From Lachnospiraceae bacterium (GTDB taxonomy: Bacteria > Bacillota > Clostridia > Lachnospirales > Lachnospiraceae): a stretch of 64,000 bases of DNA. Of this stretch, positions 1 to 64,000 are shown piece after piece. Location: positions 124,001 to 188,000 of the forward strand of contig CAJTEW010000004.1 of assembly GCA_910575605.1 (NCBI GenBank), given 5' to 3'. Made by a program: the position numbers and the translations under genes. Every line of letters begins with the position of its first letter. The stretch's first letter is position 1. Below the pieces are notes generated by a model. It was given only the letters and a program-made list of their open reading frames with translations. It was not told the DNA's origin and made no database searches.

Positions 1-336
1 TGATAAATCCCGGATAATGGAGGCGGTATTAGGGCGAAGCTCCATTCCGAAGCCATATGGGTCACAGTGGTCTGTAAAGGAGCCATTCCTCTTGTAAATG
101 CGGTATTTGTACATCTGTCCAATCTGCGCAGTCCTGGCATAACATTCCCAGAAGTTTCCATCGTGGGTCCGGTTCATAGGCCATTCCTCCCAGTCTGAAA
201 ATTCACCGATAAGGGAGATCTGCACTGCGGCGGGGGCAAAGGTACGGAAGGTGACGCCGCCCTCTGCTTCTGGGTGGGCGCCTAAGAAGCAGTAGGCATC
301 GAATACTTTTCCGGTATAAAATCCATAAAAATCCAT
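1..336 (-). CDS. glgB: 1,4-alpha-glucan branching enzyme, N-terminal part (cut by window edge)
   Basis: The 112 visible codons begin MDFYGFYTGKVFDAYCFLGA and continue through FRTFAPAAVQISLIGEFSDW to HCDPYGFGMELRPN. This is the N-terminal CBM48 sandwich domain of glycogen branching enzyme, which makes alpha-1,6 branches in glycogen. The start is the ATG read from 336 downward, preceded by an AGGAGG-type ribosome binding site at about 342-349. The catalytic GH13 barrel lies outside the window, so intactness cannot be judged. It is transcribed away from the regulator at 616, with a 280-base AT-rich gap between them. The family call is firm; the branching-enzyme call rests on the domain start and is likely. 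Confidence 0.88.
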   Translation of the reverse strand, partial: MDFYGFYTGKVFDAYCFLGAHPEAEGGVTFRTFAPAAVQISLIGEFSDWEEWPMNRTHDGNFWECYARTAQIGQMYKYRIYKRNGSFTDHCDPYGFGMELRPNTASIIRDLS

Positions 337-509
337 TTTTGTGTCCTCCTGATAAAGTATAGAGATAATAGACAGTGGTTGTTTTATGTTATTATACAAA
401 AAAATATTATGAGTGTACACCAACAATATAGACAAAAGGGCGGATAAACAACTTTTAAGGGGATATACTGGGGAAATGTTGAATTATAAAATATTTTAAA
501 TATAGTATA

Positions 510-538
510 TTGATATTTATATAAAAAGATGATACTAT
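510..538 (+). promoter_or_regulatory. Promoter for the XRE-cupin/permease pair
   Basis: TTGATA (510-515) and TACTAT (533-538) are separated by 17 bp, a plausible sigma-A promoter. The predicted start of transcription, about 545, falls inside the palindrome at 541-564. Confidence 0.5.
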
Positions 539-540
539 AA

Positions 541-564
541 AAATATCCTATATATAGAATATTT
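541..564. promoter_or_regulatory. 24-bp near-perfect palindrome, candidate operator
   Basis: AAATATCCTATA is followed directly by TATAGAATATTT. The two halves are inverted copies with one mismatched pair. It covers the predicted transcription start and lies 50 bases before the XRE-cupin gene, which suits an autoregulatory operator. AT-richness makes chance palindromes more likely. Confidence 0.4.
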
Positions 565-615
565 GAAAGGAGGATGGGGCATACGAGAAAGCCTAAGAAA
601 CAGGGGGGATAAGAG

Positions 616-1200
616 GTGAAAGATAATAACAATGAATTTGATATTGGTACAAAGATACGTGCGCTGCGTAAAATCCGGGGCATAACATTAAAACAGATGT
701 CTGAAGATACAGGGATGAGCTATTCCTATCTGTCGGAGCTTGAGAATAACAAGCATTCGGTTACGGTAGATAATCTTAAGAAGCTGGCAGTATATTTTGG
801 TATTGATATGATTCATTTTCTGGAGAAAACAGAGCGGAAAAGTGTCTTAATCCGGAAGGAAGACAGGAGCAGCCTGAAGACAAAGGACGGAATGTTATTT
901 CAGACTATACCGTCAGAGGATGTCCGGTCCATGCAGATTACATTTGTTACACTCCCGCCTGATTCTCCGGACAAACGTAAAAGAAATATACACAAACATC
1001 CGCAGGGAGAAGAGTTCATTACAGTTACCAAGGGAGAAGTAATTGTAGTGATTGAAGAGGAAAAATATTTACTTAAGGAGGGGGATTCCCTTGTGTTTCC
1101 GGCTGACAGGGAGCATATTATTTACAGCGGCGAAAAGGGAGGCGAATTTATTATTGTAGGCGCTCCGCCGTATGGACGGGAATACCTTGCACATCTCTAG
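616..1200 (+). CDS. XRE-family regulator with C-terminal cupin sensor domain
   Basis: This 194-aa protein has an N-terminal helix-turn-helix at about residues 10-65 (IRALRKIRGITLKQMSEDTG, then SYSYLSELENNKHSV). A cupin_2 domain fills about 105-190 (HKHPQGEEFITVTKGEV, GDSLVFPADREHII). This architecture is typical of regulators of amino-acid or polyamine metabolism in which the cupin binds a small ligand. Translation starts at GTG 616 after a G-rich ribosome binding site. The gene is followed 33 bases later by an amino-acid permease on the same strand, so it probably controls that transporter. The ligand is unknown. Confidence 0.88.
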   Translation: MKDNNNEFDIGTKIRALRKIRGITLKQMSEDTGMSYSYLSELENNKHSVTVDNLKKLAVYFGIDMIHFLEKTERKSVLIRKEDRSSLKTKDGMLFQTIPSEDVRSMQITFVTLPPDSPDKRKRNIHKHPQGEEFITVTKGEVIVVIEEEKYLLKEGDSLVFPADREHIIYSGEKGGEFIIVGAPPYGREYLAHL

Positions 1201-1233
1201 ATTTTCCGGCTGTGGACAGACTAGGAGGTTTAT

Positions 1234-2607
1234 ATGAGCAGCACTAAAAAAGGATTGTCGCCAAAAGCGTGTATTATGATGGCAATTGGCGGTATGGTAG
1301 GAAGTTCTATTTTTACTCTTTCGGGAGTTACCTATGGCATGGCAGGACCGGCCGCAATTGTTACCTGGTTTCTGGCAGGAATGATTCTTCTGCTTTACGC
1401 GTTAAATGTTGCGGAGCTTGCTACCACATTTCCGAAATCAGGAGGGGTCTATGTATATCCCCATGAGGTTCTCGGAAAGACCCAGAAGGGGAAAAATTTT
1501 GCAGGTTGGATTGCGGCGTGGTTCTGGCTTAACACTAGTATTTTTGGAACTACATTTTCCGCTATCTGTGTAAGTACATATATGGAGAGCTTTTTCCCTA
1601 TAGTTTCAGAAAGCAGGGCGCTTAGGATGCTGATTCCTCTTCTGTGGATTTTCCTCACCTGGTTTTTAAATGCCAGAAGTGCAGATGCATTTGGAAAGAT
1701 TCATAATAAAATTACTATGACACTGTTGTGTGTGCTGAGTGTTTATGTCATTCTAGGAATCATAAACGGTGACAGCATAAACATGAGACCTTTTATCTCC
1801 GGTAATATGGGATCTGCAGGCATTATTGCTGGGATTCCTCTTGCAATGCTTGGGTATGGGGCTATTATTGCAGTAGCATCCTTTGGCGGGGAGATTGAAA
1901 ATCCGAAGAAAAATATTCCTCGGATTATTGTTACGGCAATTATATGTACAGTTACTGTAAACTGCCTTATCCTGTTTTCCACCTTCCGCATGGCTCCGGT
2001 AGGGGAGCTTGTAGCTGCGGATGCTCAGTATTATCCGTTAGCATTTGCTCTTGGGAGAGTGATGACGGGAAAATGGGGATGGGTTGTATCTATTGTCCCG
2101 CTGGCGGCACTTCTGGCTCTTACCGGAAATATGAGCATTCTCATTATGGATGCCAGCCGTACAGTTATGGCAACAGCCCAGTCCGGTTTTCTTCCGGGAA
2201 AGCTTGGAGAGATTCATCCCCAGAAAAATACGCCCATTGCCGCACTGTCCCTGGTTGCAGTTATCTGTGGATTGTTGTCTTTAAGGCCGGACTGGATCAA
2301 TATTATTATTAATGCAGGCTCCATCTGCTCTGCTATTACAGTGGCGATTATCTCTGTTACCCTTATGGTACTTCGGAAAAAGCAGAAGACAGGGGTTATT
2401 GCTGAAAAAGGGGAGTTCAGGGTTCCGGGAGGCATTCTGATGCCGTCAGTGACTCTTGTGGTTATTTTAATTACCCTGGTGCTTCTTTATTTCGGCGAAG
2501 GAGGAACAACAGCATACCTGATGGCAGGGGCATGGTTTGCTGCGGGTATAATCATATTTGCAGTAAAAGAAGTGATAAAGAAATCTGATGGATGTAAGAC
2601 TGTTTAA
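1234..2607 (+). CDS. APC-family amino acid permease
   Basis: A 457-aa polytopic membrane protein with about twelve hydrophobic segments. The N-terminus MSSTKKGLSPKACIMMAIGG and the following GSSIFTLSG match the helix-1 GxG signature of the amino acid-polyamine-organocation superfamily. A second family hallmark is ASFGGEIENPKKNIPR near residue 215. It should import or exchange an amino acid or amine across the cytoplasmic membrane. It lies 33 bases after the XRE-cupin regulator, with its own AGGAGG site, and probably shares its transcript. The substrate cannot be read from the sequence. Confidence 0.88.
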   Translation: MSSTKKGLSPKACIMMAIGGMVGSSIFTLSGVTYGMAGPAAIVTWFLAGMILLLYALNVAELATTFPKSGGVYVYPHEVLGKTQKGKNFAGWIAAWFWLNTSIFGTTFSAICVSTYMESFFPIVSESRALRMLIPLLWIFLTWFLNARSADAFGKIHNKITMTLLCVLSVYVILGIINGDSINMRPFISGNMGSAGIIAGIPLAMLGYGAIIAVASFGGEIENPKKNIPRIIVTAIICTVTVNCLILFSTFRMAPVGELVAADAQYYPLAFALGRVMTGKWGWVVSIVPLAALLALTGNMSILIMDASRTVMATAQSGFLPGKLGEIHPQKNTPIAALSLVAVICGLLSLRPDWINIIINAGSICSAITVAIISVTLMVLRKKQKTGVIAEKGEFRVPGGILMPSVTLVVILITLVLLYFGEGGTTAYLMAGAWFAAGIIIFAVKEVIKKSDGCKTV

Positions 2608-2627
2608 AAAATCTTTTAGTTATGGGG

Positions 2628-2658
2628 TTGACTCTCACACTATGGTATACTCTAAACT
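2628..2658 (+). promoter_or_regulatory. MerR-type promoter with 19-bp spacer
   Basis: TTGACT (2628-2633) and TAAACT (2653-2658) are exactly 19 bp apart, the overlong spacing characteristic of promoters untwisted by MerR-family activators. The spacer carries an imperfect dyad. It lies 43 bases before the MerR gene, implying autoregulation. Confidence 0.5.
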
Positions 2659-2700
2659 ATATTTGAGCTCAGAAACACACATATATGTGAGGTGGAACCA

Positions 2701-3519
2701 ATGTTAAAGATAGGAGATTTTTCAAAACTGTCAAGGATCAGTATCCGTATGCTCCGGCATTACGATGAAATAGGAATCCTTCGTCCGGAAAGAGTAGATG
2801 ATTTTACGGGATACCGGTATTATAGTGAATCTCAGCTTCCGCTGGCAGGGCGGATACAGTCATTGAAGGGCCTGGGGTTTGGACTTTCTGTGATAAAAGA
2901 GATACTGGGCAAGTATAGTGATCCGCAGGAGATGGAGAAACTCCTGCTGGTAAAGCGCAGGGAACTGGAAGAGGAAGCTATGGCGGCAGAGCAGAAATTG
3001 ATGCTACTTGACAGTACATTGAAATGGCTGAGAAAGGATGGTAGCCTTATGGATTATGATGTTACATTAAAAACAGTACCGGAACGTTATGTTGCAAGTG
3101 TACGGCAGGTGATTCCTGCCTATGACCAGGAAGGGGTGTTATGGGAGATTATGCACCGGGAGCTGGAGCAGCAGAAGGTGCAGCAGGCAGCGCCGTGTTA
3201 TGGGATGGCGATATTCCACGATGAAGGGCATAAGGAGCATGACCCGGATGTGGAGATTCAGAGCGCGGTCGTGGGAACTTATCAGGATACGGAGCATGTG
3301 AAATTTAAAACTGTGCTGCCGCTCCAGGCTGCTTCTGCCACATATAAAGGCAGCTATGACCAGATTTTAAAGGTGAATGAGGCAGTGGCAGACTGGGTGG
3401 TGGCGAACGGATATGATTTTGACGGGAAATCCTTCTGTATCTATCATGTGAGTCCAAGCCAGACGGACAATCCGGAAGAATTGGTTACGGAGGTTTGTTT
3501 TCCGGTAAGAAAGAAGTAA
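2701..3519 (+). CDS. MerR-family regulator with GyrI-like effector-binding domain
   Basis: The 272-aa protein opens with a MerR winged helix (MLKIGDFSKLSRISIRMLRH, then YDEIGILRPERVDDFTGYRY). A coiled linker at about 75-120 leads to a GyrI-like/BmrR C-terminal domain (about 125-270) ending in YHVSPSQTDNPEELVTEVCF. Such proteins sense lipophilic or cationic drugs and activate nearby genes. ATG 2701 is chosen over GTG 2692 because GTGAGGTGG lies 5-6 bases before it. No efflux gene adjoins it in this window, so the target beyond its own promoter is unclear. Confidence 0.87.
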   Translation: MLKIGDFSKLSRISIRMLRHYDEIGILRPERVDDFTGYRYYSESQLPLAGRIQSLKGLGFGLSVIKEILGKYSDPQEMEKLLLVKRRELEEEAMAAEQKLMLLDSTLKWLRKDGSLMDYDVTLKTVPERYVASVRQVIPAYDQEGVLWEIMHRELEQQKVQQAAPCYGMAIFHDEGHKEHDPDVEIQSAVVGTYQDTEHVKFKTVLPLQAASATYKGSYDQILKVNEAVADWVVANGYDFDGKSFCIYHVSPSQTDNPEELVTEVCFPVRKK

Positions 3520-3544
3520 TGGTACATCAGTGATATATGAGGGA

Positions 3545-3572
3545 AGAGCATCTCTTTGGAGGTGCTTTTCTT
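3545..3572 (+). terminator. Rho-independent terminator after the MerR gene
   Basis: AGCATCT (3547-3553) pairs with AGGTGCT (3560-3566), with one G-U pair, followed by a T-rich run. Confidence 0.6.
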
Positions 3573-4219
3573 GTTGCAGATATTTTGTCAATGAGCATTG
3601 CTGCTTACTACACTATTTTTGAAAAAGCCTTGAAATTTATGTACCTTGTGAAATGCTCATGTATGGTAAAGAATCAAACAACCGAAAACAAAAGAATCTT
3701 AATCGATACAAAACTCTGTATTTTGCGATTTGTCCGGCCTGTAATGATCCGATTCAAATTATTTGAAGTAGTACCAAAAAAATTCCTAGTACGTTTCATG
3801 GCTTTAACTTGCTACAATTTATCCTATATTGCTCATTATATAATTTTTTTAACAATCTTATTCGGAAAAATAAACCTCGCAAAACGTGCCAAACATAAGC
3901 AAATCAACGCAATTTAGGCGGATTTTTTATTATGATTAAGATACTTTTCGTCTGCCACGGCAGCACGGCGGGTAGCCGGGAATTGGCGGCACTTGTGGGG
4001 CAGAACGGGGCAAATCGTGGCAATAGGGGCGGTGGGGTACTACGGTTTTACTACGATTGAGGGTATTTAAAACTGAAAGTGTGTAAAACAAGGCTCGAAG
4101 TGCAAGTATTGCATTTTTTGGCCTTTTATTATTCCGAAAACAATAAAATATTATTCCATTTCTGTTGATAATATTCCGAAAATAAGATATTCTATTGAAA
4201 GAAGGGAGATGCGATCTTT
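3573..4219. other. Gene-poor AT-rich gap with a gene fragment
   Basis: About 650 bases without a convincing intact gene. A 126-codon open frame at 3537-3917 overlaps the terminator hairpin, has no good ribosome binding site and resembles no family I know. The only coding-like piece is the 42-codon frame at 3932-4060. A more GC-rich patch at about 3950-4060 sits inside otherwise AT-rich DNA, which suggests an insertion or deletion scar. This gap begins an accessory region running to about 13.1 kb. Confidence 0.5.
3932..4060 (+). pseudogene. Fragment resembling the start of a low-molecular-weight protein tyrosine phosphatase
   Basis: A 42-codon frame reads MIKILFVCHGSTAGSR and ends VLRFYYD. 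The first ten residues match the N-terminal strand and start of the P-loop of low-molecular-weight phosphatases (family pattern VCxGNxCRS). The CX5R arginine and everything after it are replaced by an unrelated Gly/Arg-rich tail. The catalytic loop is therefore broken and the protein is a quarter of normal length. It may be a recombination scar in a phosphatase gene or a short repeated element carrying this start. It has no convincing ribosome binding site. Confidence 0.45.
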
Positions 4220-5131
4220 ATGTATATAACAGTAAAGCAGGCAGCAGAAAAGTGGGGGATTTCTGACAGACGAGTGCGTATACTTTGCTCGGAAGGAAAA
4301 ATTTCGGGAGCCACACGAGAAGGGCGCAACTGGATGATCCCATCAGATGCGAAAAAACCACAGGATGGACGTTTTAAAGCGACTGAAAGTTTACTGACAG
4401 CCATAGACAGGAAGAAAAGAGAACTTGATACCAGACGCTCGTTGACTGAGGGGGAGTTGGAACGCTTGACTGAGGAATTCATTATTGAATATACTTATAA
4501 TTCAAATGCAATTGAGGGAAACACCCTAACCCTTCGTGAAACGGATATGGTTTTGCGTGGTCTAACGATTGACAGAAAGCCGTTAAAAGATCATATGGAA
4601 GCAGTCGGGCATAAAGAAGCGTTTGATTTTGTGCGGGATTTGGTAAAAGAGCAGATTTCTTTATCGGAGAGTATTATCAAGCAGATACACTATCTTGTAT
4701 TAGCGGATAAACGGGAGGACCGGGGGGTTTACAGAAGAGTCCCCGTCAGAATTATGGGTGCGAAACATGAACCGGTACAGCCCTATTTGATCCAGCCTAA
4801 AATAGAACAGTTGTTGGAGGCTTATAGGAATAGTACAGATCATATCATTCCACGGCTCGCACGATTCCATATTGAATTCGAAAGGATTCATCCTTTTATA
4901 GACGGAAATGGCAGAACCGGAAGACTGCTTATAAATTTGGAATTGATGAAAGCTGGATATCCGCCAATTGATATTAAATTTGCAGACCGGATTTCATATT
5001 ACAATGCATTCGATGAATACCATGTAAAGCATAATCTTGGTGCGATGGAAAAGTTGTTTGCAGGTTATGTGAATGCAAGACTGAATAGTTATTTGGAAAT
5101 GTTAGATAACGAAAATATACAAAAAAGTTAA
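4220..5131 (+). CDS. Fic-domain protein with N-terminal helix-turn-helix
   Basis: Residues 1-45 (MYITVKQAAEKWGISDRRVR, then GRNWMIPSDAKKP) form an excisionase/MerR-like helix-turn-helix. The Fic core includes HPFIDGNGRTGR at 224-235, a complete HPFx(D/E)GNGRxxR motif, so AMP transfer from ATP to a target hydroxyl is chemically possible. SNAIEG at 95-100 fits the (S/T)xxxE(G/N) inhibitory helix placed before the Fic core, so the enzyme is probably autoinhibited. The DNA-binding head may make it self-regulating. It is 303 aa with no missing core residue. It lies beside a broken restriction-type nuclease in the accessory stretch. Its target protein is unknown. Confidence 0.88.
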   Translation: MYITVKQAAEKWGISDRRVRILCSEGKISGATREGRNWMIPSDAKKPQDGRFKATESLLTAIDRKKRELDTRRSLTEGELERLTEEFIIEYTYNSNAIEGNTLTLRETDMVLRGLTIDRKPLKDHMEAVGHKEAFDFVRDLVKEQISLSESIIKQIHYLVLADKREDRGVYRRVPVRIMGAKHEPVQPYLIQPKIEQLLEAYRNSTDHIIPRLARFHIEFERIHPFIDGNGRTGRLLINLELMKAGYPPIDIKFADRISYYNAFDEYHVKHNLGAMEKLFAGYVNARLNSYLEMLDNENIQKS

Positions 5132-5224
5132 TGACTGCGGAAAATGAAAGGATTCTGAGATTCTTTAAAAATATGTGTTGTTTTATAAAGGGCAGAAATG
5201 ATTAAATCAGGAGGTTGAGATTTC

Positions 5225-5937
5225 ATGGTTAACACATTTCCTAAAGATATAATGGACTGTATGAAAGGCTGCATTTTGTCTATTTTTGGCCTAAGAAGGA
5301 TATAGTAGACTTCTTCCAGAAGTCAGGCTATACTCAGAGGGAATTGATGCCTGAAAGTGAATATAGGGATCTTCATAGGGTGGAGATTATAGAAAGAGTT
5401 TTTTCTAATTTGGAAAAGCGGAATGATTTGGGCATAGGGCAGTTTCGTAGTATGTTAAAACGATTAACAGAATGGGACTATTTCGATCCTTATTATTTTA
5501 AGAAAATAAATAAGCTGGATGAGGCGGAGGCAAAAAGAAATATTATGCATTTAAAACAGCTTCAGTAAATCAGAGATCATAAAATAAAACAAGATGATGG
5601 TGCAATTAAGTATGATGGAGAACATTACATAATTGAGGCTAAGTGGCATGATAAATGGAGTGCTTCTGATGACTTATATCAGTTTGCTGAGAAAGTTGAA
5701 GGAAAGATGTATGGAAGGGGAATATTTATTTCTATTAATGGTTTTTCACCTGATTCAGTACAAGCCCTGACAACAGGAAAAGCATTAAAAACCATTTTGG
5801 TAGATGGTGGAGATTTAGTTTTAATTATAGAAAATATGTATACAGTGAAAGAAATGCTTAATAGTAAAATAAAAGCGGCCCGGACAATGGGGAGAATATA
5901 TGTTAACCCAATAAATATGTCAGATAAAAACACTTAA
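5225..5937 (+). pseudogene. Broken PD-(D/E)XK restriction-endonuclease-like gene
   Basis: Translation begins at ATG 5225 after a good AGGAGG site. A one-base deletion in a T tract near 5284 shifts the frame, so the protein continues in the next frame as FWPKKDIVDFFQKSGYTQRE. An in-frame TAA stands at 5566-5568. After it, the same frame resumes with DGAIKYDGEHYIIEAKWHDK. The (D)...EAK pair is a PD-(D/E)XK nuclease core of Mrr/restriction type, and the rest reads on to YVNPINMSDKNT. The step from LKQLQ to the nuclease core looks too short, which suggests an internal deletion as well. Frameshift and stop are seen directly; the family and the deletion are inferred from memory of homologues. Confidence 0.7.
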
Positions 5938-6218
5938 ACTAATAAAGAGTGTTATACTTTAATACTATACGTTAAAGTATGATTTTAAATGTATTTTTCA
6001 ATATAGAGATTTTAAGCTTTATCAGGAAAATACCCACAGATACATAGGAACATCGCAACACCGAGCTTGAATGGGCCAGGGGCAGAGCCTTGGATGCGGG
6101 GACTGAGGTTTTAGAAAGAGTGGCTTGTTGTCAAAGAATTATGGAATAGGTACTATCCAAAAAGTAACTGCTTGCTATTTTGGTGACGATTCCTTATACT
6201 ATTAGCGGAGGTGAAAGC
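5938..6218. other. Intergenic stretch with a 9-bp inverted repeat
   Basis: ATACTTTAA (5954-5962) is repeated inverted as TTAAAGTAT (5972-5980), followed by a T-rich stretch. It may be a weak terminator of the broken nuclease gene or an old operator. Downstream, 6048-6149 is open in one frame (ELEWARGRALDAGTEVLERV) without a start codon and may be another gene scrap. Nothing else is recognised. Confidence 0.35.
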
Positions 6219-6863
6219 ATGGTTTGTTTTTACATAGTCAGGCATGGTCAGACGCTTTTGAACAGCTTAGAACGGGCGCAGGGATGGGCTGATTCACCGC
6301 TCACCGAAGCAGGAAAGCAGATGGTGGCTGACATAGGGCAAAAATTAAAGGGAATTGATTTTGATGCGGTTTATACCAGCGATATGCTCCGTGCCATACA
6401 GACGGCAGAACTGATTCTGGAAGCAAACGGAAAGAACGGTGTGCCAATAGAAAGGGACGTAAGGCTTCGAGAATGGTGCCTGGGGTGTATGGAGGCGGAG
6501 AATAATGCGGTTTTCATAAAGAATGTATCGGACTGGCTGGGAGGAGCGTCTTTTGCAGAGCTGAATCAGCGGCTCTCCGATGTTGCGGATGTCCTTTATG
6601 AACATGATACGACAGGAATGGCGGAGCCGTTCCAGGCAATAGAAGAACGCCTGAAAGCTGCATTCGTGGATACTGCCCAAAGGCATGGAATGGGGGAAAG
6701 CAGCAATATTCTGATAGTAACCCATGCCTTTGCCATAAAGACAATAATCCATTTATTTGCGCCGGAGCAGTTAGGCAAATTGGGGAAGATAAAAAACGCA
6801 TCAGTTTCCCGGCTTGTATTTGAAAATGGGGTTTTCTCATTGGAGCCGGATATACAGTTATGA
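6219..6863 (+). CDS. Histidine phosphatase superfamily protein (phosphoglycerate mutase-like)
   Basis: The 214-aa protein begins MVCFYIVRHGQTLLNSLERA, with the RHG phosphohistidine motif at about residues 8-10. VYTSDMLRAIQTAE carries the second conserved arginine, a Glu lies near LREW, and VTHAFAIKTII carries the second catalytic histidine. It should remove phosphate from a small metabolite or protein; the substrate is not predictable. The start at 6219 is preceded by GGAGGTG. It ends in a shared hairpin with the convergent HxlR gene. Confidence 0.85.
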   Translation: MVCFYIVRHGQTLLNSLERAQGWADSPLTEAGKQMVADIGQKLKGIDFDAVYTSDMLRAIQTAELILEANGKNGVPIERDVRLREWCLGCMEAENNAVFIKNVSDWLGGASFAELNQRLSDVADVLYEHDTTGMAEPFQAIEERLKAAFVDTAQRHGMGESSNILIVTHAFAIKTIIHLFAPEQLGKLGKIKNASVSRLVFENGVFSLEPDIQL

Positions 6864-6906
6864 AAAGTCAGCAGGAAAGCCTGTCACGGTTCTCCTGCTG
6901 ACTTTT
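6863..6906. terminator. Bidirectional terminator between phosphatase and HxlR genes
   Basis: A perfect 14-bp stem joins AAAAGTCAGCAGGA (6863-6876) to TCCTGCTGACTTTT (6893-6906) and is followed by T residues in both directions. It overlaps the last codons of the HxlR gene. Confidence 0.8.
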
Positions 6907-7252
6907 TTGTACAGCACGGCGATTGGATGTCCAACCCGTCCAAAAAGCCTGCGCCCCAATCGCACATGGAATCCAACACGGGAATGACGCTGCGTCCAAA
7001 TGGGGTGAGGGAGTACAGTGTCCTGGGCGGCTTGTCCGGGATGACCTCCCGGTGCAGCATCCCGCATTCCTCCAGATCGTGTAGCTGCTGTGACAGCATC
7101 TTTGGCGTTGCCTTGGGAATTATGCGCTGCAGCTCCATGTAGTGGAGTGGTTTTTCTATCAGGTACCAGAGGATGAGGGGCTTGTATTTCCCGCCGATCA
7201 AAAACAGCGTGGCCTCCACCGGGCAGTTGAACTGGTCTTTTGAATATTCCAT
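6884..7252 (-). CDS. HxlR-family transcriptional regulator
   Basis: A 122-aa winged-helix protein with the family pattern: CPVEATLFLIGGKYKPLILW at about 10-29, then ELQRIIPKATPKMLSQQLHD and a wing ending PPRTLYSLTPFGRSVIPVL. HxlR/YodB-type proteins often sense electrophiles or oxidants through N-terminal cysteines; Cys10 is present here. The start at 7252 is chosen because AGGAGAGG lies about 9 bases before it; an ATG at 7321 has no such site. It is divergent from a nitroreductase gene 150 bases away, the usual arrangement for this regulator-target pair. Confidence 0.88.
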   Translation of the reverse strand: MEYSKDQFNCPVEATLFLIGGKYKPLILWYLIEKPLHYMELQRIIPKATPKMLSQQLHDLEECGMLHREVIPDKPPRTLYSLTPFGRSVIPVLDSMCDWGAGFLDGLDIQSPCCTKKSAGEP

Positions 7253-7401
7253 TGGATGTATCCTCTCCTTTTTATAGCTACCCTTTTGGGAAGTATCTAC
7301 CCAAAAAGTGCATTCTTGCAAAATTTCTGTATCCTGCTAAAATTTAGGTCAACGGTTAACTAACACGTTCAGTATACAATAGAAAGAGAGGATTTGCCAC
7401 T
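7253..7401. promoter_or_regulatory. Divergent HxlR/nitroreductase control region
   Basis: The gap contains two CTACCC copies about 20 bases apart (around 7280 and 7300) and the small dyad CCCTTTTGGG, candidate HxlR contacts. A TATACA element at about 7372 may be the -10 box of the nitroreductase gene. Assignments are tentative. Confidence 0.35.
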
Positions 7402-7920
7402 ATGGATTTTATCGAAATTGCAAAGAAGCGTTATTCAGTCCGGAGCTATAAGGACAAAAAGGTGGAGGAAGAAAAGCTGCAAAAGATTCTGGAGGCTGCC
7501 CATGTTGCGCCGACAGCGGCCAACCTCCAGCCCGTCCGCCTGATCGCCGTCCAGAGCAGTGAGGGGCTTGCGAAGATTGGGAAAGGGGCCAACCTTTACG
7601 GAGCGCCGCTGGCGGTCATTGTCTGCGCTGACCACAGAAAGGCATGGGTGCGCCCGTTTGATAAAAAGCAGACCACCGACATAGACGCATCTATACTTAC
7701 AGACCACATGATGCTGCAGGCAACGGAATTAGGTCTTGGCTCCGTGTGGATATGCTATTTCAAGCCGGATGTGATACGCAGGGAGTTCGGGCTGCCGGAT
7801 AATCTGGAGCCGGTCAATATCCTTGCAGTCGGATATTCAGATGAGGAAGCGGCTGACCCGGAGCGCCATTCGCAGACACGCATCCCAGTGGAAGAATTGG
7901 TTCCCTACAAAACGGTATAG
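7402..7920 (+). CDS. Nitroreductase-family flavoprotein
   Basis: The 172-aa protein begins MDFIEIAKKRYSVRSYKDKK, the classic FMN-binding RxSxR start of nitroreductases. It continues with AAHVAPTAANLQPVRLIAV (flavin pocket) and ATELGLGSVWICYFKPDVIR. It should be an FMN-dependent NAD(P)H oxidoreductase reducing nitro or quinone compounds. Its length suits the short clostridial class. AGAGAGG precedes the ATG. The divergent HxlR gene is its likely repressor. Confidence 0.9.
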   Translation: MDFIEIAKKRYSVRSYKDKKVEEEKLQKILEAAHVAPTAANLQPVRLIAVQSSEGLAKIGKGANLYGAPLAVIVCADHRKAWVRPFDKKQTTDIDASILTDHMMLQATELGLGSVWICYFKPDVIRREFGLPDNLEPVNILAVGYSDEEAADPERHSQTRIPVEELVPYKTV

Positions 7921-7962
7921 ACAGACTTATGCCGTGACAAATTAAATGAGGAGAGATGCATA

Positions 7963-8018
7963 AAAGCTAACCGCCGCACTATGGGCTTCATCCACCATAT
8001 GCGGCGGTCTGCTTTTTT
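7963..8018 (+). terminator. Terminator after the nitroreductase gene
   Basis: CCGCCGCA (7971-7978) pairs with TGCGGCGG (8000-8007). Outer AGC/GCT pairs extend the stem, and a run of six T follows. Confidence 0.75.
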
Positions 8019-8155
8019 CCCAGGCAGGGCGGCCTGATAACGAAAATTACTTGGAAAGCGGGGAAATAAGAGGTAATATGCGGGTGGTGGAATAGGCAGA
8101 CTATATTATCAAAAATAGTTAAAATCTGCGATTCACGTAGCCAGATTAACCATTA

Positions 8156-8371
8156 TTCGATGTGGGGGCATTCCAGTATCTGGTAAAGCCCGTGGACGAA
8201 TAGAAATTCGCAGAGGTGTTTGGCCGGGCGGTGTGGAAGATCGTATCGGAGGCAGAGCAGAAAAAGAAAAAACTTGTGATCCAGTATGGCGGTGAGGGAA
8301 AAGCCATACCGCTGAATGACATATATTACATGGAGAGCCAGAATCACAATATGGAAGATTATCCAGAATAA
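8156..8371 (+). pseudogene. Remnant of an AgrA/LytTR-type response regulator
   Basis: One frame reads FDVGAFQYLVKPVDE, then a TAG stop, then KFAEVFGRAVWKIVSEAEQK and AIPLNDIYYMESQNH. This is the end of a receiver domain (YLVKP with the conserved lysine), the linker and the first strand of a LytTR DNA-binding domain. The upstream receiver, the start codon and most of the LytTR domain are missing. Homology stops exactly at a perfect inverted repeat (8357-8385). The rest of 8019-8433 shows no other gene. Confidence 0.65.
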
Positions 8372-8385
8372 TATTCTGGATAATC
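8357..8385. repeat. Perfect 14-bp inverted repeat at the remnant's end
   Basis: GATTATCCAGAATA (8357-8370), one A, then TATTCTGGATAATC (8372-8385). It sits at the break point of the LytTR remnant and downstream of the convergent kinase gene. It may be a deletion scar, a mini-element end or a hairpin ending the kinase transcript; no strong T run follows on either strand. Confidence 0.55.
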
Positions 8386-8433
8386 CCATTGAAGCCTGTG
8401 AAAAGCTGGAAGCAGGAATTTTTCAAGATAAGT

Positions 8434-9819
8434 TTATTTCGGTATGATTAGTTCGACTTTAAATCCGCCGTATTCGCTATGGCCAATTAAAATTTCCTCA
8501 TTATGTCCTTTTATAATCTGTTTCACAATAAGAAGCCCTAAACCATGTCGCTGTTCGGTAGTATTCGTATCACAGACCATATAATGTGGTGTATTATTTA
8601 GCTTGTCAATTTGTTCGTCGGAAGCTCCTATGCCGCTATCCTCAATGCAAATCTTACAAGTATTGTTATCATCATTAACATACACATAAATCACACACCC
8701 ATTTTCATTGTGATTTATGCTGTTCTGAATAAGGTTTGATATTGCACGTTTTAGCAAATCCTTATCAGCATTAATGTAACAAGCGGACAGAGTATCAACG
8801 GTTTTCCATTCAATTGGAAATCTATCATCAATATCCATGTTCATAAAATCCACAACCACTTGCCGAATAATAGATACTGCATTTTCCTGTTTCATTGTTA
8901 TCGGCTGCATATCATATTCAAGTTTGGAAGCAAGATTGAGGTCGCTAATCAAGTCTTTCATTCGCTTACTTTGCCTTACAATGACAGAGGCTTTTTTACG
9001 CTCAATTTCTGACAGATTTTTTGAACTTTTCAACTGCCCAGCGTAACCCATAATCATTGACAATGGTGTTCTGACATCATGGGAAACGCCTGCTATCCAG
9101 TTTGCCCTTGCAGTTTCTTTTTTTCGTAACTGTTCAGCTTGCATTTGTAATATTTCTGATGTTTTATTGATTTTTTTCGCTAATTCAAAAAACATGCCAT
9201 TTTCTTTAATGCAAACAGGGCTGCCGCTTGACAAATCCTGTATTCCATTCGTTATTGGTCTAATGGAATGTAACAATTTTGTATTAGCAGCAACGTATAT
9301 GAGAAAAATTAGGACAGTATTGATAGCCAAAATAATAATTGTGTTCTTGGGTAAATCTGCAATGAAGTTATAGTCCCAGCTTGCCCTTGTATGCTTCCAA
9401 AATCTATCTTTTGGATAGCCTAATACCAATAATCCATTTTGGGCTTCTCCCGTAAAAGTAGGGTATCCGTCTACATAGCCGCGCGTTAATTCTGCTATAT
9501 CTGATAATGTATATTGCATAGGGATATTGTTAGGTAGATTATCTGTCTGCCATACAACCTGCCGTGTATCATTGTTAATAAGGACAGCCCAGGCATTTTC
9601 TTCTTTTAATTTAGCCATGACATCATCAGATATACAATAGCAATCATCTGTTAATAGCAATGCGGCTGCTACATGATCTGCCATATCCCACGGAGAAAAT
9701 GTTGACGTATTTTTTACAAAGACAATTGCGAAAAAAGCAACATTCAAAATAGAAAAGAGTATTGTACTTAACGTCATTATTCCGACAAAGCGGCGTATTA
9801 GTTTTGAAATACTTTTCAT
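8434..9819 (-). CDS. Sensor histidine kinase of a peptide-resistance module (CprK-like)
   Basis: The 461-aa protein has one membrane segment near residues 13-35, an extracellular domain to about 160, a second segment at about 160-180, then a HAMP-like linker. HisKA carries WIAGVSHDVRTPLSMIMGYA (phospho-His in SHD), and HATPase_c has the N box LIQNSINHNE and G boxes EDSGIGAS and RHGLGLLIVK. It should autophosphorylate in response to an extracellular signal and phosphorylate the adjoining regulator, whose gene ends 1 base upstream. Arrangement with an ABC exporter resembles CprRK and other lantibiotic-sensing systems. Base use is more AT-rich than the housekeeping genes. Confidence 0.9.
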   Translation of the reverse strand: MKSISKLIRRFVGIMTLSTILFSILNVAFFAIVFVKNTSTFSPWDMADHVAAALLLTDDCYCISDDVMAKLKEENAWAVLINNDTRQVVWQTDNLPNNIPMQYTLSDIAELTRGYVDGYPTFTGEAQNGLLVLGYPKDRFWKHTRASWDYNFIADLPKNTIIILAINTVLIFLIYVAANTKLLHSIRPITNGIQDLSSGSPVCIKENGMFFELAKKINKTSEILQMQAEQLRKKETARANWIAGVSHDVRTPLSMIMGYAGQLKSSKNLSEIERKKASVIVRQSKRMKDLISDLNLASKLEYDMQPITMKQENAVSIIRQVVVDFMNMDIDDRFPIEWKTVDTLSACYINADKDLLKRAISNLIQNSINHNENGCVIYVYVNDDNNTCKICIEDSGIGASDEQIDKLNNTPHYMVCDTNTTEQRHGLGLLIVKQIIKGHNEEILIGHSEYGGFKVELIIPK

Positions 9820-9820
9820 A

Positions 9821-10525
9821 CTATTTCCCCTCTACAATTAACTTATAACCTAATCCCTTGACTGTAACCAACGAAACAGGGTGCGAGGGATTTTGTTCTA
9901 TTTTTTCTCTGATAAGGCGTATATGCGCCATTAAAGAATTTTCATATCCAAAGGGATTGTCACCCCATGCTGCTTCACATAATGCGTCAATCGTTACAAT
10001 ACGCCCTGCATTACGATATAAGGCAGATAGTAAATCATATTCTTTTGCCGTTAATGGAATATGTTCATCATTTTTTATGACCTCAGCACATGAAAAATCA
10101 ATTTGACTGTCATGTAAGCATACAAGAGGATTTTCACCTTTGTAGCTTCTGCGCAAAACTGCCATGATACGAAACAAAAGCTCTTTTGGCAAAAAGGGTT
10201 TTATGATATAATCATCTGCCCCTAAACCAAAGCCTTTGAATTTATCGTCATCTTCGCCACGGGCAGTAAGAAAAAGAATAGGATAATCACCGCCTTTCTT
10301 TAACTGTTCCATTAAGTCAAACCCACTCCCGTCTGGAAGCATTACATCAAGTATTGCTAATTCCGGGCGGGATTTTTCAGCTTGTTCCATAGCTTCTTTC
10401 ACATTTTTTGCAGTTTTGACATTTTGGAATCCATATTCAATCAAAATAGAAAAAACCATATCTAAAAGCTCTTGTTCATCATCGACGAGCAGTATACGTT
10501 TACTTAGCAGATAATCTTCGTTCAT
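9821..10525 (-). CDS. OmpR/PhoB-family response regulator (CprR-like)
   Basis: A 234-aa protein with a receiver domain (RILLVDDEQELLDMVFSILI; phosphoacceptor in LAILDVMLPDGSGFDL; Lys in DDYIIKPFLPKELL). A winged-helix output domain contains IPLTAKEYDLLSALYRNAGR and NSLMAHIRLIREKIEQNPSH. The start at 10525 has AAAGGAGA in front of it; a longer frame reaching 10627 lacks one. It forms an operon with the kinase and is divergent from the ABC exporter genes. Two 10-bp direct repeats in the shared promoter are its likely binding site. Confidence 0.9.
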   Translation of the reverse strand: MNEDYLLSKRILLVDDEQELLDMVFSILIEYGFQNVKTAKNVKEAMEQAEKSRPELAILDVMLPDGSGFDLMEQLKKGGDYPILFLTARGEDDDKFKGFGLGADDYIIKPFLPKELLFRIMAVLRRSYKGENPLVCLHDSQIDFSCAEVIKNDEHIPLTAKEYDLLSALYRNAGRIVTIDALCEAAWGDNPFGYENSLMAHIRLIREKIEQNPSHPVSLVTVKGLGYKLIVEGK

Positions 10526-10590
10526 AGTAAAATCTCCTTTCACAGATACATCATACCATATATATTGTAATTTTTTTTGGATTTCTGAAA

Positions 10591-10611
10591 ATGTAAGGTA
10601 GATGTAAGGTA
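10591..10611. promoter_or_regulatory. Direct-repeat operator, likely bound by the response regulator
   Basis: ATGTAAGGTA occurs at 10591-10600 and again at 10602-10611, an 11-bp period as preferred by tandem OmpR-family dimers. About 30 bases downstream is TATCAT (10641-10646) without a good -35 box, as expected of an activator-dependent promoter for the ABC genes. Confidence 0.6.
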
Positions 10612-10671
10612 AAGAGAATGTTATCACAAGGTTGCATTGGTATCATTTAAGAAACGAAAGGAGATGTTTAT

Positions 10672-11453
10672 ATGGATTACATTATCACAACAGAGCAGTT
10701 AACAAAAAAATACAAATCCTTTGTTGCTGTTAATAACGTTTCACTGAACATTCGTAAAGGCAGCATTTACGGCTTTCTTGGTCCGAATGGTGCAGGAAAA
10801 TCTACTACTATGAAAATGCTTTTGGGACTGACGGCGCCCACAAAAGGCAGTTTTACAATCGACGGGAAGCAATTTCCCAATGACCGCCTTTCCATTTTGA
10901 AAGAAGTAGGTTCCTTTATCGAATCGCCATCTTTTTATGCAAATCTGACAGGAAAAGAAAACCTTGACATTATCCGCCGCATTTTGGGACTTCCTGTTAG
11001 TTCCGTTGTGGACGCATTGGAGCTTGTCGGACTTTCTGAATTTGGCGGGCGGCTTGCAAAAAATACTCATTGGGTATGAAACAACGGTTAGGACTTGCCG
11101 GAGCCTTATTGGGCAGACCACCTATTTTGATTTTAGATGAGCCTACAAATGGACTTGACCCATCTGGCATACATGAAATCCGAAATTTGATTAAATCGCT
11201 GCCTGGTCTTTACGATTGCACGGTTCTTATTTCTTCTCATATGCTGTCTGAAATCGAGTTAATGGCAGACGATATAGGAATACTCAATCATGGCCATTTG
11301 CTGTTTGAGGGCAGTTTGGATGAATTACGGCGGACCGCATTACAGTCTGGATTTGCTGCGGGTAATAAAATCAGCACTATTAATCTGGAAGAGATGTTTC
11401 TGTCTATGGTTGATAAAGATAATGCAGGCAGAAAGCAGAGGGCAATGTTATGA
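10672..11453 (+). pseudogene. Lantibiotic-resistance ABC transporter ATPase, frameshifted
   Basis: The first part (from ATG 10672) carries Walker A GPNGAGKST at residues 37-45 and reads to GGRLAKNTHWV, where it stops at 11079. The second part, in the next frame, carries the signature region YSLGMKQRLGLAGALLG, Walker B ILILDEPTNGLDPS and SSHMLSE. Homologues read ...KKYSLGMKQRL without a break. Restoring one A to the A6 tract at 11058-11063 rejoins the frames. The gene is otherwise full length and both permeases are intact. The break may be real decay, reversible slippage or a sequencing error. Without repair the exporter lacks its motor. Confidence 0.8.
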
Positions 11454-12187
11454 ACATCACTATGAGGACATTTGTAATCGAGCTTAGAAAAGAGAAACGC
11501 ATAGGCGTTATTCCGTTAATGCTTGCAGTTGGCATTTTGGGAGCAGCATACGCCTTTATCTTTTTTCTTGTGCGAAAAGACACTCTTCTAAACCTGCCAT
11601 TAGCTCCTATGGACGTTCTGCTTACGCAGCTATATGGCATGATGATGGTTTTGAATATGTTCGGTATCATAGTCGCTGCTTGCATTATTTACAATATGGA
11701 ATTTAAAGGAAGTGCTGTTAAAAAAATGCATATGCTCCCTATGAACGTTTCGGTTATGTATTTTTGCAAATTTTTGATTTTAACTATAATGCTCTTGATT
11801 GTAATCGTTTTTCAGAATTTGGCACTTACAAAAATTGGTCTGACAGATTTACCACAGGGCACATTTGAGTTTGAGACGCTGCTATCTTTTGCCGGATATT
11901 CATTTATAACGTCAATGCCCATATTATCTTTTATGATTTTTATATCTTCCCGTTTTGAAAATATGTGGGTGCCTCTTGGTATCGGTGTCGCGGGATTCTT
12001 AAGTGGTATGGCATTGGCTGTGTCAAATAACACTTTGCTTTGCATACACCCCTTTGTGGTTATGCTAAAACCTGCTGTTGCAATGAGCGCACAGCCAGAT
12101 ATTATAGTTGTATGTTTCTCGCTGGTTGAAACAGCTGTTTTCCTTTTTGCCGGATTATGGGCTGCTAAAAATCTATGCTACGAATAA
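11450..12187 (+). CDS. Lantibiotic immunity-type ABC transporter permease (first, MutE/EpiE-like)
   Basis: A 245-aa protein with about six hydrophobic segments and an amphipathic start (MRTFVIELRKEKRIGVIPLM). EFKGSAVKKMHMLPMNVSVM is the cytoplasmic loop typical of ABC-2 permeases of the MutE/EpiE/BcrB group. The start codon overlaps the ATPase stop (ATGA), showing translational coupling. With the second permease it should form the membrane channel that expels antimicrobial peptides from the membrane. Its function depends on the frameshifted ATPase. Confidence 0.82.
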   Translation: MNITMRTFVIELRKEKRIGVIPLMLAVGILGAAYAFIFFLVRKDTLLNLPLAPMDVLLTQLYGMMMVLNMFGIIVAACIIYNMEFKGSAVKKMHMLPMNVSVMYFCKFLILTIMLLIVIVFQNLALTKIGLTDLPQGTFEFETLLSFAGYSFITSMPILSFMIFISSRFENMWVPLGIGVAGFLSGMALAVSNNTLLCIHPFVVMLKPAVAMSAQPDIIVVCFSLVETAVFLFAGLWAAKNLCYE

Positions 12188-12200
12188 GGAGATGTACGAT

Positions 12201-12965
12201 ATGAGTTTTTTAGAGATACTTAAAATCGAGTTTATAAAAGTAAAACGCAGTAAAATGATACCTCTGATTTTCATAGCTCCGCTGTTAGTTGTGGCTTCCG
12301 GCGTGGCAAACCTGCAAAGTTATTTTTCGCCAGAATATACAAACGCATGGGCGGCTATGTTTATTCAGAGCGCATTAGTTTATGCATATTATCTGCTTCC
12401 GTTTAGCATGATTGTTGTATGTGTGATGATTGCGGGACGGGAAACGGGGAATAACGGAATATTGAAAATGTTAGCCCTGCCTGTTAGCCGCTATGTCCTT
12501 CCAGCAGCAAAATTTTGTATACTGTTGTTTTATCTGCTTATGGAAATAGTTGTTTTTCTTGTGGTTTTTGTGATAACAGGATTGATTGCAGCGAACAATA
12601 CAGGAATTACAGAAACACTACCGATCATGTATCTGCTGAAGTGGTGTGTGGGTTTATTTCTTACCATGCTCCCCAGTATGGCGATAATGTGGGCGATTAC
12701 GATACTATTTGATAAACCATTGCTATCCGTTGGATTAAATCTGTTTCTTGTTATCCCCAGTGTATTAGTAGCAAATACACTATTTTGGGTTGTTTATCCT
12801 TATTGTTATAGTGGGTATTTGGTTTCCTGCTCTTTGCATGATTTCACAGCAAAGGGTGTTAGCACTGGATTTACCCTGTTCCCGTTTTTGCCATCTGCAA
12901 TTCTAATTTTTGCATTGGCACTTACAGTGACTATAACATGTTTTGGAAAAAAAGAAATGAGGTAA
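12201..12965 (+). CDS. Lantibiotic immunity-type ABC transporter permease (second, MutG-like)
   Basis: A 254-aa permease starting MSFLEILKIEFIKVKRSKMI with about six membrane helices; ETGNNGILKMLALPVSRYVL is the family's conserved first cytoplasmic loop. Translation starts at 12201, with AAGGAGA in front of it, 13 bases after the first permease. Two different permeases plus one ATPase is the composition of LanFEG, MutFEG and CprABC transporters. No lantibiotic structural or modification gene lies nearby, so this is a self-standing resistance module. Confidence 0.82.
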   Translation: MSFLEILKIEFIKVKRSKMIPLIFIAPLLVVASGVANLQSYFSPEYTNAWAAMFIQSALVYAYYLLPFSMIVVCVMIAGRETGNNGILKMLALPVSRYVLPAAKFCILLFYLLMEIVVFLVVFVITGLIAANNTGITETLPIMYLLKWCVGLFLTMLPSMAIMWAITILFDKPLLSVGLNLFLVIPSVLVANTLFWVVYPYCYSGYLVSCSLHDFTAKGVSTGFTLFPFLPSAILIFALALTVTITCFGKKEMR

Positions 12966-12968
12966 GTT

Positions 12969-13088
12969 ATGGAAAATAAGAGACTCTTCGTTTTCTTGGG
13001 ACTGGTACTTTCTATTATTTGCGTTAAAAATCACGATAGCCGAAGAAAGAAGAGCTCTAGAAGAGTCTCTTGGGATATTGGAAGATGA
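12969..13088 (+). other. Short unexplained frame between a long inverted repeat
   Basis: A 39-codon frame starts MENKRLFVFLGLVLSIICVK, 3 bases after the permease stop and without a clear ribosome binding site. AAGAGACTCTTC (12978-12989) and its exact inverse GAAGAGTCTCTT (13060-13071) bracket most of it. It may be a hairpin ending the ABC transcript, an eroded element or a small membrane peptide gene. An alternative frame (ITIAEERRALEESLGILEDD) also looks codon-like. No assignment is possible. Confidence 0.25.
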
Positions 13089-13104
13089 TAGGTTTATTTT
13101 TTTG

Positions 13105-13133
13105 TTGACAGAACTAATGTTTGTGTGTATAAT
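13105..13133 (+). promoter_or_regulatory. Consensus sigma-A promoter of the DNA-repair cluster
   Basis: TTGACA (13105-13110) and TATAAT (13128-13133) with a 17-bp spacer match the consensus exactly. So strong a promoter in front of a repair gene implies tight repression, consistent with the LexA-like boxes overlapping and following it. Confidence 0.85.
13110..13123. promoter_or_regulatory. Second LexA-like box, between -35 and -10
   Basis: AGAACTAATGTTTG matches 11 of 14 positions of the Bacillus-type SOS box CGAACRNRYGTTYC. It fills most of the promoter spacer, where bound LexA would exclude RNA polymerase. Confidence 0.45.
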
Positions 13134-13143
13134 GTAATTATAT

Positions 13144-13157
13144 CGAACAAATGTTTT
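13144..13157. promoter_or_regulatory. LexA (SOS) box
   Basis: CGAACAAATGTTTT matches 13 of 14 positions of the Firmicute SOS box CGAACRNRYGTTYC. It starts 10 bases after the -10 box, over the transcription start and 22 bases before the radical SAM start codon. Confidence 0.65.
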
Positions 13158-13178
13158 GTGAAGCGGAGAGAAAGATAT

Positions 13179-14510
13179 ATGCACATTCAGGAATCTATGT
13201 CAATGTATGAAAAGTTGAATATACTAACGGATGCGGCCAAGTATGATGTTGCATGTACCTCCAGCGGGACCTCCCGTAAAGGAGATGGGACAGGCATGGG
13301 GACCTGCGAACAGTCGGGAATCTGCCATAGTTTTTCAGCAGACGGCAGATGCATTTCTCTTCTTAAAATCCTGTTTACCAATGAGTGCATCTATGACTGC
13401 AGATACTGCGTTAACAGGAGGAGCAATGATATAATCCGTACCTCTTTTACCCCGGATGAGGTCTGCACGCTTACGATGGAATTTTACCGGAGAAATTATA
13501 TAGAGGGACTGTTTTTAAGCTCCGGTATTTTAAGGAGCCCGGACTACACCATGGAATTGATTTATGCTGCACTTTATAAGCTTCGCAGGGAATGTAACTT
13601 TCAGGGATATATTCATGTGAAGGCTATTCCCGGGGCGAATACGGAGCTGATACAGAGGGTGGGATTTTTGGCGGACAGGATGAGTGTGAATCTGGAGCTT
13701 CCCACAGCAGAGAGCTTAAGGCTTTTGGCACCTCACAAGTCGAGAAGGAATATTTTAACTCCCATGCGCCTTGTTCAGAACAGGATGGAAGAGAATAAGC
13801 AGGAGCTTGCTCTTTACCGCAATGCGCCGAGATTTGTTCCGGCAGGACAGAGTACCCAGATGATTATAGGTGCCACGCCTGAGACAGATTACCAGATCAT
13901 ACAGGTGGCGGAATCCCTGTATCAGAAGTTTGAGCTTAAGAGAGTGTTTTACTCTGCCTTTGTGCATGTGAATGAGGATAAGGCGCTGCCTAAAAGAACA
14001 GATGAAGGGCCGCCCCTCCTTCGGGAGCACAGGCTCTATCAGGCAGACTGGCTTCTTAGGTATTATCATTTTCAGGCGTCGGAGCTTTTATCAGAGGAGA
14101 ATCCGAATTTTAATGTGATGCTTGACCCGAAGTGTAACTGGGCCCTTAAGCACCTGGAGCAGTTTCCGGTGGAGATTAACCGGGCGGATTATAAGATGCT
14201 GCTTCGGGTGCCGGGACTTGGATATAAGTCGGCAGTGCGGATTGTGAAGGCAAGAAGGCTTGGGGTTCTGGGATTTACGGACCTTAAGAAGATGGGAGTT
14301 GTGCTTAAGCGGGCTATGTATTTCATTACCTGCAGCGGGAGGATGATGTATCCGACAAAGCTTGAGGAGGACTATATTACAAGGAATCTCCTGAATGTGG
14401 GAGAACGGCTTCCAGAGGAGGTAAGGAATATGGGATACCGGCAGCTGTCTTTATTTGACGATGTGAGATTTGGAAGCGGATTTTATGAAAAGGCAGGTGG
14501 TACAATATGA
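13179..14510 (+). CDS. Putative DNA modification/repair radical SAM protein (rSAM_link_UDG type)
   Basis: The 443-aa protein begins MHIQESMSMYEKLNILTDAA. A radical SAM [4Fe-4S] site CIYDCRYC lies at about residues 70-77 (CxxxCxxC). Extra cysteines precede it (CEQSGIC). Near the C-terminus RVPGLGYKSAVRIVKARR is a helix-hairpin-helix DNA-binding motif. This is the family annotated as putative DNA modification/repair radical SAM protein, often linked to uracil-DNA glycosylase; its reaction is not established. Start 13179 has GGAGAG in front of it. Its stop overlaps the start of the partner gene. The SOS-type promoter supports a repair role. Confidence 0.88.
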   Translation: MHIQESMSMYEKLNILTDAAKYDVACTSSGTSRKGDGTGMGTCEQSGICHSFSADGRCISLLKILFTNECIYDCRYCVNRRSNDIIRTSFTPDEVCTLTMEFYRRNYIEGLFLSSGILRSPDYTMELIYAALYKLRRECNFQGYIHVKAIPGANTELIQRVGFLADRMSVNLELPTAESLRLLAPHKSRRNILTPMRLVQNRMEENKQELALYRNAPRFVPAGQSTQMIIGATPETDYQIIQVAESLYQKFELKRVFYSAFVHVNEDKALPKRTDEGPPLLREHRLYQADWLLRYYHFQASELLSEENPNFNVMLDPKCNWALKHLEQFPVEINRADYKMLLRVPGLGYKSAVRIVKARRLGVLGFTDLKKMGVVLKRAMYFITCSGRMMYPTKLEEDYITRNLLNVGERLPEEVRNMGYRQLSLFDDVRFGSGFYEKAGGTI

Positions 14511-15271
14511 AAACAGTCTATATATGCAATGATACGATAACCGGAATTTTTTCCGCAGTATATGATGCATGGAGGGACAGACAGAGAGAGGAAACCTGTA
14601 AAATTGCCTTTAAAAATACACTTGAGCAGGAACTCTTCTGTGAATACCGGCAGGTGGAGGAGACAGAGCACAAAGCACAGGCAGTAGAAAACCTGATAAA
14701 AAAGCATCTTGGAAGGCGGGCTTATTGGGACTTGTATCACGCTGTGCTTTCACAGGACGAAGAGAAAGGGGATGCTGTTTTGGGCACGATGCTTGCAGCC
14801 AGAGAGATTCCGGACAGTACGAAGATTATGGAGCACTTAAGCCATCCGAAGGTGGCGATGGCTTTTAGGCTTGGCAGGAATGTAGAAGGCGAAGCCCACA
14901 GCTACAAAGGCTTTTTACGGTTCAGGGAGCTTGCAAGCGGAGTGCTTTATTCGGAGATTACGCCAAAGAATCAGGTACTTACCTGTCTTGCACCACATTT
15001 TGCGGACAGACTGCCTCTAGAGAACTGGATGATTTATGATAAAACCCATCAGATGTTTGTAGTACATGAGAAGGCGAAAAAGTGGGTGCTGGTGTGGAAT
15101 GAGGATATTGACTTGTCGGCGGCATCCCGGGTATCAGATAAAGAGATGGAGTATGCAAGGCTCTGGAAAAGCTTTGTAAGGACAATTGCGATTGAATCAA
15201 GGACGAATCCAAAGTGCCAGCTTAATCATCTGCCTTTACACTTTAGGGGTGATATGTTAGAAATGGGTTAA
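14507..15271 (+). CDS. Conserved partner of the radical SAM repair protein (TIGR03915-type)
   Basis: A 254-aa soluble protein starting MKTVYICNDTITGIFSAVYD and containing RNVEGEAHSYKGFLRFRELA and PHFADRLPLENWMIYDKTHQ. These match the family annotated as probable DNA metabolism protein that accompanies the preceding radical SAM family. In some species it is fused to a uracil-DNA glycosylase domain; here the length leaves no room for one. Its ATG overlaps the preceding stop by four bases, so the two are translationally coupled and probably interact. The biochemical activity is unknown. Confidence 0.82.
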   Translation: MKTVYICNDTITGIFSAVYDAWRDRQREETCKIAFKNTLEQELFCEYRQVEETEHKAQAVENLIKKHLGRRAYWDLYHAVLSQDEEKGDAVLGTMLAAREIPDSTKIMEHLSHPKVAMAFRLGRNVEGEAHSYKGFLRFRELASGVLYSEITPKNQVLTCLAPHFADRLPLENWMIYDKTHQMFVVHEKAKKWVLVWNEDIDLSAASRVSDKEMEYARLWKSFVRTIAIESRTNPKCQLNHLPLHFRGDMLEMG

Positions 15272-15332
15272 TGTAATGTAATGGAAGATATGCTATAATT
15301 AAGATATCTTTAAAAATCGGAGAAAAGATATC

Positions 15333-17708
15333 ATGGACATAAAGGAGCCGGTAATCCGGATATCTGTGCGCAGTCTTGTGGAGTTTATTCTGCGCTCAGG
15401 AGATATAGACAACAGAATTGGAGGGGCGGACAAGGATGCGATGCAGCTTGGAAGCAGAATACACAGGAAGATACAGCGTAGGATGGGGGCAGATTACCGG
15501 GCAGAGGTTCCGCTAAAGTATGAGATTCCATGCAGAGGGTATGTGATGCTTCTTGAGGGGCGTGCAGACGGAATTATTGAGACAGAGAAGGGGACTGTAA
15601 TAGATGAAATAAAGGGGGTTTTTAAGGAGCTTCATGCTTTGGAGAAACCAGTGGAGGTTCATCTTGCACAGGCAAGATGCTATGCTTATATGTATGCGTC
15701 CCAGCACGAGCTTGATGAAATCGGGGTTCAGATGACCTACTGCAATATGGAGAATGAAGATATTAAAAGATTTCAGAATGTATATTCCTTTGAAGAGCTT
15801 GGGGCATGGTTTGAAGAGCTTGTGGGAAGATACGAAAAGTGGGCGAGATATCAGATTCAGTGGAAGGAAAAAAGAAACCTTTCTATAAAGGCAGTAGAAT
15901 TTCCTTTTACCTACAGGGAGGGACAGAAGAACCTGGTGTTTTCCGTGTATCGGACGATTCTTAGAAAGAAAAGGCTGTTTATACAGGCTCCTACAGGAGT
16001 GGGAAAAACTATTGCCACCCTGTTCCCGGCAGTAAAGGCAGTTGGAGAGGGACTGGGGGAAAAGATCTTTTATCTGACTGCAAAGACAATAACACGTACA
16101 GCGGCATTGCATGCTTTTGACAAACTTAAGGAGCAGGCTCTGCGTATGAAGGTGATTGTCCTGACTGCAAAGGAAAAGATCTGCTTCTGTGAGGAGACAA
16201 ACTGCAGCCCAGATTACTGCCCTTATGCGAAGGGTCATTATGACAGGGTGAACGATGCCGTATATGAGCTTCTTACAACCTCTGATGAAATGAGCCGGGA
16301 GATTTTAGAGGCACAGGCAGAAAAATGGAAGGTCTGCCCCCATGAGATGAGTCTGGATGTATCCACATGGGTAGATGCAGTTATCTGTGATTATAATTAT
16401 GTGTTTGACCCCACTGCTCATCTGCGCAGGTTTTTTGGAGAGGGTATAAAGGGGGAGTATCTGTTTTTGATTGACGAGGCCCATAACCTGGTGGAGAGGG
16501 GACGGGAGATGTACAGCGCACACATTTACAAAGAAGATGTGCTGAAGGTCAAAAGGCTTGTAAAAGGGGTGGATGGAAAGCTTGCGAAGGAACTTCAGGA
16601 TTGTAACCAAGGACTTCTTATGCTTAAAAGAGAATGTGAAGGGTGTCAGGTGCTTAACAGTGTATCGCACATCTATCTGAAGCTTCTTAGGATTATGGCG
16701 GAGATGGAACGCTTCTTAGAGGAATGTAAAAAGGAGGAGCTTAAAAAGGAAGTGCTGGAATTCTATTTTAATGTGCGTATGTTTATCGCGATTCATGAAT
16801 GCCTGGATGAAAACTATGTGATTTATTCTGAGCTTGAAGGAAACGGGCATTTTAGGCTTCGGCTGTTCTGCGTGAACCCGGCAGCAAATCTTAAGAAATT
16901 TCTGGATAAGGGAAACAGCACAGTCTTTTTTTCGGCAACACTGCTTCCGATTCATTATTATAAAAAACTTTTAAGTACAGAGACAAAGGATTATGCAATT
17001 TATGCGGAATCTCCTTTTGATGCAGGAAAAAGGCTTATTCTTACGGGAAATGATGTAAGTACAAAATATACAAGGCGGGGAGAGGAGATGTACAATCGGT
17101 ATGCACAATACCTTCTGGCAGCAACAGAGGCAAAGACCGGAAATTATATTGCTTTTTTCCCTTCCTATCATTTTATGGAGGAGGTTTATAAGGCATTTGT
17201 ACTGCTTCTTTCTAAGGAATCAGATACGGAAAAACCAAGAGAGATTGAGTATGTGATGCAGTCCCAGTACATGTCTGAGGAGTCAAGGGAGATATTTCTG
17301 GAAAATTTTGAAGAGACAAGGGAGCACAGCTTTATAGGCTTCTGTGTGATGGGAGGAATTTTTTCAGAGGGTATTGATCTGACAGCAGATAAGCTTATCG
17401 GCGCTATGATTGCAGGTACGGGACTGCCGCAGGTATGTAAGGAACGGGAGCTTCTCAAGGGATATTTTGATTCCCAGGGACTTCCTGGTTTTGACTATGC
17501 GTACTTGTATCCGGGAATGAATAAGGTGCTCCAATCAGCAGGAAGAGTTATCCGCACGGAGGACGATAGGGGTGTGGTGCTTCTTTTAGATGACAGATTC
17601 AGGGAAGCAAGAGTACGGGAGATATTTCCAAGGGAATGGGAAAATAATTCTTTTTGCAGCATAAAGAATGTAACGGAAAAGATAAGAACATTCTGGGAAG
17701 AAAAATAG
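15333..17708 (+). CDS. Cas4-like nuclease fused to an XPD/DinG-type Fe-S DNA helicase
   Basis: A 791-aa protein. Residues 1-180 carry PD-(D/E)XK nuclease features: GSRIH (His44), EGRADG (Asp79), IDEIKG (Glu92, Lys94) and a QxxxY-like QARCY. Residues about 195-790 are a superfamily 2 Rad3/XPD helicase: Walker A APTGVGKT at 219-226, four cysteines at 284, 286, 291 and 296 positioned as a [4Fe-4S] cluster, LIDEAHNL as Walker B, VFFSATL, and QSAGRVIRTEDDRG as motif VI. It should unwind DNA 5' to 3' and could cut it. It starts 61 bases after the radical SAM partner gene, with a TATAAT element at 15293-15298, so it may share the transcript or have its own promoter. Confidence 0.88.
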   Translation: MDIKEPVIRISVRSLVEFILRSGDIDNRIGGADKDAMQLGSRIHRKIQRRMGADYRAEVPLKYEIPCRGYVMLLEGRADGIIETEKGTVIDEIKGVFKELHALEKPVEVHLAQARCYAYMYASQHELDEIGVQMTYCNMENEDIKRFQNVYSFEELGAWFEELVGRYEKWARYQIQWKEKRNLSIKAVEFPFTYREGQKNLVFSVYRTILRKKRLFIQAPTGVGKTIATLFPAVKAVGEGLGEKIFYLTAKTITRTAALHAFDKLKEQALRMKVIVLTAKEKICFCEETNCSPDYCPYAKGHYDRVNDAVYELLTTSDEMSREILEAQAEKWKVCPHEMSLDVSTWVDAVICDYNYVFDPTAHLRRFFGEGIKGEYLFLIDEAHNLVERGREMYSAHIYKEDVLKVKRLVKGVDGKLAKELQDCNQGLLMLKRECEGCQVLNSVSHIYLKLLRIMAEMERFLEECKKEELKKEVLEFYFNVRMFIAIHECLDENYVIYSELEGNGHFRLRLFCVNPAANLKKFLDKGNSTVFFSATLLPIHYYKKLLSTETKDYAIYAESPFDAGKRLILTGNDVSTKYTRRGEEMYNRYAQYLLAATEAKTGNYIAFFPSYHFMEEVYKAFVLLLSKESDTEKPREIEYVMQSQYMSEESREIFLENFEETREHSFIGFCVMGGIFSEGIDLTADKLIGAMIAGTGLPQVCKERELLKGYFDSQGLPGFDYAYLYPGMNKVLQSAGRVIRTEDDRGVVLLLDDRFREARVREIFPREWENNSFCSIKNVTEKIRTFWEEK

Positions 17709-17718
17709 TCAAAAAAGA

Positions 17719-17779
17719 GCTCCCATGCGGAGCGAAGCTCTGGCTGTTCCAAAACAGCAGCTTTCGCCGGCATGGGAGC
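17719..17779 (-). terminator. Terminator of the GntR-ABC operon (reads leftward)
   Basis: GCTCCCATGC (17719-17728) pairs with GCATGGGAGC (17770-17779), with an inner GAAGCT/AGCTTTC stem. On the minus strand the hairpin is followed by a T6 run, so it ends the permease transcript; it probably also blocks the convergent helicase transcript. Confidence 0.7.
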
Positions 17780-17813
17780 AAATACTGTTCACATAGTAAT
17801 AAAAATTTATATG

Positions 17814-18641
17814 TCAGTCCAGATTAACCTTTTTCTTCATAATCCAGTAAATGACAAGATATAAGACTGCAGTCTGTATGAAAGAGAAGATTCCATTCAT
17901 TATAAGAGAATCTTTTAAATATTTTATAGAGTCGACAGCAGTCGAAAGATTCATAGAGGCTCCTAAAAGGCCGGTATATGCCGTGATAATCAGTGCGGCA
18001 ACGGAGACTGTGGTGTTTATTACAAAGTAGGCGGCAATCGCGCCAAGTATCTTATGTCCGGATATGAGCTGGCCTATTGTAATTGCCGAATAGAACAATA
18101 TGACGTTTGTGGCTGTTCCTATAAGGCATACGACAATATAAAGGAGAAGGAACCCAAGGAAGGAGCCGGAAGGACGGCTTCCTGTAAAGCCAAGCTTTTC
18201 CATGATTTCAGCCTTGTTTTCCGAGACAAAGCTGATTACATATGGAGTTGCAGCAACAATAAATAGAGCAATATGCAAGGAAATCATATTGATGATTCCC
18301 CAGATGCTTCCGGATATGGTTTTAGATAAGAGATGCTGTCCGCTTGTGACCGGAAGAGTATGGGATAAGTAGCCTTCACTGGAAAAAAGATTTTTGTAAA
18401 AACGTATGGCTATTACCAGATGAGTGGCAAAAGCCATCATACTGATAAGTATAGTAAACAGCGTAAAAAACAGAACAAGAGGGAGAAAGTATTTCTGGCT
18501 ATTAAAATCCACACCTTCTGCAAACAAGCGTCCGGTTAAAAACACACGGATTAAGACACAGGCAGAAAGCATAAAAACATGAATGATAATCAGGTAGCGG
18601 TTCATAGCTTTTAAGTCATATTTTATAAGTTTTCTTAACAT
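17814..18641 (-). CDS. ABC-2-type transporter permease
   Basis: A 275-aa protein with six predicted membrane helices starting MLRKLIKYDLKAMNRYLIII. The loop FSSEGYLSHTLPVTSGQHLL is common in permeases encoded beside YtrA-type regulators. It overlaps the upstream ATPase gene by a few bases, so the two are coupled and form one transporter. Substrate unknown; related systems respond to cell-wall antibiotics. Confidence 0.82.
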   Translation of the reverse strand: MLRKLIKYDLKAMNRYLIIIHVFMLSACVLIRVFLTGRLFAEGVDFNSQKYFLPLVLFFTLFTILISMMAFATHLVIAIRFYKNLFSSEGYLSHTLPVTSGQHLLSKTISGSIWGIINMISLHIALFIVAATPYVISFVSENKAEIMEKLGFTGSRPSGSFLGFLLLYIVVCLIGTATNVILFYSAITIGQLISGHKILGAIAAYFVINTTVSVAALIITAYTGLLGASMNLSTAVDSIKYLKDSLIMNGIFSFIQTAVLYLVIYWIMKKKVNLD

Positions 18642-19339
18642 CTGTATACCTCCCGGAACAGTACATCTACAGATTTTCTTTGCTCCATGCGTATCTCATC
18701 TACTGTGGCATTTAAAACAGTGCGGCCGTTCTGAAGGAAAATAACACGGTCAAGCACATTTTCAATATCCTGAATCAGGTGTGTGGATAAGAGTATGGTA
18801 GCATTTTCGTTGTAGTTCATAAGAATTGTGCGTAAAATATATTCTCTTGCAGCAGAGTCAACGCCGCCGATGGGCTCATCTAAAATGTAGAGCATGGCAT
18901 CACGGCTCATGACAAGTATCAACTGTACCTTTTCCTTTGCACCCTTTGATAAGGTCTTAAGCCGTGCATTTGTATCAATATCCAGATCCTTAAGCATCTT
19001 TAAGGCACGGTCAGGCCGGAAGTCATGATAAAAGTCTGTAAAATAGGTAATGGCATCTGCTACCTTCATAGAAGGGGAAAGATATGTCTGCTCAGGGAGA
19101 TAAGAGACAATTTTTTTCGTCTCTATGCCCGGAGGCATACCGTCTATGAGGACAGTTCCGCCGGTAGGAATCAGCAGTCCATTAATAAGCTTAATCAGGG
19201 TGCTTTTCCCGCTTCCGTTGGGTCCTAAAAGGCCCACAATCTGCCCGCGCTCCAAGGAAAGGTTTAAATTGTCCACGGCATATAGGGCATTTGCGTATCT
19301 TTTGGAAAGTCCTTTACATTCTAAGATAATGGGATTCAT
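18635..19339 (-). CDS. ABC transporter ATP-binding protein (Ytr/Bcr type)
   Basis: A 234-aa nucleotide-binding domain: Walker A GPNGSGKST at about 39-47, Q-loop YLPEQTYLSP, signature-like LSKGAKEKVQ (degenerate LSGGQ), Walker B MLYILDEPIGGVDS and LLSTHLIQD. It energises the permease encoded just downstream. It starts 2 bases after the GntR stop, in a tight three-gene operon GntR-ATPase-permease. Replacement of LSGGQ by LSKGA is common in this family. Confidence 0.9.
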   Translation of the reverse strand: MNPIILECKGLSKRYANALYAVDNLNLSLERGQIVGLLGPNGSGKSTLIKLINGLLIPTGGTVLIDGMPPGIETKKIVSYLPEQTYLSPSMKVADAITYFTDFYHDFRPDRALKMLKDLDIDTNARLKTLSKGAKEKVQLILVMSRDAMLYILDEPIGGVDSAAREYILRTILMNYNENATILLSTHLIQDIENVLDRVIFLQNGRTVLNATVDEIRMEQRKSVDVLFREVYRC

Positions 19340-19341
19340 AA

Positions 19342-19710
19342 TTAGGCCTCCTCCTTTAAGGCTTCCTGAATTAAAGAAAAAATCTCTTCCTTTTTAAAGC
19401 CAAGCTGCTTCATAGTTTCAAGAAATTGTCTGATATGCTGCATGGCAAGTCCGGCTTTTAGTTGATTCAACATTGTCTCATCCTCCGTAATATAGCGTCC
19501 GCTTGTGCGCTTTGAATATACCAGTCCGTCTCGTTCAAGCTCGGAGAGAGCCTTTTGCATGGTATTGGGATTCACTGCGGCATCAAGAGCGAGCTCCCTG
19601 ACGGAGGGCAGTTTATCCCCGGGCTTATACGTGCCGGCAACAATATCCTGCCGGATGCGTTCCATAAGCTGCAGATAAATGGGGCGGTTATTATCTAAGT
19701 CCCACGGCAT
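19342..19710 (-). CDS. GntR-family regulator, YtrA subfamily
   Basis: A 122-aa protein with the GntR winged helix (PIYLQLMERIRQDIVAGTYK, then PGDKLPSVRELALDAAVNPN and SELERDGLVYSKRTSGRYIT) and a short helical tail of about 45 residues, the hallmark of YtrA-type repressors. It heads an ABC transporter operon, which such regulators repress until cell-wall-active compounds are present. A sigma-A promoter lies 27 bases upstream. Confidence 0.9.
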   Translation of the reverse strand: MPWDLDNNRPIYLQLMERIRQDIVAGTYKPGDKLPSVRELALDAAVNPNTMQKALSELERDGLVYSKRTSGRYITEDETMLNQLKAGLAMQHIRQFLETMKQLGFKKEEIFSLIQEALKEEA

Positions 19711-19736
19711 AAATGCACTTCCTTTCTATAAATTCT

Positions 19737-19765
19737 ATAGTAACATTGTAGAAGGTTCCTGTCAA
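19737..19765 (-). promoter_or_regulatory. Promoter of the GntR-ABC operon
   Basis: Read on the minus strand: TTGACA (19765-19760), 17-bp spacer, TACTAT (19742-19737). The following CTATAGAATTTATAG is an imperfect dyad over the start of transcription and may be the GntR operator. Confidence 0.7.
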
Positions 19766-20027
19766 TAATATTGTACTATCTAAATAATACAATAATACAT
19801 AAATGTATTTCTGTCAATACTGAAAAAAACAGAATAATGATATATTTTAACTACAAAGTATAAAATCAGGCTGTAAAAATAACGAAAAACAAGGGATGCA
19901 ACCTGAAGTTTACATGTGTAAAAAGAAAAGCAACATGAATTATCTAGATTTTACAAGGTAGATTGTGTACGATATAGAATACCCAAAGGCGCGCGGGGGA
20001 ATATTTTTAGGAAGAAAGGTGAAGGAT
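19766..20027. other. Divergent AT-rich intergenic region
   Basis: The region holds upstream sequences of the leftward GntR operon and the rightward XRE gene. A GC-rich patch (GGCGCGCGGGGG at about 19988-19999) precedes the XRE ribosome binding site. No gene or clear second promoter was recognised. Confidence 0.4.
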
Positions 20028-20915
20028 ATGAGCTTATTTGGAGAGAATCTGCAGTTTTATAGAAAGAGAGAGAATATGACGCAGGAGCAGCTTGCAGAAA
20101 GGCTGGAGGTTTCCAGACAGACAGTTTCAAAATGGGAGGCAGGAAGCAGCTTTGCAGAGATGGAGAAAATCCTTCAGCTCTGTGATTTGTTTTCCTGTGA
20201 TATGGACACACTGCTAAGAAGTGACGCCAGTGTACTGGCGGCAGGGGACGACACGGTGCACAGGGAGCATATGAGAAGGTTTAGAAAAGGCGTTGTGGCC
20301 GCAGTGGTGATACTTATTTTGGCATGTGCTGTTTATGAGCTTGGCATTGGCTTTATGATAAATGAGGTGTTTCTTGATACAATATTCTGGGTGATGATAA
20401 CTGTTGGGACTTTGATTCTTATTGCGTACGGAATGCAGGATGAAAGCTATAAGAAGAAGCATCCGGTTATTCAGGATTTCTACACAGAGGAGGAAAAGGA
20501 GCAGTTTGAAAAAAAGTTTCCGGTGTATATTACAACAGCGGTGGGAATTATTTTGGTAGGCATGCTTGTCTTTGGGATGAATGTGGAATATCTGCCTCTT
20601 GGAAAAGGCATGACGGAGGATTTCTATTATGGACTTTTTATGATATGTGTGGCTCTAGCAGTGGGAATCTTTGTCTACAGCGGATTAAAAAAAGATGAGT
20701 ATGATGTAGAGAAGTATAATAAAAGTAATTCTGCGGATTCAGAAAAGAAAAATAATATAGTTTCCGTATGGTGTGGGTGTATTATGCTTGTAGCAGTCAT
20801 TGTATTTCTTGTGGCAGGACTTGTATTTAATCTATGGGAAATCTGCTGGATTGCATTTGTTATCGGAGGACTTCTGTGCGGTATCGTATCACTTATATTG
20901 AAGAGGGAAAAATAG
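20028..20915 (+). CDS. XRE-family regulator with C-terminal membrane domain
   Basis: The 295-aa protein begins MSLFGENLQFYRKRENMTQE and has a helix-turn-helix to about residue 60 (QLAERLEVSRQTVSKWEAGS). Four or more hydrophobic helices follow (about 90-115, 118-140, 175-200, 210-230, 255-290). Membrane-tethered HTH proteins of this layout are frequent in Lachnospiraceae; their signals are unknown. The ATG at 20028 follows GGTGAAGG, and upstream in-frame starts lack a ribosome binding site. It stands alone between the GntR operon and endonuclease IV. Confidence 0.8.
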   Translation: MSLFGENLQFYRKRENMTQEQLAERLEVSRQTVSKWEAGSSFAEMEKILQLCDLFSCDMDTLLRSDASVLAAGDDTVHREHMRRFRKGVVAAVVILILACAVYELGIGFMINEVFLDTIFWVMITVGTLILIAYGMQDESYKKKHPVIQDFYTEEEKEQFEKKFPVYITTAVGIILVGMLVFGMNVEYLPLGKGMTEDFYYGLFMICVALAVGIFVYSGLKKDEYDVEKYNKSNSADSEKKNNIVSVWCGCIMLVAVIVFLVAGLVFNLWEICWIAFVIGGLLCGIVSLILKREK

Positions 20916-20933
20916 TTGGTTATGCTTGATAAA

Positions 20934-20960
20934 GGGGCTGTTGAATATAACAACAGCCTC
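20934..20960. terminator. Candidate bidirectional terminator hairpin
   Basis: GGGGCTGTTG (20934-20943) pairs with CAACAGCCTC (20951-20960) over a 7-base loop, between convergent genes. T runs are weak on both sides. Confidence 0.5.
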
Positions 20961-20985
20961 ATATCATATATATTTAAGAGAGGAG

Positions 20986-21891
20986 CTACTCATTTTCCTG
21001 GATGATTTTTTCCTGTACGTCTGAATCAAACTGGTTTTTGCGCAGCATTTCGATTTCATATTTATAGGGCGCGTAAGAAACCTTTTCCTTTGCAGGAGAT
21101 GCCACATAAGGGGTTTCAAGTATCTTTGGAACCTGCTCAAAATCAGGATGATGAACGATATAGGACAGTGCATTAAAGCCGATTTCACCGAAACCTAAGT
21201 TTGCGTGGCGGTCTTTTTTGGCACCCCGTATATTCTTGCTGTCATTGATGTGGAATACTGCTATCTGGTCTTTCCCAAGAAGCCTGTCAAACTGGTCTAT
21301 TACTCCGTCAAAATTATGAACAATATCATATCCGCTGTCATGGGTATGGCAGGTGTCAAAACATACCCGAAGCTTGTCATTATGTGTGACACCGTCATAA
21401 ATACATGCCAGCTCTTCGAAGGAGCGGCCGATTTCAGAGCCCTTTCCGGCCATAGTCTCAAGAGCTATATAAAGATTCATATCAGGAGTTATAACCTCGT
21501 TTAAGCCTTTTATAATCTGGCTGATTCCGGCCTGAGCACCTGCGCCTACATGGGCGCCGGGATGAAGGATGAGGATATGGCTTCTTAAGGCCTCACTTCT
21601 TGAAACCTCCAGAGTTAGGAAATCTACTGCAAGCTTAAAAGTCTCTGGCTTTACAGTGTTTCCAAGGTTGATGATGTAGGGGGCATGTACAACAATATCA
21701 TCAATTCCGTTCATCTTCATATATTCCCAGGCAGGAGTGATATTTAGTTCGCTTATGTCTTTTCGTCTTGTGTTCTGCGGAGCTCCGGTATAGCACATAA
21801 AAGTGTTGGCACCATAGGAGCGGGCCTCCTTTGCGGAGCCAAGAAGCATGTCTTTACCACTCATGCCTACGTGTGAGCCGATTTTCAACAT
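20986..21891 (-). CDS. nfo: Endonuclease IV (AP endonuclease)
   Basis: A 301-aa AP-endonuclease-2 TIM barrel: [15 protein letters not shown] at the start, [50 protein letters not shown] and [24 protein letters not shown]. These contain the His, Glu and Asp ligands of the three zinc ions. It cuts DNA 5' to abasic sites in base-excision repair. It lies 12 bases after the flavin reductase-rubredoxin gene on the same strand, so repair and oxygen/peroxide defence are probably co-expressed. Confidence 0.95.
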
Positions 21892-21903
21892 GAAAGCCCT
21901 CCT

Positions 21904-22551
21904 TTACTCTTTGACGAATCTACTTTTTGGCTGTCTGCATACCGGACAGACATAGGTATCAGGAAGTTCCTCAAAGGGGATATCACCGTCATATTCATAG
22001 CGGCAGACACCGCATACCCATTTTTCTGATCTTCGGGAAGAAGCGACTTCCTCCTCCGGGATATAGGTGGGTGCATTTTTCGGACTTTTACCTTTTACTA
22101 CATTATGGTAGTAAGCATAGGTCATAGCAGGTCCATTCCCTACTGTATCGCCGTCAATGGCTTCTCCTAAAAATATAGTATGGGTGGAGGTTTCAAGCTT
22201 TCCGGTAACTTTGCAGACAATATACCCGCAGCAGTCATTGAGAACGGCCAGCTCCTCCTTTACCTGATAGCTTACATCTGTAAATTTATCTGCGTCCTTT
22301 CCAGACTGAAAGCCAAAGGTTCCGATAATTCCCGGGTCCGTGCTTTCAGAAAGAATGGACACTGCGAATCTGCCGCTTTTTTCAATGCAGGAGTTGGTGT
22401 AATTGTCATGATTAATACTTATGGCAATAGATGCAGGAGAAGAGGTAATCTGCATGGCGCTGTTAGCGACACAGCCGGTATGCCTTGGTCCGTCTAAGGT
22501 AGATATTACGTAAACTCCGTAGGATAAATTGCGAAATACACTTCTATTCAT
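21904..22551 (-). CDS. Flavin reductase-rubredoxin fusion (high-molecular-weight rubredoxin)
   Basis: The 215-aa protein has an N-terminal FMN-binding flavin-reductase domain ([20 protein letters not shown], then [20 protein letters not shown]) and a C-terminal rubredoxin at about 165-215 with paired CGVC and CPVC iron ligands. Such fusions (Hrb in Moorella) pass electrons from NAD(P)H to flavodiiron proteins that reduce oxygen or nitric oxide. No flavodiiron gene lies in this window. It heads an operon with endonuclease IV, and an AT-rich palindrome stands upstream. Confidence 0.9.
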
Positions 22552-22578
22552 GAGTGCCTCCTTTGTAAATAATAATAG

Positions 22579-22593
22579 TAATAATTATTAATA
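22579..22593. promoter_or_regulatory. AT-rich palindrome upstream of the rubredoxin fusion, possible PerR/Fur-like box
   Basis: TAATAATTATTA (22579-22590) is a perfect palindrome. The 15 bases agree with most of the PerR box TTATAATNATTATAA. It lies 28 bases before the start codon of an oxygen-defence gene. The surroundings are very AT-rich, so support is weak. Confidence 0.3.
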
Positions 22594-22719
22594 TATTAAC
22601 ATGCATTTCCAAATTTTGCAATAAGAGTTTTAAGAATCAGTTGTTGAAGATATTTTCTTGTGGTAAAATACTTAAGATTAAGGGATTATAAACATATTAT
22701 GGACGAAAGGACGAGAAAT

Positions 22720-24486
22720 ATGAAAAGAATAGTTGATTTGATTGCAGAGGAGCTTTCTGAAGCTTTTGAGGGCGCAGGGTACGACAGGAGCCTGGCGCGC
22801 GTGACGTTATCGAACCGTCCGGATTTGTGTGAATATCAGTGCAATGGTGCAATGGCAGGGGCGAAGGCTTATAAAAAGGCACCCCTTATGATTGCAGAGG
22901 ATGTGGTAAAGAGGCTTTCCGGCAGTGAGTATATAGAGGATGTGCAGGCTGTAAAGCCGGGATTTATTAATATGAAGCTTCGTGCAGAAAGGATTGCTTC
23001 TTATCTTAATGAGATGAAGGATGATGAAAATCTCGGGGTAGAGAAGGCAGAGGAAGCTTTGACCATTGTGGTGGATTACGGTGGACCGAATGTGGCAAAG
23101 CCTCTCCATGTAGGGCATCTACGCTCTGCCATTATTGGAGAAAGCATAAAAAGGCTCATAAGGAAGATGGGGCATCAAGTGCTGGGAGATATCCATCTGG
23201 GAGACTGGGGATATCAGATGGGACTAATTATTACGGAGCTTAAGGTAAGACAGCCAGAGCTTCCGTATTTTGATGACACGTTTGAGGGGGAATATCCAGG
23301 GGAGGCTCCCTTTACTATCGGGGAGCTGGAGGAAATCTACCCAGCAGCAAGTGCAAAGGCAAAGGAGGACGAGGCATATCGTGAAGAGGCACTTCATGCC
23401 ACATATCTTCTTCAGAACGGCCACAGGGGATATACGGCAGTGTGGAGACATATTATGAATGTATCAGTTTCTGACCTTAAGAAAAATTATAAAAATCTCA
23501 ATGTGGAATTCGACTTGTGGAAGGGTGAGGCTGATGCCCAGGAGCTTATCCCGGATATGCTGGAACGGCTGAAAAAGGAAGGGTATGCCCACATGGATGA
23601 AGGGGCTCTTGTGATAGATGTGCAAAAAGAAAGTGACACGAAGGAGATTCCCCCTTGTATGATACAGAAATCAGACGGAGCATCCCTTTACGGGACAACA
23701 GACCTTGCTACACTGGTGCAAAGAGAAAGGGATTATAAACCGGATAAAATCATTTATGTAGTGGACAAGCGTCAGGAGCTGCATTTTGTACAGGTATTCC
23801 GGGCGGCGAAGAAGACGAAGATTGTACCAAAGGAGACAGAGCTTAAATTCCTTGGTTTCGGTACTATGAACGGAAAGGACGGAAAGCCTTTTAAGACAAG
23901 GGAAGGCGGTGTCATGCGCCTGGAAAACTTGATTGCTGAGATTGAGGAGGAGATGTATAAGAAAATTACAGATAACCGTACGGCAGGGGAAGAGGAGGCG
24001 AAGCAGACGGCAAAGATTGTGGGGCTCTCTGCCATTAAGTACGGTGATCTTTCCAATCAAGCATCAAAGGACTATGTGTTTGACGTTGAGCGTTTTACTT
24101 CTTTTGAGGGAAATACAGGACCGTATATTTTGTATACTATTGTAAGAATTAAGTCGATTTTAAATAAGTATACGGCAGGAGGAGAAACTCTTTCGGGGCT
24201 TACTATAAAGGGAGCTTTAGGGGAGAGTGAGAAGGCGCTGATGCTTGAGGCAGTCAAGTATAATGAGGTGCTAAAGACAGCATATGAAGAGCTTGCACCT
24301 CATAAAATCTGTGCATATATTTATGACCTGGCAAATGCATTTAACCGGTTTTACCATGAGACAAAGATTCTTACAGAGGAGGATGTAGGAAGGAAAAAGA
24401 GTTATCTTGCACTTCTGCTTCTTACGAAGGAGATTCTTTTGTCCTGCATTGATGTGCTTGGCTTTGAAGCGCCGGAGAGGATGTAA
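22720..24486 (+). CDS. argS: Arginyl-tRNA synthetase
   Basis: A 588-aa class I synthetase with an N-terminal Arg-tRNA-ligase add-1 domain and the HIGH-type motif in VDYGGPNVAKPLHVGHLRSA (HVGH), followed by HLGDWGYQMGLIITEL. The C-terminal DALR anticodon-binding domain covers about the last 120 residues (NTGPYILYTIVRIKSILNKY, ALLLLTKEILLSCIDVLG). It charges tRNA-Arg. ATG 22720, preceded by AAAGGACGAG, is preferred to ATG 22699 or to upstream in-frame starts. It is followed 3 bases later by an alanyl-tRNA editing gene. Confidence 0.95.
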   Translation: MKRIVDLIAEELSEAFEGAGYDRSLARVTLSNRPDLCEYQCNGAMAGAKAYKKAPLMIAEDVVKRLSGSEYIEDVQAVKPGFINMKLRAERIASYLNEMKDDENLGVEKAEEALTIVVDYGGPNVAKPLHVGHLRSAIIGESIKRLIRKMGHQVLGDIHLGDWGYQMGLIITELKVRQPELPYFDDTFEGEYPGEAPFTIGELEEIYPAASAKAKEDEAYREEALHATYLLQNGHRGYTAVWRHIMNVSVSDLKKNYKNLNVEFDLWKGEADAQELIPDMLERLKKEGYAHMDEGALVIDVQKESDTKEIPPCMIQKSDGASLYGTTDLATLVQRERDYKPDKIIYVVDKRQELHFVQVFRAAKKTKIVPKETELKFLGFGTMNGKDGKPFKTREGGVMRLENLIAEIEEEMYKKITDNRTAGEEEAKQTAKIVGLSAIKYGDLSNQASKDYVFDVERFTSFEGNTGPYILYTIVRIKSILNKYTAGGETLSGLTIKGALGESEKALMLEAVKYNEVLKTAYEELAPHKICAYIYDLANAFNRFYHETKILTEEDVGRKKSYLALLLLTKEILLSCIDVLGFEAPERM

Positions 24487-24489
24487 GGT

Positions 24490-25638
24490 ATGACAGAAAA
24501 ATTATATTATATGGACAGCCATTTAAAAGAATTTGACGGGACAGTACTGACCTGTGAGCCTTCGGGGGAGGGATATAAGGTGGTGCTTGATGCAACCGCC
24601 TTTTTCCCTGAAGGCGGAGGCCAGTATGCGGATACCGGAAGGCTGAAGGAAGCTTTTGTAAGAGACGTACAGGAAAAAGAAGGCAGGATTTACCATATGA
24701 CGGATAAGCCTCTGCCTGTGGGTGAAACAGTGCACGGAAAGATTGACTGGGACAAGCGGTTTGAAAGTATGCAGCAGCATACAGGAGAGCATATTATTTC
24801 CGGGCTGGTTCATGAAAGATTTGGTTATAATAATGTAGGCTTTCATCTAGGGGCAGATTACTGCACCATGGATTTTGACGGCCCTATTACAAAGGAAGAA
24901 TTAAGAGAAATTGAATTTGAGGCAAATAAGATTGTTTATAAAAACCTGGATATAGAGGTCCTTTATCCTTCCAAAGAGGAATTAAAGGAGTTAGCATACA
25001 GAAGTAAAATTGAGATAGAGGGACAGGTACGTATTGTAAATATTCCGGGCGTGGATACCTGTGCCTGCTGTGCGCCTCATGTGAAAAAGACAGGAGAAAT
25101 CGGAAATATTAAGCTTGTGAACATGATAAATTATAAGGGCGGAGAAAGAATTTTTATGCTCTGCGGCTTTAGAGCCCTTATGGACCATTGTAAAAAGGAG
25201 GAGAGCGCGAAGGCTGTTTCAGCTCTTTTGTGTGCAAAGGAGGAGGAGATAAGTGAGGCTGTGGAACATTTAAAGGCCGAGAAGCTCTCCCTTAAAGGAA
25301 AGCTTGCAGGATTAAAGCAGAAACTTCTTGGGTTTCAGGCACAGGAGACTGACATTACAGGGAATGTGACGGCAGTGTTTGACAGTGAACTGTCTGGAAA
25401 TGAGCCAAGAGACCTTATGAATCTTCTGCTTAACCGGGGAGCACATGTCTGTGCAGTATTTGCAGGAAGCGATGTGGAAGGATATCGGTACGTAATTGGA
25501 AGCCGCGAGGAGGATGTGCGTCCCCTTTGCAAAGAGCTGAATGATGCTTTTGGAGGGCGCGGCGGGGGAAAGCCAGAGATGGTGCAGGGCTCTCTTAAGG
25601 GGACGGCGCAGGAAATCCGGAAAATGATTGTAGCTTGA
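24490..25638 (+). CDS. Alanyl-tRNA editing protein (long AlaX with DHHA1 domain)
   Basis: A 382-aa protein. Residues about 1-90 match the linker domain of AlaRS (FFPEGGGQYADTGRL). QQHTGEHIISGL and DTCACCAPHVKKTGEIG provide the HxxxH and CxxxH zinc ligands of the editing domain at about 95-200. A coiled coil at about 245-285 precedes a C-terminal DHHA1 domain ending AFGGRGGGKPEMVQGSLKGT. It hydrolyses mischarged Ser- or Gly-tRNA-Ala in trans. It has no aminoacylation domain. Tight spacing after argS implies co-transcription. Confidence 0.9.
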   Translation: MTEKLYYMDSHLKEFDGTVLTCEPSGEGYKVVLDATAFFPEGGGQYADTGRLKEAFVRDVQEKEGRIYHMTDKPLPVGETVHGKIDWDKRFESMQQHTGEHIISGLVHERFGYNNVGFHLGADYCTMDFDGPITKEELREIEFEANKIVYKNLDIEVLYPSKEELKELAYRSKIEIEGQVRIVNIPGVDTCACCAPHVKKTGEIGNIKLVNMINYKGGERIFMLCGFRALMDHCKKEESAKAVSALLCAKEEEISEAVEHLKAEKLSLKGKLAGLKQKLLGFQAQETDITGNVTAVFDSELSGNEPRDLMNLLLNRGAHVCAVFAGSDVEGYRYVIGSREEDVRPLCKELNDAFGGRGGGKPEMVQGSLKGTAQEIRKMIVA

Positions 25639-25691
25639 AGGATTTTAAAGAAGAAAACAGCAGCCATATAAAGGAGGCGGAACATATAAGG

Positions 25692-26393
25692 ATGAAAAAA
25701 ACACAGATAATTTTAGCGGCAGCAGCAATGTTTTTTGTTATTGCAGCAGTCCTTCTTACAAGCTTTCAGATTGCAATCTACGGTGACCCCCAATATGGTT
25801 TTTATGAAAGGCTGTACGAAAAATATAATGTTACAGAGGACCTTGAGATGGAGCTTTCTGACGTCATGGAAGTGACAGACTATATGATGGCATATCTAAT
25901 TGGCAAAGAGGAGGAGCTTTCCATTGTGACAGATGTAGACGGCCGGGAGCAGGACTTCTTTAACAAGCAGGACCGGCTTCACATGGCAGATGTAAGGAAC
26001 CTTTTTCTTGGAGGACTTAAGCTTAGGACTGCTTTGTTAGTTTTGGCAGCAGGGATGATTCTTTTGCTGGTTTTTTGTGGGGCGGATATAAGGCTTGTTC
26101 TAACAAAAGCATATAAATGGGCACTGTCGGCATTTCTGGCAGTTATCTTGTTTCTTGCAATAGCCTTTTCTATCGATTTTACGATGTGTTTTTGTATCTT
26201 CCATGAAATCTTTTTTACTAATGATTTATGGATGTTTGATCCGGCAGAGGACTATATGATTCGTATGCTTCCAGAGGGGTTCTTTTCGGATATGGTGATT
26301 CGTATAGGTCTTTTCTTTCTTGGTTTTCTTTTCATCATATGGCTTATCTTTCGGGGATGGAAAATATTTGCGGAAAAAAGACAAGGAATGTGA
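25692..26393 (+). CDS. Integral membrane protein, TIGR01906/DUF1461 family
   Basis: A 233-aa protein with an N-terminal signal-anchor (MKKTQIILAAAAMFFVIAAV), an extracellular segment containing YEKYNVTEDLEMELSDVMEV and DVDGREQDFFNKQDRLHMAD, and further membrane helices at about 110-130, 140-165 and 205-228. HMADVRNLF after an acidic loop is typical of the family. Function is unknown. The ATG at 25692 begins the hydrophobic segment; an in-frame start overlapping the AlaX stop would add 19 polar residues. It is probably the last gene of the argS-AlaX transcript. Confidence 0.75.
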   Translation: MKKTQIILAAAAMFFVIAAVLLTSFQIAIYGDPQYGFYERLYEKYNVTEDLEMELSDVMEVTDYMMAYLIGKEEELSIVTDVDGREQDFFNKQDRLHMADVRNLFLGGLKLRTALLVLAAGMILLLVFCGADIRLVLTKAYKWALSAFLAVILFLAIAFSIDFTMCFCIFHEIFFTNDLWMFDPAEDYMIRMLPEGFFSDMVIRIGLFFLGFLFIIWLIFRGWKIFAEKRQGM

Positions 26394-26441
26394 TATAATT
26401 TATTTTAACAGTTTTATAGATTCTTTCATGGAGGAAAGTGT

Positions 26442-29400
26442 ATGAGTAAGGTAAGACGAGTATATGTGGAGAAGAAAGACGGCTTTGGCGTACAGGCACA
26501 GGATTTGGCGCATGAAATCAAGAGCTATCTGGGCATCAGTGATGTAGAGGGAGTGCGCGTACTGATTCGTTATGATGTGGAAAATGTTTCTGATGAAACC
26601 TTTTTAAAGGCATGTAACGGCATTTTTTCCGAGCCGCCGGTAGATATGCTGTATCAGGAGGAATTTCCGGTTACACAGGGGTCAAGGGTATTTTCTGTAG
26701 AATTCCTTCCGGGTCAGTTTGACCAGAGGGCAGATTCTGCAGTTCAATGTATACAGTTTATCAAAGAGGATGAAAAGCCAGTCATTCGTACGGCTGTAAC
26801 CTATGTAATATGCGGGAAGAACGGCCCTGTTTCAGACGAGGAGTTTGAGGCAGTGAAGAAGCACTGTATTAACCCTGTAGATTCAAGAGAGACAGGCATG
26901 GAGAAGCCGGAGACGCTTATAGAGGTATATGAGGAGCCGGAGGATGTGGTTATATTTGACGGTTTTCAGGATATGGAAGAAAAAAAGCTTAAGGAGCTTT
27001 ATACTTCTCTTGGACTTGCCATGACCTTTAAGGACTTTCTTCATATCCAGAATTACTTCCATACAGAGGAGCACAGGGACCCGTCTATGACAGAGATACG
27101 GGTGCTGGATACCTACTGGTCGGATCACTGCCGTCATACTACATTTTCTACGGAGCTTACGGATGTGGCCTTTTTAGAGGGTGATTACCGTAAGCCTATT
27201 GAGGATACATATAAGCAGTATCTTGCGGATCACAGCGAGATATTTAAAGGGCGTAAGGACAAGTTTATCTGTCTGATGGATCTGGCTCTTATGGCGATGC
27301 GCAGGCTTAAAAAAGAAGGAAAGCTTGCGGATCAGGAAGAGTCGGAAGAGATTAATGCATGCAGTATTGTTGTGCCGGTGAAGGTGGATGGCGTAGAGGA
27401 AGAATGGCTGGTTAATTTTAAAAATGAGACTCACAACCATCCCACAGAGATTGAGCCCTTTGGCGGTGCAGCTACCTGCCTTGGAGGCGCTATCAGGGAT
27501 CCTCTGTCCGGGCGTACTTATGTATACCAGGCAATGCGTGTAACAGGGGCGGCAGACCCGACTGTATCTGTAAAGGATACGATGCGCGGCAAGCTTCCGC
27601 AGAAGAAGCTGGTGCGTGAAGCAGCACATGGCTATAGCTCCTACGGCAACCAGATAGGGCTTGCAACAGGAGCAGTTAAGGAAATCTATCATCCTAATTA
27701 TGTGGCAAAGCGTATGGAGATCGGCGCGGTATTAGGCGCTGCTCCAAGGCGTGCTGTCATTCGTGAGACCTCGGACCCAGGAGATATTATTATCCTTCTG
27801 GGCGGGCGTACCGGGCGGGACGGCTGCGGAGGGGCAACTGGATCCTCCAAGGTACATACAGAGGAATCTACCCGTGTCTGCGGTGCGGAGGTTCAAAAAG
27901 GGAATCCGCCCACAGAGCGTAAGATTCAGCGTCTGTTCAGGAGAGAAGAAGTCAGCAGGCTGATTAAAAAATGTAATGATTTTGGAGCCGGTGGTGTGTC
28001 GGTTGCTATCGGAGAACTGGCAGATGGTCTTCGGATAAATCTTGACAAGGTGCCGAAAAAGTATGCGGGTCTTGACGGGACAGAAATAGCAATTTCCGAA
28101 TCCCAGGAGCGTATGGCTGTTGTTGTGGACCCGAAGGACGTGACAGAGTTTATGGGATACGCTAAAGAAGAGAATCTGGAGGCAACAGAGGTTGCGGTTG
28201 TAACAGAAAAGCCCAGGCTGGTTCTTTCCTGGAGAGGAAAAGAAATTGTGAATCTTTCCCGTGCATTTCTTGATACGAACGGAGCCCATCAGGAGACAAC
28301 CGTTGCTGTGGATATTCCAAACAGAGGGGACAGCATTCTTATAAGGGAAGAGGTGCCTGATGTGAGGGAAAAATGGCTTGCTGTTTTAAGTGATTTGAAT
28401 GTCTGCTCACAGAAGGGGCTTGTGGAGATGTTTGACGGTTCTATAGGGGCTTCTTCTGTATTTATGCCTCACGGCGGAAAATATCAGAAGACAGAGACAC
28501 AGGCAATGGTAGCAAAGCTTCCGGTTCTTACAGGGGACAGCAGTACAGTGACCATGATGAGCTATGGCTTTGATCCTTATCTGTCTACTTGGAGTCCGTT
28601 TCACGGAGCAGTTTGTGCAGTAACAGAATCAGTGGCAAAGATTGTGGCAGCAGGCGGTGATTACAGGAAGATACGTTTCACTTTCCAGGAATATTTTAGA
28701 CGAATGACAGAGGATCCGCATAGATGGAGCCAGCCCTTTGCGGCGCTTCTCGGCGCATATAATGCGCAGCTTGGCTTTGGCCTTGCGTCTATCGGCGGAA
28801 AGGACAGCATGTCAGGAACCTTTGAGGATATTGACGTGCCGCCGACCCTCGTATCCTTTGCAGTAGATGTGGCACAAGAAAGGGATGTGATTACGCCGGA
28901 GCTTAAGCAGGCAGGAAATAAGCTGGTATGGCTGCGTATGCTGGCAGATGAGTATGATATTCCGGTGTACGAAAAGGTGATGGAGCAGTATGGTAAATTT
29001 ACAGACGATATCCGGGCTGGAAGAATTGTATCCGCGTATGCTCTTGACAGGCATGGAATTATCGCAGCAGTCAGCAAGATGGCTTTTGGTAATGCAAAGG
29101 GTGTGAAGCTTGAGCATAATATTGATGAAAGAGATCTGTTTGCACCGGCTTTCGGCGATATAATTGCAGAGGTTTTGGCAGATAAGGTCGGAGAGCTTTC
29201 TATTACTTATACAGTTATCGGAGAGGTAACGGACGAGCCGGTATTTTCTTATAAGGATGTATCGATTTCTGTTCTTGAGGCAGCGGATGTATGGGCAGCG
29301 CCTCTTGAAAAGGTATTTGCAACAAATTCTGGCGCAGAAGGGCAGGATGAGAAAGTACAGACCCGTCTTTATGATGCAGAGAAGGTCCATATCTGTACCC

Positions 29401-30209
29401 ATAAGATTGCGCAGCCTGCCGTATTTATTCCAGTATTCCCGGGAACGAACTGTGAGTACGACAGTGCGAGGGCATTTGAAAGAGCAGGAGCGAAAACAAT
29501 CGTGAAGGTGTTTAGGAATATGAGCGCCTCAGATATCGTTGACTCAGTTCGTGTATTTGAAGAGGCCATAGGCCAGTCACAGATTATTATGTTCCCAGGA
29601 GGATTCAGTGCCGGTGACGAGCCGGATGGTTCAGCCAAGTTTTTTGCGACGGCATTCCAGAATGCAAAGATGAAGGAGGCGGTAGAGAAGCTTTTAAATG
29701 AGCGTGACGGACTGGTACTGGGCGTCTGCAATGGATTCCAGACACTTGTGAAGCTGGGGCTTGTTCCAAGTGGCCAGATTACAGGCCAGACGGAGGATTC
29801 ACCGACTCTGACCTATAATACTATTGGACGCCATATTTCCAAGATGGTATATACAAAGGTGGTGTCAAATAAATCACCGTGGCTTGCAGCTGCAGAGCTT
29901 GGCGGAGTTTATACGAATCCGGCGTCTCATGGAGAAGGCAGGTTTGTGGCGAATGAAGAGTGGATTAAGAAGCTGTTTGAAAATGGACAAGTGGCAACCC
30001 AGTACTGTGATTTCTGCGGAAATATCTCGATGAACGAGGAGTGGAATGTGAACGGTTCCTACTGTGCTATTGAGGGAATTACAAGCCCGGATGGACGGGT
30101 GTTTGGAAAGATGGCACATTCTGAGAGAAGAGGACGCTCGGTAGCTGTGAACATTTACGGAGAGCAGGATATGAGGATATTTGAATCAGGAGTATCGTAT
30201 TTTAAGTAA
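26442..30209 (+). CDS. purL: Phosphoribosylformylglycinamidine synthase, single-chain (PurS-PurL-PurQ fused)
   Basis: A 1255-aa enzyme that converts FGAR, ATP and glutamine to FGAM in purine synthesis. The N-terminal PurS-like and linker parts lead to the synthase core (VLDTYWSDHCRHTTF, NFKNETHNHPTEIEPFGGA, LGAAPRRAVIRETSDPGDII). A second synthase half has ALLGAYNAQLGFGLASIGGK. A C-terminal glutaminase (PVFPGTNCEYDSARAFERAG, nucleophile in LVLGVCNGFQT, His-Glu in SHGEGRF) is complete. The large form is typical of gammaproteobacteria and many clostridia. TATAAT at 26394-26399 and GGAGG before the ATG suggest its own promoter. Confidence 0.95.
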   Translation: MSKVRRVYVEKKDGFGVQAQDLAHEIKSYLGISDVEGVRVLIRYDVENVSDETFLKACNGIFSEPPVDMLYQEEFPVTQGSRVFSVEFLPGQFDQRADSAVQCIQFIKEDEKPVIRTAVTYVICGKNGPVSDEEFEAVKKHCINPVDSRETGMEKPETLIEVYEEPEDVVIFDGFQDMEEKKLKELYTSLGLAMTFKDFLHIQNYFHTEEHRDPSMTEIRVLDTYWSDHCRHTTFSTELTDVAFLEGDYRKPIEDTYKQYLADHSEIFKGRKDKFICLMDLALMAMRRLKKEGKLADQEESEEINACSIVVPVKVDGVEEEWLVNFKNETHNHPTEIEPFGGAATCLGGAIRDPLSGRTYVYQAMRVTGAADPTVSVKDTMRGKLPQKKLVREAAHGYSSYGNQIGLATGAVKEIYHPNYVAKRMEIGAVLGAAPRRAVIRETSDPGDIIILLGGRTGRDGCGGATGSSKVHTEESTRVCGAEVQKGNPPTERKIQRLFRREEVSRLIKKCNDFGAGGVSVAIGELADGLRINLDKVPKKYAGLDGTEIAISESQERMAVVVDPKDVTEFMGYAKEENLEATEVAVVTEKPRLVLSWRGKEIVNLSRAFLDTNGAHQETTVAVDIPNRGDSILIREEVPDVREKWLAVLSDLNVCSQKGLVEMFDGSIGASSVFMPHGGKYQKTETQAMVAKLPVLTGDSSTVTMMSYGFDPYLSTWSPFHGAVCAVTESVAKIVAAGGDYRKIRFTFQEYFRRMTEDPHRWSQPFAALLGAYNAQLGFGLASIGGKDSMSGTFEDIDVPPTLVSFAVDVAQERDVITPELKQAGNKLVWLRMLADEYDIPVYEKVMEQYGKFTDDIRAGRIVSAYALDRHGIIAAVSKMAFGNAKGVKLEHNIDERDLFAPAFGDIIAEVLADKVGELSITYTVIGEVTDEPVFSYKDVSISVLEAADVWAAPLEKVFATNSGAEGQDEKVQTRLYDAEKVHICTHKIAQPAVFIPVFPGTNCEYDSARAFERAGAKTIVKVFRNMSASDIVDSVRVFEEAIGQSQIIMFPGGFSAGDEPDGSAKFFATAFQNAKMKEAVEKLLNERDGLVLGVCNGFQTLVKLGLVPSGQITGQTEDSPTLTYNTIGRHISKMVYTKVVSNKSPWLAAAELGGVYTNPASHGEGRFVANEEWIKKLFENGQVATQYCDFCGNISMNEEWNVNGSYCAIEGITSPDGRVFGKMAHSERRGRSVAVNIYGEQDMRIFESGVSYFK

Positions 30210-30240
30210 GACTCTTCAGAAATCTAAATATAAGAAATAA

Positions 30241-30275
30241 AAGAAACGGCGGGGACTCTGCCGTTTCTTTTCTAA
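30241..30275 (+). terminator. Terminator after purL
   Basis: AAGAAACGGC (30241-30250) pairs with GCCGTTTCTT (30260-30269), followed by TTTCT. Confidence 0.85.
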
Positions 30276-30306
30276 GTAACTAATTCTACGTTTTTAATGA
30301 TATATT

Positions 30307-30744
30307 TTAAGATAACAATTCTTCTGAAAAATCAAATAAAAGTATATTTGTATCAGGAACAGACAATGATTTTTCCAGGGAAAAGATCAAAATAGAATCT
30401 CTTTTCCTCCTTGGATACAAGGCACCTGCATTTGCAAGTGCAAGAGCCCTTTGTGTTTCTTCTAAAGATAGGTTAAGGGAAAGGCACAGCGCAAGGACTT
30501 TATCCCGGCCAGGGGCTTTTGTTCCGTTTAGAATCTGGTAGCCGTAGTTGCGCTGGATCTGCGCCTCTTCCCAGAGTCTGCCGGGGGTGAATCCCTTTTC
30601 CTGTATTTTTTTAAAAAGAAATTGGGAAAAGGAAAGGGGTTTTTCAGAATGTCTAAGCTCCTCTGAAAAGGTTTGAAGAGTGGCTTTGGAATCTATGGAA
30701 GATAGTATTTCTAACAGCTCGTTGGTAGTTTTCTTTGTAATCAA
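30307..30744 (-). CDS. XRE-like helix-turn-helix protein paired with a protein kinase
   Basis: A 145-aa protein with a lambda-repressor-like helix-turn-helix in its middle (GRLWEEAQIQRNYGYQILNG, then TKAPGRDKVLALCLSLNLSL). Short N- and C-terminal segments match no domain I know. It is divergent from the Ser/Thr kinase gene at 30877. The shared arrangement suggests that the kinase controls it, or that it controls the kinase promoter. DNA binding is inferred from the HTH only. An AAGGAAAGAA-type ribosome binding site precedes the ATG. Confidence 0.75.
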   Translation of the reverse strand: MITKKTTNELLEILSSIDSKATLQTFSEELRHSEKPLSFSQFLFKKIQEKGFTPGRLWEEAQIQRNYGYQILNGTKAPGRDKVLALCLSLNLSLEETQRALALANAGALYPRRKRDSILIFSLEKSLSVPDTNILLFDFSEELLS

Positions 30745-30800
30745 GGGTTCTTTCCTTTCTTTCTTTAAAAAAGTCAGCTAAAAAGCTTTGCCCTGGGACG

Positions 30801-30829
30801 TTGACCAAAGGATAAAAATATCATATAAT
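30801..30829 (+). promoter_or_regulatory. Promoter of the Ser/Thr kinase gene
   Basis: TTGACC (30801-30806), 17-bp spacer, TATAAT (30824-30829), about 48 bases before the start codon. Confidence 0.75.
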
Positions 30830-30876
30830 TTTTGAAATAGAAAAGCAAGAGGGAAAATTTTTAGGAGAGCAGGAAA

Positions 30877-32025
30877 ATGGAGCTGGCAAAGGAATACATC
30901 TTGTCTCAATATCAGGAGATGGGGACACTGAATGAAAATAAGAATGTCAGGCTTGTAAGAAATTCTATTACAGGGAAAATAGCTGTGAAGAAAATTATGG
31001 ATATTGAGCAAAAGCCAGTTTATGTATTTTTAAAGGCCCATAAAAGTGACTATATACCTGAGATATATGAGTATTTTGAAGATGATTGGCAGTTGATTGT
31101 AATAGAAGAATATATTGAAGGGCGTAATTTTTGTGACATTTTAAGTGAACGCAGTTTTTCACCTGAGGAGGGCTGCCATATTATAAAAGAAATCTGCCGG
31201 GCGCTTGAGCCGCTTCATATGGCGACTCCTCCTATTGTCTGCAGGGATTTGAAGCCAGAAAATATAATGTCGGCTCCTGGAAATAAAGTAAAGCTGATAG
31301 ATTTTGATATTGCGAGAGTGGTAAGCCCGGGAAAGAGCAGGGATACAGTTGTGATGGGAACAGAAGGCTATGCGGCGCCGGAGCAGTTCGGGTATAGGCA
31401 GACAGACGGACGCACAGACATTTATGCTTTAGGAACGATACTGAACTGTATGATTCTGCGGAAATATCCGGTAGAAGAAATCGTAAAAGGAAAGCTGGGA
31501 AAAGTAATACGCCAGTGTATAGCAATAAACCCGGACGAGAGATATCAAAGTGTAAGGGATTTGGAGAAGGCGCTGGAAAGAATATATCCTTTTGTGGAAA
31601 AAAAGAGGGAGAGCTGTGAAAAGGAGGGAAGATATGAGGACTATTTTGGCCGGAAGACGACAGGAAGAGATAAAAAAAACTGGCGCACATTTCTTCCACC
31701 TGGATTTCGAAGCGGTACAATATGGAAGATGGTTCTGGCAGTTTTTGGATATCTGGCGGTAATTGATCTAAGTTTGTCAATAGAGATAAAAGATGATGCG
31801 GCAGGTACTACAGAAGCTGGTCTAGGATTACTTAAGATATTGTTTCTGCTGTCACAATTATTTGAAATTGGTTTTATATTTAATTATGGGGGATGGAGAG
31901 ACAGGATTTCTTTTTTAAAGACAAATAACCCGCTTATAAAACTGGTGGAATATGCTGTTTTAGAATTTATCCTTATTGTGGCGGTAATAATACTATGGAT
32001 ACTTATAAGTGATTTGTTTTATTAA
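30877..32025 (+). CDS. Membrane-anchored Ser/Thr protein kinase (Hanks type)
   Basis: A 382-aa protein. The ATP lysine lies in IAVKKI (about 38-39), the catalytic loop is CRDLKPEN at 122-129 (Asp124; HRD has become CRD), the metal site is DFD at 142-144 (instead of DFG), and GTEGYAAPEQFGYRQTDGRT is the activation/P+1 segment. The catalytic residues remain, so activity is plausible. A glycine-rich loop is hard to see in TLNENKNVRLV. After about residue 280 come three hydrophobic segments, so the kinase faces the cytoplasm with a C-terminal membrane anchor and no PASTA domains. It differs from the PrkC type and is divergent from an HTH gene. Confidence 0.88.
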   Translation: MELAKEYILSQYQEMGTLNENKNVRLVRNSITGKIAVKKIMDIEQKPVYVFLKAHKSDYIPEIYEYFEDDWQLIVIEEYIEGRNFCDILSERSFSPEEGCHIIKEICRALEPLHMATPPIVCRDLKPENIMSAPGNKVKLIDFDIARVVSPGKSRDTVVMGTEGYAAPEQFGYRQTDGRTDIYALGTILNCMILRKYPVEEIVKGKLGKVIRQCIAINPDERYQSVRDLEKALERIYPFVEKKRESCEKEGRYEDYFGRKTTGRDKKNWRTFLPPGFRSGTIWKMVLAVFGYLAVIDLSLSIEIKDDAAGTTEAGLGLLKILFLLSQLFEIGFIFNYGGWRDRISFLKTNNPLIKLVEYAVLEFILIVAVIILWILISDLFY

Positions 32026-32074
32026 ATGTATGCTAAGAGCATACCACAAAAACAGAAAAAAGTGAGAAAATAAG

Positions 32075-32106
32075 GAAGCATAAGATAAACCCTATGCTTC
32101 TTTTTG
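32075..32106 (+). terminator. Terminator after the kinase gene
   Basis: GAAGCATA (32075-32082) pairs with TATGCTTC (32093-32100), followed by T5. It overlaps the end of the convergent 48-aa gene and probably works in both directions. Confidence 0.75.
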
Positions 32107-32238
32107 ATTTAGATATTCCTTTAGAATAAGGTTGATATACTGGGAGAAAGAACGGTCGTCTTTTTCGGCAAGTATTTTGATTTTTTCTATAATATCTGAG
32201 TCGAGAGTAATACTCACTTTACTTTTTAAGGGCTTCAT
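32092..32238 (-). CDS. Small ribbon-helix-helix (Arc-like) protein
   Basis: A 48-aa frame begins MKPLKSKVSITLDSDIIEKI and continues with KILAEKDDRSFSQYINLILK, a clear ribbon-helix-helix pattern (beta strand SKVSITL, then two helices with SFSQYIN at the turn). The start at 32238 is preceded by AAGGAG at good spacing. Such proteins are DNA-binding repressors, often antitoxins, but no toxin gene adjoins it. It sits between the kinase and the zinc-ribbon gene, and ATATACG repeats upstream (about 32270-32300) may be its operator. Confidence 0.75.
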   Translation of the reverse strand: MKPLKSKVSITLDSDIIEKIKILAEKDDRSFSQYINLILKEYLNQKEA

Positions 32239-32383
32239 ATGTCAACTCCTTACTGGTTTTATAATAAATATATACGACAAAATATTGACATATACGTATT
32301 AGTAGGATAAAGTAGTATAAAATAATATAATTTTGCGGCTGTTTTTTTTGCAGGCTGCGAAGCAGAAGTAGGAGGAATAAGGA

Positions 32384-33040
32384 ATGGACAAGAAACAACC
32401 AACGACAAAACTATGCAAGCATTGTAAAACGGAGATTCCAAAGGGGGCAAAGGTGTGTCCGAAATGCAGAAAGAAACAGAGCGGCATTTTAAAATGGATT
32501 ATTATTGCTGTTGTAATTATTGGAATTATCGGGGCAGCAGCAGGGGGAAAGGATGACAAGCCGTCAAAAGTTGGTGATGTTAAATCTACTAAAGAACAGC
32601 AAAATAATGGGGAATCATCTGATAGTACAGAGAGCCAGGAGAAAGAAACCGTGTTCAGGCTTGGAGAGATTGCAGAATTAAACGGCGTGCAAGTGACGAT
32701 GACAGATTTTATTGAAAGTGTGGGCAGTGAGTTTAATACACCTACAGAAGGCAACGTGTTTGCTCTTGCGGAATTTGAGATTACAAATAATTCAGATGAA
32801 GAGCTGGCGATAAGCAGTATGCTGAGCTTTGAAGCATATGCAGACGACTATGCACTGAACTATTCACTTACAGCACTTTTAGAAAAGGACGGAAACCAGC
32901 TTGACGGAACGATTGCACCGGGAAAGAAGCTTAAAGGCTGGATTGGCTGGGAGGTTGCGCAGGATTATCAAAATGTTGAAATACATTTTACTGATAACGT
33001 ATGGAGTAATAATAAGTTTGTATTCCTTTATGAAAAATAA
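32384..33040 (+). CDS. Zinc-ribbon membrane protein with DUF4352-like extracellular domain
   Basis: A 218-aa protein. Residues 8-30 are a zinc ribbon (CKHCKTEIPKGAKVCPKC), followed by one membrane helix (about 35-52, ILKWIIIAVVIIGIIGAAAG). A Ser/Gly/Lys-rich linker leads to a beta-rich domain from about residue 90 (FRLGEIAELNGVQVTMTDFI, FALAEFEITNNSDEELAISS) resembling DUF4352/DUF5067 immunoglobulin-like folds. The zinc ribbon is cytoplasmic and the domain is outside. Function is unknown. It ends at a clear terminator. Confidence 0.75.
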   Translation: MDKKQPTTKLCKHCKTEIPKGAKVCPKCRKKQSGILKWIIIAVVIIGIIGAAAGGKDDKPSKVGDVKSTKEQQNNGESSDSTESQEKETVFRLGEIAELNGVQVTMTDFIESVGSEFNTPTEGNVFALAEFEITNNSDEELAISSMLSFEAYADDYALNYSLTALLEKDGNQLDGTIAPGKKLKGWIGWEVAQDYQNVEIHFTDNVWSNNKFVFLYEK

Positions 33041-33050
33041 ATAGAAGTCA

Positions 33051-33080
33051 GGGCGGCGGAGAAATTGAGCCGCCCTTTTA
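33051..33080 (+). terminator. Terminator after the zinc-ribbon gene
   Basis: GGGCGGC (33051-33057) pairs with GCCGCCC (33069-33075), followed by TTTT. Confidence 0.8.
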
Positions 33081-33252
33081 GTATCTATAAATTGGATGAT
33101 AAATACTAATAAAATTGCAAATATTAAATTTGTAAATGGCATAATTATATTAATGCACTGCGATTTTATTGGGTTTTATAACCAAAAGAAAGTGTAAAAT
33201 GCAGGAATTAAAAGTAAAAATTGCAAAAATATTAAAAATCATAAAAAAAATC

Positions 33253-33281
33253 TTGTGTTCCCTTTCGAAATGCTTTACAAT
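33253..33281 (+). promoter_or_regulatory. Promoter of gdhA
   Basis: TTGTGT (33253-33258), 17-bp spacer, TACAAT (33276-33281), 33 bases before the start codon. Confidence 0.55.
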
Positions 33282-33302
33282 GTTAAAGGATAAAAGTATT
33301 AG

Positions 33303-34649
<1,347 letters not shown>

Positions 34650-34674
34650 AATTCTCTAAATAGATAAAACATAA

Positions 34675-34717
34675 AGTAGTCTGTATACGGATTTTCTGTG
34701 TGCAGATTACTTTTTTT
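34675..34717 (+). terminator. Terminator after gdhA
   Basis: AGTAGTCTGTATAC pairs, with mismatches, with GTGTGCAGATTACT, followed by T7. Confidence 0.75.
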
Positions 34718-34807
34718 GTATGGAAAATACTGTATGGGATAATGACAAATTGTCTGCAAAATGGTATGATAGTATTACGGATACGAAATAAAGAGGGGGA
34801 TACTGCC

Positions 34808-36922
34808 TTGAGTGATTGTAAGAATACAGATAGCAATATGGTAAAAAATATATTTGCTATGCTGACACCTGTGGAAGATGGCAGGGAATATCCGTCTGAC
34901 GGAGAATTAAATATGCAGGAACTGAGTCTTTTGAAAAAAATTATGGATGAGATGCCTGGTGGTTTTTTCATTTACCATGCAGAAAATAATGAAGAGATAC
35001 TCTATGCCAACAAAGCCCTGCTTCGGATTTTTGGGTGCAGCACAATAGAAGAGTTTAGGGCATTAACAGGGAATTCTTTTCGGGGAATTGTTCATCCGGA
35101 TGATTATCAGAGAGTGGAAGAAAGCATACGGGCACAGATAAAGAGCAGCCAGTATGATTTGGACTATGTAGAATACCGGATCGTAAGAAAAGACGGTGAG
35201 ATTCGGTGGATTGAGGATTATGGCCATTTCATACACAGCGGGGCCGGAGATATTTTTTATGTTTTTGCAGGGGATGCTACACAGAAGCGCATGGAGAAGG
35301 AAAGAGAGCTTGAGGAGGTCCGGCAGGAGCAGTTCCGCCGGCAGGTTGTTATAGAAGCCTTAAGCATTGACTATGAATCTATTTTTTATGTAGATTTAGA
35401 TAAAAACTGGATCAGGGCATACCGTTTTAGTGACAGGATTGAATACCAGTTTGGTAATGGGCGGCTGACATGTGAATTTCAGCAGTTTAATAAGCTGTAT
35501 ATTGATACATGGGTTCACCCAGAGGATCGTGAGGCAGTTCAAAGAGCCTGCAGTCCGGAGTACATTAAGAGAAGATTTTTAAAGAGCAGGATGTTCCATA
35601 TAAACTATCGGATTGTTAAGGGAGTCAGAACGGAATATCTGCAGCTTCGTATTGTAAATGTCGGGGATAAGGATGACATTTCCCATATTGTCATGGGATA
35701 CCGGAGTGTGGATGACGAGATTATGCATGAGATGGAGCAGAAGGATATTATGGAGGATACGCTCCGCCATGCAAAGCTGGCAAATGCCGCAAAGAGTACT
35801 TTCCTTGCCAATATGTCCCATGACATGAGAACGCCTATGAATGCTATTATGGGCTTTAATGAGCTGGCCAAAAAGCATATGGAGGATGAGGACAGGCTTC
35901 AGAAATACCTGGAAAGGACAAAAGAGGCGGGAGAACAGCTTCTTGTGCTTATTAATGATGTACTGGAGATATCCCGCATGGAAACGGGCGGTTCGAAAAT
36001 AGAAGAGACGAAGTGCAGCCTTTTTGAGGTTGTAAGGATGGTACAGGAAATAATTACGCCAGAGATTGAAGCAAAGGGCATTACATATTTCCCTGATTTA
36101 TCAGGAGTAAGGCATAAATACATTTACAGCGATTCCCAGAAGCTTCTGCAGGTGCTTTTAAAGCTGCTTTCCAATGCTGTTAAATATACAAAGGAGGGCG
36201 GATGGGTTTCTCTTCGTGTTACGGAGAGACGGGAAGCATCGGTGGATTATGCATGCTACCAGTTTATTGTAGAGGATAACGGGATTGGAATTGGAAAGGA
36301 TTTCAAGGAGCATATTTTTGAGCCCTTTGAGAGGGAGAAGAATACGACCATGAGCGGTGTTCCGGGGACTGGACTAGGGCTTGCCATCGTAAAAAATATT
36401 GTGGAGATGATGGGCGGAACCATAGAGATGGAGAGCGTCCAGGGAAGAGGAAGCAGATTTATTGTAACCTTAAGTCTCCATATTCAGGAGCGGCAGGCCA
36501 TTGATAAAGAGTGGTCAGAAGATTTAGAGAGCGATTTTAAGAACCGGCGGATCCTTTTAGTAGAAGACAATGATTTTAATATGGAGATAGAGACAGAGCT
36601 CCTTTTAGAGGCAGGATTTACTGTAGATACTGCTGTAAATGGGAGCATTGCGGTTGACAAGGTAAAAAATTCAAGGCCTGGGGACTATGAAGTAATTCTT
36701 ATGGATATCCAGATGCCGGTGATGGACGGCTATGAAGCGGCCAGGCAGATACGCAGGCTTGAAAATGAGGAGGTGGCCTCTATTCCTATTATTGCGTTGT
36801 CGGCAAATACCTTTGACGAGGACAGGAAAAAGTCTATGGAAAGCGGCATGAATGCCCATGTTGCAAAGCCTGTGGATATTCCAGTTCTTACGGAAATTAT
36901 AGAGAGAATATGTCTTGAGTAA
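34808..36922 (+). CDS. PAS-containing hybrid sensor histidine kinase
   Basis: About 704 aa and apparently cytoplasmic. A PAS domain covers about 40-165 (MPGGFFIYHAENNEEILYAN, ending YVFAGDATQKRME). A second PAS-like region follows at about 190-320. HisKA has FLANMSHDMRTPMNAIMGFN, HATPase has LLKLLSNAVKYTKEGG and PGTGLGLAIVKNIVEMMGG, and a C-terminal receiver (RILLVEDNDFNMEIETELLL, phosphoacceptor in VILMDIQMPVMDGYEA) completes it. The start is uncertain: TTG 34808 follows AGAGGGGG and is chosen over upstream in-frame codons inside the gdhA terminator region. No membrane helix is seen. It may signal to the receiver-(p)ppGpp synthetase encoded 400 bases downstream. Confidence 0.85.
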   Translation: MSDCKNTDSNMVKNIFAMLTPVEDGREYPSDGELNMQELSLLKKIMDEMPGGFFIYHAENNEEILYANKALLRIFGCSTIEEFRALTGNSFRGIVHPDDYQRVEESIRAQIKSSQYDLDYVEYRIVRKDGEIRWIEDYGHFIHSGAGDIFYVFAGDATQKRMEKERELEEVRQEQFRRQVVIEALSIDYESIFYVDLDKNWIRAYRFSDRIEYQFGNGRLTCEFQQFNKLYIDTWVHPEDREAVQRACSPEYIKRRFLKSRMFHINYRIVKGVRTEYLQLRIVNVGDKDDISHIVMGYRSVDDEIMHEMEQKDIMEDTLRHAKLANAAKSTFLANMSHDMRTPMNAIMGFNELAKKHMEDEDRLQKYLERTKEAGEQLLVLINDVLEISRMETGGSKIEETKCSLFEVVRMVQEIITPEIEAKGITYFPDLSGVRHKYIYSDSQKLLQVLLKLLSNAVKYTKEGGWVSLRVTERREASVDYACYQFIVEDNGIGIGKDFKEHIFEPFEREKNTTMSGVPGTGLGLAIVKNIVEMMGGTIEMESVQGRGSRFIVTLSLHIQERQAIDKEWSEDLESDFKNRRILLVEDNDFNMEIETELLLEAGFTVDTAVNGSIAVDKVKNSRPGDYEVILMDIQMPVMDGYEAARQIRRLENEEVASIPIIALSANTFDEDRKKSMESGMNAHVAKPVDIPVLTEIIERICLE

Positions 36923-36950
36923 AAAAATCTGGAAAATTTGTAAAAATATG

Positions 36951-36980
36951 TTGACAACAGATGTGTTTTGTGTGTATAAT
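36951..36980 (+). promoter_or_regulatory. tRNA operon promoter
   Basis: TTGACA (36951-36956), 18-bp spacer, TATAAT (36975-36980), 37 bases before tRNA-Val. Confidence 0.85.
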
Positions 36981-37017
36981 AGCAGAGCAGGTTCGAGATA
37001 AAGACCTGTACAGATAT

Positions 37018-37090
37018 GGGATCATAGCTCAGCTGGGAGAGCATCTGCCTTACAAGCAGAGGGTCATAGGTTCGAGTCCTATTGGTCCCA
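37018..37090 (+). tRNA. tRNA-Val (anticodon TAC)
   Basis: A full cloverleaf: acceptor GGGATCA/TGGTCCC, D arm GCTC/GAGC, anticodon stem TCTGC/GCAGA with loop CTTACAA (TAC), T arm ATAGG/CCTAT with TTCGAGT. CCA is not encoded. Confidence 0.96.
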
Positions 37091-37106
37091 TACTATAAAA
37101 GGATAT

Positions 37107-37180
37107 GGCGGGATAGCTCAGTTGGCTAGAGCACACGGTTCATACCCGTGGTGTCGCTGGTTCAAATCCAGTTCCCGCTA
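37107..37180 (+). tRNA. tRNA-Met (anticodon CAT)
   Basis: Acceptor GGCGGGA/TCCCGCT (first pair G-U), D arm GCTC/GAGC, anticodon stem CACGG/CCGTG with loop TTCATAC, T arm GCTGG/CCAGT-type with TTCAAAT. CAT could in principle be elongator Met, initiator Met or lysidine-modified Ile; the paired acceptor end argues against initiator, and elongator Met is most likely. Confidence 0.92.
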
Positions 37181-37200
37181 TTTATATTATTATTAAAGAA

Positions 37201-37226
37201 GTCTGTATATGTATACAGGCTTTTTT
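37201..37226 (+). terminator. Terminator of the tRNA operon
   Basis: CTGTATA pairs with TATACAG across a short loop, followed by T6. Confidence 0.8.
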
Positions 37227-37331
37227 GTATTCGGAAAATTCATTACTAATAGTTGCAGATGGGACAGGATAACGTTATAATGAAAGTATTAGATACAATT
37301 GCTTACTTGGGATAGTGGACAGGGGGCTAAT

Positions 37332-38402
37332 ATGCAAAAGATACTGGTAGTGGATGATGCAGAGTTAAATCGTGAGCTTTTAGGCGATATACTTGCAGAG
37401 GATTATATCGTCCTGATGGCAGGGGATGGAGAGGAGGCGCTTGAAAAGCTTAAGGAGGATGGGAAGAATCTTTCGGCCATCCTTTTGGATCTACATATGC
37501 CAAAGCTTAACGGCTTTGCAGTCATTGATGAGATGAAGAAAAAGGGATGGATGAAGTGGATTCCTGTGCTGATCATAAGCAGCGAGTATTCGGTTGAGAT
37601 TGAAAATAAGTGTTTTGAGCTTGGAATTTCGGACTTTATTCATAAGCCCTTTGAGAGTTCTCTTGTGAAAAAGAGAATTAAAAATGCCGTAGCTTTATTT
37701 TCTTATAAAAATCAGTTAGAGCAGAAGGTAGAAGAGCAGGAAGAGATTCTAAAGCAGCAGTCGCTTATTATTAAAAAGCAGGCGGAAAAGCTGAAGCAGT
37801 TGAAACCTTTTAATAAATTGATGCTAGAATATCATGCTGCAATTATGGAGGTTGAAACGAGGCTTAAGGTGTTAAACGAAGAGTTTTCACAGGAGTATAA
37901 CAGAAACCCTTTTGAATCCATTAAGAGCAGACTGAAATCTCCTGCAAGTATTTATGAAAAATTAGAGCGGAAAGGGTATCCGGTCACTGTGGAAGGTATA
38001 AGGGAAAATCTGACAGATGTGGCGGGACTTCGTGTCATATGCTCATTTCCAGATGATATTTACCGTCTGGCAAAGCTTTTTACAAGGCAGGATGACATTA
38101 TTCTTCTCAGGGAAAAGGACTATATTAAGAATCCGAAGCCTAACGGCTACAGGAGTCTTCATTTGATTGTAGGCGTGCCGGTTTATCTTTCCAACGAGAA
38201 GATGCATGTGAAGACAGAGGTGCAGTTTCGGACAATTGCTATGGATTTCTGGGCAAGTCTGGAGCACAAGCTGAAATATAAAAAGAATGTAGATAGTGCA
38301 GATGAGATTGTAGACCGCCTCAAGGAGTGTGCAGACTCTATAGAGGTGCTGGATTATCAGATGCAGGAGATTCGGAATAAGATTGACCGTTCCAGAGAAT
38401 GA
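37332..38402 (+). CDS. Response-regulator receiver fused to a (p)ppGpp synthetase domain
   Basis: A 356-aa protein. Residues 1-120 are a receiver domain (KILVVDDAELNRELLGDILA; acidic pair Asp8-Asp9; phosphoacceptor Asp53 in LLDLHMPKLNGF; Lys105 in HKPF). A coiled coil covers about 125-160. Residues about 165-320 are a RelA/SpoT-type synthetase: DVAGLRVIC, KDYIKNPKPNGYRSLH and EVQFRTIAMDFWASLEHKLK contain the metal-binding and catalytic acidic residues. There is no HD hydrolase, TGS or ACT domain, so it is a small alarmone synthetase with a phosphorylation switch in place of an output DNA-binding domain. ATG 37332 follows AGGGGG. Confidence 0.88.
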   Translation: MQKILVVDDAELNRELLGDILAEDYIVLMAGDGEEALEKLKEDGKNLSAILLDLHMPKLNGFAVIDEMKKKGWMKWIPVLIISSEYSVEIENKCFELGISDFIHKPFESSLVKKRIKNAVALFSYKNQLEQKVEEQEEILKQQSLIIKKQAEKLKQLKPFNKLMLEYHAAIMEVETRLKVLNEEFSQEYNRNPFESIKSRLKSPASIYEKLERKGYPVTVEGIRENLTDVAGLRVICSFPDDIYRLAKLFTRQDDIILLREKDYIKNPKPNGYRSLHLIVGVPVYLSNEKMHVKTEVQFRTIAMDFWASLEHKLKYKKNVDSADEIVDRLKECADSIEVLDYQMQEIRNKIDRSRE

Positions 38403-38460
38403 TATGAGGGTTAGATTTTTTTGATACTGAGAAATTATAATAAAAAGGCAGGGGATAATA

Positions 38461-39003
38461 ATGCGGATTGGTATGGGATATGATGTTCACCGTCTTACAG
38501 AGGGACGCGATTTGATTATGGGCGGGGTGAGGATTCCGTATGAGAAGGGACTTCTGGGACATTCAGATGCAGATGTGCTTCTCCATGCGGTTATGGATGC
38601 ACTTTTAGGGGCTGCGGCACTTGGAGATATCGGGAAGCATTTTCCAGATACGGACCCGGCATACAAGGGGATTTCTAGTCTGAAGCTTTTGGAACAGGTG
38701 GGAGGGCTGATTGAAGATAAGCTCTATGTGATCGGAAATATTGATGCCACTATAATTGCCCAAAGGCCGAAGATGGCACCTTATATTGATAAGATGCGGG
38801 AAAATATAGCAGAGGCTCTTCATATTGAGAAGGACCAGATTAATATAAAGGCAACTACAGAGGAAGGTCTGGGATTTACAGGAAGCGGAGAAGGGATTTG
38901 TGCCCAGGCGGCAGCGTGTCTTGAGATTATTGAAAATTACAGCTATACGGCAGGAACAAATGAGGGCGGCAGATGTGAAGGGTGCATGGGCTGTTACCGT
39001 TAA
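38461..39003 (+). CDS. ispF: 2-C-methyl-D-erythritol 2,4-cyclodiphosphate synthase with Cys-rich tail
   Basis: Residues 1-157 are a complete IspF ([20 protein letters not shown] with zinc ligands in [53 protein letters not shown]). It makes the cyclic diphosphate in the non-mevalonate isoprenoid pathway. It is 180 aa, about 20 longer than usual; the extra tail ends [12 protein letters not shown] with three cysteines close together, which might bind metal. The acetyltransferase gene begins 10 bases later, so the two are probably co-transcribed. Confidence 0.93.
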
Positions 39004-39013
39004 GGAGTGCAGG

Positions 39014-40030
39014 ATGGAGATATACAAGCTTAAACCAGAGGAGCATAAAGATACAAGAAGGCTTTATGGGGAGGTATTTTCTGAGGACAGCCAGTCCTTT
39101 GTAGATTACTATTATACAGAAAAGACAAAAGACAACCAGATTTATGCAGCAGTGGAGGAGGGTGACATTCAGGCCATGCTGCATTTGAATCCCTATGTAC
39201 TGATGGTAAATGGACAAGAGAAGCCCGCAGACTATATTGTGGCGGTGGCCACAAGAGAGAAATACAGAAGGCGCGGGCTTATGGCAAAACTGATGCATAC
39301 AGCTCTTAAAGATATGTATAGGGAGGGGAAAATATTTACCTTCCTGATGCCGGCTGCGGAAAGCATTTATCTTCCACATGATTTCCGTACGGTTTATGAG
39401 CAGGAAAGAAAGCTGTCAGACAGCGAAGAGAGAGTTTTTTTTGAAGCAGGGGAGCAGGGCATGGACGCCTTTATGGCGGGGGAAAAGGATGTGCCTCTTC
39501 TTGCGCGGACAGCAGAAAAGCACCTGTCAGAAAAGTATCAGGTATATGCAAGGAGGAGTGAGGAGTATTACCGCAGGCTTCTTAAGGAAATATCCAGTGA
39601 CGGCGGAAAGCTTTACCTGTTCAGCGAGAAGGGCACAATCAGGGATTACAGGATATTTGATGCAGATTATATGGAGGAGAAGAGGCCGAAGATTATGGTA
39701 CGGATCGTGGATGTAAGACGCATGCTTCTGTCTGTGAAGCTTAGGACATTGATGGCAGCATGCCTGACAGTGACGGACCCGGTGATTAAGGAGAACAACC
39801 AGTGCCTTACTATAACCGGAACAGAACATTCCGGTGTAATGCTCATGGAGGGAAAGACAGAAAACAGCGAGGGGACGGTGACGATCGCAGCGCTTGCAGG
39901 CTTTCTTTTCGGGGCCTGCAGTGTGGAGGAAATATGTAAGGAGGAAGGCGTAAGGCTTTCCGGGCGGCTTAAGGAAGAGATGAAAAAAATCATACCTCTG
40001 AGGCGGATTTTTTTAAACGAGGCTGTATAA
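39014..40030 (+). CDS. GNAT N-acetyltransferase, Eis-like
   Basis: A 338-aa protein with an N-terminal GNAT fold (VATREKYRRRGLMAKLMHTA contains the acetyl-CoA pyrophosphate loop RxxGL) and a second GNAT-like half leading to an SCP2-like C-terminal domain, the layout of Eis-type acetyltransferases. It should acetylate amines; the substrate is unknown. ATG 39014 with AAGGAG in front is preferred over in-frame codons within ispF. It follows ispF by 10 bases. Confidence 0.82.
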   Translation: MEIYKLKPEEHKDTRRLYGEVFSEDSQSFVDYYYTEKTKDNQIYAAVEEGDIQAMLHLNPYVLMVNGQEKPADYIVAVATREKYRRRGLMAKLMHTALKDMYREGKIFTFLMPAAESIYLPHDFRTVYEQERKLSDSEERVFFEAGEQGMDAFMAGEKDVPLLARTAEKHLSEKYQVYARRSEEYYRRLLKEISSDGGKLYLFSEKGTIRDYRIFDADYMEEKRPKIMVRIVDVRRMLLSVKLRTLMAACLTVTDPVIKENNQCLTITGTEHSGVMLMEGKTENSEGTVTIAALAGFLFGACSVEEICKEEGVRLSGRLKEEMKKIIPLRRIFLNEAV

Positions 40031-40058
40031 GAATGCGATAATATATGAGGAGGGAAAT

Positions 40059-41171
40059 ATGAAGGAGACAAGACCATTTGTGGACTGGAAGCTGGCAGAA
40101 GAATTTATGACGGCAGTTTTTGAAAAATATGGCGTGCCCAAAGAGGATGCCCTTATCTGTGCGGATGTACTTCTTGAAAGTGACAGGCGGGGGATTGAGA
40201 GCCACGGATGTAACAGGTTTAAGCCTATTTACATTGACAGGATAAAGGAGGGTATCTTAGAGCCAAAGACAGAAGTTGAGGTGGTAAAGGAAACGCCTGT
40301 GACGGCAGTCATAGATGGCCACAACGGCATTGGCATGGTAATTGGTACAAAGGCTATGCAGCTTGCCATTGATAAAGCGAAGAAATATGGGATGGGCATG
40401 ACGGCGGTACGTAATTCTACCCATTATGGAATTGCAGGATATTATGTGACTATGTGTACAAAAAATAATATGATTGGTATTACAGGAACCAATGCAAGGC
40501 CTTCTGTTGCACCTACCTTCGGAGTGGAGAATATGCTGGGAACAAACCCTATTACCTTCGGACTTCCAACGGATGAGGAGTTCCCTTTTGTGCTTGACTG
40601 CGCTACATCTATTTCCCAGAGGGGAAAGATAGAGTTTTACGAAAGGAATGGGATGGATACACCGGCAGGTATGGTTATTGGAAATGACGGGCAGGCTTTG
40701 ACAGACAGCAGGCAGATACTAAAGGATTTAAACTGCAAAAAAGCGGCTCTTGCACCTCTGGGAGGAATCGGGGAAGAGATGGCAGGCTATAAGGGCTATG
40801 GTTATGCTACTGTTGTAGAGATTCTTTCAGCGGCTCTTCAGGCGGGAAGCTTTCTACATATGCTGTCTGGGAAGGACGCACAAGGAAATAAGATTCCATA
40901 TCCCCTTGGTCATTTTTTTATTGCTATTGATACAGAAGCCTTCGTGGGAGCAGAGAGCTTTAAAAAGACAGCAGGGCAGATTTTAAGAGAGCTTCGGGTT
41001 TCGAAGAAGGCCCCAGGACAGGAGAGGATTTACACGGCGGGCGAGAAGGAATATGATATCTGGAAATTCCGCAGGGATAAGGGAGTTCCCGTGGGGGAGG
41101 CTGTGCAGAAGGAATTTATTGCGATGCGGGATGAGCTGGGACTTACACAATTTAAGTTCCCATTTGAATAG
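40059..41171 (+). CDS. Ldh/malate-type NAD(P)-dependent 2-hydroxyacid dehydrogenase
   Basis: A 370-aa member of the malate/L-lactate/ureidoglycolate dehydrogenase fold, which is distinct from the Rossmann-type LDHs: SDRRGIESHGCNRF (catalytic His), VRNSTHYGIAGYYVTMCTKN, GTNARPSVAPTFGVENMLGT, NPITFGLPTDEE and MAGYKGYGYATVVEILSAAL. The substrate (malate, lactate, ureidoglycolate or sulfolactate-like) cannot be fixed. AGGAGGG precedes its ATG, 28 bases after the acetyltransferase; a terminator follows. Confidence 0.88.
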   Translation: MKETRPFVDWKLAEEFMTAVFEKYGVPKEDALICADVLLESDRRGIESHGCNRFKPIYIDRIKEGILEPKTEVEVVKETPVTAVIDGHNGIGMVIGTKAMQLAIDKAKKYGMGMTAVRNSTHYGIAGYYVTMCTKNNMIGITGTNARPSVAPTFGVENMLGTNPITFGLPTDEEFPFVLDCATSISQRGKIEFYERNGMDTPAGMVIGNDGQALTDSRQILKDLNCKKAALAPLGGIGEEMAGYKGYGYATVVEILSAALQAGSFLHMLSGKDAQGNKIPYPLGHFFIAIDTEAFVGAESFKKTAGQILRELRVSKKAPGQERIYTAGEKEYDIWKFRRDKGVPVGEAVQKEFIAMRDELGLTQFKFPFE

Positions 41172-41181
41172 CAGAGCGGAG

Positions 41182-41216
41182 ATAAAGGCGGGGCATGCTT
41201 CCGCCTTTATTTCTTT
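41182..41216 (+). terminator. Terminator after the Ldh-family gene
   Basis: ATAAAGGCGG (41182-41191) pairs with CCGCCTTTAT (41201-41210), followed by TTCTTT. Confidence 0.85.
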
Positions 41217-41294
41217 AGAAAATCTTTTCTTTTTCACGAGGGAGGTCTTAAGATTTCCTGTTTATATTATTTCATGTAGAATGGAGGCAAAAAA

Positions 41295-42002
41295 ATGGAA
41301 GTGAATCATGTTTTGATTGTGGAGGATGATAAGGAGATAAGAGAGGGTGTGGAAATATATCTGAAAAGCCAGGGATATGTGGTATTTCAGGCGGCAGATG
41401 GAATTGAAGGGCTAAAAGTAATAGAAAAGGAGGAAATTCATCTGGCTATTGTGGATGTGATGATGCCGAGAATGGATGGTATTGCCATGACGGTAAAGCT
41501 TCGAGAAAAGTATGACTTTCCTGTGATTTTTCTATCAGCAAAATCGGAGGAGGTGGATAAAATATTAGGGCTTAATATGGGGGCGGATGATTATGTGACA
41601 AAGCCTTTTACGCCCATGGAGCTTTTAGCAAGGGTAAATTCCCAGCTTAGGAGATACCGCCGGTTTTTAGAAAAACTTGGGGATACAAAAAAAGAATCCA
41701 ATATCCATACTATCGGCGGACTGGAAATCAATGAGGACACAGTGGAAGTAACAGTGGACGGGGAGCCTGTGAAGGTGACGCCGATTGAGTATAGGATTTT
41801 GCTGCTTCTTATAAAGAACCCGGGACGAGTATTTTCGGCGGAGGAAATCTATGAGAGGGTGTGGAATGAGAGGGCAGTCAGCACGGATACCATTATGGTG
41901 CATGTGCGGAATATCAGGGAGAAAATTGAAATTAATCCAAAAGAACCAAAATATTTGAAGGTGGTGTGGGGTGTTGGGTATAAGATTGAAAAACAACCAT
42001 AA
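41295..42002 (+). CDS. OmpR/PhoB-family response regulator
   Basis: A 235-aa protein: receiver domain with VLIVEDDKEIREGVEIYLKS, phosphoacceptor in LAIVDVMMPRMDGIAM and Lys in DDYVTKPFTPMELL; winged helix with KVTPIEYRILLLLIKNPGRV and TDTIMVHVRNIREKIEINPK. It is translated just before and overlapping the histidine kinase gene, forming a two-component pair. Layout resembles VanR- or YycF-like regulators of envelope functions, but the target is unknown. Confidence 0.92.
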   Translation: MEVNHVLIVEDDKEIREGVEIYLKSQGYVVFQAADGIEGLKVIEKEEIHLAIVDVMMPRMDGIAMTVKLREKYDFPVIFLSAKSEEVDKILGLNMGADDYVTKPFTPMELLARVNSQLRRYRRFLEKLGDTKKESNIHTIGGLEINEDTVEVTVDGEPVKVTPIEYRILLLLIKNPGRVFSAEEIYERVWNERAVSTDTIMVHVRNIREKIEINPKEPKYLKVVWGVGYKIEKQP

Positions 42003-44061
42003 ATTTGCAGTACTCATAATAATTTTAACGATTCTTTTTCCGGCTCTTTATATTATGGACCGGTATGGTACGTATTATAGTAATATTTGGACACAAAAAG
42101 GCGATATACAAAACCGTGTTCTGATATCAGAGGATTTTCTGGAAAATTTTATTGAGATGGGTTTTATCCTCTATAATACGGAGCAGGACAGGGAGTATAT
42201 GGACATAGCGGAAGCAAAGAATATTTTCAAAGAGTCTTTTTATTTTATTAATGAGGAGTATGAGCAGCTCTACCCTTATCTGGATTACAGGGTGGAGGAT
42301 GAAGATGGAACAGTAGTGGATGCAAGCACGGCAAATGCGGGGTATACACTGACAAAAGAGAATATAAATTCCTATGCGGTGGGTTTTGTCGTGTCCTACG
42401 ACGGAAATGGAAAGCCTGACATTAAGAGGATTTATGGAGAATATGCAAAAGAGCAGAGCGTGGCCTTAAGACGCCTGATTGGAGACTCAGAGCAGGAGTG
42501 GCAGCTGTTTATGGACAGCGGGGAGGACTTTGGGCTGTTAAGGCCAGAAAACAGAACCTACTATTTCGCACTAACAGAGGAAAATCTGAACAAATATGTG
42601 AATAATATATATGTTGATGATTATCAGTTTAAGTATATTCCAGAGGAAGTATGGAATATCCAGCTTCTTCTTATGGTGGTTGTGGCAGTAATGGCGTGGA
42701 TATATCCCAGATTTTCCTTTCTTCAGACAGGAAATGAAAGGATTTTTAAAGTTCCCTTTGAGGCGGCAGTGCTTGTGTCAGTGGTGATTTTTGGAATGAT
42801 AGATGGCCTTTTCCAGGAACTTATTTTTCGTACTAGTATTTACGGGGAAGCATGGGGTGAGCTGTTTCTGATTGGAATTTTTGCATTTGCCTATTGGCTG
42901 TCAGGCTGTGCAAGACAGATTTATGTGTTAAGGCCAGCCAGATATCTGAAAGAGCGGACAATTTTATATCCCTCCTGGCATCATATTAAAAATGCACAGA
43001 AAGTGGTGATAAGTAAGGTAAAGGGGTGGATTTTTGGTGTTTATCATTCCCTGGAGCAGATTGATTTTACAGAAAAGAGCAACAAAGCAATTCTGAAAAT
43101 TGTGGCCTGTAATTTTTTAATACTTATGGTGGTGTGTTCCATGTGGTTTTATGGAATTATGGCGCTGGTAATATATTCAGTACTCTTGTTTTTTATTCTG
43201 CGGAAATATTATGATGATCTGCGGGAAAAGTATCAGGTGCTTCTAAAGGCAACGAATGAAATCGCTGAGGGGAATCTGGAGGTGGAAATTACAGAGGACC
43301 TGGGAGTTTTTACCCCATTTTGCACGGAAATAGCTAAGATTCAGACGGGCTTTCAAAAGGCGGTTGCTGAGGAAGTAAAAAGCCAGCGGATGAAGACGGA
43401 GCTTATTACAAATGTGTCTCATGATCTGAAAACACCTCTTACGGCTATTATTACCTACGTGAATCTTTTGAAGGAGGAAAAGGACGAAGAAAAACGCAAA
43501 GACTATACGGATGTCCTTGAGAGAAAATCTCTGCGCCTTAAGGTACTGATTGAGGATTTATTTGAAATCAGCAAAGCCAGCAGTAAGAATATTACCCTGG
43601 ATATTGTGGAGGTTGATATTGTAAATTTATTTAAACAGGTAAAACTGGAGCTTGAGGAGAAACTTAAGGCAGCAGAGGTTGATTTCCGGTGTACTTATCC
43701 GCAGGAGAAGCTCCTTGTATCCTTAGACAGCCAGAAAACCTACCGTATTTTTGAAAACCTTCTTGTGAATATAACAAAATATGCCCTGCCTGGAACAAGG
43801 GCTTATGTAGAGATTGTAAGGGAGGGGGCAGAGGCGGTTATCCGTCTTAAGAATATTTCGGCAGCGGAGCTTACCTTTAACCCGGAGGAGATTACGGAGC
43901 GGTTTGTAAGAGGGGATGCATCGAGGAATACGGAAGGCTCAGGACTTGGACTTGCAATTGTGAAGAGCTTTACAGAGCTCCAGAAGGGAAGCTTTTTTAT
44001 TGAGACTGAGGCAGATCTTTTTAAAGCAGAGCTAAGGTTTAGGATTAAGGAGCAAAATTGA
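41971..44061 (+). CDS. Membrane sensor histidine kinase paired with the OmpR regulator
   Basis: A 696-aa kinase. One membrane helix lies near the start (about 14-30, AVLIIILTILFPALYIM), then an extracellular region to about 225, then several helices (about 228-245, 265-285, 300-315, 375-420) before a HAMP-like segment. HisKA has ELITNVSHDLKTPLTAIITY, the N box is IFENLLVNITKYA and the G2 box EGSGLGLAIVKSF. The start overlaps the regulator's end by 32 bases; GTG 41971 and nearby TTG codons are all possible. A T-box leader begins right after its stop. Confidence 0.88.
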   Translation: MLGIRLKNNHKFAVLIIILTILFPALYIMDRYGTYYSNIWTQKGDIQNRVLISEDFLENFIEMGFILYNTEQDREYMDIAEAKNIFKESFYFINEEYEQLYPYLDYRVEDEDGTVVDASTANAGYTLTKENINSYAVGFVVSYDGNGKPDIKRIYGEYAKEQSVALRRLIGDSEQEWQLFMDSGEDFGLLRPENRTYYFALTEENLNKYVNNIYVDDYQFKYIPEEVWNIQLLLMVVVAVMAWIYPRFSFLQTGNERIFKVPFEAAVLVSVVIFGMIDGLFQELIFRTSIYGEAWGELFLIGIFAFAYWLSGCARQIYVLRPARYLKERTILYPSWHHIKNAQKVVISKVKGWIFGVYHSLEQIDFTEKSNKAILKIVACNFLILMVVCSMWFYGIMALVIYSVLLFFILRKYYDDLREKYQVLLKATNEIAEGNLEVEITEDLGVFTPFCTEIAKIQTGFQKAVAEEVKSQRMKTELITNVSHDLKTPLTAIITYVNLLKEEKDEEKRKDYTDVLERKSLRLKVLIEDLFEISKASSKNITLDIVEVDIVNLFKQVKLELEEKLKAAEVDFRCTYPQEKLLVSLDSQKTYRIFENLLVNITKYALPGTRAYVEIVREGAEAVIRLKNISAAELTFNPEEITERFVRGDASRNTEGSGLGLAIVKSFTELQKGSFFIETEADLFKAELRFRIKEQN

Positions 44062-44063
44062 CA

Positions 44064-44092
44064 TTGACAAAATGCAAGAATTCACATATTAT
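44064..44092 (+). promoter_or_regulatory. Promoter of the Cys T-box operon
   Basis: TTGACA (44064-44069), 17-bp spacer, TATTAT (44087-44092), directly after the kinase stop codon. Confidence 0.8.
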
Positions 44093-44099
44093 AGTCCTA

Positions 44100-44380
44100 T
44101 ATAAAAAAGACGGAGAACGAAGAGAGTAGTATTCATGTAAACTGTCAGAGAGAGTCTGCCACAGGCTGAAAGCAGTCTTCAGGGAGCAGGATGCGAAGTG
44201 CATTCGGGAGTCGGTCCGGTGAAAGAACAAGGAGCTATTTAAAGTAGCCGGAGACGGAGGCTGTACCCGTTACGTACAGGAAAGTGGAGGATGGTTTTCC
44301 CCTGGGGGGGATACATTTTCTATAAGAGTGGAACCGCGGAATATATTTCGTCTCTTGTGTTAAGCAAGGGACGATTTTTA
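44100..44380 (+). ncRNA. T-box riboswitch, Cys specifier
   Basis: AGAGTGGAACCGCGG at 44325-44339 is the T-box sequence that pairs with the uncharged tRNA acceptor end. The terminator follows (TCGTCTCTTG pairing with CAAGGGACGA at 44348-44374, then T5). In the stem I region, GAAGTGCATTC at 44195-44205 offers TGC (44199-44201), a cysteine codon, as specifier. Both genes after it (serine acetyltransferase and cysteinyl-tRNA synthetase) fit. Low charged tRNA-Cys would allow read-through. The specifier assignment is by eye. Confidence 0.9.
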
Positions 44381-44424
44381 TCATACAGGAAACTTCGTTC
44401 CCTCTTTATTTGAAGGAGAGCAGT

Positions 44425-45108
44425 ATGGGATTGATTTCTTACATTAGAGAAGAATTACAGGTGATAAGAGAGCGTGACCCTGCAATCCGCTCGAATCTGG
44501 AGGTATTTCTATACCCCAGCTTCAGGGCGATTTTAAGCTACAGGGCAGCCCATAAATTGTTTCTTAAGAAGCATTTTTTTCTTGCAAGATGGGTGTCCCA
44601 AAGAGCAGTCAGAAAAACCGGGATTGAGATTCATCCAGGGGCAGTAATTGGAAAAGGACTGTTTATTGACCACGGAAGCGGGGTTATTATCGGAGAGACG
44701 GCAAAGCTTGGAGACAATGTGACTTTGTATCAGGGTGTGACGCTTGGCGGTACGGGGAAGGAGAAGGGAAAAAGACATCCTACCCTTGAGGATAATGTGA
44801 TGGTAAGTGCGGGCGCGAAAGTATTAGGCTCCTTTACGATTGGAAAGAATTCTAAAATCGGGGCAGGGAGCGTGGTTTTAAAAGAGGTGCCGCCCAACTG
44901 TACGGTGGTGGGGGTTCCCGGACGTATTGTGAAAATGGGAGATGAGAGAATTCCGCGGATGGATATGGATCATGTGCATCTTCCAGACCCCATAAGCAAT
45001 GATATAAGGGAGCTTCAGGCAGATAATCTGCGTATGCATAAGAGACTTTCCGAGATGGAAAAAAGAATGAAGTGTATGCAGGAAGAAAATATAGAAATAC
45101 TTGATTAA
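44425..45108 (+). CDS. cysE: Serine O-acetyltransferase
   Basis: A 227-aa left-handed beta-helix acetyltransferase. After a helical N-terminus (MGLISYIREELQVIRERDPA) come hexapeptide repeats GIEIHPGAVIGKGLFIDHGS, GVIIGETAKLGDNVTLYQGV, TLGGTGKEKGKRHPTLEDNV. The catalytic His-Asp lies in IDHGSG. A C-terminal helix with Leu/Met repeats ends the protein. It makes O-acetylserine for cysteine synthesis. It is the first gene after the Cys T-box, with cysS 29 bases later, so cysteine supply and charging share a signal. Confidence 0.95.
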   Translation: MGLISYIREELQVIRERDPAIRSNLEVFLYPSFRAILSYRAAHKLFLKKHFFLARWVSQRAVRKTGIEIHPGAVIGKGLFIDHGSGVIIGETAKLGDNVTLYQGVTLGGTGKEKGKRHPTLEDNVMVSAGAKVLGSFTIGKNSKIGAGSVVLKEVPPNCTVVGVPGRIVKMGDERIPRMDMDHVHLPDPISNDIRELQADNLRMHKRLSEMEKRMKCMQEENIEILD

Positions 45109-45137
45109 AAGGGTGAAAATAGGAGGAGAAGTAACAG

Positions 45138-46541
45138 ATGAAGCTTTATAACACACTGTCAAAGAAAAAAGAAGAGTTTGTTCCACTTGAGGAAGGAAAG
45201 GTAAGGATGTATGTCTGCGGGCCTACAGTCTATAATTTTATCCACATTGGAAATGCAAGGCCCATGATTGTATTTGATACGGTCAGAAGGTATTTTGAAT
45301 ACAAGGGCTATGATGTAAACTATGTATCGAATTTTACGGATGTGGATGATAAGATTATTAATAAGGCAATTGAAGAAGGGGTAACCGCAGATGAGATATC
45401 CAAGCGTTATATTGCAGAATGTAAAAAGGACATGGAGGGTATGAATGTAAAGCCTGCTACTACCCATCCGCTGGCTACAGAGGAAATTTCCGGCATGATT
45501 GCCATGATAGAAACTCTAGTAAAGAAGGGATATGCTTATGAAAAGAACGGGACAGTATATTTCAGGATCCGCCGTTTTAAGGATTATGGGAAGCTTTCCC
45601 ACAAGAATCTTGACGATCTGCGCTCCGGGGAGCGTTCTCTGCTTGTGAGCGGGGAGGATGAAAAGGAGGATCCGCTTGATTTTGTTTTGTGGAAACCGAA
45701 AAAAGAGGGAGAGCCTTTCTGGGAGTCTCCGTGGAGTGATGGAAGGCCGGGATGGCACATCGAATGTTCCGAGATGTCCAAAAAATATCTTGGGGAGCAG
45801 ATTGATATCCATGCAGGGGGAGAGGATTTGGTGTTTCCCCATCATGAAAATGAGATTGCCCAGAGTGAGGCGGCCAATGGAAAGGAATTTGCAAAATACT
45901 GGCTTCACAATGCATTTTTAAATATTGATAACCGGAAGATGAGCAAATCTCTTGGAAATTTCCGCACAGTGCGGGAAATCAGTGAGCAGTATGATTTACA
46001 GGCGCTTAGATTCTTTATGCTGGGAGCCCATTACAGAAGCCCGCTTAACTTCAGCGCAGAGCTTATGGAGGCGTCAAAGAGCGGCCTTGAGAGGATTGTC
46101 AATGCAGCGGATAACCTGAAATTCCTTATGAAACATGCTGACGGGAATATGACGGCGGAGGAAGAAGCGCTTCTTACCGGCACGGATAAATTTGTGAAGG
46201 ATTTTGAAGGTGCTATGGAGGATGACTTTAACACAGCGGATGCTGTTGCGGCGGTGTTTGACCTTGTAAAATACTGTAATACACACGCTGCACAGAAGAG
46301 CTCTGGGGAATTCTTAGAAAAGCTTCTAGGAGTCCTTGTAAAGCTTACAGATGTGCTTGGAATTCTTGTGGATAAGAAGGAAGAGATATTGGAAGAGGAT
46401 ATTGAGCGGTTAATTGAGGAACGTAAGGCAGCCCGAAAAGCAAAGGACTTTGCCAGAGCAGACGCTATCCGGGCAGAGCTTCTTGAGAAGGGAATCATTC
46501 TGGAGGACACGAGAGAAGGAGTAAAATGGAAAAGAGCGTAG
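45138..46541 (+). CDS. cysS: Cysteinyl-tRNA synthetase
   Basis: A 467-aa class I synthetase: MYVCGPTVYNFIHIGNARPM (zinc Cys and HIGN signature), FTDVDDKIINKA, GWHIECSEMSKKYLG, IDIHAGGEDLVFPHHENEIA with the zinc His/Glu ligands, and KMSKSLGNF (KMSKS). The DALR and anticodon domains are complete. Its last codons overlap the Mini-ribonuclease III start by 16 bases, the conserved Firmicute order. Confidence 0.96.
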   Translation: MKLYNTLSKKKEEFVPLEEGKVRMYVCGPTVYNFIHIGNARPMIVFDTVRRYFEYKGYDVNYVSNFTDVDDKIINKAIEEGVTADEISKRYIAECKKDMEGMNVKPATTHPLATEEISGMIAMIETLVKKGYAYEKNGTVYFRIRRFKDYGKLSHKNLDDLRSGERSLLVSGEDEKEDPLDFVLWKPKKEGEPFWESPWSDGRPGWHIECSEMSKKYLGEQIDIHAGGEDLVFPHHENEIAQSEAANGKEFAKYWLHNAFLNIDNRKMSKSLGNFRTVREISEQYDLQALRFFMLGAHYRSPLNFSAELMEASKSGLERIVNAADNLKFLMKHADGNMTAEEEALLTGTDKFVKDFEGAMEDDFNTADAVAAVFDLVKYCNTHAAQKSSGEFLEKLLGVLVKLTDVLGILVDKKEEILEEDIERLIEERKAARKAKDFARADAIRAELLEKGIILEDTREGVKWKRA

Positions 46542-46981
46542 AGTGGCAGTTTGACACATATATGCAGGAGATTTTTGAGCTTAAAGAGGTGGATATGAAG
46601 GAATATTCACCTCTTGCTTTGGCATATATCGGGGACAGCATATATGATCTGATTATTAAAACCCTTGTATTAAATGAAGGAAACTGTCAGGTACAGAAGC
46701 TTCACCTTCGTACAAGCGCTTATGTGCAGGCAAAGACTCAGTCCCTTATGATGCGTACCCTTCAGGAACATCTAACAGAGGAGGAGCATGCAGTCTACAA
46801 ACGGGGGCGCAATGCAAAGAGCGTAAGCCCTGCTAAAAACCAGTCTGTTACAGATTACCGGAGGGCAACAGGATTTGAGGCAGTGCTTGGATATCTTTAT
46901 CTGAGGAAGGAATGGAAGAGAATGCTGGATTTAGTGAAAACAGGCCTTAAGAGCCTGAATGAAGGAGAAACTGATGAATGA
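46526..46981 (+). CDS. mrnC: Mini-ribonuclease III
   Basis: A 151-aa RNase III-like domain without a double-stranded-RNA-binding domain: SPLALAYIGDSIYDLIIKTL has the catalytic Asp signature, and ATGFEAVLGYLYL holds the second acidic site. It trims 23S rRNA ends in Firmicutes. It overlaps cysS upstream and rlmB downstream, so all are translated in a coupled series. Confidence 0.93.
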   Translation: MEKSVEWQFDTYMQEIFELKEVDMKEYSPLALAYIGDSIYDLIIKTLVLNEGNCQVQKLHLRTSAYVQAKTQSLMMRTLQEHLTEEEHAVYKRGRNAKSVSPAKNQSVTDYRRATGFEAVLGYLYLRKEWKRMLDLVKTGLKSLNEGETDE

Positions 46982-47720
46982 GAATATGATTGAAGGGCGC
47001 AATGCAGTGTTAGAGGCATTTCGATCCGGGAAGCCGGTGGACAAGCTGTATGTACTTGATGGCTGCCAGGATGGTCCAGTACGCAGTATCGTGCGCGAGG
47101 CAAAAAAGAGGGATACGATTTTAAAGTTTGTGGATAAGGAGCGTTTAAACCAGCTTTCTGAAACAGGAAAGCATCAGGGCGTGGTGGCATATACAGCGGC
47201 CTATGAGTACGCAGAGGTTTCGGATATGCTGAAGCTTGCAAGGGACAGGGGGGAGGAGCCATTTCTATTTCTTTTGGACGGAATAGAGGATCCCCACAAT
47301 CTTGGGGCTATTATAAGGACGGCCAACCTTGCAGGAGCCCACGGAGTTATAATACCGAAGCACCGGGCTGTGGGGCTTACAGCGTCAGTGGCCAAGGCAT
47401 CTGCCGGTGCGCTTAACTATACGCCGGTTGCAAAGGTGACAAACCTTGCAAGAACTATGGAGGAGCTTAAAAAAGAGGGGCTGTGGTTTGTCTGCGCAGA
47501 TATGGGTGGAGAGCTTATGTACAGGCTTGATTTAAAGGGAGCCATTGGAATTGTAATTGGAAATGAGGGGGAGGGTGTAAGCCGTCTTATAAAGGAAAAC
47601 TGTGATTTTACAGCAGCAATACCTATGAAGGGGGATATTGATTCCCTCAATGCGTCTGTAGCTTCGGGGGTATTGGCTTATGAGATAGTAAGGCAGAGGA
47701 TAGAGCATGTCAAGATATAA
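46974..47720 (+). CDS. rlmB: 23S rRNA 2'-O-methyltransferase, TrmH/SpoU family
   Basis: A 248-aa SpoU methyltransferase: N-terminal RNA-binding part (MIEGRNAVLEAFRSGKPVDK), then LLDGIEDPHNLGAIIRTANL, GIVIGNEGEGVSRLIKENCD and IPMKGDIDSLNASVASGVLA, which are the three knotted-fold motifs. It methylates a ribose in 23S rRNA, probably the RlmB guanosine site. Start 46974 with AGGAG in front overlaps the mrnC stop. Confidence 0.92.
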   Translation: MNENMIEGRNAVLEAFRSGKPVDKLYVLDGCQDGPVRSIVREAKKRDTILKFVDKERLNQLSETGKHQGVVAYTAAYEYAEVSDMLKLARDRGEEPFLFLLDGIEDPHNLGAIIRTANLAGAHGVIIPKHRAVGLTASVAKASAGALNYTPVAKVTNLARTMEELKKEGLWFVCADMGGELMYRLDLKGAIGIVIGNEGEGVSRLIKENCDFTAAIPMKGDIDSLNASVASGVLAYEIVRQRIEHVKI

Positions 47721-48315
47721 GTGTATGACCGACGAGGAGCTTATTGAAAAGCTTCGGGCCGGGGAAAAGGCAATTATGGATTATATTATGGAAAAATACA
47801 AAAATCTTGTGCGCAAGGAGGCTAACGCCATGTATTTGATTGGCGGGGAGACGGACGACCTGATTCAGGAGGGGATGATTGGGCTTTTTAAGGCAGTGCA
47901 GGACTTTGATTCAGGAGGAGGGGCAAGTTTCGCAAGCTTTGCGGGGCTTTGTGTGCGCAGGCAGATATATTCTGCCATTGAGGCGTCTAAGCGTAAAAAG
48001 CACAGCCCTCTTAATTTCTATGTCTCTCTGTATGAGACAAATGAGGAAAAGGAGGCGCTGATTGAGACGGTGGAAGCGTCCGAGGACAATAACCCAGAGG
48101 TGCTCTTTGTGGGTAGGGAGTATGTGGAGCTGATTAAAAGCAGGCTTGAGGAGAGCTTAAGTGATCTGGAGAGCCGTGTTCTTTATCTTCATCTTCTGGG
48201 GACGGACTATAAGACTATTGCGAAGCTTTTAGATAAAAGTCCGAAGACTGTGGATAATGCGCTTCAGAGGATTAAGAGCAAGACAGAGAAGATACTGGAG
48301 AAGGAGATAAATTAG
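47707..48315 (+). CDS. sigH: RNA polymerase sigma factor SigH (sporulation/transition phase)
   Basis: A 202-aa sigma-70-family protein: region 2 has LVRKEANAMYLIGGETDDLI and QEGMIGLFKAVQDFDSGGGA; region 4 has YKTIAKLLDKSPKTVDNALQ. Position after cysS, mrnC and rlmB matches the sigH locus of Bacillus and clostridia. It directs early sporulation and transition-state genes. Its start overlaps the rlmB end. It implies a sporulating ancestor. Confidence 0.93.
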   Translation: MSRYKCMTDEELIEKLRAGEKAIMDYIMEKYKNLVRKEANAMYLIGGETDDLIQEGMIGLFKAVQDFDSGGGASFASFAGLCVRRQIYSAIEASKRKKHSPLNFYVSLYETNEEKEALIETVEASEDNNPEVLFVGREYVELIKSRLEESLSDLESRVLYLHLLGTDYKTIAKLLDKSPKTVDNALQRIKSKTEKILEKEIN

Positions 48316-48333
48316 AAAATTACGGAAATGGGA

Positions 48334-48362
48334 TTGACAAACAGACCCTGTTACGGTATATT
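48334..48362 (+). promoter_or_regulatory. tRNA-Thr promoter
   Basis: TTGACA (48334-48339), 17-bp spacer, TATATT (48357-48362). Confidence 0.75.
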
Positions 48363-48387
48363 ATTAATGTTGCATGAATATATGCAT

Positions 48388-48460
48388 GCTGCCTTGGCTC
48401 AGTCGGTAGAGCGTCGCCTTGGTAAGGCGGAGGTCGGCGGTTCGATTCCGCTAGGCAGCT
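48388..48460 (+). tRNA. tRNA-Thr (anticodon GGT)
   Basis: Acceptor GCTGCCT/AGGCAGC, D arm GCTC/GAGC, anticodon stem TCGCC/GGCGG with loop TTGGTAA, T arm GGCGG/CCGCT with TTCGATT. CCA is not encoded; discriminator T. Confidence 0.95.
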
Positions 48461-48476
48461 TTTTTAGGAAATTTGG

Positions 48477-48524
48477 GAGAGGGGCTTTTCAAAGCTTATG
48501 GCTTTGGAGGCTCTTTATTTTGTT
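48477..48524 (+). terminator. Hairpin after tRNA-Thr, probable terminator
   Basis: An imperfect stem with G-U pairs joins GAGGGGCTTTTCAAAG to CTTTGGAGGCTCT, followed by TTATTTTG. Confidence 0.55.
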
Positions 48525-48540
48525 ATACGGAGGATAAGAA

Positions 48541-49968
48541 ATGGAGGACAGGGAAAAAAGAAGGAAAAGGAGAGAAAGACTGCGCATAAAACGGCAGCGT
48601 CAGGTAAGGCAGAGAAAGATTATGCTGGCAGAAGCGGCCGTGCTTTTTGTTCTGCTTATGATATGTTTTGGTATCAGTGTGCACCAGAGGGGAGAGGAGA
48701 GAAAAAAGAGTGCGGCAAAGAAGACCCTTGTAAAAGAAGCGCTGCAGGAATGCTATAAAAGCGCTTTGAAGGCTGGAAAAAAGGAGCAGGCAGATTTTGC
48801 AGGATGGATAGTGGAAAACTATCCGAAAGAAACAGAAGGGCCGCTCTATGACAAGGCAGAAGTAGGACAGATTACAGAGGAGGATATCTATCATGTTTTC
48901 GGAGAGACGCTGCATGTGCTTTTGGACAGAAAGGCAGGATATCTAAAGGACGACAAGACAAAAAAGAAGCACCAGATATATGAAAGAACTGGTAAAGCAG
49001 AAGATGAGGCAGAGATATTGATTGCGGGAGATCTCTGTTTTGCTGAGGAAGGCTTTGTGCTGGATTATTATGACGAGGTGGGAGAGATTTCAAAATGCAT
49101 CTCACCAGAGCTTTTAGATATGATGAATAAAACAGACCTTTTTTACCTGAATCATGAGTATTGTGTAAGTGACAGAGGGGAACCTCTTAATGGAAAGCTC
49201 TATACTTTCCGGGCAGATCCGAAACGGATGAAGCTTTTAAACGAAATGGGAACGGGCCTTGTTTCACTGGCTAACAACCATGTATATGACTTTGGGGAGG
49301 ACGCTATGCTTGATACGATGGACTACCTAAAGGAGGAGGGGATTCCTTACGTAGGAGGAGGACGAAATAAAAAGGAAGCAAAGAGGCCGGTTTATTTTAT
49401 TATAAATGGTATAAAGATAGGCTTTGTTGCGGCGTCAAATGCGGAGATTACCCTTTATACACCGGCGGCAGAAAAGGATTCACCGGGAATCTTAGAGGCG
49501 TATGATACAGAGGAGTACAATCAGGTTATTGAGGATGCAGCGAAGGAATGTGATTATCTCATTGCCTATATTCATTGGGGAAATGAAGATACAAACCAGT
49601 ACACCAGCACACAGACGGAGCAGGGGACAGAGTTTCTTGATTCAGGGGCGGATATTGTTGTAGGGGGACATCCTCATGTACTGCAGGGAATCGAGTTTGT
49701 GGATGGAAGGCCGGTTATCTACAGCATGGGAGATTTCTGGTTCAATAATGAGACAAAATATACAGGGCTTTTAAAGCTTTCTGTGGCGTATGAGGGCTTA
49801 AAGGAGATGTCCTTTGTGCCCTGCCTTCAGACGGAGTACACGACGCAGTATTTGAAGGAGGCAGAAAAGCAGCGGGAAATGTTTGATTTTCTTGAGAATC
49901 TTTCTCCTAATGCAGTGATAGATGATAAGGGCGTTATTACAGAGAACTTTGAGGCTGAGGTGCAATGA
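48541..49968 (+). CDS. CapA-family (poly-gamma-glutamate synthesis-type) metallophosphatase-like protein
   Basis: A 475-aa protein with an Arg/Lys-rich cytoplasmic start, one membrane anchor (about 28-46, AEAAVLFVLLMICFGISV) and an extracellular CapA domain from about residue 160: ILIAGDLCFAEEG, YLNHEYCVSDRG, VSLANNHVYDFGEDA, LIAYIHWGNEDTNQY, IVVGGHPHVLQGIEFVDGRP. These are the metal-site blocks of the family. No capB or capC lies nearby, so a capsule role is unproven. AGGA precedes the ATG and its stop overlaps the ABC ATPase start. Confidence 0.85.
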   Translation: MEDREKRRKRRERLRIKRQRQVRQRKIMLAEAAVLFVLLMICFGISVHQRGEERKKSAAKKTLVKEALQECYKSALKAGKKEQADFAGWIVENYPKETEGPLYDKAEVGQITEEDIYHVFGETLHVLLDRKAGYLKDDKTKKKHQIYERTGKAEDEAEILIAGDLCFAEEGFVLDYYDEVGEISKCISPELLDMMNKTDLFYLNHEYCVSDRGEPLNGKLYTFRADPKRMKLLNEMGTGLVSLANNHVYDFGEDAMLDTMDYLKEEGIPYVGGGRNKKEAKRPVYFIINGIKIGFVAASNAEITLYTPAAEKDSPGILEAYDTEEYNQVIEDAAKECDYLIAYIHWGNEDTNQYTSTQTEQGTEFLDSGADIVVGGHPHVLQGIEFVDGRPVIYSMGDFWFNNETKYTGLLKLSVAYEGLKEMSFVPCLQTEYTTQYLKEAEKQREMFDFLENLSPNAVIDDKGVITENFEAEVQ

Positions 49969-50873
49969 TGATTCAGGTGGAAAATGTAACAAAAAATTTT
50001 GATTCTATATGTGCAGTGAATCAGATATCTATTGAAATTCCGGACGGATGCATGTTTGGCCTTTTGGGGACAAACGGGGCGGGAAAGAGCACCCTTCTTC
50101 GGATGATGGCAGGGGTGCTTGACTGCAGCGCAGGAAGGATTCTTTATGACGGGGAGGATGTGTATGAAAATCCGGTGTGCAAGGCGTCGGTGTTTTATCT
50201 GCCGGATATGCCTTACTATTTTCCCAATACAAATCTGGAGGAGATGGTCCGGTTTTACAGAAGGCATTACACGGGCTTTGAGAGGGAAAACGCGGCGTAT
50301 ATGGCTGGGCTTTTAAATCTTGACATGACTCTTCCTTTACGCACATTTTCTAAAGGGATGAAACGGCAGGCATTTTTGATTCTTGCCCTTTGCTCAGGAA
50401 CTAAATATCTGCTGTGCGATGAGGTGTTCGACGGGCTGGACCCGGTGATGACGGAAGCTATGAAAGAGCTGTTTCGAAGCAGGATAAAGGAGTGTAAGCT
50501 AACAGTTGTAGCTGCAGCCCACAAGCTTAAGGATTTGGAGGATATCTGCCATAATATCGGGATTATGCATAAAGGCGGTGTTTTAAGATCAGGAGATATG
50601 CGGGAACGCTCCGGTAATGTGGTGAAGCTTCAGTGTGTGTTTGGAGGCCAGAGAGATATGAGGGAGGAGCTTGAAAAGGAAATTCAGGTTCTGCGGTATG
50701 AAAAAGACGGGTATTTTACGACATTGGTGGCAAAAGGGGATAAGAAGGAAATACTGGAGAGGATAAAACGTAAGGCTCCGGTATTTGTGGGGGAAATTCC
50801 TGTGAGCTTGGAGGAAATATTTATGGCAGAGATGAAGGAGGCTGGCTATGATATCCGCAAGGTATTTATGTAA
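49965..50873 (+). CDS. ABC transporter ATP-binding protein
   Basis: A 302-aa ATPase: Walker A GTNGAGKST at about 38-46, Q loop FYLPDMPYYFPNTN, signature-like FSKGMKRQAF (degenerate), Walker B YLLCDEVFDGLDP (Glu of the usual DEP present as DEV), His in AAAHKL. A C-terminal regulatory part of about 80 residues follows. It overlaps the upstream CapA-like gene (ATGATG/TGA) and the downstream permease gene by 26 bases, so the three genes form one coupled operon. Confidence 0.88.
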   Translation: MMIQVENVTKNFDSICAVNQISIEIPDGCMFGLLGTNGAGKSTLLRMMAGVLDCSAGRILYDGEDVYENPVCKASVFYLPDMPYYFPNTNLEEMVRFYRRHYTGFERENAAYMAGLLNLDMTLPLRTFSKGMKRQAFLILALCSGTKYLLCDEVFDGLDPVMTEAMKELFRSRIKECKLTVVAAAHKLKDLEDICHNIGIMHKGGVLRSGDMRERSGNVVKLQCVFGGQRDMREELEKEIQVLRYEKDGYFTTLVAKGDKKEILERIKRKAPVFVGEIPVSLEEIFMAEMKEAGYDIRKVFM

Positions 50874-52818
50874 CTGGATAAAGGAAGCGGGCAGAGGACA
50901 TGTGACAGCCTTTCTTTCCTGGGGAGGGTTTTCCATCTATACAGCATTTGCGATTTTCGGGCTTAAGAACGATCCTTATTTTACACTTTTCGGAGTTGGA
51001 AGCGCAAGTCTCCTTTACCTTTGCATGGGACTTGGGATATTAGCCGCTGCAGCAGGCTTCTGGTATCTTAAGCAGCCTGTAATGCTTGATTTTTATTACA
51101 GCCTTCCGGTGAAAAAGGAAGTCATTTTCTGGAGCAGGTATATACATGGGATTTGGCATGTGCTTGTGCCCCTGTATATCAGCATGTCAGTCTGCGGGAT
51201 TTATGAATGCAGCGTAAATCAGGGCTTTGAGGCTTATGCAGGTTCCTATGTGCTGAAAAGTGCAGCGATGTTTTCGATGGTATTTTTTATCTTTTACCAT
51301 ATCACCATTGTTTCCTTTCTGGCAGGAGGAAGAATTGTTACAGTACTGGTTTTATTTGCAGCCTTCACTTATGGGGGACAGGCAGTCTTTCAGGGGATTG
51401 GGAAGGCTTATGCAGTTTATTTTTTCAGGACCTTTTACCGGATTCCTGCTCTTGAAACAATGAAAGAGGTGCTGACACCCAGGCAGCTTTCCGGGAAGCT
51501 TACTGGAGCTTTTATATATGATAAGAAGGAGGCGCTTGATTATGTGCCGGGCAAGGAGGATGTTCTGGCAGCACTTTTGTGGATTCTGCTTTTTGCAGTT
51601 CTTATAGTATGCATGGAGCGCAGGAGAAAAGTTGAAAATGTAGGAAAGCTGTTTGCATTTTTTGCAGCGGAGAGGGTCTTTGTATTTTTCCTGTCGGTTG
51701 TCCCTGCACTGCTGTTTGGTAATATAGTTATGGGAAGCGGGATTGTGCTTGTTTTTCTTTTTCATATTCTGGCAGAATTTTTCATAGAGAGACAGGGAAG
51801 GAAGCTTTTTAGAAGAAAATGGCAGATGGCGGCAGAGTGCATGATTGTCCTTCTCGTGACATGGGGCTTTTCGGCAGGCGCCAGGTTTTTTGACGGATTT
51901 TTTCCAGAGAGAAACGAGGTGGACGCTGTCAGAATCTGCGTTAACGGAGTAGATATGACACAGGAAGAGTATATGAAAAATTCCTTTGGGAAGGAAAGCT
52001 ATGAGACAGAGAGGAAGCTTGAACAGTACAAATTTACGGAAGACGGGCTTAGAGAGGGGCTTTTATGGATTGGAAGTCTTAAAAAGAAGGCACAAAACAC
52101 AGATAAGCAGGGCTGGAAGTACAGCTTTGCAACAGTCTGTTATCAGATGAAGGACGGAAGAATGAGGTACCGCGTCTACCCTGTAGATGAGGAGGATTTT
52201 CAGGCTTTTTCCATGGTTTTTGAGACGAAGGAATATAAGGAGAAGGCGTATCCGGCTCTTTTGTGGGAGGATGTAGGAGATAACCGCTTTTCATGGAAGG
52301 ATGGTGTGAGAAGCAGCCAGATACTGAAGCTTACAAAGGAGGAAAAAGAAGAGTTTCTTGAAACTTATAAGAAGGAGGTACTTGGATTTCGGATGGAGGA
52401 GCTAAAGAGTGCGGCGCCTGCTGGAATTGTAGAAATGAATTCAGAAAAATGGGGTGAGAAGGAGGAGCTTCTTATTTATCCTTTTTTTGAAGAGAGCTAT
52501 GCATTTCTTAAGAGGCATGGGGAGATAAAAGAGGAGCTACTGGATTACCCGGTGCGTTCCATTAAGGTGACAGAGAATGTTTCAGGCAGAAAAGGGAAAG
52601 GGTATGTGAAGGACGGGCATGCAGGTGGTATGAAGGTGGAACACTATGAGACGAAGGAAGAGCTTAGCCAATGGAGAGGAAGACTGATATGGGAAGAGCT
52701 TGATGTACAGCCCCTTCTTTATCCTCTTGGTTACAGGAGCAGAATTGAGGCAGAGGCAGTGGAGCCGGAATCAGGGGCAGTGGTGAAGGTGAAGTGCTGT
52801 GAGAAGATGAAGGAATGA
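50848..52818 (+). CDS. Large ABC-type permease with extracellular domain (DUF6449-like)
   Basis: A 656-aa membrane protein: six or so helices in residues 20-260 (FLSWGGFSIYTAFAIFGLKN, VMLDFYYSLPVKKEVIFWSR as ABC-2-like loop), two more at about 275-315 and 328-345, then a long soluble region (350-656) rich in Lys/Glu. This permease plus tail layout accompanies YtrA- and Bcr-type ATPases in Lachnospiraceae. Function is unknown; coupling to a CapA-like protein suggests an envelope role. It is the last gene of the operon. Confidence 0.75.
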   Translation: MISARYLCNWIKEAGRGHVTAFLSWGGFSIYTAFAIFGLKNDPYFTLFGVGSASLLYLCMGLGILAAAAGFWYLKQPVMLDFYYSLPVKKEVIFWSRYIHGIWHVLVPLYISMSVCGIYECSVNQGFEAYAGSYVLKSAAMFSMVFFIFYHITIVSFLAGGRIVTVLVLFAAFTYGGQAVFQGIGKAYAVYFFRTFYRIPALETMKEVLTPRQLSGKLTGAFIYDKKEALDYVPGKEDVLAALLWILLFAVLIVCMERRRKVENVGKLFAFFAAERVFVFFLSVVPALLFGNIVMGSGIVLVFLFHILAEFFIERQGRKLFRRKWQMAAECMIVLLVTWGFSAGARFFDGFFPERNEVDAVRICVNGVDMTQEEYMKNSFGKESYETERKLEQYKFTEDGLREGLLWIGSLKKKAQNTDKQGWKYSFATVCYQMKDGRMRYRVYPVDEEDFQAFSMVFETKEYKEKAYPALLWEDVGDNRFSWKDGVRSSQILKLTKEEKEEFLETYKKEVLGFRMEELKSAAPAGIVEMNSEKWGEKEELLIYPFFEESYAFLKRHGEIKEELLDYPVRSIKVTENVSGRKGKGYVKDGHAGGMKVEHYETKEELSQWRGRLIWEELDVQPLLYPLGYRSRIEAEAVEPESGAVVKVKCCEKMKE

Positions 52819-52832
52819 TCTAAAAAGTTTAA

Positions 52833-52861
52833 TTGACAATGTGCTGTATAAAACATACAAT
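52833..52861 (+). promoter_or_regulatory. Promoter of the NUDIX gene
   Basis: TTGACA (52833-52838), 17-bp spacer, TACAAT (52856-52861). It explains why the in-frame TTG at 52833 should not be read as a start codon. Confidence 0.75.
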
Positions 52862-52892
52862 TAAAGAAGAATTTACAGAAAGGGCTCGTAAG

Positions 52893-53645
52893 ATGGCATC
52901 ATTTTTAAAGGATATATCAAAATTTTATGGTACAGGAGAGAAAAATGCGTCTGGTCAGACGCTTAAGGAATTTCTTGATGGATACGATCCGTACAGGTAT
53001 AAGACACCAAGCTGTACAACGGATGCAGTTATTTTTGCTTATGAGGATGATAAGTGTAAGGATATAGAGGGACTTAAGATTTTGCTTATTAAAAGGGGGA
53101 ATCATCCAAGCATTGGATTCTGGGCACTTCCAGGGGGTTTTATTGATTTGGAGGAAAATCTTGAGGATACGGCCAGACGGGAGCTTATGGAGGAAACAGG
53201 GGTAGAGGGTCTTGTTATGGAGCAGCTTGCCTCCTACGGCGACTATGACAGGGATCCCAGGGCAAGAATAATTACGACTGCATATATGGCACTGGTCCGC
53301 CTTGGAGAGGTAAAGGTACAGGCAGGAGACGATGCGGCAGATGCCATGTGGTGTGAGATGGAGCTTTTGGAAGTGCCGTCTAAGGAGAGAGAGACAAAAG
53401 ATAAGGAAGAGGATGTCAGTGATATAACAATTTACCGTTTGATTCTTAAAAATAAGGAACGTGGATTTGAGACTGAGGCCTGGGTGAAATGTGCGGCGAA
53501 GGGCGTAGGAGGGCTGATAAGGGAAGAAAAGTTTACGGTTGTCCGTCAGGGAGAAACGGCATCAGATCATGCAGCCATTATTGTGCAGGGGCTTCTTAAG
53601 ATTAAGAGAAGGATGACAGAAAAGATACTGGAAGTGAATTTTTAA
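52893..53645 (+). CDS. NUDIX hydrolase
   Basis: A 250-aa protein with a NUDIX box in GGFIDLEENLEDTARRELME followed by ETG (Gx5Ex7REUxEExGU pattern), preceded by LLIKRGNHPSIGFWALPGGF. The N-terminal 50 residues and C-terminal 90 residues resemble the NrtR/ADP-ribose pyrophosphatase-like NUDIX group but I see no winged helix. It hydrolyses a nucleoside diphosphate derivative; the substrate is unknown. ATG 52893 lies after the promoter and a GAAAGGG site. Confidence 0.85.
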   Translation: MASFLKDISKFYGTGEKNASGQTLKEFLDGYDPYRYKTPSCTTDAVIFAYEDDKCKDIEGLKILLIKRGNHPSIGFWALPGGFIDLEENLEDTARRELMEETGVEGLVMEQLASYGDYDRDPRARIITTAYMALVRLGEVKVQAGDDAADAMWCEMELLEVPSKERETKDKEEDVSDITIYRLILKNKERGFETEAWVKCAAKGVGGLIREEKFTVVRQGETASDHAAIIVQGLLKIKRRMTEKILEVNF

Positions 53646-53766
53646 AGTAGCAGCGAAAGGCGGCGGTTCAGGAATTCATCTTGTTTCGAACTGTTATTTG
53701 TGTTATGATACTAAAGTCTGAAAGTATTTTGATAATATTATTTTAACTATTTACCAGGAGGAACAT

Positions 53767-55434
53767 ATGGGAGAAGAGACAGTTTCCAGAAATTTTATTG
53801 AACAGGAGATTGATAAAGATCTGGCAGAGGGGGTCTACAGAGAGGTATGTACGAGATTCCCGCCGGAGCCTAACGGGTATCTGCATATCGGACATGCTAA
53901 ATCAATTCTTCTGAATTCAGGTCTTGCTAAAAAATATAAGGGAACCTTTCACCTGCGGTTTGACGACACAAACCCAACGAAGGAGGATATGGAATTTGTA
54001 GAGTCTATTAAGGAGGATGTAGCTTGGCTGGGGGCAGATTATAAGGACCATCTGTATTTTGCATCTGATTATTTTGAAGCTATGTATGAATGTGCGGTGA
54101 AGCTGATTAAGAAGGGGAAAGCCTTTGTCTGTGACCTTACGGCAGATGAGATTCGTAAGTACAGGGGAACTCTTACTGAGCCGGGAAAGGACAGCCCCTT
54201 TAGGAACCGTTCGGTAGAAGAGAACCTTGCTTTATTCGAGGGAATGAAGAACGGAGAATATAAGGACGGGGAGAAAGTGCTTCGTGCCAAGATTGACATG
54301 GCGTCTCCGAATATTAATATGCGTGATCCTGTTATTTATCGTGTGGCCCATATGTCACACCATAATACAGGGGATAAATGGTGCATTTACCCGATGTATG
54401 ACTTTGCCCATCCTATTGAGGATGCGGTGGAGAAGATTACTCATTCTATATGCACCCTTGAGTTTGAAGATCACAGGCCTCTCTATGACTGGGTGGTAAG
54501 GGAATGCGGATTTGATCCGGCGCCCCGTCAGATCGAATTTGCTAAGCTTTATCTCACCAATGTGGTGACCGGAAAGCGGTATATTAAAAAGCTGGTGCAG
54601 GACGGCATTGTGGATGGGTGGGATGACCCGAGGCTTGTATCTATTGCGGCTCTTAGAAGAAGAGGTTTTACGCCTGAGTCGCTTAAGATGTTTATCGATA
54701 TGTGCGGAGTGTCCAAGAGTCAGAGCTCTGTGGATTATGCCATGCTTGAATACTGTATCCGGGAGGATTTAAAGCTTAAGCGTTCACGTATGATGGCGGT
54801 CCTTGACCCTATTAAACTTGTGATTGACAATTATCCAGAGGGAGAATGTGAGTATCTGGATGTAGACAATAATATGGAAAATCCAAAGCTGGGCGTAAGA
54901 AAGCTGCCCTTTGGACGGGAGCTTTATATTGAACGGGAGGATTTCATGATTGAGCCTCCGAAAAAATACTTCCGTCTGTTTCCGGGAAATGAAGTGCGTC
55001 TGATGCATGCTTATTTTGTAAAATGTGAAAGCTATGAAACAGATGCAGACGGCAATGTAACCGTCGTACACTGTACCTATGACCCGGAGACAAAATGCGG
55101 TACAGGCTTTACTGGACGCAAGGTTAAGGGAACTATCCACTGGGTTTACGCTCCGAAAGCAAAGAAGGTGGAGGTAAGGCTTTACGAAAATCTGGTGGAT
55201 GAGGAAAAGGGAGTCTATAATAAGGAAGACGGCTCACTGAACCTGAATCCAAATTCTCTGGAGATTCGTAAGAACTGTTATGTGGAGGACAGCTTTGAGG
55301 AGGCGAAGGGACATGACAGCTTCCAGTTTGTAAGAAACGGTTATTTTTGTATTGATTCTAAGGATTCTTCTCCGGAAAATCTGGTGTTTAATAGAATTGT
55401 ATCCCTGAAGAGTTCCTTTAAACTGCCGAAGTAG
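53767..55434 (+). CDS. glnS: Glutaminyl-tRNA synthetase
   Basis: A 555-aa class I synthetase: [20 protein letters not shown] (HIGH), [48 protein letters not shown], then [10 protein letters not shown] in the KMSKS position and the two beta-barrel anticodon domains. GlnRS is unusual in Firmicutes, most of which use GatCAB; many Lachnospiraceae acquired it. No YqeY fusion is present. It has AGGAGG before its ATG and ends at the palindrome at 55443. Confidence 0.95.
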
Positions 55435-55442
55435 GCAGGGGA

Positions 55443-55519
55443 GGGGACGGGGTAAAATTAAAAAGTGCCTGTCCCCTGCCTTGGCAGGGACAGGCACTTT
55501 TTAATTTTACCCCGTCCCC
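55443..55519. repeat. 77-bp near-perfect palindrome with GC caps and AT middle (REP-like)
   Basis: The left arm (38 bases, 55443-55480) begins GGGGACGGGGTAAAATTAAA and the right arm (37 bases, 55483-55519) is its inverse, ending ATTTTACCCCGTCCCC. The only difference is one extra C in the left arm near 55477. It sits 8 bases after the glnS stop, so it can end transcription. The GGGGACGGGG/GTGCCTGTCCCC pattern resembles mobile hairpin repeats found in many copies in Firmicutes. Confidence 0.75.
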
Positions 55520-55534
55520 AAAGGAGGCATGTAG

Positions 55535-56947
55535 ATGAACGAACTAACAATGAACTTAAGGACAGATTGTAAAATTCCTCTTTATGAACAAATTTATCAG
55601 TATATTAAGTCGGATATACAGAATGGAAAGATAAAGAAGGGGGAGAAGCTTCCTTCTACACGGGCGTTGTCCAGACATCTTGAGGTAAGCAGGAGTACAG
55701 TGGAGCTTGCATATGAGCAGCTCTTGTCAGAGGGATATGTGGAGGCAGAGCCTTACAGAGGCTTTTTTGCCGCGCAGATTGAAGAGCTTTACCATTTCAG
55801 CCATATCAGTCTGGAAAGGATAGAAAGGCTGGAGAGAAAGAAGCAGACAAAAGCCTGCAAGTATGATTTTACGCCCAACGGTGTTGACCTTAAAAGCTTT
55901 CCTTATCATGTATGGCGAAAGCTGTCAAAGGAGATATTGATGGATGACAGAACGGAGTTATTCCGCTCCGGGGAATCTCAGGGGGAATATGGATTTCGAA
56001 ATGCCATATGCAGCTATCTTTACCAGGCAAGGGGAGTGGACTGCCTGCCGCAGCAGGTAATTATTGGGGCCGGAAGCGATTATATCCTTATGCTTTTGTC
56101 TATGATACTGGGCACAAACCACAGGATTGCTCTTGAGGATCCAGCCTATAAACAGGCATACCGGGTGCTTACCGGGCTTTCTTATGAAACAGTTCCCATT
56201 TGTCTTGATAAAAACGGAATGAAGGTGTCAGACCTGCATAAATCAGGAGCGGATATTGTCTATGTGACGCCGTCCCACCAGTATCCTACTGGGATTGTCA
56301 TGCCCATGAAACGAAGAATGGAGCTTTTAAAATGGGCGCAGGAGGAGGAAGGACGTTATATTATCGAGGATGATTATGACAGTGAATTTCGCTATAAAGG
56401 AAAGCCTATTCCGGCTTTGAAAGGCTATGATAAAAATGAAAAGGTGATTTATCTTGGAACCTTCTCCAAATCTATTGCTCCAGCAATCCGCCTAAGCTAT
56501 TTGGTACTGCCCCAGACACTTTTAGAGCAGTATAGAGAAAACAGCTCTTTTATCCAGTCAACTGTTTCGAAGGTTGACCAGCTTATTGTTCAGCGTTTTA
56601 TTGAAGAGGGATATTATGAGAGGCATTTGAACAAAACCCGCGCTATGTATAAAAGCCGTCATGATGTGCTGATAGAAGAGCTAAAGCCTCTTATGAAAAT
56701 ATGCACTATATCTGGCGAGCACGCAGGAGTACATCTGCTCTTGACCTTTAAAAATGGCATAACAGAAGAGGAGCTGGTAAAGAGTGCAGAGAAAAATAGT
56801 ATCCGTGTGTATGGAATGTCAGCTTACTGCATAAAAGATAAGAAAAAAGAGGCGGCGACAGTTCTTCTTGGCTATGCAAATCTAACAGAGGTGCAGATTC
56901 GAAAGGCAGTAAAAATACTGATTGAATGCTGGAAAGATAAAAATTGA
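55535..56947 (+). CDS. MocR/PdxR-type GntR-aminotransferase regulator
   Basis: A 470-aa protein. Residues about 10-80 are a GntR winged helix (KIPLYEQIYQYIKSDIQNGK, LPSTRALSRHLEVSRSTVEL). Residues about 110-465 are a fold-type I aminotransferase: VTPSHQYPTGIVMPMKRRME, IIEDDYDSEFRYKG, and the PLP lysine in YLGTFSKSIAPAIRLSYL. Such proteins use PLP or an amino-acid adduct as signal and often control vitamin B6 or amino-acid genes. No pdx gene adjoins it. AAAGGAGG precedes the start. Confidence 0.9.
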   Translation: MNELTMNLRTDCKIPLYEQIYQYIKSDIQNGKIKKGEKLPSTRALSRHLEVSRSTVELAYEQLLSEGYVEAEPYRGFFAAQIEELYHFSHISLERIERLERKKQTKACKYDFTPNGVDLKSFPYHVWRKLSKEILMDDRTELFRSGESQGEYGFRNAICSYLYQARGVDCLPQQVIIGAGSDYILMLLSMILGTNHRIALEDPAYKQAYRVLTGLSYETVPICLDKNGMKVSDLHKSGADIVYVTPSHQYPTGIVMPMKRRMELLKWAQEEEGRYIIEDDYDSEFRYKGKPIPALKGYDKNEKVIYLGTFSKSIAPAIRLSYLVLPQTLLEQYRENSSFIQSTVSKVDQLIVQRFIEEGYYERHLNKTRAMYKSRHDVLIEELKPLMKICTISGEHAGVHLLLTFKNGITEEELVKSAEKNSIRVYGMSAYCIKDKKKEAATVLLGYANLTEVQIRKAVKILIECWKDKN

Positions 56948-56955
56948 GCTTGACT

Positions 56956-56986
56956 TTGACGGTGCGTCAACTGATATGCTTACATT
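56956..56986 (+). promoter_or_regulatory. MerR/TipA-type promoter with 19-bp spacer and inverted repeat
   Basis: TTGACG (56956-56961) and TACATT (56981-56986) lie 19 bp apart. TTGACG is repeated inverted as CGTCAA (56965-56970) within the spacer. It precedes the TipA-like gene by about 70 bases, so autoregulation is likely. Confidence 0.55.
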
Positions 56987-57057
56987 GTACCTTTTTAAGG
57001 CAGAAATTTACTGTGTAAATTCATGTCAGAAGGTGCAGGAAAGTGAGGCGGCAGAAA

Positions 57058-57816
57058 ATGAAAATATATAGTATCCATGAATTATCAACCATTGCAGGAG
57101 TAAGTGCACGTACTCTGCGCTATTATGATGAAATTAGTTTGTTAAAGCCCTTGTATGTAAATGAAGCCGGCTACCGTTTTTATGGAGAGGAGGAAGTTCT
57201 ATTGCTGCAGCAGATTCTTTTCTATAAGGAGAGAGGTTTTGATTTAAAGGAAATAAAGCAGATGATTTATCAGAAGGATTTTGATATTATGGATGCGCTT
57301 AAGAGTCATCTTCTGGCGCTTACGAAGCAGAGGGAGCATGTGGATTCTCTGATTCGGACCGTTAATCAAACGATATTGCAGATGAAAGGAGAACGAGAAA
57401 TGAGTGATCTGGAAAAATTTGAAGCGTTCAAGGAAAATCTCGTAAAGGAAAATAAGAAAAAATACGGGGAGGAAGTCCGGAAAAAATATGGAGAGGAGGA
57501 AGCTAAGGCTTGTGACCAGAAGCTTTTAAATATGTCAGAGGCAGAGTATAAAAGGTTTAAAAATCTGGAGGAGGATATAAAGCGACGTCTGGAGAAAGCC
57601 GTAAAAACAGGGTGCAGGCCGGATGGCAGGGAGGCAGAGGAGATTGTGAGCCTCCATAAGGAATGGCTCTCTATGACGTGGAAGAAGTATACAAAGGAAG
57701 CTCATAGGGGGGTGGCAGAAATGTATGTCTGTGATGAAAGATTCCGTATGTATTATGATGAAAAGGAAGCCGGCTGTGCAGAATTTCTAAGAGATGCCGT
57801 AAAGTGCCTGGCATAA
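57058..57816 (+). CDS. TipA-like MerR regulator with TipAS drug-binding domain
   Basis: A 252-aa protein: MerR winged helix (MKIYSIHELSTIAGVSARTL, then RYYDEISLLKPLYVNEAGYR), a dimerising coiled coil at about 75-115, and a TipAS domain from about 135 to the end (RFKNLEEDIKRRLEKAVKTG, HKEWLSMTWKKYTKEAHRGV, YVCDERFRMYYDEKEAGCAE). TipAS domains bind thiopeptides covalently through a cysteine or bind other drugs. An internal ATG near 57401 (GEREMSDLEKFEA) could yield the ligand-binding half alone, as in TipAS. Start 57058 is preferred to GTG 57043. Confidence 0.9.
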   Translation: MKIYSIHELSTIAGVSARTLRYYDEISLLKPLYVNEAGYRFYGEEEVLLLQQILFYKERGFDLKEIKQMIYQKDFDIMDALKSHLLALTKQREHVDSLIRTVNQTILQMKGEREMSDLEKFEAFKENLVKENKKKYGEEVRKKYGEEEAKACDQKLLNMSEAEYKRFKNLEEDIKRRLEKAVKTGCRPDGREAEEIVSLHKEWLSMTWKKYTKEAHRGVAEMYVCDERFRMYYDEKEAGCAEFLRDAVKCLA

Positions 57817-57827
57817 AAGACACAGCC

Positions 57828-58529
57828 CTATCTGGAATTCTGCACAGTAAGAGAATGTGTTTTTTTCATCAGCTTAAAGTCCTCTTTTGAAAACAACAGT
57901 AAATCCATCAGGATTTCTTTATCTGTAATTTTTGTGTTGGAAATTACAGTTTTAAAAGTAACCGGAAGCATGGTGTAGTTGGAAAGACCAGATACAAGGC
58001 CAAGCTGCTGGCTTGGATTTACCAGATTATTTACACAGGAAATCATTACCTGCTCCAGCTTTGTTATTTGGTTACGGAGCAGGTAGGTTCCGATAAAGCC
58101 CTCAGATATATATTTGCCTGTATACAACCCTCCGCATTCTCCAGGCTTGTCTGTATCCTTTACTTCATTAAAAAGCTGCGTCCGGTATACATTGTTCTGG
58201 TTTATGGACGGATAGCGCTCGATGACGCTCCGGATAATAATTTTCTTCTGACTGTCGTAGGTATACATATACAATATTTCAGAGGAAGGAGAGTAAGAGC
58301 CTTCTTCTTTTGACATATCAGCCGCGCTGCCAAGAAGCAGGGAAGGTGATATGTCAAAAATATGTGCCAGTTCCAAAAATGTGGGCATGTCAAGGGAAAT
58401 ACAGCCTTTTTCGTATTTGGAAATGGTGGAAATGCTTTTATGTAGTCTTTCAGATAATTCTTTTAAGGTCATATTGTATGCCGTTCTGTACTTTTTCAGG
58501 TTGTTCCCAATGATTTCATCAATATTCAT
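57828..58529 (-). CDS. XRE-family regulator
   Basis: A 233-aa protein with an N-terminal helix-turn-helix (MNIDEIIGNNLKKYRTAYNM, then LKELSERLHKSISTISKYEK) and a C-terminal part of unknown fold. A region GGLYTGKYISEGFIGTYLLR lies mid-protein. The start at 58529 follows AGGAAAG at nine bases; an ATG at 58550 does not have such a site. It is divergent from the pepT operon across about 220 AT-rich bases, so it may control peptide use; this is inference. Confidence 0.8.
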   Translation of the reverse strand: MNIDEIIGNNLKKYRTAYNMTLKELSERLHKSISTISKYEKGCISLDMPTFLELAHIFDISPSLLLGSAADMSKEEGSYSPSSEILYMYTYDSQKKIIIRSVIERYPSINQNNVYRTQLFNEVKDTDKPGECGGLYTGKYISEGFIGTYLLRNQITKLEQVMISCVNNLVNPSQQLGLVSGLSNYTMLPVTFKTVISNTKITDKEILMDLLLFSKEDFKLMKKTHSLTVQNSR

Positions 58530-58752
58530 AACAATATTCTTTCCTAACAATCAATTTTTTTATTAATATTGCACAAAAAAGCAAAGAGATTTCTAAATAA
58601 TACGAATGTATATATTTTTTTGATTTTATTTATAATATCATGGGAAAAGTTTTCGTGTCAAGAAAATAAAGGGTATTTGCCAGAGGAGAAATAAAACAAT
58701 AAAATAAGTATAGTATTTATAGAATATCTTTATAAAAACAGGAGGGATAAAG

Positions 58753-59973
58753 GTGAAGGTAGAGGAAAGACTGTTAAAGTATGTAGCAGTAAAAACTCCC
58801 TGTGACGAGGAGAAGGAGACGGTTCCAACCACAAATTGTCAGTTTGCACTTGCAAAAATGCTTGTGGAGGAGCTGCGGGAGCTTGGCGTAAGTGATGCAG
58901 AGCTTGACGAAAAATGTTTTGTTTACGGAATTATTCCGGCCACAGAAGGGTATGAGGACAAAAAGAAAATAGGATTTATCGCCCATATGGATACAGTTTC
59001 AGAATTCTGTGAGGGAGAAATTACACCAGTATGTACGCCGGATTACAACGGGGAGGATTTGGTGCTTGGAACAAGTGGACGGGTGCTCAGTACGAAGGAT
59101 TTTCCTCATTTGAAAGAGTGCAAAGGGCGCACACTGATTACGTCCGATGGAAATACTATTCTGGGAGTAGATGATAAGGCTGGAATTGCGGAAATCATGC
59201 AGATGATTGAGATTCTCCGGGACGAGAAGATTCCCCACGGGCAGATTAGTGTTGCATTTACGCCGGATGAGGAGTGCGGAAGCGGTGCGGCGCATTTTGA
59301 TCTGGAAAAATTTGATGCAGAAGTAGCTTATACTCTGGATGGAGACGGAGAAGGCGAAATACAGTATCAGAATTTTAATGCCTGCGAGGCAAAATTTGAG
59401 ATTCAGGGAAAGAATGTGCACCCCGGCTCAGCAAAGGACGTAATGATAAATGCTGTTTTGATTGCGGCTGATATTAATAATATGCTTCCAAGATATGAGA
59501 TTCCAAGATGTACGGAAGGGTATGAGGGATTTTACCATCTGCTTAGTATTCACGGAGACGAAGGGCATGCAGTATCGGAGTATATTATCCGTGACCATGA
59601 TGCAGGAAGCTTTGAGGCAAGAAGAAGCACCCTGCGCCATATTGAAAAGTCTCTGAATGAAATCTGGGGCGAAGGAACAGTTACTCTTACACTCAAGGAT
59701 GAGTACAGGAATATGGAGGGTATTGTTAAGGAACATATGTACCTGATTGAAAATGCTAGGAAGGCCTGCAAAAATGCAGGAGTGCCTGAGGATATTTCTC
59801 CTATCCGGGGAGGTACGGACGGCTGCAAACTTTCCTTTAGAGGTCTGCCCTGCCCGAACCTGGGTACAGGCGGACATGGTTACCACGGACCGCTCGAGCA
59901 CGCCACAGTGGAAGGCATGGAAGCGGCAGTCAGAGTAGTTGTAGAGCTGGTTAAAATATTTGCAGATGCATAG
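58753..59973 (+). CDS. pepT: Tripeptidase T (M20 peptidase)
   Basis: A 406-aa di-zinc aminopeptidase: IGFIAHMDTVSEFCEG (zinc His and Asp), TLITSDGNTILGVDDKAGIA, VAFTPDEECGSGAAHFDLEK (catalytic and zinc Glu), and HGYHGPLEHATVEGMEAAV with the last His. It cleaves the N-terminal residue from tripeptides in the cytoplasm. Length equals the usual PepT size. GTG 58753 follows GGAGGG. It heads a three-gene peptide-use operon. Confidence 0.94.
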   Translation: MKVEERLLKYVAVKTPCDEEKETVPTTNCQFALAKMLVEELRELGVSDAELDEKCFVYGIIPATEGYEDKKKIGFIAHMDTVSEFCEGEITPVCTPDYNGEDLVLGTSGRVLSTKDFPHLKECKGRTLITSDGNTILGVDDKAGIAEIMQMIEILRDEKIPHGQISVAFTPDEECGSGAAHFDLEKFDAEVAYTLDGDGEGEIQYQNFNACEAKFEIQGKNVHPGSAKDVMINAVLIAADINNMLPRYEIPRCTEGYEGFYHLLSIHGDEGHAVSEYIIRDHDAGSFEARRSTLRHIEKSLNEIWGEGTVTLTLKDEYRNMEGIVKEHMYLIENARKACKNAGVPEDISPIRGGTDGCKLSFRGLPCPNLGTGGHGYHGPLEHATVEGMEAAVRVVVELVKIFADA

Positions 59974-59991
59974 AAAGTAGAAAGGAAAAAA

Positions 59992-61503
59992 ATGATGGAA
60001 GAGAATAAGAAGAAAAAACTGTCGTTCCCGACAGCCCTTACCGTATTATTTATTGTTTTAATTTTTGCCGCAGTATTGACAGCAGTCGTACCGGCAGGAC
60101 TATATTCAAAATTAACCTATAATGCGCAGAGTGAAATGTTTGAGGTTACGACGCCGGACGGGGAGATTACAGAAATGGAGCCGACACAGGAATCCTTAGA
60201 TGAGCTTGGCGTAACCGGTAATTTGGATAAGTTTTTAGACGGAAGCATCAGCAAGCCGATTGCAGTTCCGGGAACTTATGAGAAGGTAGAGCAGGCGCCC
60301 CAGGGAATTTTCGAAATTTTGCTGGCTCCAATCAGCGGTGTTTATGATACGATAGATATTATCCTTTTCGTATTTGTTCTTGGAGGATGTATCGGGGTTC
60401 TGAATTATATGGGCGCTTTTAATGCTGCTATTGCGGTTCTTTCCAAGGTGACAAAGGGAAAGGAATACATTTTAATTATTTTGATAACTATTATTATTGC
60501 GGCAGGAGGAACAACCTTCGGACTTGCAGAGGAAACAATTGCGCTGTACCCCATTCTTGTTCCTGTGTTCCTTGCAGCAGGTTATGATGTTATGGTGTGT
60601 ATCGCAGCAATCTACATGGGTTCATCTATTGGAACCATGTTCCCGACCATTAATCCGTTTTCGGTGGGAAATGCTTCTAACGCGGCAGGTATCAGTCTTG
60701 CAGAGGGTATGGGAATCCGTTTTATAGCCCTGGCTCTGGGAGTGATTATTACACTGGTTTATATTCTCCGATATGCAAAGAAGGTAAAGGCAGACCCGAC
60801 AAAATCTATCTGCTATGACCAGTACGAATATCATATGAAGAAATTCGGCCATCAAGGAGAGGTGCCGGAGTTTACCGGAAAGATGAAGCTGTCGTTGGCA
60901 GTATTCGGCGCTTCCTTTGCTATACTTGTGTGGGGACTTGTCTCACAGGGCTGGTGGTTTGATAATATGACGGGGCTTTTCCTTGCATGTGCAATTCTTT
61001 TGGCGTTTACATCAGGAATCGGAGAGAAGAATTTTATGGATCAATTTATCGGCGGAGCAGCGGACCTTATGAGTGTTGCCCTTGTTGTCGGTGTTGCCAG
61101 GGGAATTAATATTATTCTGGAAAATGGTATGGTTTCTGATACGATTCTTGAATTCTTCTCAGGAGCTATCAGTGGGATGAATCCGATTGTATTTATTATT
61201 CTGATGATGCTTGTATTTATTGTACTTGGGTTCTTTATTTCCTCATCATCAGGACTTGCGGTTCTGTCCGTTCCGATTATGGCGCCTCTTGCAGATACAG
61301 TAGGAGTGTCAAGAGCAGCGATTGTTTCAGCATATGCTTATGGCCTGGGACTGATTTCCTTTATTACTCCTACAGGGCTTGTACTTGCGTCTCTGGCAAT
61401 GGTGGATGTTACCTATGATAAATGGCTGAAATTCATTATGCCGCTTATGGGGATTACGGCAGGATTCAGTGCAGTTATGCTTGTGATTCAATTATTTGTA
61501 TAA
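59992..61503 (+). CDS. YfcC-family transporter (DcuC/arginine-ornithine superfamily)
   Basis: A 503-aa membrane carrier with about twelve helices. SFPTALTVLFIVLIFAAVLT at the start and GGTTFGLAEETIALYPILVP and MYMG-like IYMGSSIGTMFPTINPFSVG are YfcC hallmarks. The family is annotated as C4-dicarboxylate or basic amino-acid transporters, with little direct proof. Here it lies between two peptidase genes, so import of small peptides or amino acids, or export of a product, is likely. It starts 18 bases after pepT. Confidence 0.85.
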   Translation: MMEENKKKKLSFPTALTVLFIVLIFAAVLTAVVPAGLYSKLTYNAQSEMFEVTTPDGEITEMEPTQESLDELGVTGNLDKFLDGSISKPIAVPGTYEKVEQAPQGIFEILLAPISGVYDTIDIILFVFVLGGCIGVLNYMGAFNAAIAVLSKVTKGKEYILIILITIIIAAGGTTFGLAEETIALYPILVPVFLAAGYDVMVCIAAIYMGSSIGTMFPTINPFSVGNASNAAGISLAEGMGIRFIALALGVIITLVYILRYAKKVKADPTKSICYDQYEYHMKKFGHQGEVPEFTGKMKLSLAVFGASFAILVWGLVSQGWWFDNMTGLFLACAILLAFTSGIGEKNFMDQFIGGAADLMSVALVVGVARGINIILENGMVSDTILEFFSGAISGMNPIVFIILMMLVFIVLGFFISSSSGLAVLSVPIMAPLADTVGVSRAAIVSAYAYGLGLISFITPTGLVLASLAMVDVTYDKWLKFIMPLMGITAGFSAVMLVIQLFV

Positions 61504-61516
61504 AGAAGGTGCGGCG

Positions 61517-62893
61517 ATGAATTTTGATGAAAAAATCAGAGAAGACAGAGAAAGCCTGATAGAGGACATTAAAAGGCTTGTGTCAATTAACAGTGTGGAG
61601 GCAGAACCAAAGGAGGGGATGCCTTTCGGAAAGGGGCCTGCTGAGGCGCTTTTATGCTTCCTTTCCATGGCAGAGGAGATGGGCTTTCAGACCGAGAACT
61701 TTGACAATTATGCGGGTCACGTAGACTTTGGAGAGAGCGGGGAAGTATTGGGAATTTTAGGGCATATGGATGTAGTGCCATGTGGGGATGGCTGGATCTG
61801 CGACCCGTTCTGCCCGGAGGTGATTGACGGAAAGCTCTACGGCAGAGGAGTTCTTGACAACAAGGGGCCTATGGCTGTCTGCCTGCATGCCCTTAAGATT
61901 TTAAAGGATATGGGAGTGCCTCTTAAGAAGAAGGTACGTCTGATTGTAGGAGCCAATGAGGAGACAGACTGGAAATGTATGGACTATTATTTCCATACAA
62001 AAAAAGTGGCTCCGCCCCAGATATCCTTTACCCCGGATGCAGAATTTCCATTAAAGCATGCAGAGAAGGGTGTATTTCAGTACCAGCTTGTGACGGATAT
62101 AAAAGAGGAGATAGTCCTGGCAGGAGGAAATGCTTATAATTCTGTAGCGGAATATGCGTATGTACTTCTTCCAAAGGAGCTTAAAGCTCAGGCAGAGGCA
62201 GGCATACCTGGATGGACAGAGTATACGGGATGTCGTTATGAAACCTGTATGGAAAATGGAAGGCTTAAGCTTGAGGCCTTTGGATTCGCCGCCCATGCAG
62301 CGAATCCAGCCAAGGGAACAAATGCAGTTACAGGTATCATGAAGGCGGTTTCTGATTTGAAACCCGGGAATGATTTGGGGAATATTGCAGAGTTCTACAT
62401 GGAGAAAATTGGACGCAATCTGTATGGAGAAAAGCTTGGTGTGGCGCTTGAGGATGAGGTTTCAGGACGGTTAAGCTTTAATGTTGGAAAGGCAGAGGTC
62501 CTAGACGGGAAGTTTATTCTTTCCATTGACAACCGGGTGCCGGTTACCTATAAATGCCAGGAAGCAAGAAAGTGTGTGGAAAAGGGCCTTGAGGGTACAA
62601 GGTTCCGGTTCGAAAATCCGCAGATTACCGAGTCCATTTATGTACCGAAGGACAGCTTCCTTGTGGAAACATTGATGGACGTCTATAAGGAGGTTACAAA
62701 GGATATGGATGCCATGCCGCAGGTGGACGGCGCATGTTCTTACGCAAGAGCGCTTGACAACTGTGTGGCGTTTGGAGCAATTCTGCCGGGGCAGCCAGAT
62801 CTGATGCACCAGAAAAATGAATATCTGGAGCTTGACAGACTGGATATGTGGATGAAAATTTATCTGGAGGCAATTTACAGGCTGGCGAGATAG
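61517..62893 (+). CDS. Sapep/PepV-type M20 dipeptidase
   Basis: A 458-aa metallodipeptidase: VLGILGHMDVVPCGDGWICD (zinc His-Asp), KLYGRGVLDNKGPMAVCLHA (bridging Asp), IVGANEETDWKCMDYY (catalytic Glu-Glu), FTPDAEFPLKHAEKG and the final QKNEYLELDRLDMWM. It should hydrolyse dipeptides using Mn or Zn. ATG 61517 with GAAGG in front is preferred over an in-frame start overlapping the carrier. Together with PepT it would complete peptide breakdown. A terminator follows. Confidence 0.92.
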   Translation: MNFDEKIREDRESLIEDIKRLVSINSVEAEPKEGMPFGKGPAEALLCFLSMAEEMGFQTENFDNYAGHVDFGESGEVLGILGHMDVVPCGDGWICDPFCPEVIDGKLYGRGVLDNKGPMAVCLHALKILKDMGVPLKKKVRLIVGANEETDWKCMDYYFHTKKVAPPQISFTPDAEFPLKHAEKGVFQYQLVTDIKEEIVLAGGNAYNSVAEYAYVLLPKELKAQAEAGIPGWTEYTGCRYETCMENGRLKLEAFGFAAHAANPAKGTNAVTGIMKAVSDLKPGNDLGNIAEFYMEKIGRNLYGEKLGVALEDEVSGRLSFNVGKAEVLDGKFILSIDNRVPVTYKCQEARKCVEKGLEGTRFRFENPQITESIYVPKDSFLVETLMDVYKEVTKDMDAMPQVDGACSYARALDNCVAFGAILPGQPDLMHQKNEYLELDRLDMWMKIYLEAIYRLAR

Positions 62894-62915
62894 TAACTAA
62901 AGATTTGAAAAAAAG

Positions 62916-62970
62916 ACCTTTGATGATAGAGCGGTCTGAATGAGACTTCTATCTTCAAAGGTTCTTTTTG
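62916..62970. terminator. Bidirectional terminator between dipeptidase and small membrane protein genes
   Basis: A 15-bp stem (one mismatch) pairs ACCTTTGATGATAGA with TCTATCTTCAAAGGT; T runs follow on both strands. Confidence 0.8.
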
Positions 62971-62974
62971 ATTT

Positions 62975-63283
62975 TTATTCTGTTTTGCCAGCTTCTTTAT
63001 CTGCATCTTCTGCTGGGCTGGATTCTTTTACTTCCTCAGAAGGACCGTCAGCCTCCTCTACATCTGTGTCACTGCTTTCTTCACTTTTTGGAGCAGAGTT
63101 TAAGGATACATATTCACGGTCTGTAACTGGTTTTAAGTCATCGTCAAGGTCGAAGTCGTCGTCTTCAAAATCATCCTCGAATTCATCGGTATCAATTCTG
63201 TTCTTTTTCCAATAATAAAGAGCACCTGCTGCAGCTGTGCCGACTGCGGCTGCGCCTAATAATTTCTTAAATAATTTTGCCAT
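62975..63283 (-). CDS. Small acidic membrane-anchored protein
   Basis: A 102-aa protein starting MAKLFKKLLGAAAVGTAAAG with one short glycine-alanine membrane segment (about 8-26), then a strongly acidic tail (EDDFEDDDFDLDDDLK) and a Ser/Glu-rich, probably disordered C-terminus. No family is known to me. Similar one-helix acidic proteins occur in Lachnospiraceae. AAGGAGA precedes its ATG. Function is unknown. Confidence 0.7.
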   Translation of the reverse strand: MAKLFKKLLGAAAVGTAAAGALYYWKKNRIDTDEFEDDFEDDDFDLDDDLKPVTDREYVSLNSAPKSEESSDTDVEEADGPSEEVKESSPAEDADKEAGKTE

Positions 63284-63489
63284 AATGGTTTCTCCTTTCG
63301 ACTGGCTGTTTTTCCTAATATGTGTATTGTAATACTTTTTAGGGGAAATGGAAAGGGGAACATAGGAAAAAGTTCTTAAATTTCAATTATCATTCTGAAA
63401 ACTTTGACAGGGCAGAAGCTTATTGAGCCAGACAGGGATTTGTGTTAAACTATATTCGTAACATACTGACAGCAAAGGGAGAACATGAC

Positions 63490-64000
63490 ATGAAGAAAAG
63501 TGAAGCGCCGGGAACAGCAAAAAAAGGCTTGTTCCGCATTGTATTCAGCCGTACTGGTATTATTTTGCTGCTAATTCTTATACAGCTTATCTGGTTTCTG
63601 CGTTTTCCGTATTATCTGGGAGTATACCTGAAATATTTTTACGGAGTGTTCGTGATACTGGAGGTTTTGGTGATTGTTTATATTATAAATGAAGAGGAAA
63701 ATCCAGCCTTTAAGATGACGTGGATGCTTTTTGTGATAGCACTGCCGTTTATGGGAACCCCGTTTTATATCTTTGTAAAAATGCAGCTGAAGAACAGCCC
63801 TATGCGGGGAAGGCTTTCAGAGCTTCGGCTTAAAGAAGCAGAGTATATGCGTCAGGATAAGGATACGGTGGATGCTCTGTGGGCCAGTAAGTCTGCCAAT
63901 GCAAATCTTGCCTATTATCTTTCTAAGCGGGTGGGCTATCCGGTTTACCGAAATACGCAGGTGAAATACTTTCCTTTGGGGGAGGATAAGTTTCGGGCTA
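63490..64000 (+). CDS. cls: Cardiolipin synthase, N-terminal part (cut by window edge)
   Basis: The 170 visible codons start MKKSEAPGTAKKGLFRIVFS, with two membrane helices (about 22-42 and 50-65), then WMLFVIALPFMGTPFYIFVK, the PLDNc_N-type segment in front of bacterial cardiolipin synthases, and VGYPVYRNTQVKYFPLGED leading into the first phospholipase-D domain. HKD motifs lie beyond the window. It should join two phosphatidylglycerols into cardiolipin. A promoter-like TTGAGC-17-TAAACT lies at 63423-63451. Confidence 0.85.
   Translation, partial: MKKSEAPGTAKKGLFRIVFSRTGIILLLILIQLIWFLRFPYYLGVYLKYFYGVFVILEVLVIVYIINEEENPAFKMTWMLFVIALPFMGTPFYIFVKMQLKNSPMRGRLSELRLKEAEYMRQDKDTVDALWASKSANANLAYYLSKRVGYPVYRNTQVKYFPLGEDKFRA

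Follow-up and report, generated by a model that had tools for sequence, protein, structure and literature searches.

The TIGR03916 and TIGR03915 families are widespread, yet annotated merely as putative DNA repair, and a locus encoding both in a Lachnospiraceae bacterium raises the question of when, where, and with which partners they act. The window analyzed here (the whole stretch of 64,000 nucleotides) contains a TIGR03916 radical SAM gene, its TIGR03915/DUF4130 partner and, downstream, a nuclease-helicase gene (Table 1). An earlier note on this DNA had proposed that the three genes form one damage-induced pathway under direct SOS control.

Table 1. Positions of the features of the locus within the window
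Feature	Position	Strand	Remarks
Sigma-A promoter, TTGACA-N17-TATAAT	13105..13133	+	12/12 matches
LexA box 1, AGAACTAATGTTTG	13110..13123	+	in the -35/-10 spacer
LexA box 2, CGAACAAATGTTTT	13144..13157	+	directly past the expected start point
Radical SAM/helix-hairpin-helix protein, TIGR03916, 443 aa	13179..14510	+	ATG at 13179
CX3CX2C radical SAM cluster motif	13386..13409	+	C70, C74, and C77, counted from M1
Helix-hairpin-helix (DNA-binding) segment	14166..14288	+	domain match
QLSLF, predicted β-sliding-clamp-binding motif	14442..14456	+	disordered C-terminal tail of the radical SAM protein
Partner TIGR03915/DUF4130, 254 aa	14507..15271	+	predicted DHH/RecJ-like fold
PD-(D/E)XK nuclease + XPD/DinG-type helicase	15333..17708	+	PDDEXK_1 plus DEAD_2/Helicase_C_2

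Predicted LexA control of the radical SAM gene

The perfect sigma-A promoter described in the earlier note was borne out, and it is the sole 12/12 site within 12950-17800. Both of the LexA-like boxes reported with it are real: box 2 differs from the consensus CGAACRNRYGTTYG by one mismatch (13/14, as stated), whereas box 1, previously scored as 11/14, has two mismatches and counts 12/14. The bare motif CGAACN4GTTCG is not enriched, either in the window (9 matches with up to two mismatches versus 10.9 expected) or genome-wide (11 matches with up to one mismatch versus 41 for a reversed control pattern), and we therefore left enrichment unused as evidence. Nevertheless, two boxes in one such stretch are unusual: dinucleotide shuffling of the 300-nt upstream region gave two boxes in 2 of 3000 trials, and related loci show the same arrangement.

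The boxes of the strain's own SOS genes, with which the earlier note had proposed a comparison, are of the same type: (i) the recA match is preceded by CGAACTAATGTTCG, 37 nt upstream; (ii) lexA has two adjoining upstream boxes, with two mismatches each; and (iii) a Y-family polymerase gene has twin boxes upstream. Of the 11 genome matches with up to one mismatch, the recA, Y-polymerase, and window sites make up three; seven fall within long ORFs, and the last is located between divergent genes, neither of which has a recognized SOS link.

Relatives lacking the boxes, which the earlier note had named as evidence against its view, are not the rule: of 110 related loci, 96 have a box ahead of the radical SAM gene (at least two in 81/110), against a shuffle background per locus of 4.4% for a box and 0.15% for at least two. 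Upstream of the other genes in loci L045-L124, boxes were found in 42/756 cases, and two or more in 14/756. A further sample contained boxes in 21 of 26 loci, with L160, L162, and L171 left out of this count, as they were out of the 150-sequence alignment count. The loci comprise the 29 best-scoring of 112, the window's own apart (L016-L044), the best 80 of 589 relatives (L045-L124), and, for the further sample, the best 29 of 65 over the cut-off (L144-L172); they lean toward high-scoring members and include copies or near-copies (L034/L046, L019/L060, and L037/L049).

Box and promoter geometry likewise recurs across related loci, and the predicted control is rewired in other groups. In Pseudomonadota, the group's own LexA motif precedes the radical SAM gene in 11 of 12 loci, as GAAC-N7-GAAC in all eight alphaproteobacterial and CTGT-N8-ACAG in all three betaproteobacterial loci. 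Five Gemmiger/Ruthenibacterium loci without CGAAC boxes contain an S24 (LexA-type) repressor gene upstream, and one locus (L112) has the gene run S24/Y-polymerase/radical SAM/DUF4130. Direct SOS control, as claimed in the earlier note, is thus well supported at the sequence level by the boxes, the promoter geometry, the same-genome boxes, their conservation, and the different LexA motif of Pseudomonadota. That the boxes arose by chance before constitutive genes would fit a motif count no higher than control in window and genome, but box conservation and rewiring across groups make this very improbable.

The radical SAM protein and its DUF4130 partner

The first protein is, as had been noted, a radical SAM protein with a helix-hairpin-helix: it scores 695.1 bits against TIGR03916 (curated cut-off, 343.5), the only family given by NCBIfam, and its HHH_3 match is slightly below the Pfam cut-off (26.4 versus 27). 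We take COG4277 to be the same family. The CX3CX2C cysteines are present in 150/150 sequences, and Cys26, Cys49, and Cys58 are likewise invariant, which suggests an auxiliary cluster. Among the 50 fold matches listed for the structural model, the best are of the lipoyl synthase, HydE, MqnE, and BioB types, and spore photoproduct lyase is absent. Compared with lipoyl synthase (LipA), the cysteine spacing differs, and the helix-hairpin-helix and clamp tail are added. A sequence search for a solved structure covering most of the TIGR03916 length gave no match, and no paper with TIGR03916 by name was found among CC-licensed PMC papers.

The overlapping conserved partner of the earlier note is TIGR03915/DUF4130 (235.6 bits; curated cut-off, 112.25), the gene of which overlaps that of the radical SAM protein by 4 nt. 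Across 200 genera of the window's family, identified as Lachnospiraceae from its nearest named relatives, curated cut-offs give both TIGR03916 and TIGR03915 in 112, one alone in none, and neither in 88. This 112/112 co-occurrence lends very strong support to a joint function of the pair.

The DUF4130 model aligns, with low Z, with the RecJ/Cdc45/NrnA (DHH-DHHA1) fold over about residues 1-212; unlike those proteins, DUF4130 lacks the DHH signature (metal ligands), the DHH tripeptide being found in just 2 of 140 sequences. Pfam returned DUF4130 in 58 of 58 members and otherwise stray weak matches, PDB sequences gave no match up to E 1, and no glycosylase was present among the 50 fold matches listed. 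The window's partner matches only TIGR03915/DUF4130, with no UDG domain containing GEQPG and a KRRIH loop.

In alpha- and betaproteobacterial loci, by contrast with the window, the ortholog of the radical SAM gene is followed by a DUF4130 joined to UdgX, a glycosylase that traps uracil or abasic sites. The fusion, with its GEQPG and KRRIH-like His loop, is seen in 10 of 11 loci; the eleventh record stops before the partner. The UdgX model is above cut-off in all three fused proteins scanned. Glu129, His164, and Asp178 are kept in unfused DUF4130 (130/131, 128/131, and 131/131, respectively), whereas fused copies, counted in 9 of the 10 (L143 left out), have the Glu in 0/9, the His in 2/9, and a gap at Asp178. 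As ILTPD occurs in some fused copies, this gap may reflect a shifted alignment instead. UdgX and radical SAM were not found together in the CC-licensed PMC papers searched.

A predicted β-clamp-binding tail

A new finding here is a conserved, predicted β-clamp-binding motif in the C-terminal tail of the radical SAM protein. The motif lies within the last 60 residues in 72 of 80 radical SAM proteins versus 2 of 896 other ORFs, and its strict form in 58/80 versus 0/896; a wider tail expression matched 144/149, background frequency being counted only for the narrower forms. The tail with QLSLF is modeled as disordered (pLDDT <50), and conservation spikes over the motif between variable flanks, with the Gln conserved in 149 of 150 sequences. 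Hexapeptide-like variants occur (QLSLGF, QLLLDF, and QMSLPL), and the motif is retained in different phyla, with either five or six residues. It has the sequence features of a β-clamp client, namely (i) a QL[SD]LF-type or hexapeptide motif that is (ii) conserved and (iii) placed in a flexible segment. The identical pentapeptide near the C terminus of Bacillus subtilis PolC binds DnaN, as described in the relevant passage of PMC12309361; PolC is a polymerase, and for the window protein such binding is predicted. A clamp-binding motif together with radical SAM was found in none of the CC-licensed PMC papers searched. The earlier note had missed this tail.

The nuclease-helicase neighbor

The third gene encodes a nuclease-helicase fusion, as had been described. 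Its matches to PADLOC typeIV_DinG (390.5 bits) and Cas4 (E 3e-4) denote resemblance only, and a defense role was rejected, PADLOC matches being confined to this gene. The 61-nt gap before it contains no promoter- or terminator-like site on the + strand, and it could be co-transcribed with the pair. Among the best 80 of 589 relatives, a nuclease-helicase follows the pair on the same strand in 19 of the 37 closer named loci (L045-L081; of the other 18, 5 have <4 kb of downstream sequence) and in none of the 43 more distant ones (L082-L124, some short). Its own LexA box is lacking in 18 of 19 loci. Where pair-bearing genomes have the pair and the nuclease-helicase on one contig, the latter is downstream on the same strand in 39 of 47; in 53 of 100 placed genomes they are on different contigs, and adjacency is unjudgeable. 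Every labeled or seen adjacency falls within the Lachnospiraceae branch of the tree, and in other phyla the pair occurs without the nuclease-helicase.

The three-gene co-occurrence that the earlier note had suggested examining is strict for the pair; the nuclease-helicase occurs independently of it and is common, being present in 170 of 200 genera (105/112 pair-bearing and 65/88 pair-lacking). Thus, support for the proposed joint function is very good for the first two genes and only partial for the third. On the adjacency and co-occurrence counts, we rejected a three-gene unit as a general rule and kept it as possible for this window.

Proposed mechanism and alternative explanations

The explanation that we favor, with considerable confidence, is a DNA-damage-induced repair module consisting of an obligate, clamp-docked pair, which probably repairs damaged DNA at the replication fork. 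LexA bound at two operators, within the promoter and just past the start point, would keep the operon off until RecA-driven LexA cleavage frees it. The radical SAM protein would contact DNA via its predicted helix-hairpin-helix and dock through QLSLF on the DnaN sliding clamp, at the site used by PolC, and is thus predicted to work at, or just behind, damaged forks. Radical SAM enzymes form a 5'-deoxyadenosyl radical, which here would act on a DNA lesion, while DUF4130 most likely holds the DNA, damaged or single-stranded, for its partner enzyme. The nuclease-helicase would be an optional helper in part of Lachnospiraceae. The fusion of DUF4130 to UdgX in Pseudomonadota leads us to infer base damage, and not strand breaks, as the likely target.

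We tentatively entertain a more specific form of this mechanism, in which a radical SAM enzyme induced by the SOS response and bearing a LipA-like auxiliary cluster competes with PolC on the sliding clamp, and DUF4130, as a RecJ/Cdc45-like pseudo-enzyme, presents lesions in single-stranded gaps. If true, this replication-coupled radical chemistry would differ as a mode of repair from excision, recombination, translesion synthesis, and the known forms of direct reversal. It would be shared by at least Bacillota, Pseudomonadota, and Bacteroidota, one branch having added UdgX.

The UdgX fusion would also suit a base-excision branch, in which the pair handles uracil- or abasic-type damage, DUF4130 capturing the site as UdgX does in Pseudomonadota and the radical SAM enzyme then processing the trapped product to completion or releasing it; the loss of Glu129, His164, and Asp178 from fused copies looks as if DUF4130's own activity had passed to UdgX. 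This seems doubtful, however, given that the scanned Bacillota, Bacteroides, and Acinetobacter partners have no glycosylase domain, that none was among the listed DUF4130 folds, and that the Asp178 gap is possibly an alignment shift. A mechanism resembling that of spore photoproduct lyase, in which a radical-type or photo-type base lesion is reversed directly, is unlikely in view of the model's best listed matches, the three extra invariant cysteines that suggest an auxiliary cluster, and the little UV that gut anaerobes meet. It would nonetheless agree with the radical SAM core, the helix-hairpin-helix, and SOS control, and a figure legend in PMC3765255 gives an SplB-like association for DUF4130. 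We judge it improbable that the three genes constitute a single nuclease-helicase excision pathway, as the earlier note had it: the terminator-free 61-nt gap and the adjacency in closer loci and same-contig genomes speak for it, but the nuclease-helicase in 65 of 88 pair-lacking genomes, the restriction of adjacency to Lachnospiraceae, and the lone pair in other phyla speak against it.

For the proposed clamp-docked pair, the predicted clamp-binding motif in the tail, the strict co-occurrence, and the fact that several groups have their own LexA wiring together suggest radical chemistry on DNA coupled to replication, and predict when and where it would act (after damage, on the clamp). The strict co-occurrence also names two proteins to purify together, making the function of this radical SAM family directly testable.

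Comparison with known systems

A phage-borne system was rejected: an IMG/VR scan found two relatives among 40 candidate stretches, and the 10 phage-collection records matched were eight unannotated fecal contigs and two Acinetobacter phage records. LexA regulons of Gram-positive bacteria and of Streptomyces (PMC7739468 and PMC9380542) list a radical SAM protein; the family is not stated in the relevant passages and may be SplB rather than TIGR03916. A close known system, in one species, is CAC3343-CAC3344 of Clostridium acetobutylicum (PMC3828012), the relevant passage of which, unlike our analysis, includes no twin-box conservation, clamp motif, or helicase. The COG4277-COG1573 SOS operon of Bacteroidetes, with Verrucomicrobia and Alphaproteobacteria also cited (PMC8565304), likewise places a helix-hairpin-helix/radical SAM gene and a partner under predicted LexA control; the main text there, which makes no mention of DUF4130, UdgX, or the clamp, treats the partner as a uracil-DNA glycosylase, whereas in the window the partner is a DUF4130 protein that lacks a UDG domain. 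SOS control of the radical SAM/DUF4130 pair is a prediction already in print for other bacteria.

LexA-like boxes before the radical SAM gene

The promoter and the two LexA-like boxes that an earlier note reported before the radical SAM gene are present where it placed them, with box 1 lying within the -35/-10 spacer and box 2 starting 39 nt after the -35 hexamer begins, slightly beyond the expected start point. In the same-genome comparison that the note had asked for, this box is carried by recA (CGAACTAATGTTCG), lexA (two adjoining boxes, 2 mismatches each) and a Y-family polymerase (twin boxes), and is therefore the one used by the strain's own SOS genes. Eleven sites in the genome match with no more than one mismatch; 7 of them lie inside long ORFs, and one (locus L003) falls between two divergent genes with no SOS link recognised.

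Features of the radical SAM locus and of a related run
Feature	Sequence	Coordinates	Strand
LexA-like box 1	window	13110-13123	
LexA-like box 2	window	13144-13157	
Radical SAM gene (TIGR03916)	window	13179-14510	+
Clamp motif QLSLF (predicted)	window	14442-14456	+
DUF4130 gene (TIGR03915)	window	14507-15271	+
Nuclease-helicase	window	15333-17708	+
AP_endonuc_2 gene	window	20989-21891	-
S24/polymerase/radical SAM/DUF4130 run	L112	8078-12153	

Most related loci also have boxes before this gene (96 of 110 pooled, at least two in 81; shuffles, per locus, 4.4% and 0.15%). Among the same-family loci (the window and the best 29 of 112), a box lies within 300 nt in 30/30 and at least two in 29/30, compared with a box in only 13/242 control stretches. 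In the best 80 of 589 named loci, spanning Lachnospiraceae, Oscillospiraceae, Paenibacillus, Desulfosporosinus, Halanaerobiales and others, the counts were 66/80 and 52/80 (42/756 and 14/756 for the remaining genes there). Another 26 loci from the phylum (out of the best 29 of 65) include 21 with a box but only 4 with two, which makes twin boxes chiefly a feature of the window's family.

Other probable links to damage control

Among 12 Pseudomonadota loci, GAAC-N7-GAAC precedes the gene in 8/8 alphaproteobacterial and CTGT-N8-ACAG in 3/3 betaproteobacterial loci, which we take to be the LexA boxes of those groups; none of the box patterns tried was found in the Acinetobacter locus or the single Bacteroides locus. 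Five boxless loci from Gemmiger and Ruthenibacterium records (L098, L104, L110, L117, L120), forming one branch of the tree, carry, ahead of the pair and in the same orientation, a gene for an XRE-type S24 repressor (XRE-HTH and Peptidase_S24 confirmed by Pfam for L098 and L117). It directly adjoins the pair in 4/5 (L104, L110, L117, L120), where 37-201 nt separate it from the radical SAM ORF, and in L098 one gene intervenes. In L112, also boxless, an S24-type protein, a Y-family polymerase, the radical SAM gene and DUF4130 run head to tail, which may constitute a self-contained damage cassette. Given the CGAAC boxes, the other LexA motifs and the S24 neighbours, the operon is probably tied to damage control repeatedly, by different means.

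Gene neighbourhood

The co-occurrence of the three genes that the note proposed to check is strict for the pair and looser for the helicase-nuclease. When scored at curated cut-offs, TIGR03916 and TIGR03915 are both present in 112 of 200 genera and neither occurs alone (112/112); the helicase-nuclease is present in 170/200, in 105/112 genera with the pair and in 65/88 without it. lexA was detected in 180/200. Among sub-threshold matches, the genomes G025 and G142 show just a partial radical SAM gene, and the genomes G073, G136 and G170 just a fragment of DUF4130. The two genes are direct neighbours in 139/149 loci. A Gemmatirosa plasmid (L131) encodes a divergent relative (303 bits vs the TIGR03916 cut-off of 343.5) in which the three N-terminal cysteines are absent and QLSLW still stands near the end; no DUF4130 was recognised in the adjoining gene. 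On a Sulfitobacter plasmid (L137), a stop interrupts the DUF4130-UdgX frame within its UdgX part, and the frame is not annotated as a CDS.

The helicase-nuclease lies downstream of the pair in 39/47 genomes having both on one contig (in 53 other pair-bearing genomes the genes are on different contigs, and 12 have no listed place), in 19/37 closer named loci (5 of the misses have <4 kb of sequence) and in 0/43 more distant ones; it would thus be a family-limited neighbour. The window's protein scores 390 bits against the PADLOC type IV CRISPR DinG model, which, given homologues in 170 genera, may mislabel a common helicase. An endonuclease IV-like gene (AP_endonuc_2) lies 3.3 kb from the helicase gene, and proteins resembling its product are encoded close to the helicase of L054, L064 and L074.

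A predicted clamp-binding tail

Q[LMIV]xLF stands near the C-terminus in 30/30 same-family radical SAM proteins, and Q[LMIV]x[LMF]F lies in the last 60 residues of 72/80 named proteins (best 80 of 589) vs 2/896 other ORFs; among the 26 of the further set, 18 fit the pattern and another 7 carry QL[ST]IF. Conservation peaks over the motif (residues 421-425, numbering from residue 2), the sequence to either side of it being variable, and AlphaFold gives pLDDT <50 over residues 407-442. The Y-family polymerase of the window genome has QLDLF. Tails end in QLALF, QLSLF, QLTLF, QLSLI, QLALI, QLQLL, QLSLL or QLEMF in Pseudomonadota, QLSLGF in Acinetobacter, QLLLDFGE in Bacteroides and QMSLPL in L070. 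Clamp binding predicts interchange of five- and six-residue forms, and such interchange, seen in these tails, is hard to explain other than by the predicted binding.

Comparison with published systems

Passages of earlier papers place COG4277-COG1573 in SOS networks (PMC8565304), propose LexA control of CAC3343-CAC3344 (PMC3828012), include one radical SAM protein, of no family named there, in LexA regulons (PMC7739468, PMC9380542) and describe DUF4130 as a predicted mutagenesis-related enzyme (PMC3765255); the word 'radical' is absent from the main text of the gut SOS meta-regulon paper (PMC3998124). Within the CC-licensed PMC literature covered, and as far as our searches reach, the new elements are the predicted clamp tail, the counts showing strict pairing, the arrangements with S24 and Y-polymerase genes, the modelled DHH-like fold of DUF4130 and the helicase as a putatively family-limited neighbour. 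According to passages of PMC12309361, QLSLF is the clamp-binding motif of PolC, and fluorescence polarisation showed DnaN binding to it (7.2 uM, with DnaE flanks); QLSLPL is described there as a tight E. coli binder. The PolC motif is identical to the pentapeptide in the window's radical SAM tail, and the QMSLPL of L070 compares with QLSLPL.
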